This document shows positions 1 through 64,000 of a stretch of 64,000 nt of DNA, piece after piece; the first letter of the stretch is position 1; each line of letters begins with the position of its first letter. The translations under genes and the position numbers were made by a program. The notes below the pieces were generated by a model. That model was not told the origin of the DNA. It ran no database searches and saw only the letters and a program-made list of their open reading frames with translations. Source of the DNA: a virus; IMG/VR virus record IMGVR_UViG_3300009159_008629, positions 1-64,000 of that record; one strand, written 5' to 3'.

Positions 1-453
1 CATGTTAAGATTTTCAATTATTTTGATTATATCTGTGTAATAATAATGGTTATCTCTCTTTACTTGTTCTTTTTTAATGTAATAGGAAAATGTTTGTTTG
101 TGATCTGTATTAAAAATAGATGGGAATGTCATGCTTTCAAAAAGAATATATTCTGGTACTGCAAAATAAAGACATCCACCTTTTTTGAGTATTCTTGACC
201 AATTATAAAGACTTATCTCTACATCTTCTAAGTGTTCTAGGCAATGTGACGAATAAACAAAATCATAAGTCTCATTTGCAATACTTTTCATTAGCATTGC
301 ATCGCCATTGTTTAAATCCCAACAATCCACACTACCTTCTTCTACTACTAGTTTGTCATTGCCACAACCAATGTCGATTCCTTTTCCTTTTAAATATAGA
401 TCAAAATGACCTTCTTTTTTTCTTGCTTCTTGACATTTAGATGTTTCTTTCAT
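1..453 (-). CDS. SAM-dependent methyltransferase, class I (3' end outside window)
   Basis: Reading the minus strand from the ATG at 453 gives 151 codons open to the window edge. The motif GIDIGCGN near residue 25 is the glycine-rich SAM-binding loop, and a type-11 methyltransferase block follows (SSHCLEHLED, then ILKKGGCLYFAVPE). The substrate cannot be told; in glycan clusters such enzymes often methylate sugars. The start overlaps the stop of the upstream glycosyltransferase as ATGA, so the two are probably translated together. The region is clearly AT-rich and uses AAA/ATT/TTA codons, unlike the rest of the window, which suggests recent acquisition. The C-terminus is cut by the window. Confidence 0.85.
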   Translation of the reverse strand, partial: MKETSKCQEARKKEGHFDLYLKGKGIDIGCGNDKLVVEEGSVDCWDLNNGDAMLMKSIANETYDFVYSSHCLEHLEDVEISLYNWSRILKKGGCLYFAVPEYILFESMTFPSIFNTDHKQTFSYYIKKEQVKRDNHYYYTDIIKIIENLNM

Positions 454-1331
454 AGTTTTATTTTCTCAAACACCATCTCTGGCGTTATACCTTTCATGCA
501 GGCGTGTTGTGGTTTTTCGTAGGTCTGATTCGGGGGGTTGTCACATAAACCCAAGGATACTCTGCTCATCTTGGGGTCTTCCTTGAAGCACGGCTGGCAG
601 CTCAGCCCCAATGATATGTTGTCGTTGTGCGGGTATCCGCTTGCGTCCGCTTGCGTTGAACCGAAAAGTATGACCCCTTTGGTTCTTCCTTTGTTTCTCC
701 ACCTTATGTTGGTGGTGTGGTTGAAAACCGAGTCCAATCCAAGATGAAGGTTAGCCCAAGCCTGCGCGGCTAGGTTGTCCTCGAACGGATCGCCGCAAAA
801 ACTACCGTCCGTGTTTTCGATCTGCGGGTCTCCCGGACCCCCTATCTGATACACTTCTACATTCGGGATCTTCTGTTTCATGAGATCTATGAGTTCTTGC
901 CAGCCCCACCAGTCCTTGTACGCGGACCATCCGGTCTTGTTCTGGAAGGTCACATATCTCGGATAGTCCTTGTTTTTTATCTTTTTGGGGAATCTGGGGA
1001 GATCGAGATTCAGATTGTCGAAGCTGAAATCCACCCCCATCTCCTTAGCGAAATACTCGACCAGGTGCTTCCCCATTTTCTTGTTTGGGTAGCCTTCGCC
1101 CAGCGGGTAGCCGATAAGGTTGATGTTCGCGTCGAAGTCCTTCGGGTCATGATCATCCAGACTTTTCATCTCGACTATGTCATTCTTGCTCGCGAAGTTC
1201 CTCAGCAAGTCTAGAAGCCTGGAGTTGCAGAAGTAGGTGACATCGTTTCCCGACCTCAATGGTGGCATCGAGTTGAATGTCATTATTATGTCGCCTATCG
1301 AACCGGGTCTGATTAAAGCTATTTTTGCCAT
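450..1331 (-). CDS. Glycosyltransferase family 9-like (heptosyltransferase type)
   Basis: The N-terminus MAKIALIRPGSIGDIIMTF carries the GSIGD phosphate-binding loop of GT9 heptosyltransferases, and the middle has a second Rossmann half with YQIGGPGD. The C-terminal segment with GLSCQPC and HACM near the end is typical of GT9-like proteins in surface-glycan clusters. The protein has 293 aa, slightly shorter than LPS heptosyltransferases (about 330-350). It probably transfers a sugar from a nucleotide donor to a surface or virion glycan; donor and acceptor are unknown. It is coupled by ATGA overlap to the methyltransferase downstream. Confidence 0.8.
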   Translation of the reverse strand: MAKIALIRPGSIGDIIMTFNSMPPLRSGNDVTYFCNSRLLDLLRNFASKNDIVEMKSLDDHDPKDFDANINLIGYPLGEGYPNKKMGKHLVEYFAKEMGVDFSFDNLNLDLPRFPKKIKNKDYPRYVTFQNKTGWSAYKDWWGWQELIDLMKQKIPNVEVYQIGGPGDPQIENTDGSFCGDPFEDNLAAQAWANLHLGLDSVFNHTTNIRWRNKGRTKGVILFGSTQADASGYPHNDNISLGLSCQPCFKEDPKMSRVSLGLCDNPPNQTYEKPQHACMKGITPEMVFEKIKL

Positions 1332-1370
1332 GTTGTAATATAGTGATTTTGGTCTTGTCTTTACCTTGTT

Positions 1371-1745
1371 TTAAAGATTTATCTGATTGTCGTCCGGTCC
1401 TATGAGGAGAGCCTTCTCGTACCACTCTTCCGGCAGAACGTTGTACTCCCCTTTGGATAGATCCATGGCTTCTTTCTTTGATATCGTCTGCGACGAGATA
1501 CCGCCTCGGTTTCCGTGGTAAGCCAAGTATTGGTCGCTGTTTGGTATCGGGGCGACGAATTTCGACCCCTGGTTCATGGTGGACCCGGAAACCTTGTCCC
1601 TGTACAGTTCCGGGTTTTTCTCGAAAAGCATATCCACCATCTTGACCGGTATCAAGCCGCCGTCCTTGTAGGGTACTTTTATGTTGATTTCATCGGGAAC
1701 CGTAAACCAAGCCATCTCGTTTCTTAGCCATTTTTTGAATTCCAT
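1371..1745 (-). CDS. Small protein with capsid-targeting-like N-terminus
   Basis: This 124-aa protein has no family I recognise. Its N-terminus MEFKKWLRNE fits the short M-x-F-x-x-W-L pattern shared by several proteins in this window and resembles T4 capsid-targeting peptides, although the exact L-x-E cleavage triplet is not present. The rest is soluble, with no membrane segment. No Shine-Dalgarno site precedes the ATG; instead TATATAAT lies 3 bases upstream, so the message may be leaderless. It is transcribed divergently from the 1852 gene. Confidence 0.7.
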   Translation of the reverse strand: MEFKKWLRNEMAWFTVPDEINIKVPYKDGGLIPVKMVDMLFEKNPELYRDKVSGSTMNQGSKFVAPIPNSDQYLAYHGNRGGISSQTISKKEAMDLSKGEYNVLPEEWYEKALLIGPDDNQINL

Positions 1746-1748
1746 GAA

Positions 1749-1756
1749 TTATATAT
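1749..1756 (-). promoter_or_regulatory. Candidate late promoter, TATATAAT
   Basis: On the minus strand TATATAAT sits 3 bases before the ATG of the 1371-1745 gene. It resembles the T4 late element TATAAATA. The same motif is found 2 bases before the 55309 gene. This is an inference from recurrence in the window. Confidence 0.35.
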
Positions 1757-1832
1757 TTGCCGAAACTGAATTTTTCGGATGAATTTTTCCCGCTTGCTTG
1801 TATCGCTTCTGTTTTTTCGATGTCGTGCTGGT

Positions 1833-1840
1833 TATATATT
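1833..1840 (+). promoter_or_regulatory. Candidate late promoter, TATATATT
   Basis: TATATATT lies 11 bases upstream of the ATG at 1852, followed by an AGAGGT ribosome site. It is one of several TATATA elements found in front of presumed virion genes here. Confidence 0.35.
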
Positions 1841-1851
1841 TAGAGGTAAAA

Positions 1852-2229
1852 ATGCCATTAGTCCAATGGATCATGCAGAACCTGAACAAAATAGTCCTCA
1901 AACAAGAGGGTTCGGGCAAGGTCGTGCTTTATGGCGACGAGACAACTACATCCCAAACGGATTTTTACAGCAATTCAAAATTGGTCAAGTTCAGCATAGG
2001 GGCGAAGGGATACGATGTTTCCGGCAGGGTTTGGGTCATAACCGGGATAAGCGTAAACTCCGACAGCGAGACGGTTTACAAGGCTAAAAAAGGCAACCTG
2101 ACGAAGTTCTTCAATGATTCGGAGATATTCGTCAACCAAAAGAAGAAAGCTTTCGTTTTCCCGAATTTGGACGCCATTCCCCTTGAGAACCTACCGATAT
2201 ACCAGCCAAAACGAATAACCAGGAACTGA
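1852..2229 (+). CDS. Hypothetical protein, possibly virion-associated
   Basis: The chosen start, MPLVQWIMQN, follows AGAGGTAAAA with good spacing; an upstream in-frame ATG at 1798 has no ribosome site. The 125-aa product is beta-rich in appearance (KVVLYGDETTTS, RVWVITGISVNSDSETVY) and lacks signal or membrane segments. No family is recognised. It is followed after 2 bases by the 2232 gene, so the two form a pair. Confidence 0.75.
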   Translation: MPLVQWIMQNLNKIVLKQEGSGKVVLYGDETTTSQTDFYSNSKLVKFSIGAKGYDVSGRVWVITGISVNSDSETVYKAKKGNLTKFFNDSEIFVNQKKKAFVFPNLDAIPLENLPIYQPKRITRN

Positions 2230-2231
2230 AC

Positions 2232-2633
2232 ATGTACAGCTACATCCCAGAAGGGAAAATATTCGTTCGCGGTCAGGCAAGGTCGGTTAGCGACCGTTAT
2301 TCCTGTGTTCCGGAAGGTGGCTTGGAGTCATTCGGCTGCTCCAGGGTCGAGAGGAGAATATCAGTCTCTTACAGGTGGGGAGAAAGATCGATCGTCTATC
2401 TGAAATACAAAGCCATGAGGGGATGCATCGAAAAGGTCGCGATAAAGAGGGTGGTCATGAACAATAAGTATGGGGGTTACATACCGGTATACTGCGACAC
2501 CCTGAACTCCATATACAACGAAAACGAACTGATTACCGAAACCGAAGCCAGGCAATTGGTTCAGGCGTACATAGACAGAAAGAGGTCTGAGATCGCCCAA
2601 GCTGAGAGAAATTGCGAAGCCAACTCTATTTGA
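2232..2633 (+). CDS. Hypothetical protein, 133 aa
   Basis: The ORF starts at an ATG preceded by AGGAACTGAAC and ends 8 bases inside the convergent helicase gene. The protein has several cysteines (residues about 24, 36, 66, 90) and a C-terminal helix ending in RKRSEIAQAERNCEANSI. No family is recognised. It is probably co-transcribed with the 1852 gene. Confidence 0.7.
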   Translation: MYSYIPEGKIFVRGQARSVSDRYSCVPEGGLESFGCSRVERRISVSYRWGERSIVYLKYKAMRGCIEKVAIKRVVMNNKYGGYIPVYCDTLNSIYNENELITETEARQLVQAYIDRKRSEIAQAERNCEANSI

Positions 2634-4350
2634 TTTTTCCGCGCATGAGCTTTACGACTTGCATCGCGTCGTCGACCGCGCAGTGGATTCCCGATAGTTC
2701 CGAAGTGTAGTTCGACCTCTCCGTGCAAACTTTGAGGTCGGGAAGGCAATAGTCGCCATTCCTGAAGTAGAGTATCGCCGGGTCCAAGAACCTTTTCCTG
2801 AATATTATGTTGTTCCAGTTCTCTTTCGGTATCTTCGCCACCATGAACTGGTAGTCGAAAACCCCAAAGTTCTTCCCGGCGACATTGAGGACTATCTGCC
2901 CGTACTTGTTCGGCTCGACGCCGTTGTCCTGGAGGAAGTTCCCGAAGGAATACATCAGATCCTCTATGAACATGCATTCGTCAGGCTGTTCCGAGAGCTT
3001 CTTGAATATCCTGTGGTGCATGGACGCTGCTCTTGGCTCGCACGCCAGCGGTCCGTTCTTCTTGATGAACTTGTGGAATACGGGTAGTTTGTCGAACGGG
3101 GTTTCCGATTCCGTCCTGTCTATGACGGCTGCGAACTCGATTATGTCGTGGACCAGGGGGTCGGTCCCTGTTGTCTCTATGTCTATTGAAACGTACTGCA
3201 TTGCATCGCTTTCTGTTTGGTCGCTTCCTTGGGAACATGATCGTATCATGATTGCGGGAAAATTTAAAGGTAACTTGGAACAAAACTTGAGACTGCCCCA
3301 GACCACGCTTCCCTTAGCCCTGCTGGCTGCGGTGTAGTTCCATTTGTTGTTGTCCCACTCCGAACATCTCTGCTCGTACACTATGACCGAATCGAATTCG
3401 TCTCCCTGCGACTTATGGCAGGTTATGCAGTACGCGTAGTCGAAAGGGTGCGCGTCCTGGCTGAAATCGAATTCGTTTTTTTCCTTGCCCCATTGCTTGT
3501 CGTCGAACATGATGTTGTAGTAGTGGATGCCGCGCGAGACGAAGTCGAACCTCTTGCCGCACTTATTCACTTTTGTCACCACCCCCTGCATACCGTTGAA
3601 CAGACCGGCGTCCTTCTTGTTACGGAGGCAAATCACCTTTTCGTCCACGGAAACATAGGTGCATTCGATGTTCTTGAAGGCTCTGACCCGCTCGTTGACC
3701 CTCGTCCTCGTCTTGTTGAAGGCGCATATGACCTGGCTGACCTGGGCAAGGTGCTTGTCCTTGATCGCCGATTCCTTTACGACCTGGACTTTATCGCTTC
3801 CCTTGAAAGCCGTGGCTGGAAGACCCTTGCGCAGATGTTCCGCGAAATGGGCTATCTCCCCGGCGTTGCGGTGCACGGTCTCAAGCCTGTAGTCCGGATC
3901 GCCCATCAGGTTGAACTTGCCGCCTATCGGCTCGAGCTGACCATGGTCGCCGACATACAGTATTGGAACCCCGAAACTTAAAAGGTCGCGGTGTATGTCA
4001 TCTCCGACCATCGAAGCCTCGTCCACGATGAATCCATCGAGGTCGGGAATGTCTATCTTGGATTTCGTAACCCAGGAAACCTTGTTCGTCTCCTGGTCGG
4101 TGATTGGCTGGTATATCGTGCTGTGTATCGTGGACGCGGATATGCCCTTGCTCCTCAGCACGTTCGTGGCTTTGCCTGTGTAGGCGCACACGAGGAATTT
4201 CTTGCCCTTGCGCTTCAGAGCCTCGTGGATCGTCGACACGCACGTCGTTTTCCCGGTGCCAGCGTATCCGCCCATTGTTATGTGGCTGGAGTCGCCGATC
4301 CGCTTGAGTATCGACCGTATGGTGTCTTTCTGGTTTTCTGTTAATTGCAT
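2626..4350 (-). CDS. Dda/RecD-type SF1B helicase fused to DnaQ-like 3'-5' exonuclease
   Basis: One uninterrupted 574-aa frame holds two enzymes. Residues 1-370 are a superfamily 1B helicase: Walker A GGYAGTGKT at 27-35, Walker B VDEAS at 109-113, motif III GDHGQLEP at 134-141, then CHKSQGDEFDSV at 311-322 and YTAASRAKG at 339-347, which match T4 Dda and RecD-like enzymes. From residue 384 a DnaQ/DEDD exonuclease begins: DIETTG (Exo I) at 390-395, NFGVFDYQF (Exo II) near 494-502 and HCAVDDA (Exo III) near 558. Helicase and proofreading-type nuclease on one chain would couple unwinding to degradation of the 3' strand. An internal Met384 could also give the nuclease alone. The start follows GAGAG. 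Confidence 0.9.
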   Translation of the reverse strand: MQLTENQKDTIRSILKRIGDSSHITMGGYAGTGKTTCVSTIHEALKRKGKKFLVCAYTGKATNVLRSKGISASTIHSTIYQPITDQETNKVSWVTKSKIDIPDLDGFIVDEASMVGDDIHRDLLSFGVPILYVGDHGQLEPIGGKFNLMGDPDYRLETVHRNAGEIAHFAEHLRKGLPATAFKGSDKVQVVKESAIKDKHLAQVSQVICAFNKTRTRVNERVRAFKNIECTYVSVDEKVICLRNKKDAGLFNGMQGVVTKVNKCGKRFDFVSRGIHYYNIMFDDKQWGKEKNEFDFSQDAHPFDYAYCITCHKSQGDEFDSVIVYEQRCSEWDNNKWNYTAASRAKGSVVWGSLKFCSKLPLNFPAIMIRSCSQGSDQTESDAMQYVSIDIETTGTDPLVHDIIEFAAVIDRTESETPFDKLPVFHKFIKKNGPLACEPRAASMHHRIFKKLSEQPDECMFIEDLMYSFGNFLQDNGVEPNKYGQIVLNVAGKNFGVFDYQFMVAKIPKENWNNIIFRKRFLDPAILYFRNGDYCLPDLKVCTERSNYTSELSGIHCAVDDAMQVVKLMRGKIK

Positions 4351-4357
4351 TTTTCTC

Positions 4358-4573
4358 TCAATGGACTACGCTTGATATGACTAGTGCGATCGCCAGAAGC
4401 AGCGCCGCCACCACTATCCCTACCGAAACGTTGCCGCTCGAAAGTTCTTTTGATATGTCCAGTTTCGGAGTGAGGAGATCGAACGCGAAATATCCCGTTA
4501 TGAACAGGATTATCCCTATCAGCCCAAACATCAACGACCCGATTGCTCCGACGACAAAATTCTCTGGAACCAT
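4358..4573 (-). CDS. DUF350 (UPF0719/YjfL-type) small membrane protein
   Basis: This 71-aa protein has two transmembrane stretches (about residues 9-30 and 50-69) around the block FDLLTPKLDISKEL followed by GNVSVGIVVAALLLAIAL. That order is characteristic of DUF350 inner-membrane proteins. The role of the family is not established; some members sit with phage-shock genes. The start is well supported by AAGGAG before ACCATGG. It is followed directly by the helicase-exonuclease and preceded by two small soluble proteins, in what looks like one early operon. Confidence 0.85.
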   Translation of the reverse strand: MVPENFVVGAIGSLMFGLIGIILFITGYFAFDLLTPKLDISKELSSGNVSVGIVVAALLLAIALVISSVVH

Positions 4574-4595
4574 GGTTTTCTCCTTTTTGGTGTTT

Positions 4596-4946
4596 CTACG
4601 CGTATTTCATGCCAGGCTTTTCATTGAATTCGATTATTTCAAAACCCAGAACCTGATCCGGGTTGTCCCTGAAGATCCTCGGGAACCCAAGGACTTCTAT
4701 CTTCCATCTTTTGGAGTTGATGAAGGATATCTGATCATCGTTGAGAAGCACCGCCCCGTGAACCCAAGTCTTCGGTATGTTCCTTTTGGCGAAACGCTTC
4801 GCGGTATCAGCCTCGTCGAAGCACAGCACCGTCACGGATCCGTCCCTGTCCTTGTGTACCGCTATGGGAATCCAAAGGTGCTCGCGGCAGTCATTCTTCA
4901 GGTCGTCCAGTTTTATTTCGCCGTCACTGAATATTACCGCGAACAT
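4596..4946 (-). CDS. Hypothetical protein, 116 aa
   Basis: A soluble protein with no family that I recognise. The ATG follows the stop codon of the upstream gene directly (TAGATG) with AAGGT upstream as a ribosome site, so translation is coupled. The sequence has an alternating strand/helix pattern and ends with FNEKPGMKYA. It is the second gene of the presumed operon driven from about 5240. Confidence 0.75.
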   Translation of the reverse strand: MFAVIFSDGEIKLDDLKNDCREHLWIPIAVHKDRDGSVTVLCFDEADTAKRFAKRNIPKTWVHGAVLLNDDQISFINSKRWKIEVLGFPRIFRDNPDQVLGFEIIEFNEKPGMKYA

Positions 4947-5222
4947 CTAGTGACCTTGCTTTCCTATGGTGGATTTTTCGTCGAAGTGTTTGCATCCTTG
5001 GTGTTCAAAGGTCAGCAGTCCAGACCTTTCGCTCTTTTCGTTCGCGCACACGCCCCAGTCCATTCCTATCTCCCCTCCCAAAGGCAGATAGAAGCAGCAG
5101 CCGGAAGAGCAGTCTCTCCACTCCGACTTGTCTGTTTCCCCGAACGGCTCGAAATCGCTTGGGTCGCGCCTGACGATCTCAAGCAAATGGGAATGAATGA
5201 AGTTGGTGTCGTGGTCTTTCAT
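4947..5222 (-). CDS. Cysteine-rich hypothetical protein, 91 aa
   Basis: The block CSSGCCFYLPLGGEIGMDWG, then VCANEKSERSGLLTFEHQGC, gives several conserved-looking cysteines and may bind metal. I recall similar small bacterial proteins of unknown function with the DWGVC and LLTFEHQGC signatures, but cannot name the family. No ribosome site precedes the ATG; the candidate -10 element ends 10 bases upstream, so the message would have almost no leader. Confidence 0.75.
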   Translation of the reverse strand: MKDHDTNFIHSHLLEIVRRDPSDFEPFGETDKSEWRDCSSGCCFYLPLGGEIGMDWGVCANEKSERSGLLTFEHQGCKHFDEKSTIGKQGH

Positions 5223-5231
5223 GGTTCGAGC

Positions 5232-5260
5232 ATCATAGTGACATGTTATTTTTAAATCAA
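5232..5260 (-). promoter_or_regulatory. Sigma70-like promoter with TGTCAC half-site
   Basis: On the minus strand TTGATT (5255-5260), a 17-base spacer and TATGAT (5232-5237) lie just upstream of the 5222 start. TGTCAC directly abuts the -10 element (5238-5243) and matches one arm of the palindrome at 6381-6397. This suggests host-polymerase transcription early in infection and shared control. Confidence 0.55.
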
Positions 5261-5310
5261 CTGCAAAATCGGATAATGGATTTTAACTGATTTCGCAGTT
5301 GGAATTCAGC

Positions 5311-6360
5311 CTACTCTTCGTAATTGACGATCCCGTTGCTGATGAAATCCTTGCGTATCTCGGCGCCTTGGTAGATGCCGCGATGCGATATGCATGATGG
5401 TTCGAACGGATGGAAGCTGAATATTCCGTCGCTTCCCCTCACCCGACCATACCAATCCCGCCTAAAGTCGAATTCGTTGGCGTGCTTCAGAACCGATTCG
5501 TGGCAGCGAACGCATGACTTGCTGTTCAGCGCTATGGTTGCCGCGGAATAGTTCTTTGGCACTATGTGGAAGTCGGCGTCGGTTGTCGGGGCGAAAGACT
5601 CCTTGTGCCATTCCTCGCCAATAACATTGACGAAATCCAAGGAGAGAGCCTTCTTGACCAACGACTCCGGTATCGACTTCAGGTTCGTCGCCACAGCCTC
5701 GCCCTTGAAGATAAGGTGGGATTGGGATATCTCCTTTTCCTCGTGCTCGAGGGAGACCCCGTTCTGCGAGCAGAATTGGGAGAACTCCCTCAGATTGCCG
5801 AAAGGCTTGTATATGGCGACCTTCCAGTCGCCGTTAGGTCCTTTCCTTCTGGTCCTGACCTCGAATGTGTAGCTGGTTTCCTTGTGGTATATCTGCAAGA
5901 CCTCTCCGACCACCGTGTCCGTCGGGAAAGTCCAGACGAAGGATTTAATCCTGTCGCCCTCAAGGTATTTCCTCTTCACCTCTATCCTCTTGTCCTTCGG
6001 CAAAAGCAAGAACTTGAAGGAGTTGATGTTTTTCCCTGCAACCATCTCGGTGCCGGCTGGCGAACCCCAGGGGAATTCGACGTTTGGATTGCCGAACCTC
6101 TCGCGAGGCTTGTCTGCCGAAATGTTGTACGACGGGCTGTGTATCCCAGGAAGAGCCCCGACCCAGTCCTGGTACGCCTGCGGAATCTCCTTTTCCGTGT
6201 ATATTATCAACCTCTTGTTGTTCCTTATGGAGTTAAGGACAAGATCCTTGCTGTTCGGTATGTGCGACGCGAGTATGTCGTGCCTTTCCTCCGAAATCAT
6301 CCTGTATGGGTCTTGGCTGACAGCCATGAAAGAGATCAAACCCAAAATGAACGCATGCAT
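5311..6360 (-). CDS. Secreted protein with CxxCH heme-binding motif
   Basis: The start at 6360 is chosen because AAGGAGGTG lies just upstream, and it produces a clean signal peptide, MHAFILGLISFMAVSQ. The 349-aa product has one CVRCH heme c attachment motif at about 283-287, followed by RRDWYGRVRGSDGIFSFHPF. Other parts have no family that I recognise. Covalent heme attachment would need host periplasmic maturation, so the protein presumably works in the host envelope. The second histidine or methionine ligand is not obvious; HPF and HRG near 320-335 are candidates. The pattern reminds me of cytochrome-like domains in planctomycete genomes, from memory only. It is a single-gene unit with its own promoter and an operator-like palindrome. 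Confidence 0.8.
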   Translation of the reverse strand: MHAFILGLISFMAVSQDPYRMISEERHDILASHIPNSKDLVLNSIRNNKRLIIYTEKEIPQAYQDWVGALPGIHSPSYNISADKPRERFGNPNVEFPWGSPAGTEMVAGKNINSFKFLLLPKDKRIEVKRKYLEGDRIKSFVWTFPTDTVVGEVLQIYHKETSYTFEVRTRRKGPNGDWKVAIYKPFGNLREFSQFCSQNGVSLEHEEKEISQSHLIFKGEAVATNLKSIPESLVKKALSLDFVNVIGEEWHKESFAPTTDADFHIVPKNYSAATIALNSKSCVRCHESVLKHANEFDFRRDWYGRVRGSDGIFSFHPFEPSCISHRGIYQGAEIRKDFISNGIVNYEE

Positions 6361-6380
6361 GATGCACCTCCTTGTTTCCA

Positions 6381-6397
6381 TGTCACGATATGTGACA
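6381..6397. promoter_or_regulatory. Perfect palindrome TGTCAC-GATAT-GTGACA, operator-like
   Basis: Six-base arms around five bases, 21 bases upstream of the ATG at 6360 and just downstream of the predicted transcription start. It could bind a dimeric repressor or form an mRNA hairpin; it does not cover the ribosome site. Confidence 0.55.
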
Positions 6398-6408
6398 ATC
6401 GAAGGCGT

Positions 6409-6436
6409 AGTATAACAATGAGGATATAATAAACAA
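6409..6436 (-). promoter_or_regulatory. Sigma70-like promoter for the CxxCH protein gene
   Basis: Minus strand: TTGTTT (6431-6436), 16-base spacer, TATACT (6409-6414). The predicted start falls near 6402, immediately before the palindrome at 6381-6397. Confidence 0.55.
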
Positions 6437-6478
6437 TACGAAAATATTGTTTATTTCAACTTGGGTAATATAAGAAGT

Positions 6479-6736
6479 TTAGGATGTCTTTTTTTCCATC
6501 CATTCTTTGAACGCCAGCTTCTGAAACGTGTTGAGCTGCCTTTCTGGATTAAGCAGTATTTTGTCGATTTCTCGCTCGCCATCGGCGCTGGTGATCCTTT
6601 TCCAGGCTTTGTCTCTGGTGCTTCTTGAGTATTTCGCAAAGGATTTCTTCAGGTTGGAGGCTATGTCGAGGATAGCCTTCTGGAGGTTGGTGTCAACCTT
6701 CTTCGATTCCGGCTTCTTCGCCTGCTCTTTAGCCAT
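6479..6736 (-). CDS. Hypothetical basic protein, 85 aa
   Basis: A lysine-rich, mostly helical protein (MAKEQAKKPESKKVD start, KKSFAKYSRSTRDKAWKRI in the middle). No family is recognised. Its ATG lies inside the last codons of the upstream 6729-6998 gene (8-base overlap), which supports both reading frames. Confidence 0.65.
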   Translation of the reverse strand: MAKEQAKKPESKKVDTNLQKAILDIASNLKKSFAKYSRSTRDKAWKRITSADGEREIDKILLNPERQLNTFQKLAFKEWMEKKTS

Positions 6737-6998
6737 TTTTGCCCCTTTGTCCGGATTCTCGACTAGCGAGGAATTCGGCGAACGATTCCGATTTCATTTT
6801 GCGTTTTTTTATGTTGTTGGGTTTTTCGCCTTTCCTTATAGCTTTGTTTTCCTTCGGCGTATTCTGGTCGCTGCAAGCTCCCTGCGGTATGAAGTCGGCG
6901 TGCGGTCCGCAGCCGCCGATGTATGGACCGAAGCTAGCCATCTCCATTTGGTCAATTCTTGTCGGATTCGGAGTTGTTTTCGCGGCATTTCTGTTCAT
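6729..6998 (-). CDS. Small Cys/Pro protein ending in a capsid-targeting-like peptide
   Basis: The 89-aa minus-strand frame is preferred over the overlapping hydrophobic plus-strand frame because it ends 8 bases inside the next gene. A TATATACA element sits just before its ATG, with no ribosome site. It has a GGCGPHADFIPQGACSD segment, then a basic stretch, and near the C-terminus MKSESFAEFLASRES, which looks like the N-terminal targeting peptides of other proteins here, but at the wrong end. Function unknown. Confidence 0.5.
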   Translation of the reverse strand: MNRNAAKTTPNPTRIDQMEMASFGPYIGGCGPHADFIPQGACSDQNTPKENKAIRKGEKPNNIKKRKMKSESFAEFLASRESGQRGKNG

Positions 6999-7059
6999 GA
7001 TGTATATATGTTTTTGCCTTGGTTTTATTTCTGTGGTCCAAAACAAACCATTGGATCGA

Positions 7060-7070
7060 TATATATATTA
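7060..7070 (+). promoter_or_regulatory. Candidate late promoter, TATATATATTA
   Basis: It lies 30 bases before the ATG of the repeat protein gene at 7101, upstream of a CTAGGAAT ribosome site. Confidence 0.35.
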
Positions 7071-7100
7071 GTTCATTGGCGCAACTAGGAATCCGTTCAC

Positions 7101-7382
7101 ATGAAAACATTCTCAAGCTACATAGAAACCAGATTGGACGAAGCGGACGCACCTTCCGGCGGAGCACCTCCCGGCGGAGCACCTCCTATGGGAGCGCCGC
7201 CTATGGGCGGAGGAGCGCCGCCTATGGGAGCGCCGCCTATGGGCGGAGGAGCGCCACCCATGGGCGGAGGGGCTGGCGGCGGCGCCGTAGCGCCGACAAA
7301 ACCAGCCAAGAAGATAAAATCCCACAGCTTGTGGTCAGCCTGGAAGAAAATATTCAAGGACAAGGACGAGAAGAAAAAATAG
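7101..7382 (+). CDS. Candidate internal head protein with Gly/Ala/Pro/Met repeats
   Basis: The first residues MKTFSSYIETRLDEA match a T4 capsid-targeting peptide very well (T4 internal proteins start MKTYQEFIAE) and contain L-D-E, the L-x-E cleavage signature of the T4 prohead protease. The mature part would be a run of APPMGG-type repeats (residues about 17-62) and a basic tail rich in Lys and Trp (residues about 66-93). A low-complexity, charged protein like this fits packaging with DNA. The repeats are near-identical at the DNA level, so their number may vary by slippage. Confidence 0.8.
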   Translation: MKTFSSYIETRLDEADAPSGGAPPGGAPPMGAPPMGGGAPPMGAPPMGGGAPPMGGGAGGGAVAPTKPAKKIKSHSLWSAWKKIFKDKDEKKK

Positions 7383-7433
7383 CCGTTGATTTGTCTTCCA
7401 TTATGGTGTATCTTGCACCTTTTGGAGACAGAC

Positions 7434-8492
7434 ATGGGCAAGGTTCTTCTTTTCTCCGACATTCACATACACCCGCACAAGAGACGACAGGACAGGCTCG
7501 AGGATTGCCTGTCCGTCCTCGATTGGGTGTTCTCCGTCGCCAAGGACAAGGGCGTCAAAAGCGTCCTTTTCGGGGGAGACCTGTTCCACGACCGCCAGAA
7601 GATAGACGTCTACACCTACCAGAGAACCTTCGAGATATTTTCCAAGTGGTTGCCCAACAACGACTTCAAGGTGTATCTCGTCCTCGGAAACCACGACCTT
7701 TGGTTCAACGAACAGACATCGATAAGCAGCGTAATGCCTTTCTCCTCGATTCCCAACATAGTGATCGTCGACAAGCCTACCAGAATGAAGGTCGAAGGCG
7801 ACTACTGGGATTTCATCCCTTTCACCCATGATCCCATCAAGGCTATGGATATCCTCTCGGAGCAAGAGGGCGAGTTCCAGTATTGCCTGGGGCATCTTGC
7901 CGTGGATGGGGCTGTGCTGCACGGGAGCTCGATATCCGACGTATCGATAGAACACGATGGCGAGATGGTCAAGGTCAGCCCCGGGATGTTCAAAAATTAC
8001 AAGAAGGTTTTCCTTGGTCACTACCACGCGCACCAGAGGCTCGAGCCAAACGTGGAATACATAGGATCGCCGCTCCAACTGTCTTTCGGGGAAGCCTTCC
8101 AGCAGAAGCACATAATAGAGTTCGACGGCAAAACACAGAGTGAGGACTACATTATAAATGAGTTCTCGCCGAGGCATCTGGTGATAAGCCCGAGCGAGGT
8201 CGACAAGCATGACCTGAACAAGAACTTCGTCAGGATAGTCGTGGACGACCTTTCTGCGACCGACCTCATAGACATGAGGAAGGATATCTCCAAGGACAAG
8301 GCGATTGGGTCCTTGGAGATAAGGCAGCAGAAGAAGCGGATAGACAAGACCGTCATAGATGAGGCGAAATCAATCATGCTGAGGGAAGACGACATGATCC
8401 AGCAATATGTGGATCTTGTCGGCGCGAATGGTCTGGACAAGGACAGGCTCATAGAGGTCGGCAAGATGATATGCCAGAAGGAGCTAGATTGA
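7434..8492 (+). CDS. gp47: Recombination nuclease subunit, gp47/SbcD/Mre11 family
   Basis: The start MGKVLLFSDIHIHPH follows GGAG; the upstream ATG at 7386 is not favoured. Metallophosphoesterase motifs appear in order: DIHIHP near residue 9, GGDLFHDR near 47, LGNHDLW near 83 and GHYHAHQ near 195. The 352-aa length suits T4 gp47 (339 aa). With gp46 it forms the ATP-dependent nuclease that resects ends for recombination-dependent phage replication. Unusually, two glycosyltransferase-like genes separate it from gp46. Its stop overlaps the TTG start of the next gene. Confidence 0.92.
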   Translation: MGKVLLFSDIHIHPHKRRQDRLEDCLSVLDWVFSVAKDKGVKSVLFGGDLFHDRQKIDVYTYQRTFEIFSKWLPNNDFKVYLVLGNHDLWFNEQTSISSVMPFSSIPNIVIVDKPTRMKVEGDYWDFIPFTHDPIKAMDILSEQEGEFQYCLGHLAVDGAVLHGSSISDVSIEHDGEMVKVSPGMFKNYKKVFLGHYHAHQRLEPNVEYIGSPLQLSFGEAFQQKHIIEFDGKTQSEDYIINEFSPRHLVISPSEVDKHDLNKNFVRIVVDDLSATDLIDMRKDISKDKAIGSLEIRQQKKRIDKTVIDEAKSIMLREDDMIQQYVDLVGANGLDKDRLIEVGKMICQKELD

Positions 8493-9223
8493 AAACGATA
8501 GTAACCGCTTTTGACGAACTGTATTTCCAGAGATTCGGGGTCGGATGGTTTTCGTCCCTTTCCGAAGCCGGGAAATACAAAGGCAAGATCATCGCCGTGG
8601 CTTTTTCCTTTGGCATGAACAGCTCCGTGGACAAGATGCGATCCATGGGCGTCGAAGTCGTGCACGCCAAGACGTGCGAGGAGATGAGGTCTTGCACCAT
8701 CGGAATGGTGTTGGACATGCAGAAGTCGAACCCGGGAACTTACGCCTATTTCGACATAGACGGTCATTTCGAGGGAGATATAAACCCTCTGTTTGACATT
8801 TCTTCGGATTCGGAACTTTTGGTTTCCGAAAACGGCGATTCCGGGATGGTTTGCGGAGACGAAAAGGCGTGGGGCAGGCTCAGGGAATACAGGAAATTCG
8901 AGTCATTTTGCGGATTCGGGCATTCCATGGGAAATTTCTCGAACATGAACAGGTTCGTCAAGGTTGTTCCGAACAAGTGGAACTACACGAGCCCGACCAG
9001 GATTTCCGAAGAGCCCGACGTAAGGTTCGTGCACTACAGCGGTCAGATGAAATCATACAAGAAGTTCGATTCCATGATCGATTCGATCCTCATATCGAAA
9101 AACCCGGAACTGATGTCGAAATGGAAGTCGGAATTGCTTGGGCAGCACGGAGCCGCCATTCAGAAGCCGATATTCCCTAAGAGGAAAGCCAATGACCCAG
9201 CCGATAATCCTGACTTGGGCTAG
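8489..9223 (+). CDS. GT8-like nucleotide-sugar glycosyltransferase
   Basis: The best start is TTG at 8489, six bases after AAGGAG and overlapping the gp47 stop. Of about 244 aa, the segment AYFDIDGHFEGDINPLF looks like the DxD metal/donor site of a GT-A enzyme, and the later NKWNY and VRFVHYSGQMK resemble conserved GT8 blocks. Acceptor unknown. It lies between gp47 and gp46 and overlaps the next glycosyltransferase by 32 bases. Confidence 0.65.
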   Translation: MKTIVTAFDELYFQRFGVGWFSSLSEAGKYKGKIIAVAFSFGMNSSVDKMRSMGVEVVHAKTCEEMRSCTIGMVLDMQKSNPGTYAYFDIDGHFEGDINPLFDISSDSELLVSENGDSGMVCGDEKAWGRLREYRKFESFCGFGHSMGNFSNMNRFVKVVPNKWNYTSPTRISEEPDVRFVHYSGQMKSYKKFDSMIDSILISKNPELMSKWKSELLGQHGAAIQKPIFPKRKANDPADNPDLG

Positions 9224-9983
9224 CAACATAAGCGACAGGAATTGGCTTCAGTACGCTTGTTATTTCCGTTCCGTCAGGGAAAACTCAAATCAAAGTCTGG
9301 CTGTCTGCCTCACGAACGGACTCGACTCCGAATACAGGAAGATCATAGAGGATTTCGGCTTCCAGATCCATTTCATGGAAAAGCCTTCCACCGGAAGGAT
9401 ATTCACGGACAGATGGCATCATTACTGGAGTTTCCTGAGCGGCTTCGACCGCAGCACCCCGGTCTTCATATCCGACAGCCGTGACGTCGTAATCCAGGGC
9501 GACCCCTTCGGTTTCGAGCCAAGGCGCAATGTCGTGCTCTCGAGGGAGGGATTCCTCCACAAGGATTCGCCGTTCAACATGTACGACCAACTTCAGGTGC
9601 AAAAGGCAAATGGCGGCATATCGATGGATTACTATTCGTGGGACGTGGTCAACGCGGGCGTCTGCAAGGGGATCTGCGAGTCCGTGAGGGACTTTTGCCT
9701 GCTGATGTGGAGCAACTGCCTGGTTTACCAGAATTGCACGGACCAAGCCGTGATGAACTTCCTGGTCTCGAAAATCAAGGAAGACAAGAGGTTTTTCCTG
9801 AGCGACCCAAGCGCCGACAGCTTCTGCCTGACCGGCGAGGTTTTCAAGGAGAATTTCCTACCTTTCGAGCCATCGCTGGTCGACGGCAAGGTCTGCGGCT
9901 CGGGCGGAAACCCGTTTCTGGTGTTCCACCAATGGGACAGAACTATTTTTTCGAATCACATCTTGAAATCATTTTTAAAATAA
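9192..9983 (+). CDS. Glycosyltransferase-like protein (GT-A fold, DSRD motif)
   Basis: The start MTQPIILTWASN follows AGAGGAAAGCC. The 263-aa protein has PVFISDSRDVVIQGDPF near residues 88-104, a donor-site pattern found in nucleotide-diphospho-sugar transferases, and later SWDVVNAGV and NCTDQAVMN, which fit acceptor or donor loops of the same fold. The product may glycosylate phage DNA, virion or host surface; nothing in the sequence decides. It ends 14 bases before gp46. Confidence 0.65.
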   Translation: MTQPIILTWASNISDRNWLQYACYFRSVRENSNQSLAVCLTNGLDSEYRKIIEDFGFQIHFMEKPSTGRIFTDRWHHYWSFLSGFDRSTPVFISDSRDVVIQGDPFGFEPRRNVVLSREGFLHKDSPFNMYDQLQVQKANGGISMDYYSWDVVNAGVCKGICESVRDFCLLMWSNCLVYQNCTDQAVMNFLVSKIKEDKRFFLSDPSADSFCLTGEVFKENFLPFEPSLVDGKVCGSGGNPFLVFHQWDRTIFSNHILKSFLK

Positions 9984-9997
9984 ACTATCTTCACGGC

Positions 9998-12019
9998 ATG
10001 AAAAACTTAAATTTCAGCTACATAGGCGCATGGAACTTCCTGTGCTTCGGTCCGCAAGGCGTCGAGATCAAATTCGGCGACTACGGGAAGGTCGTGTTCA
10101 TACGCGGCGAGAACCGCGACGTCAAGAAAGAGGACGAGATGCCTTCGGACGAGGTCAGGGTCTCGTCCAACGGCTCGGGCAAGAGCAGCATACAGGAGAT
10201 CATAGTTTATGGTCTTTACGGGAAATCCATAAAGAAGCCTTCCGCCATACTCAAGGACGGAGTCATAAACAACATCGTCGGCAAGGACTGCAAGATAGAC
10301 CTCATGTGGGACAAGTACAGGGTGGTCAGGACCAGAAAGAAAAACAGCCTGCGGTTCTGGGAGAGCGTGGAAGGCGTCTGGGACGAATCCACGGAACTGA
10401 CGGCGGGATCGATGGACGACACGCAGTCGCTGATAGAGGATTCGATAGGTCTGACCTATGAGGCTTTCGTCAACATATGCATATTCACGGACGACCAGTC
10501 GGCGTCTTTCTTGGAAGCCGGCAGCGCCCTCAAGAGGGAGATCGTGGAGAACCTCCTGTCCTTGTCGAGCTATAGGGAGAAGCAGGACAAGGCTAAGAGG
10601 CTGGTTTCCGAGACGACTTCTGGGATCAAGATGCTTTCCAAGGAATATGAGCTCCTGAAGGCTTCCGAGGACGAATCGTTCAGACGCCTGAATCAGGCTA
10701 TAAAGAAGGAATCGGACTGGAAGGTCGAGAAATCCAAGGAGATAGATTCCATCGGGGCGAGGATAACAGAGAAGAAGTCGCAGCTCGCGAATTCCAGCCA
10801 TGGCGGCGACCTACTGGCGTACAACGAAGCGCAGGCGAGAATCAAGCAGTGCGGCGACGAGATATCCACGCACGAAACCGCCGAGCAGGACGCACGAGAC
10901 AAGATAGAGGCAGCTCGCGAAAAGGACGATAAGTTGAGGGACATGGCTCAGGCGCTCAAGGGGCAAGCCGAATCGGTCAAGTCGAAGATCGCGGAAAGAC
11001 AGCAAAAGATAAAGACGAAGAGACAGCACATGGATTCGGTGAGGTCGAACGAGCACGGATCTACCTGCGAGGTCTGTTACGGCGTCATAGATGTCGGAAA
11101 CATACAGAGGGTCGTGGACTCCGACGAACTGGAGATATCCGCGATAAACGGCGAGATATCACCTCTTCTGGAAGATGCCAAGAAACTTTCCTCCGACATA
11201 CTCGAGCTTTCCGAAAAGATGAAGAGGGTCAAGGACTTCTTGTCGCTCAAGGAGTCTCTTGTCAACAAGTTGGTGCTGGCGATAAGGGACTTGCGCCGCG
11301 AGATGTCTGACCTCGCGAAGATACGGGAGCCAAAGGCTGACAGCATGGAGCTTCTCCTCAACCAGGAGATAGAACAGTTGCAGGAATCCATGTCGATCAA
11401 GACGAACGAGCTCAATTCGAAGTCGCCATACGAGGACATAATAAGCAGCGAGAACGAGTCGCACGAGAACGCGAAGATCACGTCCAAGTCCAAGCACGAC
11501 TCGATAAAGGATTCCGAGGACAACCTCAAGTACTACCAGTATTGGAACCAAGGATTCGGGGAGAAGGGAATCAGGAAGACCGTGGTTGACGGCATCATAC
11601 CGCAGCTAAACAACCGCATAGACTACTGGCTCCAGTTCCTCATCGAAAACAAGATAGTCCTTAGGTTCGACAACGAGTTCAACGAAATCATCGAGAGGAA
11701 TCCCCCCGACGGCGACCCGTTCATCTACCATGCCATGTCGGCTGGTCAAAGGAGAAGGTTGAACCTTTCCGTCTCCCAGGCTTTCGCCGACGTCATGATG
11801 ATAAGCAGCGGGACCATACCTTCGGTGGTTTTCCTCGATGAGGTCACCACGAACATAGACCCGTTGGGCGTCCAGGGGATATTCAACATGATACAGGAGC
11901 TTTCCTTGGACAAGCAGGTTTTCATAACTACGCACGACAAGGATCTCATAAGGATGCTCGAGACTTCCGACATCATCGACCTTGTCCACGAAAAAGGATT
12001 CACGGTCATAAAAAAGTGA
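9998..12019 (+). CDS. gp46: Recombination nuclease ATPase subunit, gp46/SbcC/Rad50 family
   Basis: The 673-aa protein has the Rad50 layout: Walker A SNGSGKSS near 57-64, long coiled coils, a CEVC zinc hook near 359-362, then the second coil, a signature-like SAGQRRRLNLS near 579-589 and Walker B VVFLDEVTTN near 609-618. It partners with gp47 in end processing. Start MKNLNFSYIG at 9998 was chosen because the conserved domain begins there; the frame is open far upstream. A weak AT-rich hairpin follows its stop. Confidence 0.93.
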   Translation: MKNLNFSYIGAWNFLCFGPQGVEIKFGDYGKVVFIRGENRDVKKEDEMPSDEVRVSSNGSGKSSIQEIIVYGLYGKSIKKPSAILKDGVINNIVGKDCKIDLMWDKYRVVRTRKKNSLRFWESVEGVWDESTELTAGSMDDTQSLIEDSIGLTYEAFVNICIFTDDQSASFLEAGSALKREIVENLLSLSSYREKQDKAKRLVSETTSGIKMLSKEYELLKASEDESFRRLNQAIKKESDWKVEKSKEIDSIGARITEKKSQLANSSHGGDLLAYNEAQARIKQCGDEISTHETAEQDARDKIEAAREKDDKLRDMAQALKGQAESVKSKIAERQQKIKTKRQHMDSVRSNEHGSTCEVCYGVIDVGNIQRVVDSDELEISAINGEISPLLEDAKKLSSDILELSEKMKRVKDFLSLKESLVNKLVLAIRDLRREMSDLAKIREPKADSMELLLNQEIEQLQESMSIKTNELNSKSPYEDIISSENESHENAKITSKSKHDSIKDSEDNLKYYQYWNQGFGEKGIRKTVVDGIIPQLNNRIDYWLQFLIENKIVLRFDNEFNEIIERNPPDGDPFIYHAMSAGQRRRLNLSVSQAFADVMMISSGTIPSVVFLDEVTTNIDPLGVQGIFNMIQELSLDKQVFITTHDKDLIRMLETSDIIDLVHEKGFTVIKK

Positions 12020-12050
12020 TTTTTTCTAAGAAAAAACAGTTTTTGATCCT

Positions 12051-12060
12051 TACATATATT
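12051..12060 (+). promoter_or_regulatory. Candidate promoter TACATATATT before the reductase
   Basis: An ATATAT-type element 27 bases before the ATG at 12088, with AAAGAGGTAAAG as ribosome site. It is one of the recurrent TATATA-like elements of this window. Confidence 0.3.
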
Positions 12061-12087
12061 CCAAACTAAATTTACAAAGAGGTAAAG

Positions 12088-14340
12088 ATGTCATCCAAAG
12101 CACTGTCCGATTATACTTTCGTTTCCAGATACGCCAGATACAACAGCGAGATAAGAAGGAGAGAGACTTGGCATGAGGCTGTGGAGCGGGTAAAGCAAAT
12201 GCACTTGGCGAAATACCCCATGGCTGCCGAGGACATAAATTTCGCCTTCTCCCACGTGCACGAGAAGGTCGCACTCGGAAGCCAGAGGGCTTTGCAGTTC
12301 GGCGGATCCCCCATACTGAAAAAAGAAGCCAGGATCTACAACTGCTCCGCGGCGTACTGCGACAGGACGAGGTTTTTCCAGGAGGCTACGTGGCTGCTCC
12401 TGTGCGGCTGCGGCGTCGGAGTCAGCGTCACGAAGAATCACGTGGACAAGCTGCCTAATTTCCACGCGGGTCTGGAGAGGTCGTCTGACTTGTCGGGCGA
12501 AATCATTTTTCAGATAGATGATTCCATAGAGGGTTGGGCGGACGCTTTCGGGGCTCTAATCGCGTCCTATATGCCACACTCGGAGTTCTATGAGTACTAT
12601 GGCAAAAAGTTGTCTTTTGACTACTCGAAGATAAGACCGCAGGGAGCCATGCTTTCGTATGGCATCGGCAAAGCCCCTGGGGCAAAGCCTCTGGAGGGAA
12701 GTCTCGAGAAGTGCAGAACCCTGATGAACAAGTGCCTCGACTCCGGCATGCGCAGGATGCGACCCATAGACTGCATGGACTACCTGCTTCACGCGTCGGA
12801 TTGCGTTCTCAGCGGCGGAATAAGGAGAAGCGCCGTCATAGTACTGTTTTCGGCGGACGACCAGGAGATGATGACCGCCAAGACCGGAGCCTGGTATTAC
12901 GACAATCCTCAAAGAGCAAGGAGCAATAATTCCGTCTTGCTCGACAGATCGTACACCACCAGGGACGATTTCCACAGCATGTTCGAGTCCACCAGGCAGT
13001 TCGGCGAACCTGGAATCGTCTGGACGGACTGTCCGGCAGAGCAGCTTTTCAATCCCTGCAATGAAATCTCATTGAGAGGATATGACGAGCATGGGAACTC
13101 CGGTTTCCAGTTTTGCAACCTCACCGAGATAAACGGGTCGAAGTTGACGTCCAAGGACAACTTCGCCTTGGCTGCGAAGGTGGCGTCCATCATAGGCACC
13201 CTGCAGTCCGGATACACGAAGTTCGATTATCTGGGAAGGGTGAGCGAGGACATAACGAAAAAAGAGGCTTTGCTCGGAGTTTCCATAACTGGCATGATGG
13301 ACAACCCGGACATATGCTTCGACCCAGCCATCCAGAGGGACATGGCTCATTTGGTCCTCGAGGTCAATGAGGGAATGGCTCGCAAGATAGGCATAAATGT
13401 TTCCGCGAGGTCGACGACGATAAAGCCAGCGGGTACGACTTCTTGTCTGCTCCAGACCTCAAGCGGGATTCACCCGCACCATGCCAAAAGGTACATACGA
13501 AGGGTTCAGAGCAACGCCATGGAGAACCCGATACAGCATTTCGCCAACGTAAATCCCATAGCCATAGAAAACTCCGTATGGAGCGCAAACGGCACTGACA
13601 AGGTCGTTAGCTTCCTCATAGAGACCAAGGGCGGGTCCCTGACGAAGTCCGATATCGACGCCGTGAAACTCCTCGAATACGTCAAGTTGACGCAGGAGAA
13701 CTGGATCAGGAGTGGTACCAGGGAAGAAAAATGTGTAGCCCCTTGGCTCACCCATAATGTCTCGAACACGATCAACGTGAACGATGACGAGTGGGATTCC
13801 GTGGAGCAGTTCATATACGAGAACAAGAATAGTTTCGCCGGCATATCCCTTCTAGGGTCCACCGGAGACCTCGATTACCCGCAGGCTCCGTTCACGAAGG
13901 TGCTGACTGTCGACGAGATAGTCGCGAAGTACGGCAAGGGATCAATATTCGCCTCCGGTCTAATAGTCGATGCCCTTCACGCGTTTCGCGGAAACCTGTG
14001 GAAGGCGTGCGATGCCGCGATGGGCGTTTTGTCCATAGTCGAGCCGTCGAAGCCAGAAAAGCTCGACGATGAGATCGCAGAGAAGATCCAGTCCGAATGG
14101 CTCCATTTCAACCTCCAAAAGGACTGGGTTCGCCGTGCCAACCAGTTCGCCGAGAGATATCTCGGAGGAAACACCAAGGAACTGACCTACCTCCTGAAAG
14201 ATGTCAACAACAACAAGCACTGGGAAGATCTTTCCAGGGTCTACAAGGATGTCGATTACACGACCATGACGGAGCAGGAGGACAACACCAAGCTGGCTGA
14301 GAACATAGCTTGTAGCGGTGGAGCTTGCCAGATGTTCTAA
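12088..14340 (+). CDS. nrdJ: Adenosylcobalamin-dependent ribonucleoside-triphosphate reductase (class II)
   Basis: The 750-aa chain matches monomeric B12-dependent RTPR. It has the first redox cysteine region IYNCSAAYCDRTRFFQEATW near residue 90, SGGIRRSAVIVLF near 250, the active-site block FNPCNEISL near 321-329 with the radical cysteine, NLTEING near 350, and the C-terminal redox pair CSGGAC near 743-748. It makes dNTPs for phage DNA synthesis without oxygen dependence and needs adenosylcobalamin from the host. Strong ribosome site AAAGAGGT. CTP synthase follows, giving a nucleotide supply block. Confidence 0.93.
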   Translation: MSSKALSDYTFVSRYARYNSEIRRRETWHEAVERVKQMHLAKYPMAAEDINFAFSHVHEKVALGSQRALQFGGSPILKKEARIYNCSAAYCDRTRFFQEATWLLLCGCGVGVSVTKNHVDKLPNFHAGLERSSDLSGEIIFQIDDSIEGWADAFGALIASYMPHSEFYEYYGKKLSFDYSKIRPQGAMLSYGIGKAPGAKPLEGSLEKCRTLMNKCLDSGMRRMRPIDCMDYLLHASDCVLSGGIRRSAVIVLFSADDQEMMTAKTGAWYYDNPQRARSNNSVLLDRSYTTRDDFHSMFESTRQFGEPGIVWTDCPAEQLFNPCNEISLRGYDEHGNSGFQFCNLTEINGSKLTSKDNFALAAKVASIIGTLQSGYTKFDYLGRVSEDITKKEALLGVSITGMMDNPDICFDPAIQRDMAHLVLEVNEGMARKIGINVSARSTTIKPAGTTSCLLQTSSGIHPHHAKRYIRRVQSNAMENPIQHFANVNPIAIENSVWSANGTDKVVSFLIETKGGSLTKSDIDAVKLLEYVKLTQENWIRSGTREEKCVAPWLTHNVSNTINVNDDEWDSVEQFIYENKNSFAGISLLGSTGDLDYPQAPFTKVLTVDEIVAKYGKGSIFASGLIVDALHAFRGNLWKACDAAMGVLSIVEPSKPEKLDDEIAEKIQSEWLHFNLQKDWVRRANQFAERYLGGNTKELTYLLKDVNNNKHWEDLSRVYKDVDYTTMTEQEDNTKLAENIACSGGACQMF

Positions 14341-14447
14341 AAGTTATTGCTTTGAAAATACTTTTTTTCATACTTACTCTATTAGTTAGATTTGAGTAGA
14401 AGAAACAAGAATTACACAAGTTTACAATTTGTAGAAGGCAGTAGCTG

Positions 14448-16088
14448 ATGGCAAAATACATTTTCGTGGTTGGTGGCGTCATATCCGGCACGGGCAAAGG
14501 TGTTGCCGCAGCCAGCATAGGTCTTCTATTGAGGCTTCGAGGTCATGTCGTGACTTTGGTCAAGTTCGATCCGTACTACAACATCAACGCTGGCATCCTC
14601 GGACCCGGAGAGCATGGGGAATGTTTCTTGTGCGACGACGGCACGGAGACTGACCTTGACTTGGGTCACTACGAAAGGATAGCTGGAATAACGGTCAGCA
14701 AGGACAATATTTGCACCCACGGAATTCTCCAGAAGGAACTGATCGAGGAACAAGAGCAAGGGAAGTACCTCGGCGAGACCATACAGGTCAATCCCCACCT
14801 CACAGACAAAATAGAGAAGAGGCTGGTCGATCTCGGCAAGAACCACGACATAGTCATCGCCGAGGTTGGCGGGACAGTCGGCGACTCGGAAAGCTTTGCG
14901 TTCTACGAGTCGATCAGGCTTTTCAAGCAAAGCCATAGATCCGAGGTGCTTATCGTAATGGTCGCCCCCATATTGTGGATCAAGACCATCAAGGAATTCA
15001 AGACGAAACCCCTCCAGAATGCCGTCAAGGACTTGCAGAGGCACGGCTTGCAGGCTGATGTCCTTCTCTGCAGGGTTGAGAAGCCGATACCGGAGAAGAT
15101 TCTGGACAAGGTGTCTCAACTTTCCAACGTGACCAGGGAATGCGTTTTCGAGGCTCCCGATTTCGAGTCCATATACGAGGTTCCATTAGCCTACTACAAC
15201 CGCCATGTCGACGACTTGTTCGTGGATCTGTTTCACCTCAACAGAAGCGCCTGCAGGATCCACAAGTACCGCGAGGTTGTCGAGAAATACACCAACAACA
15301 ACCTCAGACCGATTTCCATAGGGATTTTCGGCAAGTACGACAATTGCGACGAAGCTTACATATCCCTGAAAGAGGCTTTGCTGCATGCCGGCATAGCGAA
15401 TGACTCCAAGGTGGAGATTCATTGGTTCAAGTCGGAGGATCTGGAGAAGTACAAGGACAACCGTGGTCTGCACAAGTTTTTCGAGAACCTAGACGGGATA
15501 ATCGTACCGGGCGGGTTCGACAACAGGGGGATAGAGGGCAAGATAAGGTGCATACAATATGCTCGCGAGAAGAAAGTTCCATTCCTCGGCATATGCCTTG
15601 GTCTGCAATGCGCCGTCATAGAGTTTTCCAGGAACGTGTGTCGCCTTGAGGGCGCCAACAGCATGGAGTTCGACAAGGAAACCAAGAATCCGGTGGTGAA
15701 GTTCGTTTCTGGTCAAGATGGGCTGACGAAAAAGTCGGCAAGCATGAGGCTTGGTGCATATGATTGCGAGCTCAAGAAGGAAACCATAGCATACGAACTT
15801 TACGGGCAGAAAACGGTGAGGGAGAGACACAGGCACAGATACGAGGTCAACGAGTCCTACATTCAAGGTTTCGAGGAAGCCGGGTTTTTGGTCAGCGGAA
15901 GGAATCCGCAGACGAATCTGGTCGAGATCATGGAGTTGAATGCCGATTTGCATCCTTTTTTCATAGGCACACAGGCTCATCCCGAGTTCAAGAGCAGGCT
16001 CACCGCGGCAGCCCCTTTGTTCAAGGGTTTGATAGCCGCAGCCATAAAGAACAAAAAAGTCGCGCCGGAAAACATAAATAAAGCATGA
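14448..16088 (+). CDS. pyrG: CTP synthase
   Basis: 546 aa with both domains: the ATP-binding amidoligase domain begins AKYIFVVGGVISGTGKGVAA, with GTETDLDLGHYERIAG near residue 64-79, and the glutaminase domain has nucleophile GICLGLQCAV near 379-388 and the AHPEF triad end near 510. It converts UTP to CTP with glutamine. The P-loop reads SGTGKG where bacterial enzymes usually have SSLGKG or SGLGKG, and GILGPGEHGECFLCDDG differs from the usual block, so it is a divergent lineage. Its stop overlaps (ATGA) the start of a candidate internal head protein. Confidence 0.95.
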   Translation: MAKYIFVVGGVISGTGKGVAAASIGLLLRLRGHVVTLVKFDPYYNINAGILGPGEHGECFLCDDGTETDLDLGHYERIAGITVSKDNICTHGILQKELIEEQEQGKYLGETIQVNPHLTDKIEKRLVDLGKNHDIVIAEVGGTVGDSESFAFYESIRLFKQSHRSEVLIVMVAPILWIKTIKEFKTKPLQNAVKDLQRHGLQADVLLCRVEKPIPEKILDKVSQLSNVTRECVFEAPDFESIYEVPLAYYNRHVDDLFVDLFHLNRSACRIHKYREVVEKYTNNNLRPISIGIFGKYDNCDEAYISLKEALLHAGIANDSKVEIHWFKSEDLEKYKDNRGLHKFFENLDGIIVPGGFDNRGIEGKIRCIQYAREKKVPFLGICLGLQCAVIEFSRNVCRLEGANSMEFDKETKNPVVKFVSGQDGLTKKSASMRLGAYDCELKKETIAYELYGQKTVRERHRHRYEVNESYIQGFEEAGFLVSGRNPQTNLVEIMELNADLHPFFIGTQAHPEFKSRLTAAAPLFKGLIAAAIKNKKVAPENINKA

Positions 16089-16621
16089 ACTTCAAACAGT
16101 ACCTATTAATGGAAAACGAGGAAGATTTCGCCAACAAGGTTGGAAAGATATACAACTCATTGAATGACTTGTCCAAAGTGGTAGACGACAAGGGCGTGCG
16201 CCTTGGCGACCTAGCCAACGGCATAGTGGGCGAGATAAAGATTGTCCTCACAGGGATTAGCCCTCCCAAGATGAAGGGTCTGGTCGAGAAGATGCAAGCC
16301 ATAGCCATCATGATAAAGAAGTCCATGGATGGCAAGGAGAAAGACAAGGAAGCCAAGTCTCTCCCAGAAGCCATAAGGATAGCGTTGGCTGACATGGAAA
16401 AGATCAAATCGCAGATGGGCTTGCCGATCAACGACCTTGGAAGCCCCAACGACGACGTTCCGGCAAAAGACGACGCTGCGGTCTCGAATCCAGTGGAGAA
16501 GGAAAAGAAATCAGTCGTTCCCGATTCGAAGTCGCTGGTGGAGCCGACCGCTCCAGGAACAATACCGCCAGACAACGCCCCGTCACTCGGCGGAAGCACT
16601 GGCACACTAAAAAACCTGTAG
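16085..16621 (+). CDS. Candidate internal head protein, capsid-targeting-like N-terminus
   Basis: MNFKQYLLMENEED at the start fits the targeting pattern and offers L-M-E as an L-x-E cleavage site. The remaining 165 aa are a helical, Lys-rich segment (about 20-120) followed by an acidic and proline-rich tail. No family is recognised. It is translationally coupled to CTP synthase by ATGA overlap. Confidence 0.7.
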   Translation: MNFKQYLLMENEEDFANKVGKIYNSLNDLSKVVDDKGVRLGDLANGIVGEIKIVLTGISPPKMKGLVEKMQAIAIMIKKSMDGKEKDKEAKSLPEAIRIALADMEKIKSQMGLPINDLGSPNDDVPAKDDAAVSNPVEKEKKSVVPDSKSLVEPTAPGTIPPDNAPSLGGSTGTLKNL

Positions 16622-16629
16622 GTGAAAAC

Positions 16630-17784
16630 TTGTGCGGCATAGCTGGATACATAGGCGAATCGAACGACCGAAACGCCACTTGGAGCATAATATCCAAAGT
16701 CTTCGAGAAACTCGAGGTTAGGGGCGTCGACGCGGCTGGTTTCTGGATGTCCGAGAAGGGTGATTCGGGCAAGATCCTGCACCACAAGCAGCCGGGAAGA
16801 TCAAGCGATCTGGTCGGCTCGAAAGCGTGGAATGAGGTTGCCGCATTTGATTGCGACCTGTCCATAGTTCACGCTAGGGGAGCCAGCAAGGGCTACGGAA
16901 ACCCTTTGGTCAACCAAAACAACCACCCTTTCATCAGCGAGTCCGGGAACATCGCCTTGGCTCACAACGGCAAGATCGACGATGAAGAATACCAGTTACT
17001 CAAAGAGAAATACGGCGTCCAGTCCGAATGCGATTCCGAGATACTTTTGCGGGTGTTCGAACACGCATCCAGGCGATACAGCCTCAATGACCTGGAGGGT
17101 TATGTCGGCGACTTGCCGTATCCCCACAGGATGGCTGGGATCAAAGACATATTTTCCCTTATAAACCATGGGCACATGGCGGTTTCCATAGGTGAGTACG
17201 ATGTGGGCGGCAAAAGGTGTCTGTGGCTGTTCCGGAACAGGTTCAGACCCATGTGGGTTTTCGATCTCCGGTCGTCCCTGGGACAGATATTCTTTGCCTC
17301 CGAGCCAAGCATATGGAGGGAGGCTGCGTCCGAGGTCGGACCGTACCGCAAGATAATGAACTCGGCGAAGATGACCAAGCTCCCGGACGAGGAACTTTGG
17401 TTCTTCCATATAGACAATGATTCCAGATTCGTGAAAAGCCCGATCAAGATGATGGTTTCGAAGTCCAGCCCGAAGAAGTGGGTGTTCGACGGATTCAAGG
17501 TCGAGCCGCAGGGTGACGACATAGATGTGGATCTGGTTACTACTTTAAATGAGGCTGATCCAGAAGAGGAATACCACAACGACGATGGCTTGGCTTCCGA
17601 CATGGTTCTTTCCGAGATAGAAAGGCAGACGAAAAGCATATGCGACATATGCAATTCAATATGCTCAACCTCGCAGGTCCTGCTTGGAAACAACACCATT
17701 TCGGCGACCGAAGCCGAACAGGTGCTTTCCTTGCTCGAGGAGCAAAAGTCATCGATGGCGGAGATACAAAACATACTTAATTAG
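16630..17784 (+). CDS. Class II glutamine amidotransferase, stand-alone
   Basis: The start is a TTG at 16630 after AGGTGAAAAC; this places Cys at position 2, as in all Ntn-type glutaminases, where it becomes the N-terminal nucleophile. MCGIAGYIG, then RGVDAAGFW near 37-45, HARGASKGYGNP near 82 and AHNGKIDD near 111-118 match the GATase_2 domain of GlmS and asparagine synthetase. No synthetase or sugar isomerase domain follows; instead there is a about 130-residue tail ending in a predicted coiled coil. The partner that uses the ammonia is thus separate. Stand-alone GAT-II proteins are known from phage systems together with amidoligases, and an amidoligase occurs at 53561-54487. Confidence 0.85.
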   Translation: MCGIAGYIGESNDRNATWSIISKVFEKLEVRGVDAAGFWMSEKGDSGKILHHKQPGRSSDLVGSKAWNEVAAFDCDLSIVHARGASKGYGNPLVNQNNHPFISESGNIALAHNGKIDDEEYQLLKEKYGVQSECDSEILLRVFEHASRRYSLNDLEGYVGDLPYPHRMAGIKDIFSLINHGHMAVSIGEYDVGGKRCLWLFRNRFRPMWVFDLRSSLGQIFFASEPSIWREAASEVGPYRKIMNSAKMTKLPDEELWFFHIDNDSRFVKSPIKMMVSKSSPKKWVFDGFKVEPQGDDIDVDLVTTLNEADPEEEYHNDDGLASDMVLSEIERQTKSICDICNSICSTSQVLLGNNTISATEAEQVLSLLEEQKSSMAEIQNILN

Positions 17785-17791
17785 AGGGAAA

Positions 17792-18355
17792 ATGAAAGAC
17801 AACATTGGCGAAAACGAGGATGATTTTTTCATAGAGGACATCATAAAGAACCGCCAGTCTAAGAAAAAGAAAGTCAACGGCAAGAAGAAGGGAAGCAGGG
17901 TCGAGAGGGAACTCACCAAATTGCTCAACAACAGGTTCTCCTGCGAAGACTTCTCTAGGTCGGTCGGGTCCGGCAACAGGTGGGGTCAGGTTAATCATCT
18001 TCCAAAGCACGCCAGGGATGTTTTTTCCGGCGATCTCATAGTTCCTTCCAACTTCAAGTTCTGCATAGAGTCCAAGGGCGGATATGACGGCATAGACTTG
18101 AATTCGGTGTTCACGCATGGGTCCAGCGAACTGGACGTCTTTCTCGAACAAGCCGAAATAGACTCGTCCAGATGCAACCGAAAGCCGATGATGTGCTGGA
18201 AGAGAACCAGGAAACCATGGCTTGTTTTCGTGAAATCTTCGGAATTGGAAGGAGTGGAGTTTAAATACAGTATCAGGTACGGCGAGTGGACAGGGGTGTC
18301 TCTGGAAAGCCTGATGGAAATGGAAGATTCATTTTTCATAGGAGGACAGACATGA
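17792..18355 (+). CDS. PD-(D/E)xK-type nuclease, Holliday-resolvase-like
   Basis: 187 aa starting after AGAGGGAAA. The block GSRVERELTKLLNNRF near 38, then FSRSVGSGNRWGQVN, GDLIVPSNFKFCIESKGG near 84-101 has the E...D...ExK catalytic arrangement of PD-(D/E)xK nucleases. It could act as a resolvase or repair/packaging nuclease. An acidic N-terminus precedes a lysine cluster (about residues 20-36). It overlaps the STAS gene start by 4 bases. Confidence 0.7.
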   Translation: MKDNIGENEDDFFIEDIIKNRQSKKKKVNGKKKGSRVERELTKLLNNRFSCEDFSRSVGSGNRWGQVNHLPKHARDVFSGDLIVPSNFKFCIESKGGYDGIDLNSVFTHGSSELDVFLEQAEIDSSRCNRKPMMCWKRTRKPWLVFVKSSELEGVEFKYSIRYGEWTGVSLESLMEMEDSFFIGGQT

Positions 18356-18672
18356 AACTAATAGAAGCTAGGGAAGATGGCGACATAGTCATGATCAGTT
18401 TCAAGGAAGAAAGGATATACGACGAGTCATCGATAGCCGCTATAGGAGAAGAACTTTATTCCTTGGTCGAATCCCGCCCCAAGGCGAAAGAGTTCACCAT
18501 AGATTTCTCGAAGACAAGCTACCTTTCAAGTTCTATGTTGGGGAAGCTCATATCCGTCAACAAGAAAGCCAAGGCGAACAACGCGGTTCTTTCCTTCAAG
18601 TCCATGAACGACAACGTCAAGGAGATTTTCCAGATCACGAAGATAGCCGGGTTTTTCAAGTTCATCGATTAA
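18352..18672 (+). CDS. STAS-domain protein (anti-sigma factor antagonist type)
   Basis: The 106-aa protein, start after AGGAGGACAGAC, is a single STAS domain: FTIDFSKTSYLSSSMLGKLI corresponds to the SpoIIAA block with the phosphorylatable serine, followed by the usual NNAVLSFKSMNDNVKEIF and a C-terminal helix. Such proteins release sigma factors from anti-sigma kinases in partner-switching cascades. A phage copy could tilt host sigma availability. No kinase is visible nearby. It overlaps (ATGA) the nuclease gene. Confidence 0.8.
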   Translation: MKLIEAREDGDIVMISFKEERIYDESSIAAIGEELYSLVESRPKAKEFTIDFSKTSYLSSSMLGKLISVNKKAKANNAVLSFKSMNDNVKEIFQITKIAGFFKFID

Positions 18673-18693
18673 AAATGCGGCATTTCATCGATG
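18663..18693. terminator. Nested inverted repeat between convergent genes
   Basis: CATCGAT...ATCGATG arms enclose AAATG-CGG-CATTT. It covers the ends of the STAS gene (plus) and the 18669 gene (minus) and probably acts as a two-way terminator, though there is no long T run. Confidence 0.4.
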
Positions 18694-18878
18694 AGTTTCA
18701 TGATGTCAAGTATTCCCTCGAATTCGTCGTCATGTCCGGGAACGCTGTATTTCCCGTTCTCGTACTCTATCTTGTATTTCTTGTATGTTCCCTTGGACTC
18801 GTCTATCTGGTCTGAGACCAATGGGAATTTACTCAACAATATCTTCACTCGTCTTAATTCAGAAAAAACTTCATCCAT
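18669..18878 (-). CDS. Small hypothetical protein, 69 aa
   Basis: The start MDEVFSELRRV is chosen for its GGAGG five bases upstream; the frame extends to 18905. It is acidic, with a helical N-terminus and a GKYSVPGHDDEFEGILDIM segment. No family recognised. It converges on the STAS gene. Confidence 0.6.
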   Translation of the reverse strand: MDEVFSELRRVKILLSKFPLVSDQIDESKGTYKKYKIEYENGKYSVPGHDDEFEGILDIMKLIDEMPHF

Positions 18879-18945
18879 GACGACCTCCATGATTTTTTTC
18901 GACAAGATAATATATTTTCAAGGAACGTTTTTGTAAATAGCAAAA

Positions 18946-20250
18946 TCACTCGAACTGCGACAAGTCGTATATCCTCGAACACCTCTGGTCTATCCAGACC
19001 TTGGATCCGCCGCTCGTGAGGAACCAAAACCATTTGTCCGGGGCGTTGGTCCTTATCGAGTCTCCATATCCGTCGGTTATGACGAACACCGTCGGGTGTT
19101 TTATTTTTTTAGACCGCGTTTCCGCCTCGACGAATTTCTGCAATATAGAGAACATGGTGCCGCCGCCGCCGTATATCCTCCTGGACGCGAGGGTGGTTTC
19201 GCGCACCATGGTGTCAAAGCAGAAGAGCCGTATGTTGAACTTTTTTGGGTTCAACGATCTGGCAGCCTCGAAGAACCTTTCTTTCAGGCTCCAGCAGCTT
19301 CCCGATGTGTCCATGAAGAAGAATACGTCGATCTTGTCGTCTTCCTGACCGAAGCAGTGGGTTTCCATCTCGCTTGGAAGGAAGAGGGAACTGGACATCT
19401 CCTGGCTTCTTCTGGATTTCCTAGTCCATTGTTCAGACTGGTCGTAAGTGTTTTTCATGGCGCTTATCTCCCAACGCCTTATGACGGACTCCCATTTCCT
19501 TTTTCCCTTGGATTTCCCGTTCGCCAAGGAAACCCAAGACCCTTCAAGCGTCCCAGCCTCATCGCCATACGCGAAATGTTTGTCGACGAATCTTTTTATC
19601 GACTCCTTCTCCTCTTCCGTGGACTCGCCGGATATCTTGTTCATGACCTCCTTCCAGTCGGCTTCGGAAAGGGCGGCGTGGTCATCGAGGCATCCGGAGT
19701 TAAGGTTCATCGCTATGCTTGGGTTGCCGTCGCCGAACGTCTCCTTGTACATGTTGAAATAATATTCGTAACAATCGTTTTTCGACACGTTTTTGCCGTG
19801 GAATATGGTGTCTATCCAGCAGAGCCTGTCGCCGTCTCCCGCGCTTTCGCCAGAGCAAAGGTCTATGGCTTTGGACACCGACGATTCCACTTTCGTCCTG
19901 GAGAATCCGAAATTCGTCACCAGGCTTTGGTTTATGACTATGTCCATGCATATGTTGGCTGCGATCTTTTGTTGGTTGGACGCGCTTTTGGATCTTACGC
20001 CATGGTTCAGCATGACATGGAGCATCTCGTGGCACACGACGAAAAGCTTGCCGTCCATGTCCAAATTACCCCAGAACTTACTGTTGAAGGAGAACTTGAC
20101 GAATTTCCCGACCTTGTCGAATTGTATGGCTGCCGTCTCTATGGAATCGTCAACGATCGGCTTGCCGATCGACCAAATCTTGTAGAATATCGCATGGTGC
20201 TCCTCCAGCCTTCCAGCTATTTCCATCCATTCAGATGAAGGTATGCTCAT
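18946..20250 (-). CDS. DUF2201-type metallopeptidase-like/VWA protein
   Basis: 434 aa. The N-terminal half has the zinc-protease signature HEMLHVMLNHG at 74-84; the C-terminal half is a VWA-like domain with FFFMDTSGSCWSL near 310 as MIDAS motif and VFVITDGYGDS near 395. This arrangement is that of DUF2201 proteins, which work with MoxR AAA+ ATPases. Its ATG overlaps the stop of the MoxR gene just upstream, so they form a pair, likely a chaperone or metal-insertion machine. Confidence 0.8.
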   Translation of the reverse strand: MSIPSSEWMEIAGRLEEHHAIFYKIWSIGKPIVDDSIETAAIQFDKVGKFVKFSFNSKFWGNLDMDGKLFVVCHEMLHVMLNHGVRSKSASNQQKIAANICMDIVINQSLVTNFGFSRTKVESSVSKAIDLCSGESAGDGDRLCWIDTIFHGKNVSKNDCYEYYFNMYKETFGDGNPSIAMNLNSGCLDDHAALSEADWKEVMNKISGESTEEEKESIKRFVDKHFAYGDEAGTLEGSWVSLANGKSKGKRKWESVIRRWEISAMKNTYDQSEQWTRKSRRSQEMSSSLFLPSEMETHCFGQEDDKIDVFFFMDTSGSCWSLKERFFEAARSLNPKKFNIRLFCFDTMVRETTLASRRIYGGGGTMFSILQKFVEAETRSKKIKHPTVFVITDGYGDSIRTNAPDKWFWFLTSGGSKVWIDQRCSRIYDLSQFE

Positions 20251-21311
20251 TTGTCCGATACCTTTATGAGTTCGGAAAAATGCTTCGCCGCTTCAGGGTT
20301 CTGCGTGAAAATCTTCTTTATCTTGGAGATCATCTTGATGTCGTTGCCGGCTAGCATCACGTCCCTGCAAATCTCCCGGAACGGTCTGACCTCAAGGACA
20401 TTCGATATCACGAACTTGAACACCTTGTCGTTCTGGCTCATGAGCGAGACTATCTTCTCCTTGCTCATTAGCTTGACGAACCACTCCATCAGGGTTTTGC
20501 TTTCGACTATGTATTTCGTGGCGGAAGCGAAGTTGTTCTCGTTCTGGAGCCATGTCCTTGCCTCTTCCACGTCATCGCCCTTCATTAGATTGGACAGCTT
20601 TTGCCCCGTCGGTCCTTCCTTCAGTGACTGCAACAGCTTGGAGACGCCACTCTCCATCGGCAACACGTCGCGAAGGTCGCCTTGGACAGAATGCAGGTTG
20701 AGGGCGTACTCGAGCCTTCTCGGGGACACCAAGTCCTTCGTGGCGACATCCAATTCGTTCCACCAAGATATGGCGCTGTCCGCGACTTCCAAGCCGAACT
20801 TTTTCCTGAAATAGTCCGCGTCCGGCTTGTATTCTATGTTCCTGTGGACCTCGAACCTGTCCAGCTGGGCGGGATCGAGCCTCTCGACGTCATATGAACC
20901 GATTTCGTCGTCTGGGTTTACCGCAGCCCATATCATGCGCAAGTTCGGGAATTTCTCGCCATTTATGCTCTTGAACTGGAGCAACTCCAGGACGGCGTTC
21001 CTGACCTTTTTCGGTCCACGGTTGAACTCGTCTATGAATATGGCTTCGACCTCTCCGAGAGCGAACTCCAGAGGTCTGATCATCTTGAGGTAGCTCACCT
21101 CTCGCCCATCGATCGACATTGTCGTCTCTTTCGGTATTCCCACGAAATCGACCCACGGGTCCATCGTAGCGGCGCTGAAGTATTTCCACCGGAGCTTGTT
21201 TCTCTCGAAGGCGCTCTTGACCATGGCGGTCTTTCCGACCCCGTGCTTTCCTATGAACAGAGCGTTTTGATTGGTTTTGATCCAGAAATCTAGCTTGTAA
21301 TCCAATGACAT
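20247..21311 (-). CDS. MoxR-type AAA+ ATPase
   Basis: 354 aa with Walker A IGKHGVGKTA at 20-29, Walker B EAIFIDEFNRGPKKVRNAVL near 89-108, sensor-type AAVNPDDE near 129 and an arginine-bearing RLDPAQLDRFE block near 143-153. The 20-residue link PWVDFVGIP to the fold is MoxR-like. It probably remodels a target together with the DUF2201/VWA protein encoded immediately downstream. Start supported by GGAG. Confidence 0.85.
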   Translation of the reverse strand: MSLDYKLDFWIKTNQNALFIGKHGVGKTAMVKSAFERNKLRWKYFSAATMDPWVDFVGIPKETTMSIDGREVSYLKMIRPLEFALGEVEAIFIDEFNRGPKKVRNAVLELLQFKSINGEKFPNLRMIWAAVNPDDEIGSYDVERLDPAQLDRFEVHRNIEYKPDADYFRKKFGLEVADSAISWWNELDVATKDLVSPRRLEYALNLHSVQGDLRDVLPMESGVSKLLQSLKEGPTGQKLSNLMKGDDVEEARTWLQNENNFASATKYIVESKTLMEWFVKLMSKEKIVSLMSQNDKVFKFVISNVLEVRPFREICRDVMLAGNDIKMISKIKKIFTQNPEAAKHFSELIKVSDK

Positions 21312-21375
21312 AGCAGTCTCCGTGTGTTGGCGGACAATGCTACCACGAATCGTTTTTTTTTGGAATCTGATTATT

Positions 21376-22119
21376 TCATTCGAAAATCTGAAGCTGGTTC
21401 TTTTCCGAGACGAATACGCTCTCGGCGTAGGCTAGCTCGAACCAGACGTTGTATATGCCCGGGTCGTAATCGTTCGTGTCCACGAACAGATATGCGTACA
21501 TCTTTTCCCTGTAGTCCACAAGTTGCCGATCCACCACCAATCTTAAGTCTTTCTCTTGCGGGACACAATCGCCGCAAGCCTTTTCGATCGATACTCTCAA
21601 ATCTGAGACTATGGCGAGATTTTCGTAGTACGGCAGTAGATCGGCTCCTCGCGGAACGTTTGGCTGTATCTGGATCACCAGATACCTCTTTGAACCTTTA
21701 ACAATCCTGTTCGGCTTGAAGCCGAACGAGAAATCGTAAACTGGGGGAATTGGGGAAGTAAACCAGAGGTCTGGATAAAGCCTGAATGAGTTGGATATTT
21801 CGGCCGTCGAACATTCGTTGGTCTCGAACGTGACCGACCATATGTCCAGATAGTCTCCTATCGTGTACAGAGGGTCTTGAGTGGAGACGTCAACATAGTA
21901 CGATCCCGTACCCTCGGACACGACATCGTCGCCGCTGACGCTCTCAACAAACCTTCTGCCGTCTGGGTTGACCTGGGAGACCCCGTTTTGGTCGAGATGG
22001 TAGATGTCCACCTTGTCGATAGATTTCATGTTCGCCCTGTTGTTGCTGTTGTAGCTGAACAACCGCAATCTCACGGTGTCGTTACAGGTTGGGTTTTGAA
22101 GTCTTTCTTTTGTGGACAT
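21376..22119 (-). CDS. Virion-type hypothetical protein, 247 aa
   Basis: A beta-rich protein (SYYVDVSTQDPLYTIGDYLD, TSPIPPVYDFSFGFKPNRI) without signal or membrane segments. I recall similar MSTKERLQNP-type proteins in marine T4-like phages, where they are uncharacterised. It lies immediately downstream of the gp51-like and gp26-like baseplate genes, so a baseplate or tail role is likely. Confidence 0.65.
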   Translation of the reverse strand: MSTKERLQNPTCNDTVRLRLFSYNSNNRANMKSIDKVDIYHLDQNGVSQVNPDGRRFVESVSGDDVVSEGTGSYYVDVSTQDPLYTIGDYLDIWSVTFETNECSTAEISNSFRLYPDLWFTSPIPPVYDFSFGFKPNRIVKGSKRYLVIQIQPNVPRGADLLPYYENLAIVSDLRVSIEKACGDCVPQEKDLRLVVDRQLVDYREKMYAYLFVDTNDYDPGIYNVWFELAYAESVFVSEKNQLQIFE

Positions 22120-22122
22120 CTG

Positions 22123-22269
22123 TTACTTTCTCTGCTTTGATTTTCTTCTTTCGGCTTCCATCGCATCGTTCTCTTTCTGCTTTTGATCGATGAACCTGTT
22201 GACGAGCCATTTTCTGGCGTGCGTCGGCATGCTAAGAGTGTCATGCATACTCTGGTGGAGGTGATACAT
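22123..22269 (-). CDS. gp51: gp51-like baseplate hub assembly protein
   Basis: A 48-aa frame starting MYHLHQSMHDTLSMPTHARK and containing WLVNRFIDQKQKENDAMEAE. The pattern of a short H/M-rich start, LP/MPT...RKWL and FIDQKEKE is what I know of the small gp51-like protein that follows gp26 in T4-like phages. It sits directly after the gp26-like gene. The frame is open upstream, so a longer form is possible; the ribosome site is weak. Confidence 0.6.
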   Translation of the reverse strand: MYHLHQSMHDTLSMPTHARKWLVNRFIDQKQKENDAMEAERRKSKQRK

Positions 22270-22307
22270 GAAAAAAAATATTTCTTCAAGGAGGTTAGTT
22301 TGAAGCT

Positions 22308-23342
22308 CTAAGCTTGGGGATTCTTTTCCCTCTTCCTCCGGGGGAAGAAAAAATTTGTTTCTAGCGGCAGATCTATAGAGAATTCGGCGGAGCAAGAAGG
22401 ACAGTTGATCTCGATCTTGGTGTCGACGCCGAATGGAGGCTCGTTGATCACGCCCCGAATGTAGGAAACGTCGTTGATCGGCAGGTTCTTGAGAAGGATT
22501 TGCAGTTCGGTCTTGTCGTTGATCCCATCGATCTCTTCTAGAAGTTGCGCCGTCCTGTATGTCAGAGTGTCGTCCGTGGCGCTGTCGCCGAACATCTTCA
22601 TGCGACGCTCTCTGTAGTCGTTGATTTCTTGCTCATCCTTGCCTGTCGACAACCTGTAGCGGAATCTCAATTTGGTGTTCGGGAGTACGTCCTCCATGAT
22701 CGGACCGTATTCCATCGGGCAGGTCTCGACGTAAAGGCTGCTTAGATCCACGTTGGTGCTGAATTTGGAACTGCATTCGGAACACTTGACTTCCACGTCG
22801 TAACTTGAGGAATAGGAAATGCCTCGGAGGTACAGCAATAGATATGTTCTGTCCACGGTAAGGAGGTTCTCGACCTTGAAGTTCTCCTTGATGCATTTCT
22901 GGAAGATCATGTTGATCGCCTGACCCTTGCGGACGAACCGCGGGGTCGCAAGGATTTGCTCCTCTTCGCCGGTCATAGGTCTCAGGCTCACTATGCCGTT
23001 GGACGGACCGTTCGTGCCATCGTAGAACCTTCCCTTGGAAGGCAATTGCACTTCCTCGTATTGGGAACTGTTTCCCTTGAGTGTCTCAAGCAGTTCCTTG
23101 AGATGCCCGGACGAGTTTTGGCTCACTGGTTGCGGAGAAGTTCTTGGGTTCACCGGCGCGTTGGTGTTTTGCTCGCGGTTCATCGATGAAAAACTGTTGT
23201 TTGGCTTTTGGAGCGTAGATTCGGGTGGCGCGGATTCCTTCTGCTGTTGCAAAGCTTTGGCGAACTCGGGAGGTATGTTGCCCTGTATGGAAAGTTCTGG
23301 GGCGCCTTCTGGCTTCTGCGGTCTGAAAGTCTCGTCTGTCAT
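22308..23342 (-). CDS. gp26: gp26-like baseplate hub protein
   Basis: 344 aa: a disordered Gln/Pro-rich N-terminal 90 residues, then VQLPSKGRFYDGTNG and SLRPMTGEEEQILATPRFVR, the signature of T4 gp26-type base plate proteins. Two CxxC pairs (CSECSSKF near 197, CPSCSAEF near 316) may bind zinc. Start supported by AGGAG. The gp51-like protein follows, as in T4 relatives. Confidence 0.85.
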   Translation of the reverse strand: MTDETFRPQKPEGAPELSIQGNIPPEFAKALQQQKESAPPESTLQKPNNSFSSMNREQNTNAPVNPRTSPQPVSQNSSGHLKELLETLKGNSSQYEEVQLPSKGRFYDGTNGPSNGIVSLRPMTGEEEQILATPRFVRKGQAINMIFQKCIKENFKVENLLTVDRTYLLLYLRGISYSSSYDVEVKCSECSSKFSTNVDLSSLYVETCPMEYGPIMEDVLPNTKLRFRYRLSTGKDEQEINDYRERRMKMFGDSATDDTLTYRTAQLLEEIDGINDKTELQILLKNLPINDVSYIRGVINEPPFGVDTKIEINCPSCSAEFSIDLPLETNFFFPRRKREKNPQA

Positions 23343-23395
23343 TTTTATCTCCTAATGGGTTGCTTAAAAAAGCCTTTTGTTTTAGAATAGTATCA

Positions 23396-23758
23396 ATGGA
23401 GATAAATCTGAGAAATATTGAGGAAATTATTTTCAGTAACCCCGATGTTTGGAAGCACATGCCAAACATGTCACACTACCGCGACGAGTGGATGGTGGCG
23501 CAGAGGGTTCCCGGGATGCGCGGGCTCGGCAAGAGATCGGTTCTGGGCTTCCTTTCGAAGGCTGGCGCGGAACAGATAGAAGCTATGGAATCCCATTTCG
23601 GCGAGCCGGTCGTCATAAACAAGATAGATCCAAGTGTACACGGGAATCTCGAATGCGATATCGCGGATCTCGAGGGCAGGATCTGCGAGTTCGGGGATTT
23701 CGGCGAAGTCTGCATCAGCAGGAACAAGGAAACCGTAAAATTGTCTTTCTGGAGGTAG
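23396..23758 (+). CDS. Hypothetical protein, 120 aa
   Basis: Start MEINLRNIEEI at 23396 chosen as the first ATG after the divergent gp26 gene's leader; no clear ribosome site. The middle MRGLGKRSVLGFLSKAGAEQ has helices; the end is CISRNKETVKLSFWR. No family is recognised. First of four small plus-strand genes with tight spacing. Confidence 0.65.
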   Translation: MEINLRNIEEIIFSNPDVWKHMPNMSHYRDEWMVAQRVPGMRGLGKRSVLGFLSKAGAEQIEAMESHFGEPVVINKIDPSVHGNLECDIADLEGRICEFGDFGEVCISRNKETVKLSFWR

Positions 23759-23760
23759 TT

Positions 23761-24099
23761 ATGGAAGATTTTTGTCTGTTTTTATTGGCGACCATAGGCA
23801 TGTCCCACATCATAGTCGATGGTTCCATCATGGAGCCTTTCAGGAATCTCGTGAAGTACGTTTCCGAGAAAATCAAGATGCCGAAGGTCGGGGAGTTGGT
23901 CGAATGCTATCTGTGCTCCGGAACCTGGTGCGGATTCCTGATGGGCTATATATTCTTCGTGAATCGAAGGGAGGAGCTCGACCTTAGGTGTTTCATGGTC
24001 GTCTTCGCCTGCGGGTGCGCCGGCGGCTTCGTTTCCAACTTGGCTGCCATGGTCCTCAACTGGATTGAGGCTGCGACCATAGTTAACATGCCGGAATAA
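23761..24099 (+). CDS. DUF1360-like membrane protein, 112 aa
   Basis: Start after GGAGGTAGTT. Three hydrophobic stretches (about 5-20, 55-68, 78-100). SHIIVDGSIMEPFRNLVKYV followed by VECYLCSGTWCGF is the pattern of DUF1360 proteins, with CxxC at a membrane edge. Function unknown. Confidence 0.65.
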   Translation: MEDFCLFLLATIGMSHIIVDGSIMEPFRNLVKYVSEKIKMPKVGELVECYLCSGTWCGFLMGYIFFVNRREELDLRCFMVVFACGCAGGFVSNLAAMVLNWIEAATIVNMPE

Positions 24100-24101
24100 C
24101 G

Positions 24102-24359
24102 ATGAAAAACTACAAGTACCTGATATATTGCCAGATATGCCACTACAAGAGACTCGTCACGGACGATGACATCAAGGACTTGTCCATATCCAAGAGCAGC
24201 GACATACAGGCGGGCATACCGAAACAAGATCCCTTGACGAAAAAGACCGAGATACCAAAGAACAAATTGGGTAAAAGCAAGGTCAAGTGCCCAAATTGCG
24301 GCAGGGTCATATTCATCGGAAAGTACAAGGACACAAATGAGACCAATAACCCTTCTTGA
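24102..24359 (+). CDS. Small zinc-ribbon-like protein, 85 aa
   Basis: It has two CxxC pairs: YCQICHYKR at residues 9-17 and KCPNCGRVIFIG near 62-73, consistent with one zinc ribbon. The linker is polar. It overlaps the 24337 gene by 23 bases and follows the DUF1360-like gene by 2 bases. Confidence 0.7.
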   Translation: MKNYKYLIYCQICHYKRLVTDDDIKDLSISKSSDIQAGIPKQDPLTKKTEIPKNKLGKSKVKCPNCGRVIFIGKYKDTNETNNPS

Positions 24360-24714
24360 AATAAAACAGGCTCTCAGGGACGCCAGGTTCAGGGAGTCCA
24401 TCCCGGCGAACCTCACCGAGGATTTGCAGAAGTACCTGAAGAACCCATCCTGCGCGTGCAACACGCCCTTCTACAAGAAGATACTTAAAGAGTGCAAGGA
24501 CCAGATCCTAGCTTACTTCCCGGGAAGGGAGGTCGGCGAAATCGAGAACGAGATAAGGAAGATAGCCGAGAACAACTGGTCGGTAATAAACTGTTCCGTT
24601 GGCGATCTCGAGTCCAAGCTGAGGAAGCTTGGACCGGGAAGAAAACAGATAGCCATTTCGAGATACGAAGATCAAGTCACCCTAGTGGTCAACGAGCTCG
24701 ATGTCATCTATTAG
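24337..24714 (+). CDS. Hypothetical protein, 125 aa
   Basis: Start supported by AAGGACACAA. Mostly helical, with NPSCACNTPFYKKIL near residue 36 and LGPGRKQIAISRYEDQVTLV near the end. Similar short proteins with a C-A-C-N-x-P-F-Y motif occur in marine T4-like phages, in my memory, without function. Converges with a glycosyltransferase gene (11-base overlap). Confidence 0.65.
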   Translation: MRPITLLEIKQALRDARFRESIPANLTEDLQKYLKNPSCACNTPFYKKILKECKDQILAYFPGREVGEIENEIRKIAENNWSVINCSVGDLESKLRKLGPGRKQIAISRYEDQVTLVVNELDVIY

Positions 24715-25651
24715 CGATGTAAAGCTTTGACTTTCCCTTGATGTCCGCGCAGTTTTTCATCATGCTCTCTGGATGCTTTTTGTATTTGTCTATTTGGAAC
24801 GGCCAATCATCGTTCTTGAGTCGTCTAGAGCCTAGGATCATGGCGTTCTCGTAGAAAGAGTAAGCCTTGTCGTATATGTCGAGGGAATGGTATATGTCGC
24901 CGAGAAGGCACCAGAATTCAGCCATGAGCGGCTTCGTGGCTATGCACTCGAACACGTTCTTCGAGGCTTGGTGGTAATCCTTGTTGACATAGCAGTAGAC
25001 CATCCCAAGATAATATTTCGTCATCACGTACGGCATCGATCCGGGCTTCCCCTTGAACAGGTAGTGGTTCGCGCAGCCGATGAACTCCCTGTACTTCCGC
25101 TGCGACAGGTAGACGCAGCTCTTGTAGTATTGCGGCTCGAGAGCCAACGGAGACCTTTCCTGCCACCTTCTGATTATCTCCATGTTTTCCTCTCCGCGGT
25201 CGACCATTGAGGCTTTGACATATATATCCGAATAGCCGGCTTCACAAGAAAGGTGTTCGAAAGTAGGGTTGTTGAACCTCGTTCCGCCTGAAGGTCTCCA
25301 GATTCTTATAGGCTTGGTCACGACTTGCTCCTGGACGACCGATATCCTGGACGGACTAGTTATGTCGGGCACGCTTTCGGCTCCCTTCACTATGGATTCG
25401 TTTGCGTCCAAAATGAGTGCGAATTCCGTGCGCACGGAATCAGCAAGCTTGTTCTTGCATTCCGAATAGTTGTGGCGGAAATCCAGCCTCAACACCTCGT
25501 CAGCGTAAGCTTTGGCTATGTCTGCGGTTCTGTCGGAACTGCCGATGTCGCCAACGATGATGGTGGCGTCGATCCCGACCAGCGACTTGAGGCACGACTC
25601 GATGGTCGACTCACTGTTTCTCGCCGCCACTAGTATTGTCATTTTTTTCAT
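24704..25651 (-). CDS. GT2 glycosyltransferase with C-terminal TPR-like helices
   Basis: MTILVAARNSESTIESCLKS and IIVGDIGSSDRTADIAKAYA are the donor-binding start of a GT-A family 2 enzyme; LDANES near 85 serves as the DxD-like site. From residue 160 to the end the sequence is helical with TPR-like spacing (LGMVYCYVNKDYHQASK, LLGDIYHSLDIYDKAYSFYE). Fusions of this type occur in cell-surface glycan clusters. ATG at 25651 chosen; a TTG just before it is possible. Confidence 0.8.
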   Translation of the reverse strand: MKKMTILVAARNSESTIESCLKSLVGIDATIIVGDIGSSDRTADIAKAYADEVLRLDFRHNYSECKNKLADSVRTEFALILDANESIVKGAESVPDITSPSRISVVQEQVVTKPIRIWRPSGGTRFNNPTFEHLSCEAGYSDIYVKASMVDRGEENMEIIRRWQERSPLALEPQYYKSCVYLSQRKYREFIGCANHYLFKGKPGSMPYVMTKYYLGMVYCYVNKDYHQASKNVFECIATKPLMAEFWCLLGDIYHSLDIYDKAYSFYENAMILGSRRLKNDDWPFQIDKYKKHPESMMKNCADIKGKSKLYIANR

Positions 25652-25796
25652 CAAATTTTTTGCTTATGAGAAAAGACAAGGCTTTAGCCTCATTGTCCAT
25701 TCCGGAACGATTATAATACTCTTGTAGTTCCTTGTAGAACCTCGGAGTGAAAGGGTTATCTATGATCCCTGCGAAAATTTCAGAAAGACTCAACAT
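25611..25796 (-). CDS. Small hypothetical protein, 61 aa
   Basis: MLSLSEIFAGIIDNPFTPRF, then YKELQEYYNRSGMDNEAKAL, then FLISKKF: a helical protein with a pattern (NPxxPxxYxELxxYYxxxGMxNEA) that I have seen in T4-like marine phages. It overlaps the GT2 gene by 41 bases. Its ATG shares the bases CATG with the ATG of the divergent plus-strand gene at 25795. A TTG at 25820 is an alternative start. Confidence 0.6.
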   Translation of the reverse strand: MLSLSEIFAGIIDNPFTPRFYKELQEYYNRSGMDNEAKALSFLISKKFDEKNDNTSGGEKQ

Positions 25797-26673
25797 GAAC
25801 AAAACAGCCCCTTCGCGCAACAGCCTTCAGGCATTCAAGCCTTGGGAGGGAGAATACAAGACCAAGCCATGGCACAGAAAAGTAACCGTGGTGATACCAG
25901 TGATCGACACCTTCGAACAATTAAGTATATGCGTCGAGCTGCTTAGGTGTCAATCCGTCAAGCCATACATAGTCGTCATCGACACCGGCAGCGACGATGA
26001 AAACCTCGAGAGGATATGCGGTCTCAGGGACGAAGACATAGAGGTTCATTCCTTGAGGCTGAACGCGGTCAAGCACCCAAGCGATTTCCCCGCCATCGCC
26101 ATGGATCTTGGGTTCTCCCTGTGCAGAACCGAATACCTTTTCGCCACCCACACGGATGTTTTCGCGAAGAGGATCGACCTCCTGGAGCATTTCCTTGGAT
26201 TGTGCGAAAAGGAGTCGCCGGTTGTCGGATACCAGATTTCACCCAGAGCCCACGATGACTGGGTTGGCATGGTGTCACATACCGCCACGATGTACCACAT
26301 GCCGACGATGGACAAGGTCGGTTTCGGGTGGAGCCTCAGAAGGCTATGCAACACCTTCGGCATCGCGGACCACAGACCGAACCCGATGAGACCATGCTGG
26401 CCAGACACCGAATTGTTGGGCAATTACATACTGAGGCAGAATGACATAAAGCCTCATTTGATTGGAAAGGAGGAGAACTTCAAGATGACAAGAGATGACA
26501 ATATTGATCATTTTAGGAGTTTTACTTCTGGAAAATTGTATAGCCATTCCTACTTTAGTGTAGCCAATGAGTGGTACGAACAAGCCAGGAAAGAAGCTCT
26601 TGATCGAATAGAAGAATGGAAAGCAGTCGGTGACCAGTATACGACCGTGAAAAACAAGGAGCTTAATGGCTAA
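25795..26673 (+). CDS. GT2-like glycosyltransferase
   Basis: Start MNKTAPSRNS after CAGAAAG. VTVVIPVIDTFEQLSICVEL and PYIVVIDTGSDDENLERI form the GT2 donor fold; LFATHTDVF near 120 is the DxD-like metal site. 292 aa, soluble. The 3' end overlaps the start of the sigma factor gp55 gene by 8 bases, which couples a glycosyltransferase to the late sigma factor. Confidence 0.75.
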   Translation: MNKTAPSRNSLQAFKPWEGEYKTKPWHRKVTVVIPVIDTFEQLSICVELLRCQSVKPYIVVIDTGSDDENLERICGLRDEDIEVHSLRLNAVKHPSDFPAIAMDLGFSLCRTEYLFATHTDVFAKRIDLLEHFLGLCEKESPVVGYQISPRAHDDWVGMVSHTATMYHMPTMDKVGFGWSLRRLCNTFGIADHRPNPMRPCWPDTELLGNYILRQNDIKPHLIGKEENFKMTRDDNIDHFRSFTSGKLYSHSYFSVANEWYEQARKEALDRIEEWKAVGDQYTTVKNKELNG

Positions 26674-27208
26674 TGAGTATCTCAACAACAAAAACTTCGA
26701 GGCTTTAATCTCCAAGTTCATAAGAATCAAAAAAAGTAAAGTCAAGTACGAGACGCTTTTGGAGGAAATCAACGAAACCCAGTTGAGGTTGTCCGTGCGC
26801 AAAAAGCACGAGAAGCCGGAATGCTGGGAAGAGGTTGAGCGCGAGTTCAAAAGCTACCTGTCGCAGTACCAGGACCTCCAGAAAGACCTCACGATAGCAT
26901 TTTACCTGCTTTCCGAGAACATAGTCAGATACAGGAAATTCAACCTTATAGACCCAGATGACGCCATACAAGAGGGCGTCCTCATATGTTTCGAGAAAGT
27001 TGACAGGTTCGACCCTAGCAAGGGCAAGGCGTTCAACTACATGACGACCTGCATCATAAACCACTTCAGGCAGCTCTACAGGACCGCGAGGAACTACAAC
27101 GAACTCAAGAGGAAGTACCACGAACACTTGAGCGTCACCATAGAACAAGTCGGAAACTCAAGCAGGGGAAGGTCGACAAACAAGAACAATCAGAGCAATG
27201 ACAGATGA
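26666..27208 (+). CDS. gp55: T4 gp55-like late-transcription sigma factor
   Basis: 180 aa. The core NLIDPDDAIQEGVLICFEKV, then DRFDPSKGKAFNYMTTCIIN, then HFRQLYRTARNYNELK is sigma region 2 in the short form of T4 gp55. Region 4 is absent, as expected for gp55, which recognises only a -10-like late element. The C-terminus is polar (NKNNQSNDR) and lacks an obvious hydrophobic sliding-clamp-binding tail of the T4 type. AAGGAG ribosome site. Confidence 0.9.
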   Translation: MANEYLNNKNFEALISKFIRIKKSKVKYETLLEEINETQLRLSVRKKHEKPECWEEVEREFKSYLSQYQDLQKDLTIAFYLLSENIVRYRKFNLIDPDDAIQEGVLICFEKVDRFDPSKGKAFNYMTTCIINHFRQLYRTARNYNELKRKYHEHLSVTIEQVGNSSRGRSTNKNNQSNDR

Positions 27209-27224
27209 ATTTTCGTCCAATGAG

Positions 27225-27253
27225 TTGAAAGTTTCGTTCTCGAATTTTATACT
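27225..27253 (+). promoter_or_regulatory. Sigma70-like promoter
   Basis: TTGAAA (27225-27230), 17-base spacer, TATACT (27248-27253). It drives the 27298 gene and is the best consensus promoter in the window. Confidence 0.65.
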
Positions 27254-27258
27254 TATAT

Positions 27259-27280
27259 CAGTGGATGTTGTATGCCACTG
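27259..27280. promoter_or_regulatory. Inverted repeat CAGTGG-N10-CCACTG at the transcription start
   Basis: Perfect six-base arms spaced by ten bases, placed at about +1 to +21 of the promoter at 27225-27253 and 17 bases before the ATG. It may be an operator or a leader hairpin. Confidence 0.5.
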
Positions 27281-27297
27281 TATATCAAGGTTAAAAT

Positions 27298-27555
27298 ATG
27301 AGCAATGTTATTGATCAGATCGAAAAGCAAGAGTTAATCCAGAAACTTATAGACAAGGGCTACGCGCCCCTTATAGACGCCCTTCTCGGCAACGAGAAGG
27401 ATGTTTACACCAAAAAGGGCAGGCTCAACAAGAGCGGCGCGTGCAGGGTGCTTGGATGGAAGCCAAAAGACCTAGAGCAGGCTCTGGAATCGTGCAAGGA
27501 AATACTGAAGAACGATCTTTTCTTTTCGAATCCGAAAGACGAAAAAGACGAATAG
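27298..27555 (+). CDS. Small protein behind a sigma70-like promoter
   Basis: 85 aa, helical, with KKGRLNKSGACRVLGWKPKD resembling a helix-turn-helix recognition region, so it might bind DNA. The end is acidic with LKNDLFF. Location next to gp55 and early-type promoter suggest a transcription-related role, possibly a co-factor, but no gp33 similarity is apparent. AAGGTTAAAAT ribosome site. Confidence 0.7.
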   Translation: MSNVIDQIEKQELIQKLIDKGYAPLIDALLGNEKDVYTKKGRLNKSGACRVLGWKPKDLEQALESCKEILKNDLFFSNPKDEKDE

Positions 27556-27571
27556 GAGCGGCTGGAGCGAA

Positions 27572-28081
27572 TTATATCTTCTTGTATGCCCTGTCGTATT
27601 TTAGGCTTAGGTCTATCATGCACACGTCGGAAGACGTGTAGTCGAGGTCGCCGAAATCTGCACTCTCTATGTATATGTTCTCCAGAACCCATTTCTCTAT
27701 GACCTCCCCGCAGCCATCGTACAGCTCCAGGGTGGCTTCTTTCTTGAAACCGTTGGTGGCGACCTTGTATGTCGCCGAACTTTGCGTGACCTCGTAAATC
27801 TTGCTTATCCATTCTATGACCGGGTTCTTGCTCTTCTTGAGGTCGAACAGGGTCAAGCTGATGGGCTTCCACTCCGGCTTCGAAGGGAAGTTTATAGTCT
27901 CGCTCATGTGCTGCGCTTCCATGCTCTTGAACGATAGGCTTGGTCTGCCAGCCTTTGAAGGGGGAAGCGTGTCAACCCCGGTAGCCGAAACCTCGGGTAT
28001 CTTCAGAAGCCACCGATACTTCCTTTTGAAGCATGCCGACTTACTTTCTAGTCCGAAGTCGAAAGACATTCTCTGTCCCAC
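27572..28081 (-). CDS. Tail tube (gp19-like) paralog
   Basis: 169 aa with the tail-tube layout CFKRKYRWLLKIPEV at the start, ATLELYDGCGEVIEKWVLEN in the middle and FGDLDYTSSDVCMIDLSLKY near the end; each block has a counterpart in the neighbouring tube protein. GTG at 28081, four bases after AAGAGGTG, is the likely start; ATG at 28069 is the alternative. It may be a tube initiator of the gp54 kind or a second tube subunit. Confidence 0.8.
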   Translation of the reverse strand: MGQRMSFDFGLESKSACFKRKYRWLLKIPEVSATGVDTLPPSKAGRPSLSFKSMEAQHMSETINFPSKPEWKPISLTLFDLKKSKNPVIEWISKIYEVTQSSATYKVATNGFKKEATLELYDGCGEVIEKWVLENIYIESADFGDLDYTSSDVCMIDLSLKYDRAYKKI

Positions 28082-28100
28082 TTTTCACCTCTTATGCAAG

Positions 28101-28141
28101 AAAAGCCACAACCCAAATGAGCTGTGGCTTCTTTTTTTTTT
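28101..28141. terminator. Stem-loop terminator between tail tube genes
   Basis: AAGCCACA...TGTGGCTT stem with a long T run on the plus side and a short T tract on the minus side. It lies downstream of the major tail tube gene (minus) and probably lowers read-through into the paralog. Confidence 0.65.
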
Positions 28142-28164
28142 GAAAGGAAAATCTAAATCTAGCT

Positions 28165-28734
28165 TTAGCAGCCCAAACATACTGGAGTTGGGTTGGTATC
28201 GCATTTGGCTTGGTATTTAGCCATGTAGTATCGCAGAGTCAACTCCACAGTCGCTTCTTCCGATGAACTGTAATCCAAGTCGCCGAAATTCACGGCGGAT
28301 GGCCAAATGCCGCTCAAAGTCCAGGTTTCAAGTGATTTGCCGCAACCATCATACATGTCGAGCGTGGCGACCCCAGCCCAGCCACCATTTGATCCAGTAC
28401 CTTGAATGGTAGTCTGTTTCATCGAGTCGTCCTGGAAGTTGTAGATGCTGGCGAGCCATCCATAGACGTTGTCAACGCCATCACTGGTGGCTCTAGCCAC
28501 GTCGTAGAAGGTGACGGTAATGGATTCCCAAGAAGCCTTGCCTGGTATCCACATCTTTCCGTGCATGTAGTTGATTTCGGTCTCTTCTATCGTAAGGTTT
28601 GGACGAGAGGCTAGTTTAACATAGCTCTTGCCCAAATTCTTGCCATTCCATTTTAAATCAAAAGTCCATCTGTATTTTCTCTTGAAAACTAAGTTCTTGT
28701 TTACAGCTAGTTCTCCCAAATTCATAGTTGCCAT
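28165..28734 (-). CDS. gp19: Major tail tube protein, gp19-like
   Basis: 189 aa. VFKRKYRWTFDL near residue 16, INYMHGKMWIPGKASWESIT near 54, DMYDGCGKSLETWTLSG near 130 and NFGDLDYSSSEEATVELTLR near 152 match T4-like tail tube proteins. The strong ribosome site GGGGAGGA fits high expression. The C-terminal tail KCDTNPTPVCLGC carries three cysteines, unusual for gp19, which might cross-link or bind metal. Confidence 0.88.
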   Translation of the reverse strand: MATMNLGELAVNKNLVFKRKYRWTFDLKWNGKNLGKSYVKLASRPNLTIEETEINYMHGKMWIPGKASWESITVTFYDVARATSDGVDNVYGWLASIYNFQDDSMKQTTIQGTGSNGGWAGVATLDMYDGCGKSLETWTLSGIWPSAVNFGDLDYSSSEEATVELTLRYYMAKYQAKCDTNPTPVCLGC

Positions 28735-28756
28735 ATTAAAATCCTCCCCTCAAAAA

Positions 28757-31153
28757 TTAGAATGCGTTTGTGGATTCAGTAAAGTTGCTACCCGTTCTGT
28801 GGATGCTGAATTCAAGGAATATGAACTCAACCGCTCTGGTCGGGATCACGCCGATCCTTGCCCTTAGCTCGTTTCTGTCAATTACGTCGGAGGTGTTGAG
28901 GACCTCGTCGCACTGGATTTTGTAATCGGTAACGCCACGACCAATCAGAACCTCTTGCATTACCACATCAGCTATCCTGATGAATTCGGCTCTCAGTATT
29001 TCGTCGTGCGGTTCGAAAAGCAGAGCTCTGGATCGAGCCTTGAGCTGTTTTTCGATATAGAACATGAGTCGTCGAACATTGACTCGGTCGAGCGCGGTAG
29101 GTCTTCGCTGCATGGTCTTCTGACCCCATACGCAGAAACCGTCGGTGTCTGCGAACTGGACGATTGGATTGATGCAGTTTCTGTAGCCGTACATCAAGTC
29201 TCGCTCTTCCTGGGTAGGTCGCGCGTAGACGTCGTTGATTCCAGGAACCATGCCACGGTTCAAGCCGGCTGGGGCGAACCAAGGTCGCGCTAGACGGTCG
29301 TTCTGCGCGTACACAGCCATCACTGAGCCGCTGGGAGGAGCCCATACGTCGACCCTGTTGTAGTTGTCACGCAGGCGAACCCACGGCCAGTACAACGCGC
29401 CGAAGTCGCTGTCGAATCTCGTGCTGTTAAGAGGATGCGTACCGTTCTGCCATGCTATGATCTCGTTCACGGTCAGACCGAAAGGAGAATCGATGATCGC
29501 CATGCAGTCCATGCGGAAATTCTGACACATGTAGAGGAGTTCCGTCACCACAGTCGTGCTGGTGTGACCTGGAACCGCGATAAGGTCGATGTCGAACTGT
29601 TCGGATTCGCTGACCGTGTAGATGCCAGTGTATGCGGTGGAATTCCCGATCAGGAGCTCGTCTTGCTTGTCTGGGTCAGAAGGAATGCCGTCAGAGCCGC
29701 CGACAAGGTCGTAGGTGCCGTCCGCCGGTCCAGCCTGGATCGCGGTGTTGTCCTCGATGTTGATGTATTCGGACACCAGGGCGAAGTAGCTGCCGACGTA
29801 GAACGTGCTGGCGTCATTCTTCGTGATGTTGCCCCAAGATTCCACTTGGCTGCCGTTGCTGTAGATCTCAACGTTGAAGGAGCTTTCGCGAGTGTTGTTC
29901 TTGATGACAACCTGCGTCAAGTTGCCTTCGATGCCGACGCTGTCAGCCTTGACGGTGAAGGATACGTCGCCACCCGTGTTCGAGTCGCCGTTTACCCTTC
30001 CGAATGTCTCGATGCCTGTATCGCCGGTTACGCCCGGAGGGGTTTCGCCGATTGCGGTCGCAGAATCGAAGTCGAATATTGCGATCGCGGTAGAGTCGGA
30101 CTTGATCCTCAGTCTGGCGTCACGACCGTGGCTGAGGGTGCTGAACACCAAATTGAAGCCGTCGTCGCCACCCGCGGATGCAACCCATCCGCCAGGAAGA
30201 TCGCCGCCTTCGGATGATCTCTGAGCGTTGATTACGTCCACGATGTCGCCGATGATGTTCATTTGGCTTTCCAAGGAGGAAAGATCGATGGACTGAACGA
30301 CATTGTCGATCAGTACGTTGTCGGTGCCATCCACCACAATATTGAGGTTTAAGCCGGTGACGCTGTTGGGGAATTCGTAGTGACCTGGGGTCTGGTATCC
30401 AACATCCGGAAACTTGTCGAGTCCTCCCATTGTCGAAGCAACTTCCATCGCTTGACCAAAGCCGGTGACGTTGCCGTCCGGTACCGAGCCGCCGTAGATG
30501 GCGTTCTGCACGGATACGAACTCGAGTTCCGCTTCTGGACCGTAAGCCCATAGGGTTCTCACGCTGATGCAGTTCGTGACATTCGCGTAGAATTCGATGC
30601 CGTCGTTCTCGGCGTCTATCTGGTCGTTGAGGGCTGCAACCAGTTCGGCAGTTGTATATGTAGGTCCGCTTGGTAAGGGATTATCCTCGAACACGACCAA
30701 GGTCCTCTCGCTGAGAACACCATTGAGCCTCCAGCGGAAGAAGTGGGTGCCAAGACCGGTGAAGTCATATGGTCCGGGTTCGTCCGATTCGATCTCTATC
30801 ACGGTTCCAGCTGCTGGAACGTCAACTTCGGCTAGGGTCGCCGATTCATCGCTCACTGGGTCAGTGTCGGCTACGCGAATGACGTAAAGTTCGTTGGCGA
30901 TTAGCAGATACTGTTCAGCGGCATATAGAAGATAAGGATCGCCGCTCTGTGGATGTGGGTTTCCGAAAGTCCTATGGAGCTGTCGGCTGGTCGCTATGAT
31001 GGTCGGAATGTTTATCGGACCTTTGCTCGCGAACCCAATGAGAGCAGCTCTGTGGAGAGTTTGCTCGGGAGCGATGAAGCTCAAGTCTTTTTCGGCAATC
31101 CGAACGCTTGGGCTGATTGTGTTTGATGGTGGAAAACCTCTAAGTATCGCCAT
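28757..31153 (-). CDS. gp18: Tail sheath protein, gp18-like
   Basis: 798 aa, longer than T4 gp18 (659). It starts MAILRGFPPSNTISPSVRIA and has GFASKGPINIPTIIATSRQL near 40 and the conserved C-terminal sheath domain with NRGMVPGINDVYARPTQEER, FADTDGFCVWGQKTMQRRPT and NVRRLMFYIEKQLKARSRAL. This is the contractile sheath. The extra length is in the middle (about 180-500), rich in Gly/Asp and probably surface-exposed domains. Confidence 0.93.
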   Translation of the reverse strand: MAILRGFPPSNTISPSVRIAEKDLSFIAPEQTLHRAALIGFASKGPINIPTIIATSRQLHRTFGNPHPQSGDPYLLYAAEQYLLIANELYVIRVADTDPVSDESATLAEVDVPAAGTVIEIESDEPGPYDFTGLGTHFFRWRLNGVLSERTLVVFEDNPLPSGPTYTTAELVAALNDQIDAENDGIEFYANVTNCISVRTLWAYGPEAELEFVSVQNAIYGGSVPDGNVTGFGQAMEVASTMGGLDKFPDVGYQTPGHYEFPNSVTGLNLNIVVDGTDNVLIDNVVQSIDLSSLESQMNIIGDIVDVINAQRSSEGGDLPGGWVASAGGDDGFNLVFSTLSHGRDARLRIKSDSTAIAIFDFDSATAIGETPPGVTGDTGIETFGRVNGDSNTGGDVSFTVKADSVGIEGNLTQVVIKNNTRESSFNVEIYSNGSQVESWGNITKNDASTFYVGSYFALVSEYINIEDNTAIQAGPADGTYDLVGGSDGIPSDPDKQDELLIGNSTAYTGIYTVSESEQFDIDLIAVPGHTSTTVVTELLYMCQNFRMDCMAIIDSPFGLTVNEIIAWQNGTHPLNSTRFDSDFGALYWPWVRLRDNYNRVDVWAPPSGSVMAVYAQNDRLARPWFAPAGLNRGMVPGINDVYARPTQEERDLMYGYRNCINPIVQFADTDGFCVWGQKTMQRRPTALDRVNVRRLMFYIEKQLKARSRALLFEPHDEILRAEFIRIADVVMQEVLIGRGVTDYKIQCDEVLNTSDVIDRNELRARIGVIPTRAVEFIFLEFSIHRTGSNFTESTNAF

Positions 31154-31157
31154 AGTC

Positions 31158-31385
31158 TTATTCTCCCTTTTTTAGCAAAATATTGTTCGGTAACTGTTTG
31201 ACGGTGATGAGACCGTCATTGGCTGCTCTGTCTATATATTCAGTAGCCCTCTCATCTTCTAAATAAAAAATATTTTTTCCACATCCTATCCCTGGGATGT
31301 TCAACACGGTAAAAGACCGAGGCGCCTTTCTTGACCTTATAATCAGCTGAACTGGAAATCTCTGCTTGTTCTTTATTTCTAACAT
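31158..31385 (-). CDS. Small tail-operon protein, 75 aa
   Basis: MLEIKNKQRFPVQLIIRSRK, then TVLNIPGIGCGKNIFYLEDE; a small beta-type protein that I recall between gp15 and gp18 in marine T4-like phages, without function. One base follows the stop of the gp15-like gene and 4 bases precede the sheath start region, so it is in the same operon. Confidence 0.75.
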   Translation of the reverse strand: MLEIKNKQRFPVQLIIRSRKAPRSFTVLNIPGIGCGKNIFYLEDERATEYIDRAANDGLITVKQLPNNILLKKGE

Positions 31386-32372
31386 TTAAGTTCCTTTAAG
31401 TTCTTTTACGCTCTCTTCCAATCTCGCCATAACCTGCGTTATCTCTTCCTCTGCCAATCCGTCCACAAGATCGATCCTCGTGCCTAGGACAGCCTTCTTC
31501 CTTGTTATCGGCTGTGGTATGTATGTCTCGGCAGTCATGTTGAATTGGTACTTGATCACTCTTATGGCTTGGTCCCCAGGCTCGTAGTCCTGGTTGTTCG
31601 CTATAGAGTCAAGCTTCACTATGACCTCATAGGGCACGCCTATCACTTTTATATATGCAGTCTGGCTGAATTTTAGAATAATTTGTTCCAGAATTTGGTT
31701 CATGTCCTCCTGGTACATAGTCCACACGTAGAGCGTGTACGTTATGTCTACCGGCAGCCCCCTCGCGAAACCGAAAACGGTATCCCTTTCATATTTTTCG
31801 CTGGACGTGAATCCCGGCTTGCCGTCCAGACCGCGCCTGTAGTCGAGAGCCTTGTGGTAGACGTACCTGTTGGCGTTGAACTGGAGGTCGCTGTCGTGTA
31901 TAGCCAGCATCGGGAGCTTTATCCTGTCGACAACCAAGGTATCGTCCTTTCTCACGTTGTCCATCAGTATCGCGGCGACAGCCCGCTCCTGCGTTCCCCA
32001 TATTATCGGTATGGGATGAGCCTTCCCGTTCTCGTCTATGACGACTATGTCCGTGAAGAGGTCCCTCATGGCGTCGTCGCAGCCCCTCTTGGACTTCGAG
32101 TACCTGTATATCGTGGACCTGTCCGGGTTTGACGGGTCGTTTATTATCTTGCCGGCTTGCATCGGGTCGCAGTTGCCGGAAGATCCCAGTCCGACCTTCT
32201 TGTCGCCGAGATCCTTGATCCAGCTCAGTTCCTCGCTGCCGACGTCCCGGCTGTTCGGTTTCCCGTCATTCCCGCACATCTGTGGTATTGGATCGAGATT
32301 CGGGTTATAATTGATCGGGCTTCTGTCGTTGCACTCATTCAGACCTTTGCCGGGATGATTGATGTCGTTCAT
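31386..32372 (-). CDS. gp15: gp15-like tail completion and sheath stabilizer protein
   Basis: 328 aa. After a polar N-terminal 85 residues come HPIPIIWGTQERAVAAIL, VVDRIKLPMLAIHDSDLQFN, YTLYVWTMYQEDMNQILEQI and ETYIPQP. These align by eye in order with T4 gp15 (RVPITYAS, ILPRINLHLVDFSYNA, YELSIFTRYEDDMFQIVEQI). It caps the tail tube and fixes the last sheath ring. First gene of the tail operon on the minus strand. Confidence 0.8.
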   Translation of the reverse strand: MNDINHPGKGLNECNDRSPINYNPNLDPIPQMCGNDGKPNSRDVGSEELSWIKDLGDKKVGLGSSGNCDPMQAGKIINDPSNPDRSTIYRYSKSKRGCDDAMRDLFTDIVVIDENGKAHPIPIIWGTQERAVAAILMDNVRKDDTLVVDRIKLPMLAIHDSDLQFNANRYVYHKALDYRRGLDGKPGFTSSEKYERDTVFGFARGLPVDITYTLYVWTMYQEDMNQILEQIILKFSQTAYIKVIGVPYEVIVKLDSIANNQDYEPGDQAIRVIKYQFNMTAETYIPQPITRKKAVLGTRIDLVDGLAEEEITQVMARLEESVKELKGT

Positions 32373-32411
32373 TGTTTTTCCTTTTCCTTATGTATGGAGC
32401 ATGGTGGCAAA

Positions 32412-33269
32412 ATGCACGAACCTATTAGAGTAAAATACCGCTATTGGCATCAGGGAAAACCGCCGAAACCAATCAGGCTCCAGATACCCGGGTGGAGCGG
32501 CATCGACAACCAGCACACGAACGGGAGCAAGGCTCAGCCTTGGCACTGCCAGCCTTTCGTGGACGGAAGCACGTACGGTCTCGAGCTTTGCTACCCTTTC
32601 GACACGGAATGCCACATCCAGGTGAGGGACGGCAAGCCGGAGTTCGTCGGGGATTTCGAGGAGGAGAACAAGGTGACGATGCTCCAGAACGTCAAGCTAC
32701 CCCCGTTCTCAAGCTTCGCCGAAGGGCATTTCGGCATGACTTCCTGCCTCGACCTGCAGGTCCCGGACGACATGGTCCTCAGGATCGAGTCGCACCCTAG
32801 GTTCTACACTGACACGACCAACACCGTTCCGTGCGTCGTTCCCGGACATTTGCAGACGTCATGGTGGACTAAGATTTTTTTTGTGGTTTTCAAGAATCCC
32901 GTCGAGGGTCAGAAGTACATATTCAGGAAGGGAGAGCCATACGCCCAAATTCTTGTCCTCCCGAAAAAATGCAGCTATGACGTTGTCGAGATGACCGAGA
33001 ACGAGAAGTTCAAGAGGGGGACCCAGGACAACATCATAGTGGATTTCGCCAGGAACATAGCTGGCAACACATGGGTTTCCGAAGCCGGGCACGAGTTCGA
33101 CGACAAATACAAGAAGCTTTCCACCGTGGCGGCGAAGAACGGATGCCCCTACATGACCAAGCATCTCGAGGACATCAAGAACAAGCCGAAAGTATCAATC
33201 AAGAGGAAACTCCTGAAAAAGAGGAAAGATGAAGATTCCGCCGTACAAGATAAAGAAAAAGACGCATAG
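32412..33269 (+). CDS. Hypothetical protein (DUF6065-like pattern)
   Basis: The start MHEPIRVKYRYWHQ at 32412 follows GGTGG; ATG at 32394 is also in frame. 285 aa, beta-rich: HCQPFVDGSTYGLELCYPFD near 49, SHFGM-like GHFGMTSCLDLQVPDDM near 108, TDWL-like SWWTKIFFVVFKNP near 152 and IFRKGEPYAQILVLP near 172. This order resembles DUF6065 proteins, of unknown function, from memory. The last 40 residues are very basic. Confidence 0.65.
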   Translation: MHEPIRVKYRYWHQGKPPKPIRLQIPGWSGIDNQHTNGSKAQPWHCQPFVDGSTYGLELCYPFDTECHIQVRDGKPEFVGDFEEENKVTMLQNVKLPPFSSFAEGHFGMTSCLDLQVPDDMVLRIESHPRFYTDTTNTVPCVVPGHLQTSWWTKIFFVVFKNPVEGQKYIFRKGEPYAQILVLPKKCSYDVVEMTENEKFKRGTQDNIIVDFARNIAGNTWVSEAGHEFDDKYKKLSTVAAKNGCPYMTKHLEDIKNKPKVSIKRKLLKKRKDEDSAVQDKEKDA

Positions 33270-33393
33270 CCTGAAGCCCTTGATATTCCCCGGCAGGGAG
33301 AGGCTCCAGACCCCGAAGATTCCTCTGCGTCTTTTCGTGAACGTCCACGAACCCAACCTCTACGAGTTCTCGGAAATCATCGTTAGGCAGTAG
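33229..33393 (+). CDS. Small basic protein, 54 aa
   Basis: ATG at 33229 follows GAGGAAAG and lies within the end of the upstream gene in another frame. The product begins MKIPPYKIKKKTHSLKPLIF and ends EPNLYEFSEIIVRQ. It is too short for routine ORF lists. The good ribosome site and the overlap with the previous gene support it; no family recognised. Its 3' end overlaps the convergent 33383 gene by 11 bases. Confidence 0.55.
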   Translation: MKIPPYKIKKKTHSLKPLIFPGRERLQTPKIPLRLFVNVHEPNLYEFSEIIVRQ

Positions 33394-33877
33394 GTTCGCC
33401 CTGGTTTCCGATGGGAGCCGCGGCAAGCTGTGGCGGTGGTGGAGTTCCCGGCGGAGCGCCGGCGTCAGGAGGAGCCCCCGGTGGAGCTCCCGGTGGAGCG
33501 CCGGCGTCAGGCGGAGCCCCCGCGTCCGCTTCCGGAGGTTTCTCGGCTGGCTTGTCGTCGGACAGGAAAGCCTCTAGTTTATCTCTGTTGAATTTCTTCA
33601 GCATAGGTGATTTCATGGCTGTGTCGATGGCGTCGAGCACCCCTTGGTATGCCTCGTCGCCTGCTGGGTCCTCGAGACCGCTGTCTGGGTCTTTGGAGTT
33701 TGACTGACCGGGATTCTCCGGAGGAGCCTTCTGCGCCTGCTCTGGCGGCACTGATGGCGGTTGACCCGGCGCTTGCGGCTGGGCTGGAGGCTGGTCTTCC
33801 TCGAACACCATCCTCATGTCTCCGTTCAGTATCTTCTCGTTCCTTATCTGCTCCATAAACTCAAAAAAGCTTTTCAT
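33383..33877 (-). CDS. Candidate internal head protein, Pro/Ala-rich
   Basis: The true start is MKSFFEFMEQIRNE at 33877 with CTAGGAG upstream; the longer frame to 34201 is shadow. The N-terminus fits the capsid-targeting pattern. The 164 aa continue with a Gln/Pro-rich part (about 28-60), a helix around DAIDTAMKSPMLKKFNRDKL, and tandem GAPPDAGAPPG repeats (about 118-150). No family is recognised; it could be a prohead core or internal protein. Follows the 33886 gene closely. Confidence 0.75.
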   Translation of the reverse strand: MKSFFEFMEQIRNEKILNGDMRMVFEEDQPPAQPQAPGQPPSVPPEQAQKAPPENPGQSNSKDPDSGLEDPAGDEAYQGVLDAIDTAMKSPMLKKFNRDKLEAFLSDDKPAEKPPEADAGAPPDAGAPPGAPPGAPPDAGAPPGTPPPPQLAAAPIGNQGEPTA

Positions 33878-33885
33878 TTTTTCTC

Positions 33886-34425
33886 CTAGACTATCTTGAT
33901 TTTCTGATCCGGTTGCTTCTGGGTGACCGTGCCCTCTCCCGTCGTCACAGATTCCTGGAATCTCTGACATATAAGCTCGAGCCGCAGGGCTCCCCAAAGC
34001 TTGAATTCCCCGAGGTTCCTCTGCACGACGACCCAGTTCTCCCTGAGGTGCGGCGTGAATATCCTGGACCCTATCTTTGGCGGGTGACCTATCGACTTCA
34101 AAGCCGTCCTGTAGTTGACCTCGAACACCATCTCGTCCGGGGAGTCGATGCCGAACTGGGTCAGGGCGTTTTGCGAAGGTATGGGCTCGTAGTTGCACCA
34201 CAGCATGATCGGGTTGTTCGAGAATATCTTGCCCCTGTCCTCAAGGTACAGCGGGTCCACCGTCTGGCTCTGTATGAAGACCTCGTAGTAGTACAGCGGA
34301 GATCCGCCGCGCACCATCGACTCCTGGTCCCACTGGTTGAACAGGTCGTGTTCCGGGGCGCCCGGGTTGTATTGCTGCGTGCTTCCGAGCGTCTTGTAAC
34401 ATGTTCCGTCAAGGTTTCTGAGCAA
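33886..34425 (-). CDS. Virion-type hypothetical protein, 179 aa
   Basis: A TTG start at 34425, five bases after AAGGAG, gives MLRNLDGTCYKTLGSTQQYN. The protein has SPLYYYEVFIQSQTVDPLYL, IMLWCNYEPIPSQNALTQFG and IFTPHLRENWVVVQRNLGEF. I believe this kind of protein is conserved near head/neck genes in marine T4-like phages, but its role is unknown. It lies between two candidate internal proteins. Confidence 0.7.
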   Translation of the reverse strand: MLRNLDGTCYKTLGSTQQYNPGAPEHDLFNQWDQESMVRGGSPLYYYEVFIQSQTVDPLYLEDRGKIFSNNPIMLWCNYEPIPSQNALTQFGIDSPDEMVFEVNYRTALKSIGHPPKIGSRIFTPHLRENWVVVQRNLGEFKLWGALRLELICQRFQESVTTGEGTVTQKQPDQKIKIV

Positions 34426-34434
34426 AGATTCTCC

Positions 34435-36138
34435 TTATAGTTTCGCGGCTGTCGCTGCTACGTGGGCTGGCGTATTCTTGAGATCTTCGACTAGTTTCGT
34501 GTAAGCCCCAGGCGTATTGCCGTCAAGCTGTCTCACGGTCAAGTCCAAAAGACCAACGAAATTGTTTTGCAGCACTCTTCTGAAAAAAGTCTCGTAGGGA
34601 TGACCAGGTGTTGTGGGGGAATCAGGAAATTCAACGCCATGCTCTCTGTAAAACGTATCTTTGAACAGAGATGTGAGCCATTTGCTCAAGTAGCCGCCTT
34701 TCCCAGCCACTTTGTGCTCAGGTCCGAAAAGCTTGCTTGCCGCGTCTCGAAACATACTTTGGAAAAGTCCTTTTGGGTCGGCAATTTTTTTACCCTTGAA
34801 AGGGGATTGCGAGTTTTGCTCGAATTTTTTAAAATAATCTTCATATAATTGAACTATTGTTGAATATTCGAATCCATCTACGTGTCTCGTTAGTTCTTCC
34901 CTGACTTTCTCTAGCATCGCAATCATGCTTGCCCTTCCGGTATCTGTTTTCATTCCTGTCGCCGTGGCGGCTCCAGAGATGGCGAGATTCATACTTTGTA
35001 TTTTATCGTCGAGAGCTTTCCAATAGTCATTCATTTCTTCTTCGATATTCAATTTCGTACGTCCGAAATCGCCAGCATCGTCTTTTTCGAGAATCCAGTC
35101 TCTCATCCGAATTAATTCCTCTCTAGATCTGGAAGATACGCCTGTTTCTCTCATATGTATTTCTTTTATGTCTTCTGGCGTTGTACTGGACTTGAGGAAA
35201 TCGTTAATTGCTTCAGTATCCTCTAATCTTCCAATTTCCAAGGAAAACCGATCTCCCTGAACATTTTTTTGCGTGCTTTGTGGTATGTTGGCTTCAATGC
35301 CGCTGGCGCTTACATCCGCCACCTTATTTTTCTTTATCACCGCTTTTTTGGCGTTGGGCACAAGTTTACCAAGTCTATTTCTCCAAGTAGACGCCACTCT
35401 TTGTTCGAAGACTCCCCTGTTTCTGCACATTATCACCCCAAGCATCGCAACGTCAAACCATCCGGAGTTGAAATAGTTGAAGATAGCCGAGTTTTGCCCC
35501 TTTTCTGGCTCTTTTTCTCCTTTCCCCCTGTTGATAGCCAATACTTTGGCTCTTTTTTCTGATTCTTTATTCATCCATCCGCCATCCTTGTAGATATGGG
35601 TCATGACTCTTCCTGGATCCCCAGATCGTGACACGTAATGACCTCTTATGATCTGGTCAAATAAGTCTTTGGCAGGAACATCATTATCTTTGTTTTTTAT
35701 TGCAATATCTTTGAGAATACCATGGAAGTCAAAGTCACCAGTCTCGTCGAACTTGTTTTCCCTCATGTACTTTCTGCATTCGTCTTCTATGGTTTCTGGG
35801 GTTATCGGTATCGATTCGCCTCGTATTTCTATTTTTTTTGGCAGTTTGGCATTCCAGTCCTTGAATTCCGGGTGCTCGAGGTTTTTTTCTTTCCCAGTAA
35901 GTTTTCCGCCTATGGACATGTTCCTGACTGATTTTTTTTCGCCACTTGATCTGATGGCGACCGTCTCGGCGTCTTCGCCCTTTTTGTCCTCTATGCCCAG
36001 ATTGATTCTTTTGGCGAACTGAGCTATCCTGAAATTGAACTCTCGATTAAAATCTTCTTTGTAGTCATCCAGTCCATCTAAAATACCTGGGATTAGTCTT
36101 TGGTTTTCGAACAGCCATGTCTTAAAGGAAAATCTCAT
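34435..36138 (-). CDS. Large candidate internal head protein, 567 aa
   Basis: Start MRFSFKTWLFENQ at 36138 with AAAGAGGTG upstream; a GTG nine bases earlier is less likely. The N-terminus fits the capsid-targeting pattern and contains L-F-E, an L-x-E cleavage site. The rest is soluble, highly charged and without recognised domains. T4 Alt is a precedent for a large protein packaged by such a peptide, but no ADP-ribosyltransferase motif is seen. The gene uses more A/T-rich codons than its neighbours, which hints at separate origin. Confidence 0.7.
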   Translation of the reverse strand: MRFSFKTWLFENQRLIPGILDGLDDYKEDFNREFNFRIAQFAKRINLGIEDKKGEDAETVAIRSSGEKKSVRNMSIGGKLTGKEKNLEHPEFKDWNAKLPKKIEIRGESIPITPETIEDECRKYMRENKFDETGDFDFHGILKDIAIKNKDNDVPAKDLFDQIIRGHYVSRSGDPGRVMTHIYKDGGWMNKESEKRAKVLAINRGKGEKEPEKGQNSAIFNYFNSGWFDVAMLGVIMCRNRGVFEQRVASTWRNRLGKLVPNAKKAVIKKNKVADVSASGIEANIPQSTQKNVQGDRFSLEIGRLEDTEAINDFLKSSTTPEDIKEIHMRETGVSSRSREELIRMRDWILEKDDAGDFGRTKLNIEEEMNDYWKALDDKIQSMNLAISGAATATGMKTDTGRASMIAMLEKVREELTRHVDGFEYSTIVQLYEDYFKKFEQNSQSPFKGKKIADPKGLFQSMFRDAASKLFGPEHKVAGKGGYLSKWLTSLFKDTFYREHGVEFPDSPTTPGHPYETFFRRVLQNNFVGLLDLTVRQLDGNTPGAYTKLVEDLKNTPAHVAATAAKL

Positions 36139-36177
36139 TTTTAACACCTCTTTGATTTATCTATATGCCAAGAAAAA

Positions 36178-36212
36178 AAAATGGGGTAATTTTTTGAAAA
36201 TTACCCCATTTT
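36178..36212. terminator. Bidirectional stem-loop terminator
   Basis: A perfect 16-base stem AAAATGGGGTAATTTT / AAAATTACCCCATTTT with a three-base loop. It lies just after the 36234 gene on the minus strand, so ends that transcript before the 36138 gene. Confidence 0.85.
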
Positions 36213-36233
36213 GATTTGTTTGTCCTACGCAGA

Positions 36234-36662
36234 TCAATCCAGGCTTATCCTCGGCGATATGGCTATCTGACCGCCGCCGGCGGGCAGTATGAAAGGCGCA
36301 CCGGAGAATCTCTCCAGCCAAAGAAGGGCTGGCGACCCATAGATGGTCGTCACGTAGTAGCCGTATACCGTCACCGCCGTGGTGAAGGTGAATGTCTGTT
36401 CGCTGTATACCGCGGTGGTCGTGCCGGATGTCTGCGTGGTCGTCCAGCTAGATCCCACCAGCGTCACCGGAAGGTAGCCGGAAGCGCCCAGAGCCTCGGT
36501 CACCGTCGACAGCGTGGTGTTTTCGGCTGGTGTTAGGTTGTTCGTGAAAAGACGAAGAAGTCGTTCGCCGTTAGCCGGCGCGGCTGTTCCGTCGGTTGAA
36601 ATCATGTTGACCAAATATTGAAGCATCAGTATTTCGCCGATGTCTGGTACGAGTAAGCTCAT
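36234..36662 (-). CDS. Virion structural protein, 142 aa
   Basis: MSLLVPDIGEILMLQYLVNM at the start and LRLFTNNLTPAENTTLSTVT, then YSEQTFTFTTAVTVYGYYVT, is a pattern common in phage structural proteins of unknown exact place (decoration or fibre-attachment type). Start after AAGGAGAATCGAAA. It is a single-gene unit closed by the terminator at 36178-36212. Confidence 0.75.
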   Translation of the reverse strand: MSLLVPDIGEILMLQYLVNMISTDGTAAPANGERLLRLFTNNLTPAENTTLSTVTEALGASGYLPVTLVGSSWTTTQTSGTTTAVYSEQTFTFTTAVTVYGYYVTTIYGSPALLWLERFSGAPFILPAGGGQIAISPRISLD

Positions 36663-36769
36663 TTTCGATTCTCCTTGTTTCTGTATTATGTAGAATTAAA
36701 CGGTGAAATTTTTCTCTTTTTTTCGTAAATACCGCACACCTATGAATGAGTTTCGGGAATAAAAATAAA

Positions 36770-37363
36770 ATGACACTAAAAAACAAAGACGGTTCGGTCT
36801 ACAGGCTCCGCAGCCCAAACGCCCTCATGAGGGACCAGACGGTGTGGAACGGATACACCATCCACAACATGAAGTGGGACCCGATCACGCAGGAGAGCAA
36901 GGATGAGGTCATTCCCATGCCCAGCGATTTCTCCGTCAGGGATTCGTTCGTGGAGGAACTGGAATCCAACAAGCCGCCTGCGCACGAGGCAGAACCAAAG
37001 TCTCCCATCGAAAGTCCGAAAGCAGAGGAGAGGAAACAGGATGGCAAAGGCGTCGGTCTCGGGGTCGAGACGACGTTCGTCTGGTGCCTGCCGGCTGTCC
37101 TGAAGAGAAAGAGGGACTCCCTGTACGACGAGGAATACGTCACGGTAAGCTATGGAAACCCGTATTCCTTCGAGGCTGTAATGGTGGAGGAGGGCGACCT
37201 CTCGTTCTCCATGTGGACCACGGCGACGATCGAGAGGGGAAGCGTCGTCTTCCCCAAGACGACGTTCAAGAGGTGGTGGAGGGTCGACGATATAAGGGAG
37301 AAGACTGGCGGATTCCTCTACAGCGGAATGCCTTCCGACTACCAGCCGCACTTCGAGATCTAG
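36770..37363 (+). CDS. Hypothetical virion-type protein, 197 aa
   Basis: MTLKNKDGSVYRLRSPNALM is taken as start; an ATG at 36746 is in frame. It has a proline/glutamate-rich linker (about 65-95), then FVWCLPAVLKRKRDSLYDEE, SFEAVMVEEGDLSFSMWTTA and FKRWWRV. No family recognised. It converges on the 37360 gene (4-base overlap). Confidence 0.65.
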   Translation: MTLKNKDGSVYRLRSPNALMRDQTVWNGYTIHNMKWDPITQESKDEVIPMPSDFSVRDSFVEELESNKPPAHEAEPKSPIESPKAEERKQDGKGVGLGVETTFVWCLPAVLKRKRDSLYDEEYVTVSYGNPYSFEAVMVEEGDLSFSMWTTATIERGSVVFPKTTFKRWWRVDDIREKTGGFLYSGMPSDYQPHFEI

Positions 37364-37638
37364 GAGTTCGGCGAGGTTATCTTGACTTCGAACCCGAGCT
37401 TGGACAGCTTTTCCCTGTGCTCGTCGACAGCCCTGACGAAACCGACCTCGTAGATTTCCACCATCATGGACACGAAGTCCTTGATGTCCTTGTCGGTCGC
37501 CAGGCTGTGCGACACCCTGTCTATTATCTGCTCATGCTTGGGATACCTTTCCTTGAGTATCTCGAACATGGTCTTCTTGAGCATGTGACCCCTGGGGTTC
37601 GACATGAGGTTGAACCAGCCTTCGTTTGAATCTGCCAA
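37360..37638 (-). CDS. Hypothetical protein, 92 aa
   Basis: Helical protein, MADSNEGWFNLMSNPRGHML then KERYPKHEQIIDRVSHSLAT. It starts 1 base after the stop of the 876-aa gene upstream and is in the same operon. No family recognised. Confidence 0.65.
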   Translation of the reverse strand: MADSNEGWFNLMSNPRGHMLKKTMFEILKERYPKHEQIIDRVSHSLATDKDIKDFVSMMVEIYEVGFVRAVDEHREKLSKLGFEVKITSPNS

Positions 37639-37639
37639 T

Positions 37640-40270
37640 TTACGTCTCCTTTGGGAATCTTATTTTGAGCTGGTCGTCTATCAACCTGATAGCGGCGTTG
37701 TAGTCGCCAGGAAGAGTCGTTGCCTTCTTCTCGATGATCTTCTTTTTAAGGTTGTTGAGGCTCTCCTCGTTCCTGCGCGTGATATAATATGGGTGGAACG
37801 CCAGGGCTAGGAATTCCTTTTTCTCCTTCAGTTGGTCCGGGTGATGTTCGGAAGCCATCTTGATGATCTCCGGTCTCGGACCATCTTCGGTCTCGGAGCC
37901 GACACCAGGCGTAGCCGCCGTTAGCTTCAGTCTCGGAGCCGCCATATTTATCGGCGAGGACGAAGAAGTCTGCGCGGGAGTTCTGTTCGCGTCCCTATCC
38001 ATGACGTTCCCGGACATGAAGTCTTGAACTATCGTGAGTTGGGAGAATTGGGTCAGCATCTGCGCCATCGTTTTCTTCTGGTTGACGACCGTGTCCAGCA
38101 CGTGTGTGGCTTCCCGCTCCAGTTCGTTGCCGACGATGCCTTTCTCGTCGTGTATCATCTCCTTCAGTAGCGTGTGCATGGCGTCAAGGAGGTTCATCTT
38201 CCTCGTGAATTTATCCTTGAACAGGTTAAGCAGGGCTGTCGTGGTTTCCCCGTGGGGTATGTTCCCGGACGTGTTGAGGCTGTCTGCCTCCTCAGCCTTG
38301 TCGATGAGGTGCTTTACGATGTTCCTCAGCTGATGTCCGCGGTACGGGAACACGAACCTTCCCGTTATTGGTTTCCTTCCACGCTCCGAAAGATGGTCCA
38401 GCTTGTCGTGCAGGTCGGAGCCGAATTCGATGTCGTCCTGGGATATGAGGGTCGTGGGCATGACCTGCGGAACTCCCATGCTTCCGTCTCTGGTTTTCCT
38501 GGTGCCGCCGCCATGCACGCTCTGCTGCAGGAGGTTCGTCGTCTCGTTCCTCGCGTACAGCTTCCTTCCGGATTTGGTGGACAGGGCGTCCTCGAGCAGG
38601 TTCCTCTCCATCTTGGCGACCACGATGTCGTGTATCTCCTTCACGTTACTCATGGCTATGGTGTGTTCCCAAGCCGTGACTCCTCTGCTATCGATCCTGA
38701 TCTGGGATATGCCTTCTACTATATCCTTGTACAGACCAGGATACTTCGGGTCCGAGTCCGGGTACTTTTTCATTTTCCCGAATATCCTCGCTATGGCTTC
38801 GTCGTATCCATTAGTTCCGAACTTGATGGATCTCTCTTTCGGCTTGTTCTGGTTCGGGTGGATCGAAGCGCCGCTCTGGTGTCCCGGTATAGCCTTGTCG
38901 TACTCGTCGTGGTCAAGCGGAACCTTGTCTTTCTTGTATCCCACCCTCCTTTCCATCCTGTCGTCGGGCTTGGCTTCCCTGTAGTACCTGGCTGGGTTGA
39001 GGTAGGGCATTTCTACTTCCACATCTTTGCCGTTCACCTTCACCGTCTTTTTGAAGACCGGCAGGTGCACTGATTGTTCTTTGTCCAGAGTTTTGCCCGC
39101 GCTGTCGGTTTGGTGTCCGGGTATCGGCGGACCCTTGATGTTTTTCAGGCTTTCGTCGCTCTTCTTTTTGTGTTCGAATTCCGCTTTGGCTATTTTCGTG
39201 ATGAATATGCCGTAGCTCCGCTTGTCGTAAATTTTAATCTTGTATTTTTTTCCATTGGGCTCGTTCACGTGCACCTCGCTCGATCCGTCCTCCTTCGTCA
39301 GCTTGGTGCCGTCTTCGAGCGAGACGTCGAAAGCCGGCATCGGACCCCTGAATTTTTCGAAAGGTATGATGTTGAAGAACTTGGATTTGTAAATATTGAC
39401 GAATTTTTCCGTCAGTTTCGTGTCGATGAAGTCTGTTTCCTTCCATCTTTCTATCTTGACCTCCTTCCCACCAGGTATGTTCTTGGTCTCGCCGGATTCT
39501 GGAAGGTCTCCGTATATCCTGTGGAAGTTGTCGGCGATGAGCTTGTGCACGGCTCTGGATATGGTTTTCGCGAGCGGCATCTGCATGCCGGCTGTTCCCC
39601 TCGGAAGCTTACCTTGTCCCGGGTGTGGTTTCGTTAGGTCGAAGCCGTATCTTCCGTGCGGGTGCTCGTCATTGTCGAGACCGATGGCGGAATGGGTTTC
39701 GCCCGCGGTCCTCTCGAGCTTGTGTGCAAGCCTGTTGATGAACGGCTTCGCGTCCACGTTGATCACTTTGGTACCGAACTTGAACGTGTACGTCCTCACT
39801 TGGTTTTCGTTCTCCGGCACGTCGCGCTTGACCCTCTCGACCATGTAGAACGCGAGGTTGTTCGCGACGTTGTTGCTGGCGTCATTGATCCTGCCCTTGT
39901 GCTTTTCCCTCCATTCCTTCCCGTAATCCCTCTTGATCTCTTGGACCATGTCTCTCGTGAAAAGACCGGGCTTGTCGTTGACGAGGTACTTGTTGTGCCT
40001 TCCGCTCTTGAGAGCCCTGTATATCTGCGTCTTCATTTCCTTGGATATCTGCCTCCTTGACCTTTCCCTTTCGGAAAGAGCCTTGTAGAGATCTCTGTTG
40101 TATCTCTGGAGGAGGGCGCTAGCCCATAGTTTTTGTCCCTCGTATTCGAACGGGAACTGGTAGAGGAACTCGAGGTCGTCCTTGTCGATCTTGACCGCGC
40201 CCCTCTCCACCGCCCCGTGGAGAGCCATTTCCAGCAGGTTTTTCTTTTCCAGATATTCAAGGAATCTCAT
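37640..40270 (-). CDS. Very large candidate internal head protein, 876 aa
   Basis: MRFLEYLEKKNLLEMALHG at the start fits the capsid-targeting pattern with L-L-E as L-x-E site. The chain is soluble and highly charged, with no nucleotide-binding or protease motif that I can see; KGPPIPGHQ and KAIPGHQSGASIHP repeat an IPGHQ element. The strong ribosome site GGTGGTGAC and location next to neck protein gp13 (divergent) suggest a late virion gene. It may be delivered with the DNA, as T4 Alt or large internal proteins of other phages are. Confidence 0.7.
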   Translation of the reverse strand: MRFLEYLEKKNLLEMALHGAVERGAVKIDKDDLEFLYQFPFEYEGQKLWASALLQRYNRDLYKALSERERSRRQISKEMKTQIYRALKSGRHNKYLVNDKPGLFTRDMVQEIKRDYGKEWREKHKGRINDASNNVANNLAFYMVERVKRDVPENENQVRTYTFKFGTKVINVDAKPFINRLAHKLERTAGETHSAIGLDNDEHPHGRYGFDLTKPHPGQGKLPRGTAGMQMPLAKTISRAVHKLIADNFHRIYGDLPESGETKNIPGGKEVKIERWKETDFIDTKLTEKFVNIYKSKFFNIIPFEKFRGPMPAFDVSLEDGTKLTKEDGSSEVHVNEPNGKKYKIKIYDKRSYGIFITKIAKAEFEHKKKSDESLKNIKGPPIPGHQTDSAGKTLDKEQSVHLPVFKKTVKVNGKDVEVEMPYLNPARYYREAKPDDRMERRVGYKKDKVPLDHDEYDKAIPGHQSGASIHPNQNKPKERSIKFGTNGYDEAIARIFGKMKKYPDSDPKYPGLYKDIVEGISQIRIDSRGVTAWEHTIAMSNVKEIHDIVVAKMERNLLEDALSTKSGRKLYARNETTNLLQQSVHGGGTRKTRDGSMGVPQVMPTTLISQDDIEFGSDLHDKLDHLSERGRKPITGRFVFPYRGHQLRNIVKHLIDKAEEADSLNTSGNIPHGETTTALLNLFKDKFTRKMNLLDAMHTLLKEMIHDEKGIVGNELEREATHVLDTVVNQKKTMAQMLTQFSQLTIVQDFMSGNVMDRDANRTPAQTSSSSPINMAAPRLKLTAATPGVGSETEDGPRPEIIKMASEHHPDQLKEKKEFLALAFHPYYITRRNEESLNNLKKKIIEKKATTLPGDYNAAIRLIDDQLKIRFPKET

Positions 40271-40307
40271 TTTTAGTCACCACCAAATAGATTGAAACGG
40301 TTATGTC

Positions 40308-40314
40308 TATATAG
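40308..40314 (+). promoter_or_regulatory. Candidate late promoter, TATATAG
   Basis: Four bases before the ATG of gp13 at 40319; palindrome-like, so it might also serve the divergent 40270 gene. Confidence 0.35.
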
Positions 40315-40318
40315 TATT

Positions 40319-41191
40319 ATGGACAACAATATGTTATATATACCGCAACCATCGTCGGAACAATACAAGTGTCTTTCCGAGTGCGGCGGCTGCACCGACC
40401 TTGGTCCCACGGACCCGCTCGTCAAGATAGGTCCGAGGAAATCGAGGCTCAAGGTGCGGGAGCAGATAAGGGAATACGTACTCACGATGCTTGGCGCACC
40501 CGTCATAACGATAGAGCTGGACGAGCAGCAGGTGAGCAACTCGATAGACTTCGCTCTCCAGATATTCGAGGAGTATGCCCCGATGGAATACTTCCAGTAC
40601 TACACCTTCTTCACGGTCCCCGGTCAGTCGGTATACGAGATGCCGAACGACGTGGGCTACATAAGGCAGGTCTCCTACAAGGAAACGGCTCAGTACGCGT
40701 TTTCCGCGTCAGACCTCGGCGGCGTGATACCTTTGGAGTACATGGGCGCCGGGGCTTACGGGAGCATAGCCGGCGGCATCAACCCGCAGTCGCCCGTATG
40801 GGGCAAAATGAACGAGTGGGTCCTCTACAAGCAATACGAGGACATGTACAACAGAGCAAGCGGTCAGCAGGGCGGATGGGAATGGCTCGGCGGATACAAC
40901 ACGATAAAGGTGTATCCTTCCCCATACAGGGTTTATCCCGTAATGGTCAGGTATCTCCAGAAGAGACCCGACTTCAAGCAGGTCACCCAGGCTATGCAGG
41001 AGGGGTCCCTTGCGTTCGCGAAGATAATACTCGGCAGGATACGGAGCAAGATATCGAACCCTCCCGGTCCGAACGGCGGCGTACAGCTAGACGGACAGCA
41101 GATACTGCAGGAGGGTCTGGACGAGAAGAAGGATTGGGAAGAGAAGCTTCTCAACAAGTTCGGGGACATCCTCGGACCATCTATGGGATAA
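40319..41191 (+). CDS. gp13: Neck protein, gp13-like
   Basis: 290 aa. LKVREQIREYVLTMLGAPVI and TIELDEQQVSNSIDFALQIF match the first part of T4 gp13 (LRRLGAPIINVELTPDQV), and GPNGGVQLDGQQILQEGLDE matches its end (GGVTIDGQRLIEEARLEKE). The middle has VYEMPNDVGYIRQVSYKE and EWLGGYNTIKVYP. It builds the neck with gp14 at the portal exit. No ribosome site is evident before ATG 40319; ATG 40331 is an alternative. Confidence 0.85.
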   Translation: MDNNMLYIPQPSSEQYKCLSECGGCTDLGPTDPLVKIGPRKSRLKVREQIREYVLTMLGAPVITIELDEQQVSNSIDFALQIFEEYAPMEYFQYYTFFTVPGQSVYEMPNDVGYIRQVSYKETAQYAFSASDLGGVIPLEYMGAGAYGSIAGGINPQSPVWGKMNEWVLYKQYEDMYNRASGQQGGWEWLGGYNTIKVYPSPYRVYPVMVRYLQKRPDFKQVTQAMQEGSLAFAKIILGRIRSKISNPPGPNGGVQLDGQQILQEGLDEKKDWEEKLLNKFGDILGPSMG

Positions 41192-41206
41192 AAACAAGGT
41201 GGCGCG

Positions 41207-41752
41207 ATGACAGATTACAACACATGGCTGTTGAGGAAGAACCAGGAACTCCACTCGAAATACATCGAGTGCCGCGAGGAACTGCTCGGCTTGGTCTCCA
41301 GGGAATTCAGCAAGAAAATAGTGACGGAATCCGCCCAGGCTTCCAGGTACAGCATCCACGTAGACTATCGTACCGACATGGAGGAGGTCTTGGTCTCCTT
41401 CGCGAAGCTCGTCCTCGGCTACGTGAGCGCCGGGCTGAAGAAGATGAGTTTCCACACCAAGCACGTGTTCGACGAGAAGCCCCTTAGGCTTCTGGTCTCA
41501 TCGAGGAACTGGGATGACGGCGAATGGGTCGGCATAGTTTCGTGGAGCGAGAAGGATCGTTGTTTCCTTGTGTCCAAGGGCTATTACAACAAGGACAGGA
41601 AGACCGTCTCGGTCAAGTCCACGAACAAGTGCCCGGGAACGGCGTCCGACATCACGAAGGACGTCAGCAACATGATGCACCACCTCAAGACGCAGCCGGA
41701 CAGGCATGTCGAGAAACTGAAGCCCGTGCCTCTCAAGAGGGGTCCTAAATGA
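41207..41752 (+). CDS. Hypothetical protein, 181 aa
   Basis: Start after AAGGTGGCGCG. MTDYNTWLLRKNQELHSKYI at the start, SRNWDDGEWVGIVSWSEKDR in the middle and a basic end KLKPVPLKRGPK. Sixteen bases after gp13, thus in the same operon; possibly head/neck related. No family recognised. Confidence 0.7.
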   Translation: MTDYNTWLLRKNQELHSKYIECREELLGLVSREFSKKIVTESAQASRYSIHVDYRTDMEEVLVSFAKLVLGYVSAGLKKMSFHTKHVFDEKPLRLLVSSRNWDDGEWVGIVSWSEKDRCFLVSKGYYNKDRKTVSVKSTNKCPGTASDITKDVSNMMHHLKTQPDRHVEKLKPVPLKRGPK

Positions 41753-41871
41753 TCTGCGATAACTGCAAGGAACACACGGATTCCGAGATTTGCCGCGCCT
41801 GCGGCTCATGGGTCTACATCCTCGAGTCCTTGCGGAGGTATATCACGCTTTCCCGCAGGAACTCCTTGTAG
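41749..41871 (+). CDS. Tiny zinc-ribbon-like protein, 40 aa
   Basis: ATGA overlap with the stop of the 41207 gene gives MICDNCKEHTDSEICRACGS, with two CxxC pairs, then a short helix ending RRNSL. It overlaps the convergent methyltransferase end by 58 bases. Coupling and cysteine spacing support it; size makes it uncertain. Confidence 0.45.
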   Translation: MICDNCKEHTDSEICRACGSWVYILESLRRYITLSRRNSL

Positions 41872-43136
41872 TCCGCCGTCCTGGCGCATTGCTGCGAACT
41901 TGTCACTATCAACCTCGCCACCTCTATCTCTTCCACCACGAAGCCGCGGCGTTCCGCGTGTTTCGCGAGCAGCAGGTCAGTCGGAACGACTATGCCGCCG
42001 TAAGCCGAGTTGCTGACGGTTATCACGCAGAAGCCCCCGGGCTGAATGGCGGAATGCAGGTCGTCTATGACCTTGAACATGTCGACGAAATAGGACAGCA
42101 CCATGTCGGGTATCTTCTCGTCGCACATGTCGGATGATCTGAGGTCTGAAACCAATTCGGAAAGCTCAGGCTCCTCGTCCGGGCACGCGGAGTTCATCTT
42201 GACGTTTGGGTTCTTCAGGTGAGACCTCAGCGACTCGCACCTAAGGAGCTTCAGGTCCTCGTACCTTTTGACGAACCCTCCCATCCAGAGCTCCACCTTG
42301 TAGATCTCTGTGTAGTTGAAGCAGTTGGCGTAAGGCGGCGAGAATATGGCGCCTCCGATCGATTCCGCCCCCATGTGGTCGGTCATGCGCAGAGCCGTGT
42401 CGCAGACCACGTTCGGCTCGCGCCAGCCGATCCCTATGGCGTAGTCCATGTCGGAAATCATTTCGTCCATCTTCGACTCGAGTATGGAGCGCGCCCTCGC
42501 GGCGTCCGGCACCGGGAAGTTGGAGGCTTTCCTTTTCCTTATGCCGTTCCCGTCTTTCCTGAAAGGCGAGCAGTCCTCCAGTATCGACAGCCATGCCAGC
42601 TTAGCCAGATCGATCGATTTCTCGGATACACCTTCCGAATCCTCTATGGCTCTCCTGCACCTCAGGAGGAACTCAAGGGAGTCGGGAGCGAAAAGGTTGT
42701 CTATTATTTCGAGAGATGGTTTGCCGCACGGTTCGAATTTCTCGACGCCAGTCGAAATCACGTTCCGTATGTGCTCGAGACCGGACTTGTCATCCTTGGA
42801 ATAGTTCCTCGTCTTCACCCTGGACAGCAGGCATGCGAACGGGTTGACCTCGAACCCCATCGAATCCAGACCCATGCGCTTGGCTTCAAGGAGGGTGCTC
42901 CCGGAACCGCAGAAAGGGTCAAGTATGATTTTGTTACCTTCCGTTCCGTACCTTTGTATTATTCCACGAACTAGGCTGGTAGAATATCCTTCCCTGTACC
43001 TGTACCATCTCTGTATCGGGGTTGACATGTCGTCGGTGTAGTTCACTGGCGACCTGTATGTCGCCCCGGCGATTTTCTGGAAGGACACGTTGAGCGAGGA
43101 ATTGATCGACTTGAGGTTTCGGTTCGAAAGGCTCAT
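41814..43136 (-). CDS. DNA methyltransferase with SPPY motif
   Basis: Start MSLSNRNLKSINSS at 43136, overlapping the RmlA stop by 4 bases (ATGA) with AGAAGAA upstream. Motif I LDPFCGSGSTLLEAKRMG near 72-89 and motif IV SPPY near 266-269 are those of amino-methyltransferases of DNA; the S-P-P-Y form suggests N4-cytosine. 440 aa, with a target-recognition segment between motifs I and IV. No restriction partner is near. It probably protects phage DNA from host restriction, or takes part in a modification with the sugar genes of its operon. Confidence 0.85.
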   Translation of the reverse strand: MSLSNRNLKSINSSLNVSFQKIAGATYRSPVNYTDDMSTPIQRWYRYREGYSTSLVRGIIQRYGTEGNKIILDPFCGSGSTLLEAKRMGLDSMGFEVNPFACLLSRVKTRNYSKDDKSGLEHIRNVISTGVEKFEPCGKPSLEIIDNLFAPDSLEFLLRCRRAIEDSEGVSEKSIDLAKLAWLSILEDCSPFRKDGNGIRKRKASNFPVPDAARARSILESKMDEMISDMDYAIGIGWREPNVVCDTALRMTDHMGAESIGGAIFSPPYANCFNYTEIYKVELWMGGFVKRYEDLKLLRCESLRSHLKNPNVKMNSACPDEEPELSELVSDLRSSDMCDEKIPDMVLSYFVDMFKVIDDLHSAIQPGGFCVITVSNSAYGGIVVPTDLLLAKHAERRGFVVEEIEVARLIVTSSQQCARTADYKEFLRESVIYLRKDSRM

Positions 43137-43876
43137 TTCTTCTTTTTCCGATTCCTGCTCATCTCGCCGACCTTGGCGCAGGCTTCCATGTATCCGTCTA
43201 TGTTCTCCCCGGCGTCCATCCACCAGCCCTTGACCTTTATGGCTTTTAGCATCTTGAGCTTCAGGTACATGTTGTTTAGGTCGGTTATCTCAAGCTCGTT
43301 CCGCGAAGACGGCGAAAGGCTCGTTATGAGGTTCCACACGGACGAGTCGTACATGTACAGACCCGTCGCCACGCTGTTGGTCTTCGGGTTCTTCGGCTTT
43401 TCCTCTATTGAGGTCACGTTGCCCTTGGCGTCGAAATCGACTACGCCGTAGTGCTGCGGGTTCTTGACCTTCGTGACGAATATCCTGGCTCCAGTCGGAT
43501 CACCCTCGAAATCAGACACCGCGTCCCCGAAATGGTTCTCGAAAAGGTTGTCCGCCAGAACCACGGCTATAGGGCTGTTGTCCGCCCAGTCTTGTGCCAA
43601 GCTCAGCGCGTCGGCTATGCCCCTCGGCTCCGACTGGTACGTGTAGTGCAGGTGCTTGAGCCCGAACTCCTCGCCGTTGCCGAGTATCCTCAGGAACTCC
43701 CCGGCTGCGTTGCCGCCGCAAACTATGAGTATGTCCTTTATGCCGCTCTCGACCATCGAGTTTATCGGATGGTATATCATCGGCTTGTCGTACACCGGGA
43801 GAAGGCACTTGTTCGTCACCTTCGTGAGTGGGTGCAACCTCGTCCCTAGACCGCCTGCAAGTATTACGCCTTTCAT
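43133..43876 (-). CDS. rmlA: Glucose-1-phosphate thymidylyltransferase-like (RmlA family)
   Basis: MKGVILAGGLGTRLHPLTKV with TNKCLLPVYDKPMIYHPINS is the signature of sugar-1-phosphate nucleotidyltransferases of the RmlA type; VVLADNLFENHFGD near 105 is the metal site and TDLNNMYL near 215 is also typical. 247 aa, slightly shorter than RmlA (about 290), lacking the last helices. It should make dTDP-glucose or a similar donor. It sits between Gna1-like and DNA methyltransferase genes, all overlapping by 4 bases. Confidence 0.88.
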   Translation of the reverse strand: MKGVILAGGLGTRLHPLTKVTNKCLLPVYDKPMIYHPINSMVESGIKDILIVCGGNAAGEFLRILGNGEEFGLKHLHYTYQSEPRGIADALSLAQDWADNSPIAVVLADNLFENHFGDAVSDFEGDPTGARIFVTKVKNPQHYGVVDFDAKGNVTSIEEKPKNPKTNSVATGLYMYDSSVWNLITSLSPSSRNELEITDLNNMYLKLKMLKAIKVKGWWMDAGENIDGYMEACAKVGEMSRNRKKKK

Positions 43877-44322
43877 GGTTTCCCGCCAATTTCCATTCGC
43901 ATGTGGGTTCCGGATTTGTTGAACCCAAGATTATCATAGTATTCCGCCATGCTTTCGTCGCAGTCGAGGATCGCCTTGTAGCATCCGGACGACTCGGCTT
44001 CCTCGACAAGCCTTCTGACGATCGCCTTGCCGACTCCGAGACCACGTTTGCCAGGCAGCACCGCGACGTCCTCTATGTGCGCCACCCTGCCGCCGCCGTG
44101 TATGAACTTCTGCTCCAGAACAACGGTGCCGCAGCCTATGACGGTTCCCGATTCTACGGCTACGAATATGTTGATGTTGGGCGGCATTGATGCCAGTATG
44201 AACGAAGCCTGGTCCGGCGAAAGACCGGTAGGTCTAAGAGATCCGATTGTTTCGAGGAATCCCATGTAGAGGTGCTTGTTCTCCAGGCGGGTCACGACTA
44301 AATTTTCTTCTTGATGAACCAT
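43873..44322 (-). CDS. GNAT acetyltransferase, Gna1-like
   Basis: EQKFIHGGGRVAHIEDVAVL, then PGKRGLGVGKAIVRRLVEEA and GCYKAILDCDESMAEYYDNL match glucosamine-6-phosphate N-acetyltransferase (Gna1) block by block, including the acetyl-CoA loop RGLGVGK. Gna1 is usually eukaryotic, so a phage copy is unusual. The product would feed UDP-GlcNAc synthesis. Start uncertain: ATG at 44322 lies inside the upstream gene; GTG at 44295 is the alternative. Confidence 0.8.
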   Translation of the reverse strand: MVHQEENLVVTRLENKHLYMGFLETIGSLRPTGLSPDQASFILASMPPNINIFVAVESGTVIGCGTVVLEQKFIHGGGRVAHIEDVAVLPGKRGLGVGKAIVRRLVEEAESSGCYKAILDCDESMAEYYDNLGFNKSGTHMRMEIGGKP

Positions 44323-44807
44323 GCGTATGGCGACACCCCACAAAGGTTTGATGTTCCGCAGACCTCGCAGTAAGCCTTGTGGTACTGGAGGTAGTGCTGC
44401 GCGAATATGTATTTATTATACCATCCGTGGCGACCGTAGACGTTGACGCAGAAGAATTGGTCGTCGGTCATGTCGGATATTATGAAGAAGTGACCCTCGA
44501 CCTTCTTGGGTCGCAGAAGGTAGCTTGACTTCATCACCACGATAGACTTGGACTCGATGGATTCCTCTATCGAGGCTATGGTCGGCAGATTCTTCTGCAG
44601 GACGGAGGTGTTCTTGATGTTGTCGAGGCATTTCTGGAAGGAATACTGGTGCGTCCCGTCTTTCGTGCACTTGCATTTCTGGCTCAAGAACTTGTAGTCT
44701 TTCTTGTAGTTCACCTGCAAGCCAGCCCATTTCATGACATTCAGTATTGCTATAGGACCACAAGAATATTCGTTTCTTTGGGCTATCCACCGAATGTTGT
44801 TCATCAT
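44298..44807 (-). CDS. C39-like cysteine peptidase domain protein
   Basis: 169 aa. RWIAQRNEYSCGPIAILNVM near residues 6-25 holds the oxyanion Gln and catalytic Cys of C39 peptidases, and HFFIISDM near 106-113 supplies His, with a following Asp. No membrane or ABC part is present. It may cleave a leader peptide or act as peptidase on a host or phage protein. GAGGT ribosome site; first gene of the operon with Gna1, RmlA and DNA methyltransferase. Confidence 0.75.
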   Translation of the reverse strand: MMNNIRWIAQRNEYSCGPIAILNVMKWAGLQVNYKKDYKFLSQKCKCTKDGTHQYSFQKCLDNIKNTSVLQKNLPTIASIEESIESKSIVVMKSSYLLRPKKVEGHFFIISDMTDDQFFCVNVYGRHGWYNKYIFAQHYLQYHKAYCEVCGTSNLCGVSPYAWFIKKKI

Positions 44808-44836
44808 GAAACCTCATTTGCTTGGATTTGAATTGG

Positions 44837-44874
44837 CAAGTTATCTATTTTGATGTCTCAAAATAAATAACTTG
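44837..44874. repeat. AT-rich inverted repeat
   Basis: CAAGTTAT-CT-ATTTTGA and TCAAAAT-AA-ATAACTTG form a hairpin in the gap between the 44923 gene (upstream on minus) and the C39 gene. No T run follows on the minus strand, so terminator activity is doubtful. Confidence 0.45.
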
Positions 44875-44922
44875 TTTATCCAAAATTTCAAGAAACCTTC
44901 ATGATGTACATTGGTACAGCAT

Positions 44923-45357
44923 CTAGTTCGTAATGATCTCGACGCCGTCAACTGGGTTTTCGGTCAGGAGCACATCGTGCTTATGCTTGTTTTCGGTTGA
45001 GTCGTGGAGTTTTTGGGTGGCGGACATTTCATCCACCACATGTTCCACTTTTCCCTTGGACGTGACGATGTCTGGTTGGTCGAGTATGAGTTTGCTTTCG
45101 TTCATTTCTTTTTTCTCCTCTTGTTTGATCTCGGATATAAACCGAAGCATGTTGTGCGGAGCCTTGACAAGCATCATGAAGTAGCTGTCGCCCTCGAATC
45201 TCTCTTTTGGGGCAATTGTCTTCTTGCCCTGGTTGGTAGGCTTCGGGAGGTTGAGATGTCCGCTGGTATTGTTCTCGTATATATAAAGCCCAGTCCCCCT
45301 TAAATTGTCCTGCATTTTTTTCAATCTTTCTTCGCTGGTCATTCTGTTTCTCTTCAT
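44923..45357 (-). CDS. Hypothetical protein, 144 aa
   Basis: Polar, Lys-rich and mostly helical; GTGLYIYENNTSGHLNLPKP near 21 is the most structured segment. No family recognised. AGGAAACC ribosome site. Upstream on the minus strand TTGCCT, 17 bases and TGTATC may be a weak sigma70 promoter (about 45391-45419). Confidence 0.7.
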   Translation of the reverse strand: MKRNRMTSEERLKKMQDNLRGTGLYIYENNTSGHLNLPKPTNQGKKTIAPKERFEGDSYFMMLVKAPHNMLRFISEIKQEEKKEMNESKLILDQPDIVTSKGKVEHVVDEMSATQKLHDSTENKHKHDVLLTENPVDGVEIITN

Positions 45358-45487
45358 TTTGGTTTCCTGTTTTCTTGAGTGCTGGGCATTGATACACTAT
45401 CATAGTCTGTTTGAGGCAATAGTTTTAAGTTATTCTGGGCGCGTTACTATTTTACAGTCAACATGGCGGTTCACGCCGGAGGTATAA

Positions 45488-45805
45488 ATGAAAAACTGGA
45501 CTGAGGTTTATCCGCAGGGAAGCAAGGAGGGCGATGAGGAGCAGGGTTTCTTCATAGCCGTATCCAGGCATCCGAAATGGACTTGGCGGAGTGTCGCCCA
45601 GATTTCCAAGGAAGCCAACCTTTCCAAGCAGAGGGTCGAGGAGATCATCCAAAAGTACCACAAGAGGGGCATGGTCATACAATGTCCGTCCAACGAGGAC
45701 ATGTGGGGTTACTGGGAGAACCACAAGGAAATGCTACCGAAGAAGCGCAAGTCGTCCACCGAAGAGGACCACGACAACCGCCTTGATTCCGCTAAGGCAT
45801 GGTAA
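45488..45805 (+). CDS. Winged-helix DNA-binding protein, 105 aa
   Basis: WTWRSVAQISKEANLSKQRV, then EEIIQKYHKRGMVIQCPSNE is a winged helix: recognition helix followed by a beta wing. The end is basic then acidic. GGAGG ribosome site. It stands alone between a divergent gene and a strong terminator, so may be a phage regulator. Confidence 0.7.
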   Translation: MKNWTEVYPQGSKEGDEEQGFFIAVSRHPKWTWRSVAQISKEANLSKQRVEEIIQKYHKRGMVIQCPSNEDMWGYWENHKEMLPKKRKSSTEEDHDNRLDSAKAW

Positions 45806-45843
45806 AAAAGCAAGACCCCCTTTCGGGAGTCTTGCTTTTTTTT
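45804..45843 (+). terminator. Rho-independent terminator
   Basis: AGCAAGACCCCC-TTTC-GGGAGTCTTGCT followed by eight T. It starts at the stop of the winged-helix gene. The A run on the left side also lets it serve the convergent 45863 gene. Confidence 0.85.
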
Positions 45844-45862
45844 CCAGTTCCGTCATTTTAAT

Positions 45863-46111
45863 TTAATCCATGTGGTCATGGTTTTTATAAGTGAACTGTC
45901 CGTGATCCACCTTGTCGTCATCGACCTTTTTGCCCATCTTTTGGATGGCGTCAGCCGATGTTGGCATGAAGTAGGCTGCGGGGTAGTGGCTTCTGATGTA
46001 TGCGTCCGGGTAAGCCCAGCTCATAATGCCGCCCCTAGTCGTCTTCTCGGTCAAGTCGTAAACGGGCAATTCTTTCTTGGTTACTTCGCAGAATTTGATA
46101 AAAGACTTCAT
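45863..46111 (-). CDS. Small protein with capsid-targeting-like N-terminus
   Basis: 82 aa beginning MKSFIKFCEVTKKELPVYD, similar in pattern to the other candidates, though the L-x-E triplet is replaced by F-C-E. The rest (GGIMSWAYPDAYIRSHYPAA, YFMPTSADAIQKMGKK) has no known family. AAAGAGGT ribosome site. Ends near the terminator at 45804-45843. Confidence 0.65.
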   Translation of the reverse strand: MKSFIKFCEVTKKELPVYDLTEKTTRGGIMSWAYPDAYIRSHYPAAYFMPTSADAIQKMGKKVDDDKVDHGQFTYKNHDHMD

Positions 46112-46140
46112 GTTTAACCTCTTTGCTATGTTTGAAAACT

Positions 46141-46190
46141 GACTTAAGCCAGCTTAAGGTCATATGTCCTATCTAGAGCCCTGACCTTAA
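46141..46190. promoter_or_regulatory. Competing inverted repeats in a divergent intergenic region
   Basis: GCTTAAGGTC (46152-46161) can pair with GACTTAAGC just upstream (46141-46149) or with GACCTTAA downstream (46183-46190). Mutually exclusive hairpins of this kind are seen in attenuators, and dimer-binding sites would look the same. It lies between divergent genes at 46111 and 46298. Confidence 0.4.
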
Positions 46191-46297
46191 AATTTCTCAA
46201 AATATTATGCTGCCTATCGTTGGTTTGATCTTTAACAATCAAATGCAATCGTCTATATTGACCACCATATCAACTGGTTAATCTGGCGGTGCGAAGT

Positions 46298-46939
46298 ATG
46301 TATGAACACAAAGTGGAATTTTTTCCCGTAAACTCCAAAATAAATGGCGAGATATCCGATGAATTCTCCAAGATATGCCTGTTCTGCGGGAAGGAGGTTT
46401 CGATAAGCCAGTCCAACTTGCGAAAGATGCCAAGGTCGCTTGTCGAAAACGATTTCTTCTGCCGGTTCTGCAACCTAAGAAGGAATTCGCTGCCGAGAAC
46501 TTTCGTGTTCTCACTCAAGGCTCTGATACACCATTACCATGAAATTTTCTACCTCAAGGGAACGCAGCTTTGGGCATCGCAGATAGAGGAAATGGTCGAG
46601 CAGCACAGGATTTCCGGTCTAAGGAACTCGTCGATGGACTACGACGACGAGAGCTTCAACTGGTTCGTGGATTCCTCGCTGGTCGGGGAAGGTGACGAAA
46701 AGGTCGGGATCGACGAGGTCTACAAGAGCATCATAGAGATGATCTCCTGCTTCAACATGTGGAACTTCGGAATCGACCAGTTATTGGTGTTCAGGCAGAC
46801 AAAAGAGGCGATGTCGTCGTTCCATGGCTGGACCGGCGATTCGCCGATGGTGTTCATGCCGCCTCCGTCAAGCCTAAAGGTGGTTTGCGCGGCAGCCAGA
46901 AACATGAGGCGTTCGGACATCTGCCCGAGGTCATCCTAG
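46298..46939 (+). CDS. Zinc-finger-type hypothetical protein, 213 aa
   Basis: CLFCGKEV near residue 27 and FFCRFCNLRRN near 53 give two CxxC pairs, likely one zinc site. The later part (IIEMISCFNMWNFGIDQLLV) is helical. No named family; proteins with this LPRTFVFSLKALIHHYHEIF block occur in T4-like phages in my memory. GTG at 46289 is an alternative start. Confidence 0.7.
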   Translation: MYEHKVEFFPVNSKINGEISDEFSKICLFCGKEVSISQSNLRKMPRSLVENDFFCRFCNLRRNSLPRTFVFSLKALIHHYHEIFYLKGTQLWASQIEEMVEQHRISGLRNSSMDYDDESFNWFVDSSLVGEGDEKVGIDEVYKSIIEMISCFNMWNFGIDQLLVFRQTKEAMSSFHGWTGDSPMVFMPPPSSLKVVCAAARNMRRSDICPRSS

Positions 46940-47751
46940 CCCCGCTTGGACAGGACGGATTCCAATTGCGCTATCTTCGCAAGACCCGATGAGCCGCCAC
47001 GCTCGATGCCTTCCATCTTTTCCACGCAATCCCCGTCGCTGGTTTCGTATATCCTTGATTTCAGGACTGATTCCAGGTACGACAACGCCCAACCGTCGAT
47101 CTCACCGCGAATCTCCTCGGAAAATATCTGGGTCGTTATGTCGGCGTGGAAAGACATCCCGGGTATGCTGACGCATAACCTCCTGTTGCTTGACTTGGAG
47201 AGTTCGACGAATATGTCGTGGTCGTTCGGGTGCATCGTCGAGCAGTGTTTTCGGAAGACTTGCTGGTCCTCCCTTATCGTCTCGACCTTGCACGCGAACG
47301 TCATGGTCGTGCTGACGGATGTCCTCCAGTGCCGGTTTCCCTTCCTGAACACTGTGCATTCCTCCCCGCCGCCATAAGACTTCCCGTACTTGTCCGGGTG
47401 GTCGTACAAGGTCGCGTAGTCGCCGAAAGCCAGACCATCCTCTATCGCCACACGGCTGCCTTCATTGTGGAGGTAATCGTCCTCGACGAAATATATGGTC
47501 TCGCCATCCTGCTCTGCCATGGACATGTCCATCGCATATATGAAAGACGGGGCGTTGCCAAGACTCGTGGTCACAACGTTGAGTCCGACGTCGGACAGCC
47601 AGGACAAGGTCTCGTCATGGCAGTTGTCGGCTACGACGACATCTATCTTGCCGAATTTCTCAAGGAAGTTCTCCAGGCAAACCTTCTTGCCGGCTCCGGG
47701 AAGCTTCTGTTTTCGGTATCCGTTGTCGCTTATCCTGTAGAAAACCTTCAT
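46936..47751 (-). CDS. Glycosyltransferase, GT-A type
   Basis: Start MKVFYRISDNGYRKQKLPGA at 47751, overlapping the upstream stop by 4 bases. VEDDYLHNEGS near 109 is the donor/metal site; the DD pair and GRISDN start match a glycosyltransferase group found in cyanobacteria and marine phages. 271 aa. Works presumably with the TPR-GT9 protein of the same operon. Confidence 0.75.
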   Translation of the reverse strand: MKVFYRISDNGYRKQKLPGAGKKVCLENFLEKFGKIDVVVADNCHDETLSWLSDVGLNVVTTSLGNAPSFIYAMDMSMAEQDGETIYFVEDDYLHNEGSRVAIEDGLAFGDYATLYDHPDKYGKSYGGGEECTVFRKGNRHWRTSVSTTMTFACKVETIREDQQVFRKHCSTMHPNDHDIFVELSKSSNRRLCVSIPGMSFHADITTQIFSEEIRGEIDGWALSYLESVLKSRIYETSDGDCVEKMEGIERGGSSGLAKIAQLESVLSKRG

Positions 47752-49262
47752 TTCATGCCCCTTATGATTTCCTCTATTGCGGCAAAGGCTTCCGACCACC
47801 CGGCGTTCTTGTCCTGCCGGAAAAGCGTGACGCTGTCATACCAGTCGTTGTCGCTCCCGTCGCGTTTCCACCTCCAGTCGCCGTTGCAAGATATGAGCGC
47901 AATGGTCCTCTTCCCAAGAGCCCCGGCAAGGTGAAGCACCGCCGTGTCTACGGTGACCACAATGTCCATGCATTTTATTATGGAGGCGGTCTTCTCGAAG
48001 TCCGTCTGGAACTCCGAGACATCGACCACGCTCATGTTCTCCGTGCCATCTGTAAGGTCAACAGGCTCGTCCTTGAACCTGTACATCCTGGGTCTCGTGT
48101 CCTTCTGCAGGTTGAACAGCTTGACCCCGGGGATATCGTGTATGCCCTTGAACAGCTTGAGTTGGCATGACCTTTGGGCGTCATTCGGATGCTGTGGGTT
48201 CCCAGCCCATGCTATCCCGACTTTCGTGAAGCCGGAATAGTCGGAGGCATTGAAGGTGGTTGAGCAATCGAGGTATGGGGCTTTAGGTATGCTCGTGGAT
48301 CTAAGGAGGAACGGCAAGCTCACGATGGAGCATTGGTAGTCATGTGGCGGAATGCCGAACGAGCCATCCCTGTGTTCGTATATTGGTATTTGCGACGGGT
48401 CCTTGACGTAAACCTCGTCTACATACGGTTCGAACAGGCTTTGCAGGCTATCCCAGCAGTGCATGACGACGCGGGCGCCCTTTTCCCTGAGGAACTTGAC
48501 ATACCTGAAGAAATGGATGACGTCGCCGGTTCCTTGTTCGGAGTGAACCAACACGGTCTTGCCGGAAATGTCGTCGATTCCGTTCCATTTGGTTTTCGGG
48601 TCATATATCTTGTCCCAGAACTTGGTCTGGTCGTATACCTTGAATCTCCACTCGTATTCTGGCCAAGCCTTGTCCCATTCCCCGCGCAGCTGGTGTATAG
48701 ACGCCAGGTCGACGTGACCAGCCGCGAAATCGGGATTCAGGTCCAGGGATTTCCTGAAGCACCTTTCCGCCTCATCCAGGTTCCGCAGCTCTCCGTAGCA
48801 TCCTCCAAGCATTCCCCATGTCTCCGGGGTTTCCTTTATCGATATTGACTTGAGGAATGAGTCTATCGCCTTTTCGACCTGCTTGTCGTTGCGGTATTGC
48901 AGACCAAGGTTGCTGTGGACGAAATTAAGACCGGGATTTATGTCTATCGCCTTCAATATGGACTCTATCGATTCCTTGTACATTCCCATCCCCGCATAGC
49001 AGAGACCAAGGTTGTTGTGGTTCTCGTAGTTAGACCCGTCTATGGATATAGCCCTGTCGAAGTGCTTGACGGCAGAATCGAAATCCCCCCTCTTGTGGCA
49101 TATGAGACCAAGAAGCTGGATGACGTTGGCGTTTTCCGGGTCGATCTTGATCACCTGGTTGGCGAGAAGCTCGGCATCCCTGTCGTTGCCCTCGGAGAAT
49201 TTCTTGAGCATGAGCTCGCTGGCTTTCTTCTTGAGATCGGCAATTTGCACTTCATCAAACAT
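47748..49262 (-). CDS. TPR-repeat protein with GT9-like glycosyltransferase domain
   Basis: Residues about 10-205 are five to six TPR units (AVKHFDRAISIDGSNYENHN, IDSFLKSISIKETPETWGML and so on). From about 230 the GT domain has VLVHSEQGTGDVIHFFRYVK, KVGIAWAGNPQHPNDAQRSC and DIVVTVDTAVLHLAGALGKR, the signature of GT9-related TPR proteins of bacteria. 504 aa. TPRs probably bind the acceptor protein. Divergent from the 49290 gene. Confidence 0.88.
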   Translation of the reverse strand: MFDEVQIADLKKKASELMLKKFSEGNDRDAELLANQVIKIDPENANVIQLLGLICHKRGDFDSAVKHFDRAISIDGSNYENHNNLGLCYAGMGMYKESIESILKAIDINPGLNFVHSNLGLQYRNDKQVEKAIDSFLKSISIKETPETWGMLGGCYGELRNLDEAERCFRKSLDLNPDFAAGHVDLASIHQLRGEWDKAWPEYEWRFKVYDQTKFWDKIYDPKTKWNGIDDISGKTVLVHSEQGTGDVIHFFRYVKFLREKGARVVMHCWDSLQSLFEPYVDEVYVKDPSQIPIYEHRDGSFGIPPHDYQCSIVSLPFLLRSTSIPKAPYLDCSTTFNASDYSGFTKVGIAWAGNPQHPNDAQRSCQLKLFKGIHDIPGVKLFNLQKDTRPRMYRFKDEPVDLTDGTENMSVVDVSEFQTDFEKTASIIKCMDIVVTVDTAVLHLAGALGKRTIALISCNGDWRWKRDGSDNDWYDSVTLFRQDKNAGWSEAFAAIEEIIRGMK

Positions 49263-49289
49263 TATTCGTTACTCCGGCATAAATAAACT

Positions 49290-49463
49290 ATGTTAAAGGA
49301 AGAACCTAAAAAGCATCAAGATGTTTCTGACAAAAAAACCATGGAGGCGACTCCAGCGGACCCGAAGCCTAAAGGCTGTGGCTGCGGGGGTGGAGTGAAG
49401 GTTACTAGAGAAAAGATGCTTCAGGAACTCCACGAAAAAATGAAAAAAACCAAGTATCTTTAG
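49290..49463 (+). CDS. Small protein with CGCGGG motif, 57 aa
   Basis: ATG at 49290 opens a 57-codon frame, MLKEEPKKHQDVSDKKTMEA, then KPKGCGCGGGVKVTREKMLQ. The Cys-Gly cluster may bind metal. No ribosome site is visible, and the stop overlaps the ribosome site of the next gene, which supports a two-gene unit. Confidence 0.55.
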   Translation: MLKEEPKKHQDVSDKKTMEATPADPKPKGCGCGGGVKVTREKMLQELHEKMKKTKYL

Positions 49464-49472
49464 GAGGCTATT

Positions 49473-49715
49473 ATGCCATGCGGATGCAGAAAGAACACGT
49501 TCAAGAGCAGGTCCGCCCCGGTCATGGGACCTAGCAGGGCTAATTTCCAGCCGAATTCCAACAACAAGATAATAGCTCCGGCAAACGTCAACAAGGCGTC
49601 GCATGCCGGATCGCAGACCCCGACACCAAGCCGAAACTCATCATCGGAGTCCAACGAAAGGAGAAAAATCCAGAACGTGAGGCGAGACGCGATAAAGAGG
49701 GCTTTCAACAAATAG
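49473..49715 (+). CDS. Small basic protein, 80 aa
   Basis: Good ribosome site TAGGAGG. MPCGCRKNTFKSRSAPVMGP at the start, Ser/Asn-rich middle, then RRKIQNVRRDAIKRAFNK at the end. Short proteins with an MPCGCRK start and RRDAIKRA end occur in marine T4-like phages, role unknown. The middle looks disordered. Confidence 0.65.
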   Translation: MPCGCRKNTFKSRSAPVMGPSRANFQPNSNNKIIAPANVNKASHAGSQTPTPSRNSSSESNERRKIQNVRRDAIKRAFNK

Positions 49716-50465
49716 TCAGTTACCGATGTCGAATTTCGGTCTGATCTGGGGCATAGTCCAGACTTCCTTTCTTATTACTGTATTGACGGTGGCGTTCCGG
49801 ATTGTCCATTCCATCGATATGCCTTCTTTGTACCATATGATGTGAATCTTTCTCGGCACGAATGTTTTCCCAGGAAAATCGTATTCCGAGATCTCGGAGC
49901 TGGCTGTCATCGAGCCGTCCTCTCCATACAAATAGCTTCCTTTTATTGCCCCAGATTCGCCCACGAGGGTTCCTATCGTTGTTTTCTCGCCTAGATGGTT
50001 TTTCTCCTCCTTGAGGAACATTTGGCTTCCCCCCATCTTGATCTTTTCCCCTGTGGATTCCACCTTCGGTCTGACGCATGTCAGCATCCATTTGGGGTCC
50101 AGGGCTGGCTTCAGTTTGGTTTTCCCAATGTTGTCGAGGCTGGAGAAGTACAACCCATACGGCTTTCCGCGCCGTGACCAGTACCAGAGTTCGGAATCGT
50201 TTATTCCGACATCTATCTCCTTTCCAAGAACGCTTGAAGCCACCAGCCTGAATTTGTCGCCCTCGACACATATCGTGCCGTGAAGGCTGACGGAGATTCT
50301 TTGCCTAACCGTTATGAGTATTTCCGCATGCATGTTCTCGTAGGCAGCCAAAGGTTTCTCTTTGCCAGCAAGCCCTTCGCTTGTGCCTTTCGCTGATTTT
50401 GGATCGATTTTAATGGCAAAAAAAACGATTGGGATGATAAATAGAATCAAGAGTAGTTTTTTCAT
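49716..50465 (-). CDS. Secreted LolA-like protein
   Basis: MKKLLLILFIIPIVFFAIKI is a signal peptide or membrane anchor. The remaining residues suggest a LolA/LolB-like half-barrel: ENMHAEILITVRQRISVSLH, DKFRLVASSVLGKEIDVGIN, DSELWYWSRRGKPYGLYFSS. The G-IND-E-WYW-RR--P block resembles lipoprotein-sorting-like proteins that are abundant in Planctomycetes; this is from memory. It would act in the host envelope, perhaps as a lipid or lipoprotein carrier. No ribosome site; a TATGTA element lies just upstream. Confidence 0.7.
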   Translation of the reverse strand: MKKLLLILFIIPIVFFAIKIDPKSAKGTSEGLAGKEKPLAAYENMHAEILITVRQRISVSLHGTICVEGDKFRLVASSVLGKEIDVGINDSELWYWSRRGKPYGLYFSSLDNIGKTKLKPALDPKWMLTCVRPKVESTGEKIKMGGSQMFLKEEKNHLGEKTTIGTLVGESGAIKGSYLYGEDGSMTASSEISEYDFPGKTFVPRKIHIIWYKEGISMEWTIRNATVNTVIRKEVWTMPQIRPKFDIGN

Positions 50466-50498
50466 TACAGATACATAGTTTCAAACACGGAGAAAATC

Positions 50499-51275
50499 AT
50501 GATACCTTACCGCAAATGGAAGTTCCTAAACGAAAGCATATTCAACAGGACGCTCGGAATCACGAACCACCAATCGCTGGGGTTGATCAGCCCTTTCCTG
50601 ACCGCGCAGGATGGAGCTCAGGAAGTTACGTCCAACCAGGACGGGGAAGAAAACGTTCTCGTGGACGAAAAAAGCTCGCACGGCAAGAAAAAGAAGTCAG
50701 AGATGGAGAAAATGGAGAAGTGCAAATATTGTGGGTCGAAGATGAAGAAAGAACACATGGATGAAGACGAATATGAAAGTGACGAAGATGAGAGTGGCGA
50801 AGAGGATGAAGAGGAGGAAGAAGAGGAAGGCGAAGGCGAGGAAGAAGAGGAAGGCGAAGGCGAGAGTGGCGAAGAAGATGAAGATGGTGAAGACGAGGAT
50901 GAGGATGAAGATGGTGAAGATGAGGATGAGGGCGACATGGATGAATCCAAGAAGCATAAATCAAAGAAAGGCATGAAGCACATGAAGTGCATGAAGTGCA
51001 TGAAGGAATCCTTCAAGTACAATTTCATGAAGGGAAAAAAGGGCAAGAAAGTCAAGAAGGGCAAGAAGGTAGACAAGAAATCGGAAGGCGATGTCGCCGC
51101 CGATGGCAGTATTGACGCCATGGTAAAGAAACTCGTCAAGAAGGGAATGCCCGAGAAATTCGCGATGGTTATCGCCAAGAAGAAAGCAGAAAAGGCAAAG
51201 AACGAGTCGTCCTGGATGAATGATATTTTCGGCGGCGATCCCAACAAAAAGAACTATGACGGCATCAACGATTAG
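50499..51275 (+). CDS. Candidate internal head protein with acidic and basic low-complexity blocks
   Basis: MIPYRKWKFLNESIFN fits the capsid-targeting pattern and has L-N-E as L-x-E site. Then come a CKYCGSKM zinc-like motif near 76, an almost pure Glu/Asp/Gly/Ser run (about residues 88-150), a Lys/Met/Cys block (MKHMKCMKCMKES near 160-172), a lysine-rich block, and a helix DAMVKKLVKKGMPEKFAMVI near the end. 258 aa. The acidic run could displace DNA contacts, the basic part bind DNA. GGAG ribosome site. Confidence 0.78.
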   Translation: MIPYRKWKFLNESIFNRTLGITNHQSLGLISPFLTAQDGAQEVTSNQDGEENVLVDEKSSHGKKKKSEMEKMEKCKYCGSKMKKEHMDEDEYESDEDESGEEDEEEEEEEGEGEEEEEGEGESGEEDEDGEDEDEDEDGEDEDEGDMDESKKHKSKKGMKHMKCMKCMKESFKYNFMKGKKGKKVKKGKKVDKKSEGDVAADGSIDAMVKKLVKKGMPEKFAMVIAKKKAEKAKNESSWMNDIFGGDPNKKNYDGIND

Positions 51276-51303
51276 ATTTTAAGTCAATCAAATCCTCAAG
51301 TTT

Positions 51304-51340
51304 AAAAAAAGCCCCAAGTTTAAAAACTTGGGGCTTTTTT
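51304..51340. terminator. Bidirectional terminator overlapping a gene end
   Basis: AGCCCCAAGTTT-AAA-AACTTGGGGCT with A and T runs on both sides. It ends the 50499 transcript. On the minus strand the last codons and the stop of the 51320 gene lie within it. Confidence 0.85.
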
Positions 51341-52216
51341 CATTTCTTCTGCCATTCTCGAGATCCCCTCTTTGATTCCCACTTTTGGGATGAAGCCAAT
51401 TTCCCTTCTGGCTTTATCCATGCAAGCCAAGGTGAATGGCTGGTACGCCGACTCGTAAGGGTTGTCGATGTACTCGACCCCAATGTCTTTTCCCGTGGCT
51501 TCCTTTATTCCCTTCACGATGTCGTTCATGGATGTCGAAACGCCGCTCCCTATGTTGAAGACGTCGCTTTTCTCGTAATCGAGGCATTTGACGTTGGCGT
51601 CCACCACGTCATCCACCGAAACCCAGTCGCGACTTTGCTCCCCCCACTTGAAAAGCTTCAGGGTCTCCCCTTCAGTCGCCTTCCTGCACATCTGGTAGAC
51701 CATGCTGGCTCGCTTGCCCTTGTGGCTCTCCCTTGCCCCGTAAACGTTGAAGTAACGAAGCCCAATGGTCTGCACCCCAAAAAACTTCCCGAAGTCGGCA
51801 GTGAGCATTTCCAGTATGTCCTTGGACATCGAGTATGGACTCAACGGCGAGGTCTCCATGTCTTCCCTGTACGGAGGCTCGAGCTTCCCATATACGGACG
51901 CGCTGCTGGCATAGATTATTTTCCTGCACCCTAAAAGCCGAACTAAGCCGAACACGTCCAGCGACCACTTGCAGTTGGACCGGAACATGCTTTCCCTGTC
52001 GCTGTCAGTCGTGTCGTTGTTCGCAGCTTGGTGAAAACAGACATCTATCTTCCCCAAGCTCCTCAGATCGCTCAAGGTGTTGACGAAGTGGTGATGGTTG
52101 CATTTCTGTTCGGAAGGCGAACCCATTATTGCCACCTCGTGTCCGAGACGGTGCAGCTTGTCGGCGAGACAAGAGCCTATGAATCCGGTGCCGCCAGTAA
52201 CAAGAATTAAAGACAT
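51320..52216 (-). CDS. NAD-dependent sugar epimerase, HldD-like
   Basis: MSLILVTGGTGFIGSCLADK is the Rossmann loop of short-chain epimerases; YASSASVYGK near 104 and YSMSK near 128 give the Ser/Tyr-x-x-x-Lys catalytic set. FNIGSG near 220 and VEYIDNPYESAYQPFTLACM near 247 resemble ADP-heptose epimerase (HldD). 298 aa. It would supply a nucleotide sugar for the window's glycosyltransferases. Confidence 0.82.
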   Translation of the reverse strand: MSLILVTGGTGFIGSCLADKLHRLGHEVAIMGSPSEQKCNHHHFVNTLSDLRSLGKIDVCFHQAANNDTTDSDRESMFRSNCKWSLDVFGLVRLLGCRKIIYASSASVYGKLEPPYREDMETSPLSPYSMSKDILEMLTADFGKFFGVQTIGLRYFNVYGARESHKGKRASMVYQMCRKATEGETLKLFKWGEQSRDWVSVDDVVDANVKCLDYEKSDVFNIGSGVSTSMNDIVKGIKEATGKDIGVEYIDNPYESAYQPFTLACMDKARREIGFIPKVGIKEGISRMAEEMKKAPSF

Positions 52217-52274
52217 ATTGAAAATTTAACCTCACGCCATTAAAGTAGGGTCGAATTCATGTTTTGGGGAAAAA

Positions 52275-52994
52275 ATGAGAAAAAACATCTTATTCTATTT
52301 CGACAATTACTGCAATATCGGGCTAAGCCCGATTGTCGTCAACTTCATGTCCAAGAAACCGGTGCTGGCTGGCTGGAACGAAAACTACAACCAAAAAAGG
52401 TGGAGATCCATATTGTGTCGCGACGAACGCGACTTCAACATAGCCATACTTCTCGGCAGGATCGTGGACGTCGAGGCTGACTCAGACGAGGGCAACGAAC
52501 TGCTTCAAAGCCTCATAGGCGACAGCAAGCATCCATGTTTCAAGAGCAGCAGGTCGGTCCACCACCTTTTCCTGAACCCAGACCCGTCGCTGACAATGAA
52601 GGTGTACCACGGCATAGAGTTCAGGGGGAACAAGGTTTGCAGCGTGATGCCGCCATCGGTGCACGAGGACGGAACGGAGTACAGGTTCCTCAAGTCGAGC
52701 CAGCTTCCGATACCCCAGATGCCGGACGACCTCTTGCGTTTCTATTGGGGTAACAGGAAGGCGGAGATGGATTTGGCGTCACCAAGGAAGCCAGCCAAGC
52801 CGAAAGTGAAGAAGGACCACAAAAGGCTTGCCTGCCCGGAGTGCAAGAAGACTGTCTACATCCACAAGAAGAGGCTGGTCTTGGAGGTTCGTTCCTTTTC
52901 CCAAAAAGGCATGTCTTGGTCATGCAGGTCATGCAGGACGATAGATGTCAGGGATTCATGCAGGACGATAAGGTCACAGACCGCAAAGGAATGA
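52275..52994 (+). CDS. PrimPol-like protein with C-terminal zinc finger
   Basis: 239 aa, start after GGGGAAAA. KPVLAGWNENYNQKRWRSIL, IAILLGRIVDVEADSDEGNE near 57, SSRSVHHLFLNPD near 90 and SVMPPSVHEDGTEYRF near 115 follow the order of the bifunctional primase/polymerase (Prim-Pol) domain. The usual D-x-D reads VEAD, so the metal site may be altered. Near 185-215 CPECKK and CRSCR could bind zinc. It lacks a helicase part. Possible primer synthesis or DNA binding role. Confidence 0.6.
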   Translation: MRKNILFYFDNYCNIGLSPIVVNFMSKKPVLAGWNENYNQKRWRSILCRDERDFNIAILLGRIVDVEADSDEGNELLQSLIGDSKHPCFKSSRSVHHLFLNPDPSLTMKVYHGIEFRGNKVCSVMPPSVHEDGTEYRFLKSSQLPIPQMPDDLLRFYWGNRKAEMDLASPRKPAKPKVKKDHKRLACPECKKTVYIHKKRLVLEVRSFSQKGMSWSCRSCRTIDVRDSCRTIRSQTAKE

Positions 52995-53576
52995 AGCCGC
53001 GTATTCCACGTCCACCTTGGTTATCGAGTGACCGCCGTCTTGCTTCTCTATCGTGGTGATCACGTGACCTTCCCTGAGAAGGGCGTTCTTGGTCGGCATG
53101 AACCTCTCGCCGTAGCCGAACGTGTTGTCGTCCCGCGCGTGGATCATGAGGCATGGGGTCCTGTGCTGGTTTTTCTTGACTCTCGAAACGTCCAGGATGC
53201 ATCCGCTGTGGCACACGGCAGCCATGAACCGGTTCGACATGGATACCTCCAGCGCCATCACCCCTCCGGCGGAGTATCCCGAAAGTATTGTCTTGAGAGG
53301 GTCGACGTTTTCGTCCGACGACAGCCTGTTCACGAATTCGTTGACGTTCTTCACCGACTTGCATATGCCAGACACGGATTCGGACTGGTTCAGAAGTCCG
53401 TTCGGCTTGGGATACCATTCCGTCTCGGGACTCATGGCTATTAGGTTGAACGACTCTTCTATCTTCTTGTTTTCCCGATAGAGGCTCATGAGTTCTTCCG
53501 GGTCTTGACCCCTTCCCGAGAATATGAGTATCGTCTTTTCCTTTTTCGTATTTTTTCTTTTCAGGAAACTGAACAT
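52974..53576 (-). CDS. Alpha/beta hydrolase (esterase/peptidase type)
   Basis: Start MFSFLKRKNTKKEKTILIFS at 53576, overlapping the amidoligase stop. ILSGYSAGGVMALEVSMS near 95-112 has the nucleophile elbow G-x-S-x-G; MIHARDDNTFGYGERF near 145 supplies Asp and DGGHSIT near 180 the His. 200 aa, resembling phospholipase/carboxylesterase family 2. Its pairing with a phage amidoligase suggests that it cleaves or transfers a peptide or ester in the same pathway. Confidence 0.78.
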   Translation of the reverse strand: MFSFLKRKNTKKEKTILIFSGRGQDPEELMSLYRENKKIEESFNLIAMSPETEWYPKPNGLLNQSESVSGICKSVKNVNEFVNRLSSDENVDPLKTILSGYSAGGVMALEVSMSNRFMAAVCHSGCILDVSRVKKNQHRTPCLMIHARDDNTFGYGERFMPTKNALLREGHVITTIEKQDGGHSITKVDVEYAASFLCGL

Positions 53577-54487
53577 TTGATGTTCCACTCCTTGTAGAAG
53601 TCGAATTTCTTGTCCTGCATCTCGTATATCTGCGATATCAGGCTGTGCGGCAGGTGCCCTTCGACTATGTGCATGAAGTTGCTTGCCTTTTTGCGGTCGC
53701 AGGAGTTTATGCATTGCCTGAGAAGGTCTATGTCGTACCCGAAACAGGAGTGAGCCTTCAAGACGTCATCGTCGTCGAGGAGCGACTCATCCACCGCCCA
53801 GAATTTCTTGTGACCGCCATCCTCCACGAAATCTATGGTGAACTCCGTCAGGTCGTAAACCAACTCGAGAAGCTTGGGGCTTTTGACCCAGAAGTTTCCT
53901 AGGCACCTGTACTCGAGTCCGTGCTCGGGGATCCTGTGGCTTCCCGCGTGACCGTACACGTTCCTCCGGAAGACCTGTGTGGCGTCATGGTCGAGAAGTA
54001 CTGATGGAAGACCTATGAACAGGTCCATCATCCTTATGACGTTGAGCATCTCCATGCCATCGTTGAGCAGTTCGTTTTCGCCGATGTGGATGTGTCCCCC
54101 GGCTGTCCTGAATCCGGTGGTCTCTATGATCTCCTGGGGCGGGAGGACTTGCTCGAGCGTGTACGCGCAGTACTCCGGGTTGCAGCCGGCTATCCTCGCC
54201 TCCCTTTCGGTGAGTTCGCTGTCCGGGAACCAGTTGGACGACTCGACCTTTATCTCGTGTTCGTGCAACTCCTCGTTGAGGAGGTCGATGGCGTCCCTGA
54301 AGTTGTCGACGGCGTTCATCTTGCTGTAGCTTGGCTTGACCTGCATCTCGGCAAGCACGTTGTCGTAGTACACGGACGCGCCATTCACGGTTTTTCTTTT
54401 TTCTTTGCTCGGAAGCAACCGTATGGCGCTCCTTAGATTGCCATTGTTGGAAACAAAGACTTCTGGGTCTGAACCGAAAGAGAACAT
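53561..54487 (-). CDS. COOH-NH2 ligase (amidoligase), phiEco32 type 2
   Basis: Start MFSFGSDPEVFVSNNG follows AGGAGGTCTC. The order SFGSDPEVFV, SVYYDNVLAEMQVKP near 44, GCNPEYCAYT near 104 and GFRTAGGHIHIGE near 130 are the metal- and ATP-binding signatures of the glutamine-synthetase-like COOH-NH2 ligases first noted in phage phiEco32. Such enzymes form amide bonds between a carboxyl and an amine, perhaps to tag peptides or modify cell wall. 308 aa. The alpha/beta hydrolase follows with overlap, and a 251-aa unknown gene precedes. Confidence 0.85.
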   Translation of the reverse strand: MFSFGSDPEVFVSNNGNLRSAIRLLPSKEKRKTVNGASVYYDNVLAEMQVKPSYSKMNAVDNFRDAIDLLNEELHEHEIKVESSNWFPDSELTEREARIAGCNPEYCAYTLEQVLPPQEIIETTGFRTAGGHIHIGENELLNDGMEMLNVIRMMDLFIGLPSVLLDHDATQVFRRNVYGHAGSHRIPEHGLEYRCLGNFWVKSPKLLELVYDLTEFTIDFVEDGGHKKFWAVDESLLDDDDVLKAHSCFGYDIDLLRQCINSCDRKKASNFMHIVEGHLPHSLISQIYEMQDKKFDFYKEWNIKCSVS

Positions 54488-54495
54488 GAGACCTC

Positions 54496-55251
54496 CTAGA
54501 AAAGGTGCCACCTTGGTACAACCACACTTGAACCAGCTATTTTCTTTCTAATTTCGTTAGTATATGATAGTATGCCCGTATCATTATGGATGCGGTCTGC
54601 CGTCAGATTTGGGTAGTTCTTTTCCATCTTTTTGTAGAATATCTTCCCGTCGCCCATCTTGATGATCTTCTCCATGCCGAGGAACGAGTCTCTGAGGAGC
54701 GTGGAATCCTTGTTCTGGTATGGCTTTATCCTTTCCGAGATCATGTCGCCAACGGTCTTTTGGAACGAGTTTCCGGGCTTGTGAGCCATGCCAACCCTTA
54801 CGAGAAGAACGAACAGGGATATCATCGGCGGGGCTTTCAGCCATCTTTTTGAGCCCCTCACCATCCAGCACCCTTTTTCGCACCTTCTGGTCTCGCTCTT
54901 TCTCATCCCCAACATTTTCTCCATCTCGTTGATGAACAGGATGGAGTTCCCGATGTTCTCGTCGAAATTAGCGTCGCCGTTGCTCCTGAAAAGCATGCGG
55001 AGCTCGTCCATGTGCATCCTCGGATTCCTTTCCGGGTTGTACATGAAGTTGAATATGTTTATGGGTTTGTTGCGTATGTTGGAGAAAATTATGGTCTGGA
55101 GGAAGTCCTTGCAGAACAAAAATTCGTGGCATTGCTCGTATTCGTCCGAAACGAACGAGAACTCCAGACCTTTCTTGTATATTTGAAGTATGTTCAAATT
55201 TCTTCTCTTTGATTCATACCACTTGATTCTACGAGAACAATTTTCCATCAT
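54496..55251 (-). CDS. Hypothetical protein, 251 aa
   Basis: Soluble, basic, mixed helices; RRCEKGCWMVRGSKRWLKAP near 121 has two cysteines. No family recognised. It is the first gene before amidoligase and hydrolase and ends 8 bases before the amidoligase start, so it may belong to the same pathway. It is under the sigma70-like promoter at 55269-55298. Confidence 0.7.
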   Translation of the reverse strand: MMENCSRRIKWYESKRRNLNILQIYKKGLEFSFVSDEYEQCHEFLFCKDFLQTIIFSNIRNKPINIFNFMYNPERNPRMHMDELRMLFRSNGDANFDENIGNSILFINEMEKMLGMRKSETRRCEKGCWMVRGSKRWLKAPPMISLFVLLVRVGMAHKPGNSFQKTVGDMISERIKPYQNKDSTLLRDSFLGMEKIIKMGDGKIFYKKMEKNYPNLTADRIHNDTGILSYTNEIRKKIAGSSVVVPRWHLF

Positions 55252-55268
55252 AGGTCCTATTACTTCAA

Positions 55269-55298
55269 ATTATAAGGTAATTCGTGAATCTAGTTCAA
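55269..55298 (-). promoter_or_regulatory. Sigma70-like promoter for the amidoligase operon
   Basis: Minus strand: TTGAAC (55293-55298), 18-base spacer, TATAAT (55269-55274), 18 bases before the ATG at 55251. Host polymerase would express the operon early. Confidence 0.6.
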
Positions 55299-55306
55299 TA
55301 TATAAT
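55299..55306 (+). promoter_or_regulatory. Candidate late promoter, TATATAAT
   Basis: Two bases before the ATG at 55309, with no ribosome site between, as in the 1371-1745 gene. Confidence 0.35.
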
Positions 55307-55308
55307 TT

Positions 55309-55608
55309 ATGAAAGGTTTCACGCAATTTCTTGAAAATAACAATGTCGACTCAGAAATAATACACATGTATCTGAATGGCGACGGAGTCTCCGTTTCCGA
55401 TATAGGTGCGAACTATGGGAAATCCGAGACGGATGTATATAGGATTCTGAGGGCGAACAGCATCAATCCGAACAGGAAAGGTGTCCACCACGAGAAGGTC
55501 AGGAGTCTTTCCAGGCTTGGGTGGGGAATTCACGAGATATCCTCCATGACCGGATACTCTACTAGGAACGTTCGTTACATACTTAAGAGGGAACATGGCT
55601 CTATCTGA
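55309..55608 (+). CDS. Helix-turn-helix protein with capsid-targeting-like N-terminus
   Basis: MKGFTQFLENNNVDSEI starts the 99-aa protein and fits the targeting pattern. Two helix-turn-helix units follow: DGVSVSDIGANYGKSETDVY near 25-44 and RLGWGIHEISSMTGYSTRNV near 68-87. No ribosome site is seen; the message may be leaderless. A sequence-specific DNA-binding protein with a packaging signal could act at the first moment of infection. It overlaps the next gene by 14 bases. Confidence 0.7.
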   Translation: MKGFTQFLENNNVDSEIIHMYLNGDGVSVSDIGANYGKSETDVYRILRANSINPNRKGVHHEKVRSLSRLGWGIHEISSMTGYSTRNVRYILKREHGSI

Positions 55609-56437
55609 TGGCGACATAAAACTGTTTTACTCCGGAGGTGTCGGCAACAATGACCCGGACACCAGCCTCGGAGGCGATATATCGAACACGCCATTGACCA
55701 GCACGAGGATTTTCGACCTTGTGACTTCCACGCAGGCAGCAGCCGGCAGCATAGACTACAGGTGTATGTACTTCAACAACATAAATGAGGTTTCTTCCCT
55801 GTACGACTCCTTGGTCTACATAGAGAGCCAGACGGAGTTGGGGGCTGAAATCTCCATAGGGGCGGAGTCATTGGACGAAAGGCAGGACGTGTACGTCACG
55901 AAAGCCACGTCCGTATCCAGTGGCTCTTTCATCATGAGTCACTATGATTTCTTCACGGATTCCGACATTCATTTCACCGTGGCAATGGATCCGAACATAT
56001 CTGTATGGGCTTCCAATTTCCAGACCGCGATCAGATCGGTATCGGGATTGGAGACGGTAACGGTTAACGCCTCGTACTACGGGACGACGGCGCAGTTCAG
56101 CGTCCTGTTTGGAGGAGACGCTTCCGGGAAAAGATACTACGAGTCCATGAATCTCGTGAGCCTTTCGCAGTCGTTTATTGATGTCGGAAGTTCGCTGTCC
56201 GTCATCGATGTCTTCAAGGGTGCGCCGAAACTCAAGGTTGCCGAGGAGATAAACAGCGAGACGACGCTGCCCGCGAACATATCTTTCCTTTCGAACTCCT
56301 TGTCGTCGCCGATCAACGTGGGCGAGTTCAAGGCTGGGGAGTTTTTCGCAGTATGGGTGAGAAGAGTGGTCGCAGCCGGCACCGCCCCCATGGAGAACGA
56401 CGGATTCAGGATCAGGATCAAGGGTGGCACCATATGA
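55595..56437 (+). CDS. Virion structural protein, 280 aa
   Basis: MALSDGDIKLFYSGGVGNND, then PDTSLGGDISNTPLTSTRIF and DYRCMYFNNINEVSSLYDSL match a widespread phage structural protein with beta-sandwich layout (fibre, capsid decoration or neck). The end GEFFAVWVRRVVAAGTAPME, GFRIRIKGGT is typical. Ribosome site AAGAGGGAAC. Coupled to the next gene by ATGA. Confidence 0.75.
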   Translation: MALSDGDIKLFYSGGVGNNDPDTSLGGDISNTPLTSTRIFDLVTSTQAAAGSIDYRCMYFNNINEVSSLYDSLVYIESQTELGAEISIGAESLDERQDVYVTKATSVSSGSFIMSHYDFFTDSDIHFTVAMDPNISVWASNFQTAIRSVSGLETVTVNASYYGTTAQFSVLFGGDASGKRYYESMNLVSLSQSFIDVGSSLSVIDVFKGAPKLKVAEEINSETTLPANISFLSNSLSSPINVGEFKAGEFFAVWVRRVVAAGTAPMENDGFRIRIKGGTI

Positions 56438-56952
56438 TTCGCATATTTAGCTTGATGCTTGCGTTTTCCCTCATGGCTGGAGAGCAGCACCAGCAATATT
56501 CTCCGACCGTGGCTGAATACGAAAGCAAGGTTGAGCAATCGAAGAAAATGACGATTGGCGTGTTTTCCCACAAGACATGGGAGAAAATAATCCTCAAGAG
56601 GAAGTCCGATGGGGCGGAGACTGCTTGGTCCGACCTGGACCAGCACGACAAGGACGTTTTCTGCTTCGTCGTAGGAAACAGGACGCTCAGTTCCCTGATG
56701 AAGCTGGAGGAGTTCTGGGTCGAGGAACTCAAGAAGTTCGAAAAACCGAACCACAAGCTGATCGGTTCATCCGATTCCAGACCAGCCGTCAGGTCTGAGG
56801 TCAACGCGTATCTGGATAGCATTGTTTCCACCAGAAAGTCTTTTGCCGCGGAATTCGAGATTTTCAGCAAATATTTTTTTTCTAGGTACGCAGATGAGCT
56901 TACCCGGGAAGACATCATGAGTTATAATAATAAGATATCAAACTCGAAATAG
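56434..56952 (+). CDS. Secreted or periplasmic hypothetical protein
   Basis: MIRIFSLMLAFSLMAGEQHQ is a short signal peptide with probable cleavage after ALMAG-like residues. The mature 155 aa are helical and charged (EYESKVEQSKKMTIGVFSHK, LDSIVSTRKSFAAEFEIFSK). No family recognised. Its start overlaps the structural gene stop (ATGA). It could be an envelope-acting or spanin-like protein, but there is no lipobox. Confidence 0.65.
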   Translation: MIRIFSLMLAFSLMAGEQHQQYSPTVAEYESKVEQSKKMTIGVFSHKTWEKIILKRKSDGAETAWSDLDQHDKDVFCFVVGNRTLSSLMKLEEFWVEELKKFEKPNHKLIGSSDSRPAVRSEVNAYLDSIVSTRKSFAAEFEIFSKYFFSRYADELTREDIMSYNNKISNSK

Positions 56953-56959
56953 GTCATTC

Positions 56960-57388
56960 ATGGAAAATTGTCCTCTGTCGAACCAGCCCTGCAGCAACTC
57001 GAAGAACCTCCAGTACACGTTTTCTCAGGAAGAGGATTTCGTTTCGCATAACATATGCCAGAACTGCCCTTATTTCTTTATATTCAAGGATCTTCTTTTT
57101 TTGACCTGCGAACTTTGCGGCACATGTTACATGGAAATACAGAGGACGAAGAAATTCGGCTGCCCCAAGTGCTATGAGAAATTCAATGAGGTCGCGAAAT
57201 CATTCTTTTCAATTTGCCAAACTTCGCTCACGCACACCGGCAAGAAGCCTGACATTCTAAATTCGCTCGACGTAATCCAGCTTGTTCAAAAGATGGACAA
57301 AGCCATATTTGCCGAGGACTACGAACTTGCCGACAGGTGCAAGAAGATAATCATTCAGAGAGCCATGAGTCAATATCCGAAGGATTGA
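56960..57388 (+). CDS. McsA-like zinc protein with UVR motif
   Basis: 142 aa. HNICQNCPYFF near 31, TCELCGTCYME near 49 and KKFGCPKCYEKFNEV near 64 give the CxxC pairs of McsA, and AIFAEDYELADRCKKIIIQR near 113-132 is a UvrB/UvrC (UVR) interaction helix. Bacterial McsA activates the arginine kinase McsB that marks proteins for ClpCP. No kinase is in the window. A phage copy might redirect host proteolysis. It overlaps the convergent subtilase gene by 38 bases. Confidence 0.75.
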   Translation: MENCPLSNQPCSNSKNLQYTFSQEEDFVSHNICQNCPYFFIFKDLLFLTCELCGTCYMEIQRTKKFGCPKCYEKFNEVAKSFFSICQTSLTHTGKKPDILNSLDVIQLVQKMDKAIFAEDYELADRCKKIIIQRAMSQYPKD

Positions 57389-58292
57389 TGATACCGAATC
57401 CCTCGAAGAACTTGTCTTTGGCGAATTTGGGATTGCTCACCGGTATTGTGTTCTTCTTGAAGACCCTTCTGTAGTCGTCCGAACAACCAAGCTTTATCTT
57501 GTTGCCCTTGGACCTGTTGTATGAAAGAAGAAGCGCCGCTACCCCCACCGCAAACGGGTTCGCCATGGATGTGCCCGATAGTATCGCGTACCATGATTCC
57601 GGGACGGTGCTGAATATATCGTTCCCGGGAGCAAGGAAATCAAGGTCTTGACCGGTGCAGCTGAAGTTTGACCTGTCCATGTCCTCGTCTATCGATCCTA
57701 TGCCTATAGTTTCCGGATAGTTTGCCGGATAGAATATCTGTCTTGTCTTGCCCGCGTTCCCGGCTGCGCAGAAGGTTATTATCCCCTTCGACTCAGCCAG
57801 TTGTATCGCCTTCCTCACCTGCTGGACCGGGTTCGGAGATCCTAGGCTCAAGGTTATGAAGTCTACTCCCTGTTCGATAGCCCACCTGATTCCTTCTGAG
57901 ACCGTGATGAGATCGCCGGATCCCTTGGAATCCAGGACTTTTATCGGAACCACCTTGGATTTCGGGGCTACCCCAACCATCCCTATTTCGTTGTTCATGG
58001 CGCATATTATCCCGGCGACATGCGTCCCGTGACCTGCATCGTCGTGTGGCGGCTTTTTCTTGTTCACGAAATTCATGCCTGGAAGGAGGTTATCCTTCAG
58101 GTCCGGGTGGTCAAGGTCGACGCCGGTGTCTATCACGGCTATCTTGACCCCTTCGCCTTGGGTTTCCCCCCAAGCCTCTGGCAGGTTGAACGCCGTTATG
58201 CCCCATCCGTGCTTTTGCTTGGATGACTGTATGGAGACAACTTCCTTCCTTTTGAATGGAAGCAGGCTGCATTTATTGTTTCCCTTCTTCAT
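57351..58292 (-). CDS. Subtilisin-like serine protease (S8)
   Basis: 313 aa with the full catalytic set: Asp55 in IAVIDTGVD, His87 in GHGTHVAG, oxyanion Asn178 in CAAGNAG and Ser241 in LSGTSMANP. No signal peptide, and a short N-terminal 25 residues precede the catalytic domain, so no classical propeptide. It may mature virion proteins or destroy host proteins in the cytoplasm. GGAGG ribosome site; start overlaps the end of the 58273 gene. Confidence 0.92.
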   Translation of the reverse strand: MKKGNNKCSLLPFKRKEVVSIQSSKQKHGWGITAFNLPEAWGETQGEGVKIAVIDTGVDLDHPDLKDNLLPGMNFVNKKKPPHDDAGHGTHVAGIICAMNNEIGMVGVAPKSKVVPIKVLDSKGSGDLITVSEGIRWAIEQGVDFITLSLGSPNPVQQVRKAIQLAESKGIITFCAAGNAGKTRQIFYPANYPETIGIGSIDEDMDRSNFSCTGQDLDFLAPGNDIFSTVPESWYAILSGTSMANPFAVGVAALLLSYNRSKGNKIKLGCSDDYRRVFKKNTIPVSNPKFAKDKFFEGFGIINPSDIDSWLSE

Positions 58293-58695
58293 TAGCCTCC
58301 ATTTTCCAGTATCCGCTCCTGTATTTCTGAACCATGAAGTCGATCATTTGGCTGACAATGACGTCCACCACTATTTTCTTGGCTATCCCGGAAAACGGCT
58401 TCATGACCATCGGAAGGTTCGCTATGATGATATAGTCGAACAGCTTTCCGCTGACAAGCATGACCGTCTCCTTCTTGTCCTTCCCTTCCGGTATCAATCC
58501 CTCGACGAACTGTATCATTTCATCTGTGGAGCTCAACAGAAACATCGTTCCCTTGACTATGATGTCCTTCGGAAGGCTTACCCATCCAGATGTTTGCGGT
58601 TTTTCCGCGTCCCACCTTTTTTTGAGGTCGGACAGGTAGTTTTCCACGTCAAGTATGATTTTCCTCACATCGTCTGTCGTAAGTTGCTTTTTCAT
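58273..58695 (-). CDS. Hypothetical protein, 140 aa, amphipathic C-terminal helices
   Basis: SDLKKRWDAEKPQTSGWVSL near 22 and two hydrophobic segments (IIANLPMVMKPFSGIAKKIV, VDVIVSQMIDFMVQKY) that may associate with membrane. No family recognised. It overlaps the subtilase gene by 20 bases, suggesting they work together, for example as inhibitor or anchor. Divergent from the glycan cassette. Confidence 0.65.
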   Translation of the reverse strand: MKKQLTTDDVRKIILDVENYLSDLKKRWDAEKPQTSGWVSLPKDIIVKGTMFLLSSTDEMIQFVEGLIPEGKDKKETVMLVSGKLFDYIIIANLPMVMKPFSGIAKKIVVDVIVSQMIDFMVQKYRSGYWKMEANEEGKQ

Positions 58696-58718
58696 TTTTT
58701 CTCCGTGATTGGACGAGA

Positions 58719-58725
58719 TATATAG
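58719..58725 (+). promoter_or_regulatory. Candidate promoter, TATATAG
   Basis: 35 bases before the ATG at 58760; a GGGGAG ribosome site follows. It would start the glycan cassette epimerase-dehydrogenase-glycosyltransferase operon. Confidence 0.35.
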
Positions 58726-58759
58726 TTGCCTTCAAACTAATTTAATGGGGAGCAAAAAA

Positions 58760-59617
58760 ATGAACATTCTGGTAACTGGCGGCGCTGGCTTCGTTGGGAG
58801 CAACCTGGTCGACAAGCTTGTCGCGCGGGGCGACAAGGTATGCGTGGTGGACAACCTGTCCACCGGCAAATTGGAAAACATAAACAAAGATGCAATGTAC
58901 GTCGAATTCGACATACGCGGCGAATGGTCGTCGATAAGCTTCGAGCCGGACTTGATATACCACATAGCCGCCCTCGCAAGGATACAGCCGAGTTTCGGCA
59001 GACCACACGAGACCATCAGCGCGAACTGCCAGGGCACCGTCAGGGTTCTCGACTACGCGGTCTCTAAAAGGTGCAGGATGGTTTACGCCGGATCTTCGTC
59101 ATTCTATTTCGACCCGCACGCCAGCCCGTATTCGCACTCGAAATGGATAGGCGAGGAACACTGCAGGATGTACAACAAGGTCTATGGGGTTTCCGTAGCC
59201 GTAGCGAGGTTCTTCAATGTCTACGGACCAAGGCATGTCAGGACGGGCTCCAACGCCAATGTTCTCGGAATATTCGAAGACCAGAAGATTCGAAATGTTC
59301 CGCTCACGATAACCGGCAACGGCGAGCAGCTCAGGGACTTCACGCATGTGGACGACATATGCTCCGGTTTGATGCTGATGGGCGACTCCCGCTGGAACGG
59401 CGAGGTTTTCAATCTCGGCAGAAGCCACAACTATTCCATCAACGAGGTCGCAGCCATGTTCGAGCCTGTCGGAATGGAATATTTGCCGGCAAGGGCTGGC
59501 GAGGCTAAGTCCACGCTGGCTGACATATCGTTCTCCAAGTCCAGGCTCCGGTGGGAGCCAAAGGTGAACCTCCCGGATTACGTTGGCTTTTTCCTGAAAA
59601 GCATAGGTGGAAAATGA
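58760..59617 (+). CDS. NAD-dependent epimerase/dehydratase (UDP-glucose 4-epimerase-like)
   Basis: MNILVTGGAGFVGSNLVDKL with VVDNLSTGKLENI near 31 and AGSSSFYFDP, YSHSKWIGEEH near 115-140 (Ser and Tyr-x-x-x-Lys). ARFFNVYGPRHV near 154 and RDFTHVDDIC near 200 are typical of extended short-chain epimerases. 285 aa. First gene of a three-gene operon with UDP-sugar dehydrogenase and GT4. Confidence 0.88.
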   Translation: MNILVTGGAGFVGSNLVDKLVARGDKVCVVDNLSTGKLENINKDAMYVEFDIRGEWSSISFEPDLIYHIAALARIQPSFGRPHETISANCQGTVRVLDYAVSKRCRMVYAGSSSFYFDPHASPYSHSKWIGEEHCRMYNKVYGVSVAVARFFNVYGPRHVRTGSNANVLGIFEDQKIRNVPLTITGNGEQLRDFTHVDDICSGLMLMGDSRWNGEVFNLGRSHNYSINEVAAMFEPVGMEYLPARAGEAKSTLADISFSKSRLRWEPKVNLPDYVGFFLKSIGGK

Positions 59618-60450
59618 TGAAAAAAGTTGGCATTGTCGGCTACGGCTATGTCGGAAGGGCGATGCACAGGTTCTTCGGAAGCCATTACGACGTCCTCGTG
59701 AACGACATCAACGTGAGGGATGAGGACAAGGGGCTGGCGAACTTCGTTGGACCAGACGAGATAAACGGATGCGACCTTTCCCTCATCTGTGTGCCGACTC
59801 CGTCCAAGGAAGACGGAGGTTGCGATGTCTCAATGGTGGACGAGGTCGTGAGCTGGATCGACACGCCGCTCGTTATATTGAAGTCTACCGTCGAGATAGG
59901 AACCACGGACAGACTGTCCTTGGAAACCTCAAAACCGATAGTTTTCTCCCCGGAGTATTGCGGCGAATCAAGGTATTGGTCGCCTTACCTTTGGGACAGG
60001 GACGTGAAGGAAATGCCGTTCTTCATATTCGGGGGAAAGGGCGAGCACACCTCGATGGCTGTCGACTTCTACGCCATGGTGGCTGGACCGGTCAAGAAAT
60101 ACGTCCAGACCACAGCCTCCGCGGCGGAGATGGCGAAGTACATGGAGAACAGCTTCTACGCCACCAAAATACTTTTCTGCTATGAGATGGCTGAGATATG
60201 CGTCAAGGCTGGGATAGACTACAACTCCGTCAGGGAGCTTTGGCTCATGGACCCAAGGATCAACCCCATGCACACTGCCGTTTTCAGCGCCAACGACATG
60301 CCTTTCTCCGGCAAGTGCTTGCCAAAGGACATAGAGGCTTTGAGACGGTATTCCGTCGACAAGCTCGGGTACGACCCCGAGTTTCTTAAAGGCGTCATCG
60401 AGACCAACAATAAAATCGGCAACAACAGAAAAAAAAGGAAAACAAAATGA
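59617..60450 (+). CDS. UDP-glucose/GDP-mannose dehydrogenase family protein
   Basis: Of two adjacent ATGs the second has better spacing from AGGTGG. MKKVGIVGYGYVGRAMHRFF is the NAD loop, CVPTPSKEDGGCDVSMV near 66, SPEYCGESRYW near 111, AEMAKYMENSFYATKILFCY near 165 and PFSGKCLPKDIEAL near 228 with catalytic Cys. 277 aa, so it lacks most of the C-terminal UDP-binding domain of full-length enzymes (about 390-430). Product would be a UDP-uronic acid or similar. Confidence 0.85.
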   Translation: MKKVGIVGYGYVGRAMHRFFGSHYDVLVNDINVRDEDKGLANFVGPDEINGCDLSLICVPTPSKEDGGCDVSMVDEVVSWIDTPLVILKSTVEIGTTDRLSLETSKPIVFSPEYCGESRYWSPYLWDRDVKEMPFFIFGGKGEHTSMAVDFYAMVAGPVKKYVQTTASAAEMAKYMENSFYATKILFCYEMAEICVKAGIDYNSVRELWLMDPRINPMHTAVFSANDMPFSGKCLPKDIEALRRYSVDKLGYDPEFLKGVIETNNKIGNNRKKRKTK

Positions 60451-61394
60451 AAGTATTGCAGATAGTTCCAGCCGAGAATACGGCGATAACCACCCTGGCT
60501 GTAAACATAATGAACCACAACAAGGGAAAGTGCGACATCAAGATTCTGACATTTCACCCGAAAAAGCCTTCGGCTTCCGAGATCTCAATGCTCCGCAAGA
60601 GTTGGGGTTGGGCTGACTTGATCGACGTCCAGTATTGGAAATCCGGATCTAAGGTCAAGGAACTGTACAAAAACCTGTGGATCACCAAACCAAAGGTTTT
60701 GACCCATCACAATCCATACAACCTCCACGAGGAAAAATGGGATGATTACAAGGAGGTGATTGTCGTCAACAATTATCAGAAATCCGAGCTGCCGAAATCG
60801 AGGCTGGTGCCGTTGTGCGTAGACATGGACTTCTTCAATTTCGGTAGTTCATACGCAAACGACAAGAGCGTCAACATGGTGGTAAACAGGATAGAAGGAA
60901 ACAAGGGAGTCTTGGAGGTCGCGATCGCTTGTCGAGAACTTGGCTATAAATTCAACTTGGTCGGAAGGATCTCAGATGGGACTTACATGAATGCCGTAAC
61001 GAAAGAGGGTGGTCCGACACTTGATTTCAAGAACGGCGTTTCCGACCAAGCTGTAAGGCAGTCTTACTACGATTCGTCCATCCATGTCTGCAATTCGAAA
61101 GACAACTTCGAGGCTGGAACTCTTCCGATGCTGGAGGCTATGGCTTGCGGGACTCCGGTCTTGAGCAGGTTGGTAGGTCATGTCCCGGACATCTACAACG
61201 GACACAACATATGCCTTAACAAGGCTGAGAAATCGGACAAGGAAAGCCTGAAAATACTTCTCAGCGAATTGATGGAGGACGAAAGCCGCAGGCTGAAAAT
61301 GAGAGAGATCGCCAGGGATTCGATAAAACACAGGACTTCGTCGTGGCGCGCCGAAGAATATCTGAGGATATACAAGAGTCTAATCGGAAGATAG
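60447..61394 (+). CDS. Glycosyltransferase family 4
   Basis: 315 aa with AGTLPMLEAMACGTPVLSRL near 220-239 (E-x7-E donor motif) and NMVVNRIEGNKGVLEVAIAC near 145, the GT-B family 4 layout. MKVLQIVPAENTA at the N-terminus. Overlaps the dehydrogenase by 4 bases and the convergent deacetylase by 15. Confidence 0.87.
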   Translation: MKVLQIVPAENTAITTLAVNIMNHNKGKCDIKILTFHPKKPSASEISMLRKSWGWADLIDVQYWKSGSKVKELYKNLWITKPKVLTHHNPYNLHEEKWDDYKEVIVVNNYQKSELPKSRLVPLCVDMDFFNFGSSYANDKSVNMVVNRIEGNKGVLEVAIACRELGYKFNLVGRISDGTYMNAVTKEGGPTLDFKNGVSDQAVRQSYYDSSIHVCNSKDNFEAGTLPMLEAMACGTPVLSRLVGHVPDIYNGHNICLNKAEKSDKESLKILLSELMEDESRRLKMREIARDSIKHRTSSWRAEEYLRIYKSLIGR

Positions 61395-62048
61395 AGCCTT
61401 CAATGTCTTCAGAAGCGACCTGAGCTCCTTCCAGCCATTGGAGATATCGATCTCCCAGGAATGTCCGAATAGGTGGAATACGGAATCTGGCATGGACTTG
61501 GATTTTTCGACCATCATTTCCGCGAATTTACCCCATGGCAAACCGCCGTACTGAGACCTGTCGAAGCCGACATGCACGGTGGTTGGGGTCTCGTATGGGT
61601 CCGAGCCGCCGTCCAGAGATCCAATTTCGGTAGACCTGGCGTTTTTGTAGCCGGCTTTCTCGACAAGTTTTTTCACCTCACCAGTGAACTTGCCGGAAGG
61701 GTAGGAGAACGAATCGACGTCTTGACCTGTCGTGTCCTGCCAAAACATCCTTGACCTTACGATTTCCCCGTTCACTTGCCTCATGGTTGAACAGGCGAAA
61801 GGGTATTTCTTGCATTCCTCGCCGGACTTCAGTATCGTGTGGTTGTAGCCATGCGAGCCAACATTGAAGAAGGCGGCGATCTCCTTGCAGTCGCTCATGG
61901 TAAGAAACTGCTTTACCCTGTCCAGGTTTTTTGACTTTTCCAGGGCGCACGGCCAGTAGAATGTGGCGTCGACGCCCTCTTCGTAAAGCATATCGGCCAA
62001 TCTTAGATCCTTGCGGCAACCATCGTCCCACGAAGTGAGCAGTTTCAT
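61380..62048 (-). CDS. Polysaccharide deacetylase (NodB/CE4)
   Basis: Start MKLLTSWDDGCRKDLRLADM at 62048 after GAGGAGAC. SWDDG near 6-10 is the metal/base motif, GSHGYNHTI near 67-75 the zinc-binding His pair, and FSYPSGKFT near 122 the third motif. 222 aa. It probably deacetylates GlcNAc-type residues in glycans made or attacked by the phage. ATGA overlap with the upstream GT4 gene. Confidence 0.88.
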   Translation of the reverse strand: MKLLTSWDDGCRKDLRLADMLYEEGVDATFYWPCALEKSKNLDRVKQFLTMSDCKEIAAFFNVGSHGYNHTILKSGEECKKYPFACSTMRQVNGEIVRSRMFWQDTTGQDVDSFSYPSGKFTGEVKKLVEKAGYKNARSTEIGSLDGGSDPYETPTTVHVGFDRSQYGGLPWGKFAEMMVEKSKSMPDSVFHLFGHSWEIDISNGWKELRSLLKTLKALSSD

Positions 62049-62911
62049 CGGAATGTCTCCTCGTATTTGACTGACATTTCTTCTATGGATATGGGTTTTT
62101 TCGAGAATTGCTCTATCACTTCCCTTGTGCCTCCGACCTCGTTGGACAACAGCACCTTGCAGCCGCAGGCTATAGCCTCGCCAACGGTGTTCGGGGATGC
62201 ATCCGCGAAAGCCGGGAAGTAAATATATTGGCATGAACGGTATATATCGCCCATCTCCTTTCTGCTTTCGACCGGTGGCTTGTAGGAGATTTTTTCGCCG
62301 CTGAAAAAGTCGAAATTGTAAGCAACGAGTTCCTTGGTGAAGTTGCCGACGATTCTAAGGGAAGGCTTCGGTCTGCTCTCGGATACGGCGGACATGTGCC
62401 TGACATGGAAGTCATAGGCTGCCTCCGGAAACCTCTTGTTCTCATCCGTGTTGAACGTGGTGAACAAATAAGTCTCCCCTCTTTTCTCTGGTTTGTCGGA
62501 GTGGTTGAAGAACTTCGTGTCCACCCCGTTGTATATGACCACCGACTTGCCCATGTCGATTCCGATCGAGTCAAGATGCCCACCGACATACTCCCTAGCC
62601 CATAGGCTTTGGAACACTATGACATCAGCCCACGAAGCGTAGTCCTTCATCCTGCTGAATGACGTTCCCCTGTTCCTGCTGTCTTTCGGCATGTTGTCGA
62701 TGCGCAGGACGATTTTCTTGCCGGCGGACTTGGCTTCTGAAACCTCGGCTCTTTCCACCATGGTGACGGATGGTATGAAGTACGTGCTGCAGGATTTACA
62801 GTTGGAAACGAAAGAAATGTTCTTGTTGGAAGCCCGCATCAGATTGTCTATGAAGACGAATCCCCCGCCTAGCTTCTGCTTGCTTTGGTTGGCAATGTAT
62901 ACTTTTTTCAA
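62045..62911 (-). CDS. Glycosyltransferase family 4
   Basis: TTG start at 62911, eight bases after GGGGA. KKVYIANQSKQKLGGGFVFI, VVIYNGVDTKFFN near 121 and PAFADASPNTVGEAIACGCK near 236 (E-x7-E region) give a GT-B fold. 288 aa. Part of a minus-strand operon with GT2, and overlapping the deacetylase by 4 bases. Confidence 0.85.
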   Translation of the reverse strand: MKKVYIANQSKQKLGGGFVFIDNLMRASNKNISFVSNCKSCSTYFIPSVTMVERAEVSEAKSAGKKIVLRIDNMPKDSRNRGTSFSRMKDYASWADVIVFQSLWAREYVGGHLDSIGIDMGKSVVIYNGVDTKFFNHSDKPEKRGETYLFTTFNTDENKRFPEAAYDFHVRHMSAVSESRPKPSLRIVGNFTKELVAYNFDFFSGEKISYKPPVESRKEMGDIYRSCQYIYFPAFADASPNTVGEAIACGCKVLLSNEVGGTREVIEQFSKKPISIEEMSVKYEETFR

Positions 62912-62915
62912 ATTT

Positions 62916-63569
62916 TCATCCCCATATCTTCCTCAGAAGTTTTTTCATTTCCTCTATGTGCGACGGCTTGTAGTCCCACCCGCTGCTCTTGCATACCTGC
63001 TTGGCTTTCGCCTCTGGGACATACAAGAACTTGAACCCTTGACTTTTGCACCTGTTGAATATCTCCCTTGTCATGCCCCCGTATTTGTCTATTCGCTCAA
63101 GGAACATCCCGGCGTTCACGACGTTATCCCTCCTCACTACGGAGAAGTTCTCCACGAACGACTTTTTCTGCGCCCCCTTGTCGCCGAACGTCCAAAGCTT
63201 ATCCTTGGTTTTCGCCACTGGAAACGCTAGTTTCTCGAGGGAGTTGTGATTGTCGGTCGTTATCCTGTCGTCCATGAAGGCGACCAGTTCAGTGTTGGAC
63301 TCTATTATTCCCATGTTCCTGCATCTCGCCAGACCATAGTCCTTTTTGCCGTCAAGGTCGAACCTGGCGCAGTAGATGTACGAAGCGTTGAGGTCGACGA
63401 GGCTTTTCTTGAATCCATCATGCCCTTTCCTGTAATAGGATGAGTCGCTGTCGTCGCACACTATTATCTGCAGGTTTTCGTACTTTTGCTCTCTTAGGTT
63501 TTTAAGGTTCTGCAGGGCTACATCATACCTGTTGCATGTCGGCATTATGACCGTAAGGCTGTTTTTCAC
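62916..63569 (-). CDS. Glycosyltransferase family 2
   Basis: GTG start at 63569 after GGGGG. LTVIMPTCNRYDVALQNLKN, IIVCDDSDSSYYRKG and AFMDDRITTDN near 96 (DxD-like) are GT2 motifs. 217 aa, short for the family, so essentially only the catalytic domain. It begins directly after the stop of the 63570 gene. Confidence 0.82.
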   Translation of the reverse strand: MKNSLTVIMPTCNRYDVALQNLKNLREQKYENLQIIVCDDSDSSYYRKGHDGFKKSLVDLNASYIYCARFDLDGKKDYGLARCRNMGIIESNTELVAFMDDRITTDNHNSLEKLAFPVAKTKDKLWTFGDKGAQKKSFVENFSVVRRDNVVNAGMFLERIDKYGGMTREIFNRCKSQGFKFLYVPEAKAKQVCKSSGWDYKPSHIEEMKKLLRKIWG

Positions 63570-63965
63570 TTATGAACCCCCATGTATGCAATCGTCTATC
63601 ATCATTTTATAGGATAGACCGACACTCTGTATAGATATTTTTTGTCTTAGGTTTTTCGCAAAATTATTCGTTTCTTCCCAGTATTTCTCGGAAAACCACA
63701 TCTTCGTGTCATGAGGTTCCGCCAAAGTGAAGCCCCTCTTGCTGAAATACTCGAAACTGTAGCTTTCCTTGTTGGTGGCGAAAGGTATGGACGAAGAGAC
63801 GTATTTCTGGGCTTTTGTTGGCGGCTTGAATTTCTGGCTGAAATGCTTTACGTACTTGACATCAATTGCAGCCTTTGACTCTGACATCATCTCAAACTGA
63901 TTCCTCTCGGACCAATCGAAAAGCTTAAATCCGTTGACTGTTTTTTTTTCTTCGGATATATTCAT
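63570..63965 (-). CDS. Hypothetical protein, 131 aa
   Basis: Soluble, aromatic and Lys-rich; YSFEYFSKRGFTLAEPHDTK then MWFSEKYWEETNNFAKNLRQ. Similar end segments occur in glycosyltransferases (EP--TKMWFSEKYW), so it may be a remnant or partner of such an enzyme. AT-richer than its neighbours. Start overlaps the stop of a gene entering from the right edge (ATGA). Confidence 0.6.
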   Translation of the reverse strand: MNISEEKKTVNGFKLFDWSERNQFEMMSESKAAIDVKYVKHFSQKFKPPTKAQKYVSSSIPFATNKESYSFEYFSKRGFTLAEPHDTKMWFSEKYWEETNNFAKNLRQKISIQSVGLSYKMMIDDCIHGGS

Positions 63966-64000
63966 TTTGATGCCAAGATTTTTGGATCTAAGTTTGGCTT
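63962..64000 (-). CDS. 3' end of a gene running in from the window edge
   Basis: Twelve codons (KPNLDPKILASK) and a TGA that overlaps the ATG at 63965 as ATGA. Too short to assign; the coupling suggests it belongs to the glycan operon. Confidence 0.45.
   Translation of the reverse strand, partial: KPNLDPKILASK

Follow-up and report, generated by a model that had tools for sequence, protein, structure and literature searches.

The window analyzed here, a stretch of 64,000 nt of viral DNA, raises the question of whether a phage encodes an exported protein to which its host would have to attach heme covalently, and what such a protein might do in infection. The first-pass annotation had described a phage-encoded, secreted protein with a c-type heme motif. 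The phage assignment holds: the record that carries the gene at 5311-6360 also encodes a tail sheath, a sheath stabilizer, a tail tube and a baseplate hub, and the window belongs to a contractile-tailed phage. Tail or head genes or a terminase are also found on the L036, L037 and L038 records (a terminase in the case of L038), which places the gene on genuine phage genomes and not on host contamination.

The gene and its leader comprise the following features.

5311..6360, minus strand: putative gene encoding a secreted, monoheme c-type protein of 349 amino acids (plus stop codon)

6366..6373, minus strand: Shine-Dalgarno sequence AAGGAGGT, 5 nt upstream of the ATG (6360)

6313..6360, minus strand: signal-peptide-like leader MHAFILGLISFMAVSQ, with a hydrophobic peak (KD 2.61) and Sec-type leaders of bacterial relatives at the same position

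The reading frame stays open to 6381 (minus strand, 6381 to 5311), and residues are numbered below either from 6381 (C290, C293, H294, H324) or from 6360 (C283, C286, H287, H317). The gene at 5311-6360 is the likelier one, because AAGGAGGT lies 5 nt from the ATG at 6360 and the relatives begin at approximately the same position. As judged from sequence only, a hydrophobic N-terminus is found in 11/11 phage members and an ordinary Sec-type leader in most bacterial members. Early Arg or Lys residues are mostly absent from the phage leaders, and the designation "signal peptide" is therefore likely but less than certain. The protein is likely to be exported by means of this leader, and its description as secreted is retained with "probably" attached.

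The first-pass annotation reported one CxxCH followed by WYGRVRGSDGIFSFHPF without giving a strand; both are present on the minus strand, and a third conserved region was found near the N-terminus.

5500..5514, minus strand: predicted heme-c attachment motif CVRCH, in which both cysteines and the histidine are invariant (40/40 members), in a short helix of the AlphaFold2 model

5404..5454, minus strand: segment WYGRVRGSDGIFSFHPF, C-terminal to CVRCH, with Y, G, G, D and H in 40/40

6067..6141 (HSPSYNIS onward), minus strand: near-invariant N-terminal block GIHSPSYNIS...GN.N.EFPW, with H in 38/40 and F and P in 40/40

A CxxCH is weak evidence by itself, since the motif appears in 29 of 20,000 shuffles of the 5311-6360 protein and the helicase encoded at 2626-4350 holds a coincidental CITCH within a CHKSQG stretch. 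Conservation was assessed in an alignment of 40 family members, 11 from phages and 29 from planctomycetes. The annotation had staked its heme reading on cysteines conserved among homologs, and C290, C293 and H294 (from 6381) are invariant in all phage and bacterial members (40/40), so that CVRCH is not a product of chance. These residues stay invariant even in members outside the clade of the window protein, which are only 28-42% identical to it. Covalent heme at this motif is strongly indicated by the alignment.

The second invariant histidine, that of FSFH within WYGRVRGSDGIFSFHPF (5410-5412; H324 from 6381, H317 from 6360), is present in 40/40 members and is the candidate distal heme ligand. 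H81 (from 6381), conserved in 38/40 and absent in L061 and L062, two divergent members, would be the second choice behind H324. H272 (from 6381) is conserved in 33/40. H300 (from 6381) was rejected as distal ligand, being conserved in only 18/40. Ligation by two histidines, H287 and H317, is suggested as probable. About 30 residues are invariant throughout the protein, many of them charged, and E160, E174, R176 and D318 (from 6381) are nearly or fully invariant.

Searches for relatives gave viral contigs (IMG/VR) and Planctomycetota. Scanning with the last 65 residues recovered 11 IMG/VR contigs with relatives 55-97% identical over that part, and a profile scan of IMG/VR contributed one further contig, L038, making 12 other contigs among 2.9 million. 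No relative occurs among the 50,697 annotated phage records (0/50,697) or among annotated plasmid records; the matches H1-H18 from these collections were rejected as chance. The claim of rarity in phages accordingly stands for this family, to which the figures are confined. In a scan of the genomes of 84,980 species we found 16 cellular relatives, all in Planctomycetota and placed in Gemmataceae, Pirellulales and unplaced Planctomycetia. The family is sporadic and rare within planctomycetes: it is carried by 1/294 genomes in a Planctomycetota sample, 4/95 genomes from the family to which G002, a carrier in Gemmataceae, belongs and 22/297 genomes from the order to which G006, a carrier in Pirellulales, belongs (all three counts include genomes already found), and nearly all carrying genomes have a single copy. 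The bacterial relatives share no conserved neighbor or partner gene, and some are flanked by ordinary chromosomal genes (rlmN-, mnmA- and aldolase-like).

The window protein has no significant match in Pfam, NCBIfam or PHROG, and a Pfam scan of 26 family members gave no significant match either, cytochrome c domains included. We found no report of the family in the open-licence literature. In the resources searched, the protein family is unnamed and has neither a domain model nor a known structure; the class to which the gene would belong, that of phage auxiliary redox genes, is already known.

A planctomycete is the most likely host of the window phage, as all cellular relatives found belong to Planctomycetota and the phage contigs L009 and L010 carry a DUF1559 pseudopilin-like protein at most ~2 kb from the heme-c gene. 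The DUF1559 family is greatly expanded in planctomycetes and was found in 0/14 control genomes. A search for a direct host link of the window phage returned none. DUF1559 pseudopilin-like proteins with an N-methylation motif are encoded in two low-GC phages, close by the heme-c gene on one side or the other (L035:12202-13146 and L039:8929-9882).

CxxCH is described as the motif recognized by cytochrome c synthases such as CcsBA (PMC8112865). Proteins of the Cytochrom_C_asm family are encoded in 16/16 carrier genomes checked, and with the conserved CxxCH (40/40) and the N-terminal leaders, both read from the sequences, they would place the protein among c-type cytochromes in the broad sense, for the host inferred above. 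A phage fusion, L038:4291-6075 (IMGVR_UViG_3300005471_000011), joins a thioredoxin domain with an intact CPNC (Pfam E 2.3e-9) to the heme-c family, and the bacterial member L061 has an N-terminal extension that by eye resembles a thioredoxin domain without the cysteines. These fusions, the second of them apparent, point to redox work. They could also be taken to mean that the CxxCH is a thiol/disulfide or metal site and binds no heme, and the helicase at 2626-4350 illustrates that a CxxCH is possible without heme. Yet the histidine of the motif is as invariant as the cysteines, which a thiol site would not need, the protein is predicted to be exported and the assembly machinery is present in all carriers checked; we regard a thiol or metal site as very unlikely.

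The gene is kept in several distinct phage contexts. In the window, L001, L004/L005 and L007, it has kept a position close to a gene for a Dda-like helicase/exonuclease. In L008 it adjoins a gene shared with the window ORF 12088-14340, which reads as a ribonucleotide reductase, in L011 a terminase and a methyltransferase are nearby, and in L012 it lies between a head-tail adaptor and the major head protein. The surroundings of the gene vary in GC content between 28% and 67% across contigs, and in the low-GC (28-30%) phages the third-position composition of the heme-c gene matches. In the tree, the proteins of the window clade, L009/L010 and L012 are nearest to Gemmataceae proteins, with modest support, and L011 groups elsewhere with L038 on long branches; a single phage clade was not rejected (AU p = 0.195). 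The dN/dS ratio is 0.08-0.16 in three close phage pairs, indicating purifying selection.

Two further elements flank the gene.

6409..6436, minus strand: promoter-like element TTGTTT-N16-TATACT, in similar form in five diverged phages

5258..5301, minus strand: 13-bp stem-loop shortly after the stop codon, without a clear U-run (-18.4 kcal/mol; z-score of -3.8 for 5223-5310)

The first-pass annotation credited the gene with its own host-type promoter. In favor of this, a TTGTWW-N16/17-TANNNT or TATAAA element is located at -69 to -80 from the start codon in the window, L003, L004, L008 and L009, and 2-12% of shuffled upstream regions match the pattern for each phage. No combined probability is given, since four of the five phages are related by descent and the pattern was defined after the sequences were seen. 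On the other side, the pattern has 2 matches in the 64 kb, which equals chance expectation, and a generic promoter scan is hardly above chance (6 found vs. 2.5 +/- 2.0 expected). The claim gains some support from the element shared among the phages. The stem-loop is possibly the end of the transcript, and element, gene and stem-loop together look like a self-contained cargo unit. The resemblance to a moron extends to the host-related gene and its varied neighbors, and, as in an auxiliary metabolic gene or moron, a homolog is found in the putative host lineage, within Planctomycetota only. Morons, phage cargo genes that are autonomously expressed, are best known in temperate phages. The idea that the gene is passenger DNA, acquired by chance and functionless in the phage, can cite its rarity among phages overall; we consider it extremely improbable in view of a dN/dS of about 0.1, the retention of the gene with matching third-position composition in the low-GC phages and the conserved promoter-like element.

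AlphaFold2 models were computed from 26 and from 40 sequences (mean pLDDT 78 and 82, pTM 0.80 and 0.83, respectively). A beta-rich core is modelled with confidence. Confidence is lowest in stretches that include residues 82-95 and about 280-315 of 349, and in both models these take in a large part of the conserved N-terminal block and of the heme segment; this presumably reflects the lack of a cofactor in the prediction. The N-terminal block is possibly a wall of the heme pocket. A sequence-profile search of the PDB gave no significant match, and fold searches of the PDB with the two models and of a viral fold library gave nothing at E <= 0.001, with low TM-scores. Matches to the rotavirus VP8* fold were rejected (probability <= 0.3).

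Among known heme-c proteins, cytochrome P460 (PF16694) was considered because of the beta-rich part that precedes the C-terminal CxxCH. Cytochrome P460 is an exported protein and is present in 20/79 planctomycete genomes, and in both P460 and the window protein the CxxCH lies towards the C-terminus. In contrast to P460, the window family has ~60 residues after the CxxCH, the invariant FSFH and other invariant residues. The listed Foldseek matches contain no P460 entry, for a query whose heme segment is modelled at low confidence, and P460 was rejected because hhalign covers only 23 columns around the CxxCH (probability 28%). With class I cytochrome c and the other cytochrome c domains of Pfam, planctomycete ones included, the family shares its predicted monoheme attachment at CxxCH and, in the model, the short helix, but its 26 scanned members have no significant profile match to them.

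The charged residues E160, E174, R176 and D318 look more like those of an enzyme or binding protein than of a plain carrier. A heme-c enzyme might oxidize or reduce a small molecule, or detoxify peroxide or NO, by which the phage would protect the infected cell or tap a substrate, with His317 catalytic or displaced. The spread of ~30 invariant and often charged residues over the whole protein, the two-part architecture, in which a heme segment stands beside a confidently modelled beta-rich part, and the single copy in nearly all carriers are in keeping with this, whereas the protein shows no similarity to known heme-c enzymes, P460 included, and the invariant second histidine suggests that the sixth position is filled. 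On these grounds the enzyme is somewhat unlikely, if a serious contender. A sensor or ligand-binding protein, in which an envelope heme c would report gas or redox state or shield the infected cell (superinfection exclusion), appears improbable: a c-type heme is described in an extracytoplasmic sensor domain (PMC12889525), but the members scanned have no recognizable signaling domain and the bacteria have no conserved partner gene.

We favor, at about even chances, the reading that a contractile-tailed phage carries here a cargo gene (auxiliary metabolic, moron-like) with a redox role in the envelope, and that this gene has its relatives in a rare family of exported monoheme c-type proteins in planctomycetes. 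The gene would be transcribed from its own host-type promoter, as the conserved element suggests, and the leader would direct the product through the host Sec system. Host cytochrome c assembly would then join heme to C283 and C286, with H287 as proximal ligand, a step for which the invariant motif argues strongly. H317 of FSFH would probably be the sixth ligand, so that the redox heme would be His/His ligated and lie against the conserved N-terminal block. Finally, and most tentatively, the holoprotein might transfer electrons in the envelope or contribute to a redox reaction that serves the infection, sustaining host respiration or envelope redox balance. It is also conceivable, though we hold it rather doubtful, that the family represents an undescribed heme-c fold of planctomycetes and phages in which the N-terminal block and FSFH close over the covalent heme as an active or sensing site, and that several phage lineages maintain the gene, driven by a host-type promoter of its own, as a means of controlling a respiratory step or the redox chemistry of the envelope in infection.

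Phage redox cargo genes are known from soxC and soxD (PMC8190135), and cyanophages carry photosynthetic electron-transport genes (PMC5082946). These are host-derived redox genes retained by phages, as the window gene would be in the favored reading; the window gene differs in its likely planctomycete host and its unnamed protein family. Cytochrome c motifs would be expected in SoxD. Both reported viral soxD copies lack the second motif and one also lacks the first (PMC8190135), whereas the motif is intact in 11/11 phage members of the window family. An exported phage protein that depends on the host for the covalent attachment of heme would be unusual among phage electron carriers and single metabolic enzymes. 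If the favored reading is true, the envelope redox chemistry of planctomycetes would appear to be a target of their viruses, a hardly studied phage group would gain a handle, and an uncharacterized bacterial redox family would be opened to direct test.

No phage tRNAs were found in the 64,000-nt window, and Rfam gave no match in 5000-7200. A small protein encoded next to the heme-c gene (4947-5219, minus strand) matches DUF3027 (E 2.9e-7) and is conserved in related phages. The Dda-like helicase at 2626-4350 (minus strand) and its exonuclease-like C-terminal part form a single ORF of 574 amino acids; the related contigs L029, L030, L031 and L007 have two ORFs in its place. An apparent CTP synthase gene, recognized from its translation, is located at 14448-16088 (plus strand). 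A second protein with a hydrophobic leader, without a PHROG or Pfam match, is encoded at 49716-50465 (minus strand) and may be another exported cargo protein. L035:7617-8990 encodes a phage RCC1-repeat protein (Pfam E 8e-84) with relatives in L039, L030 and others.
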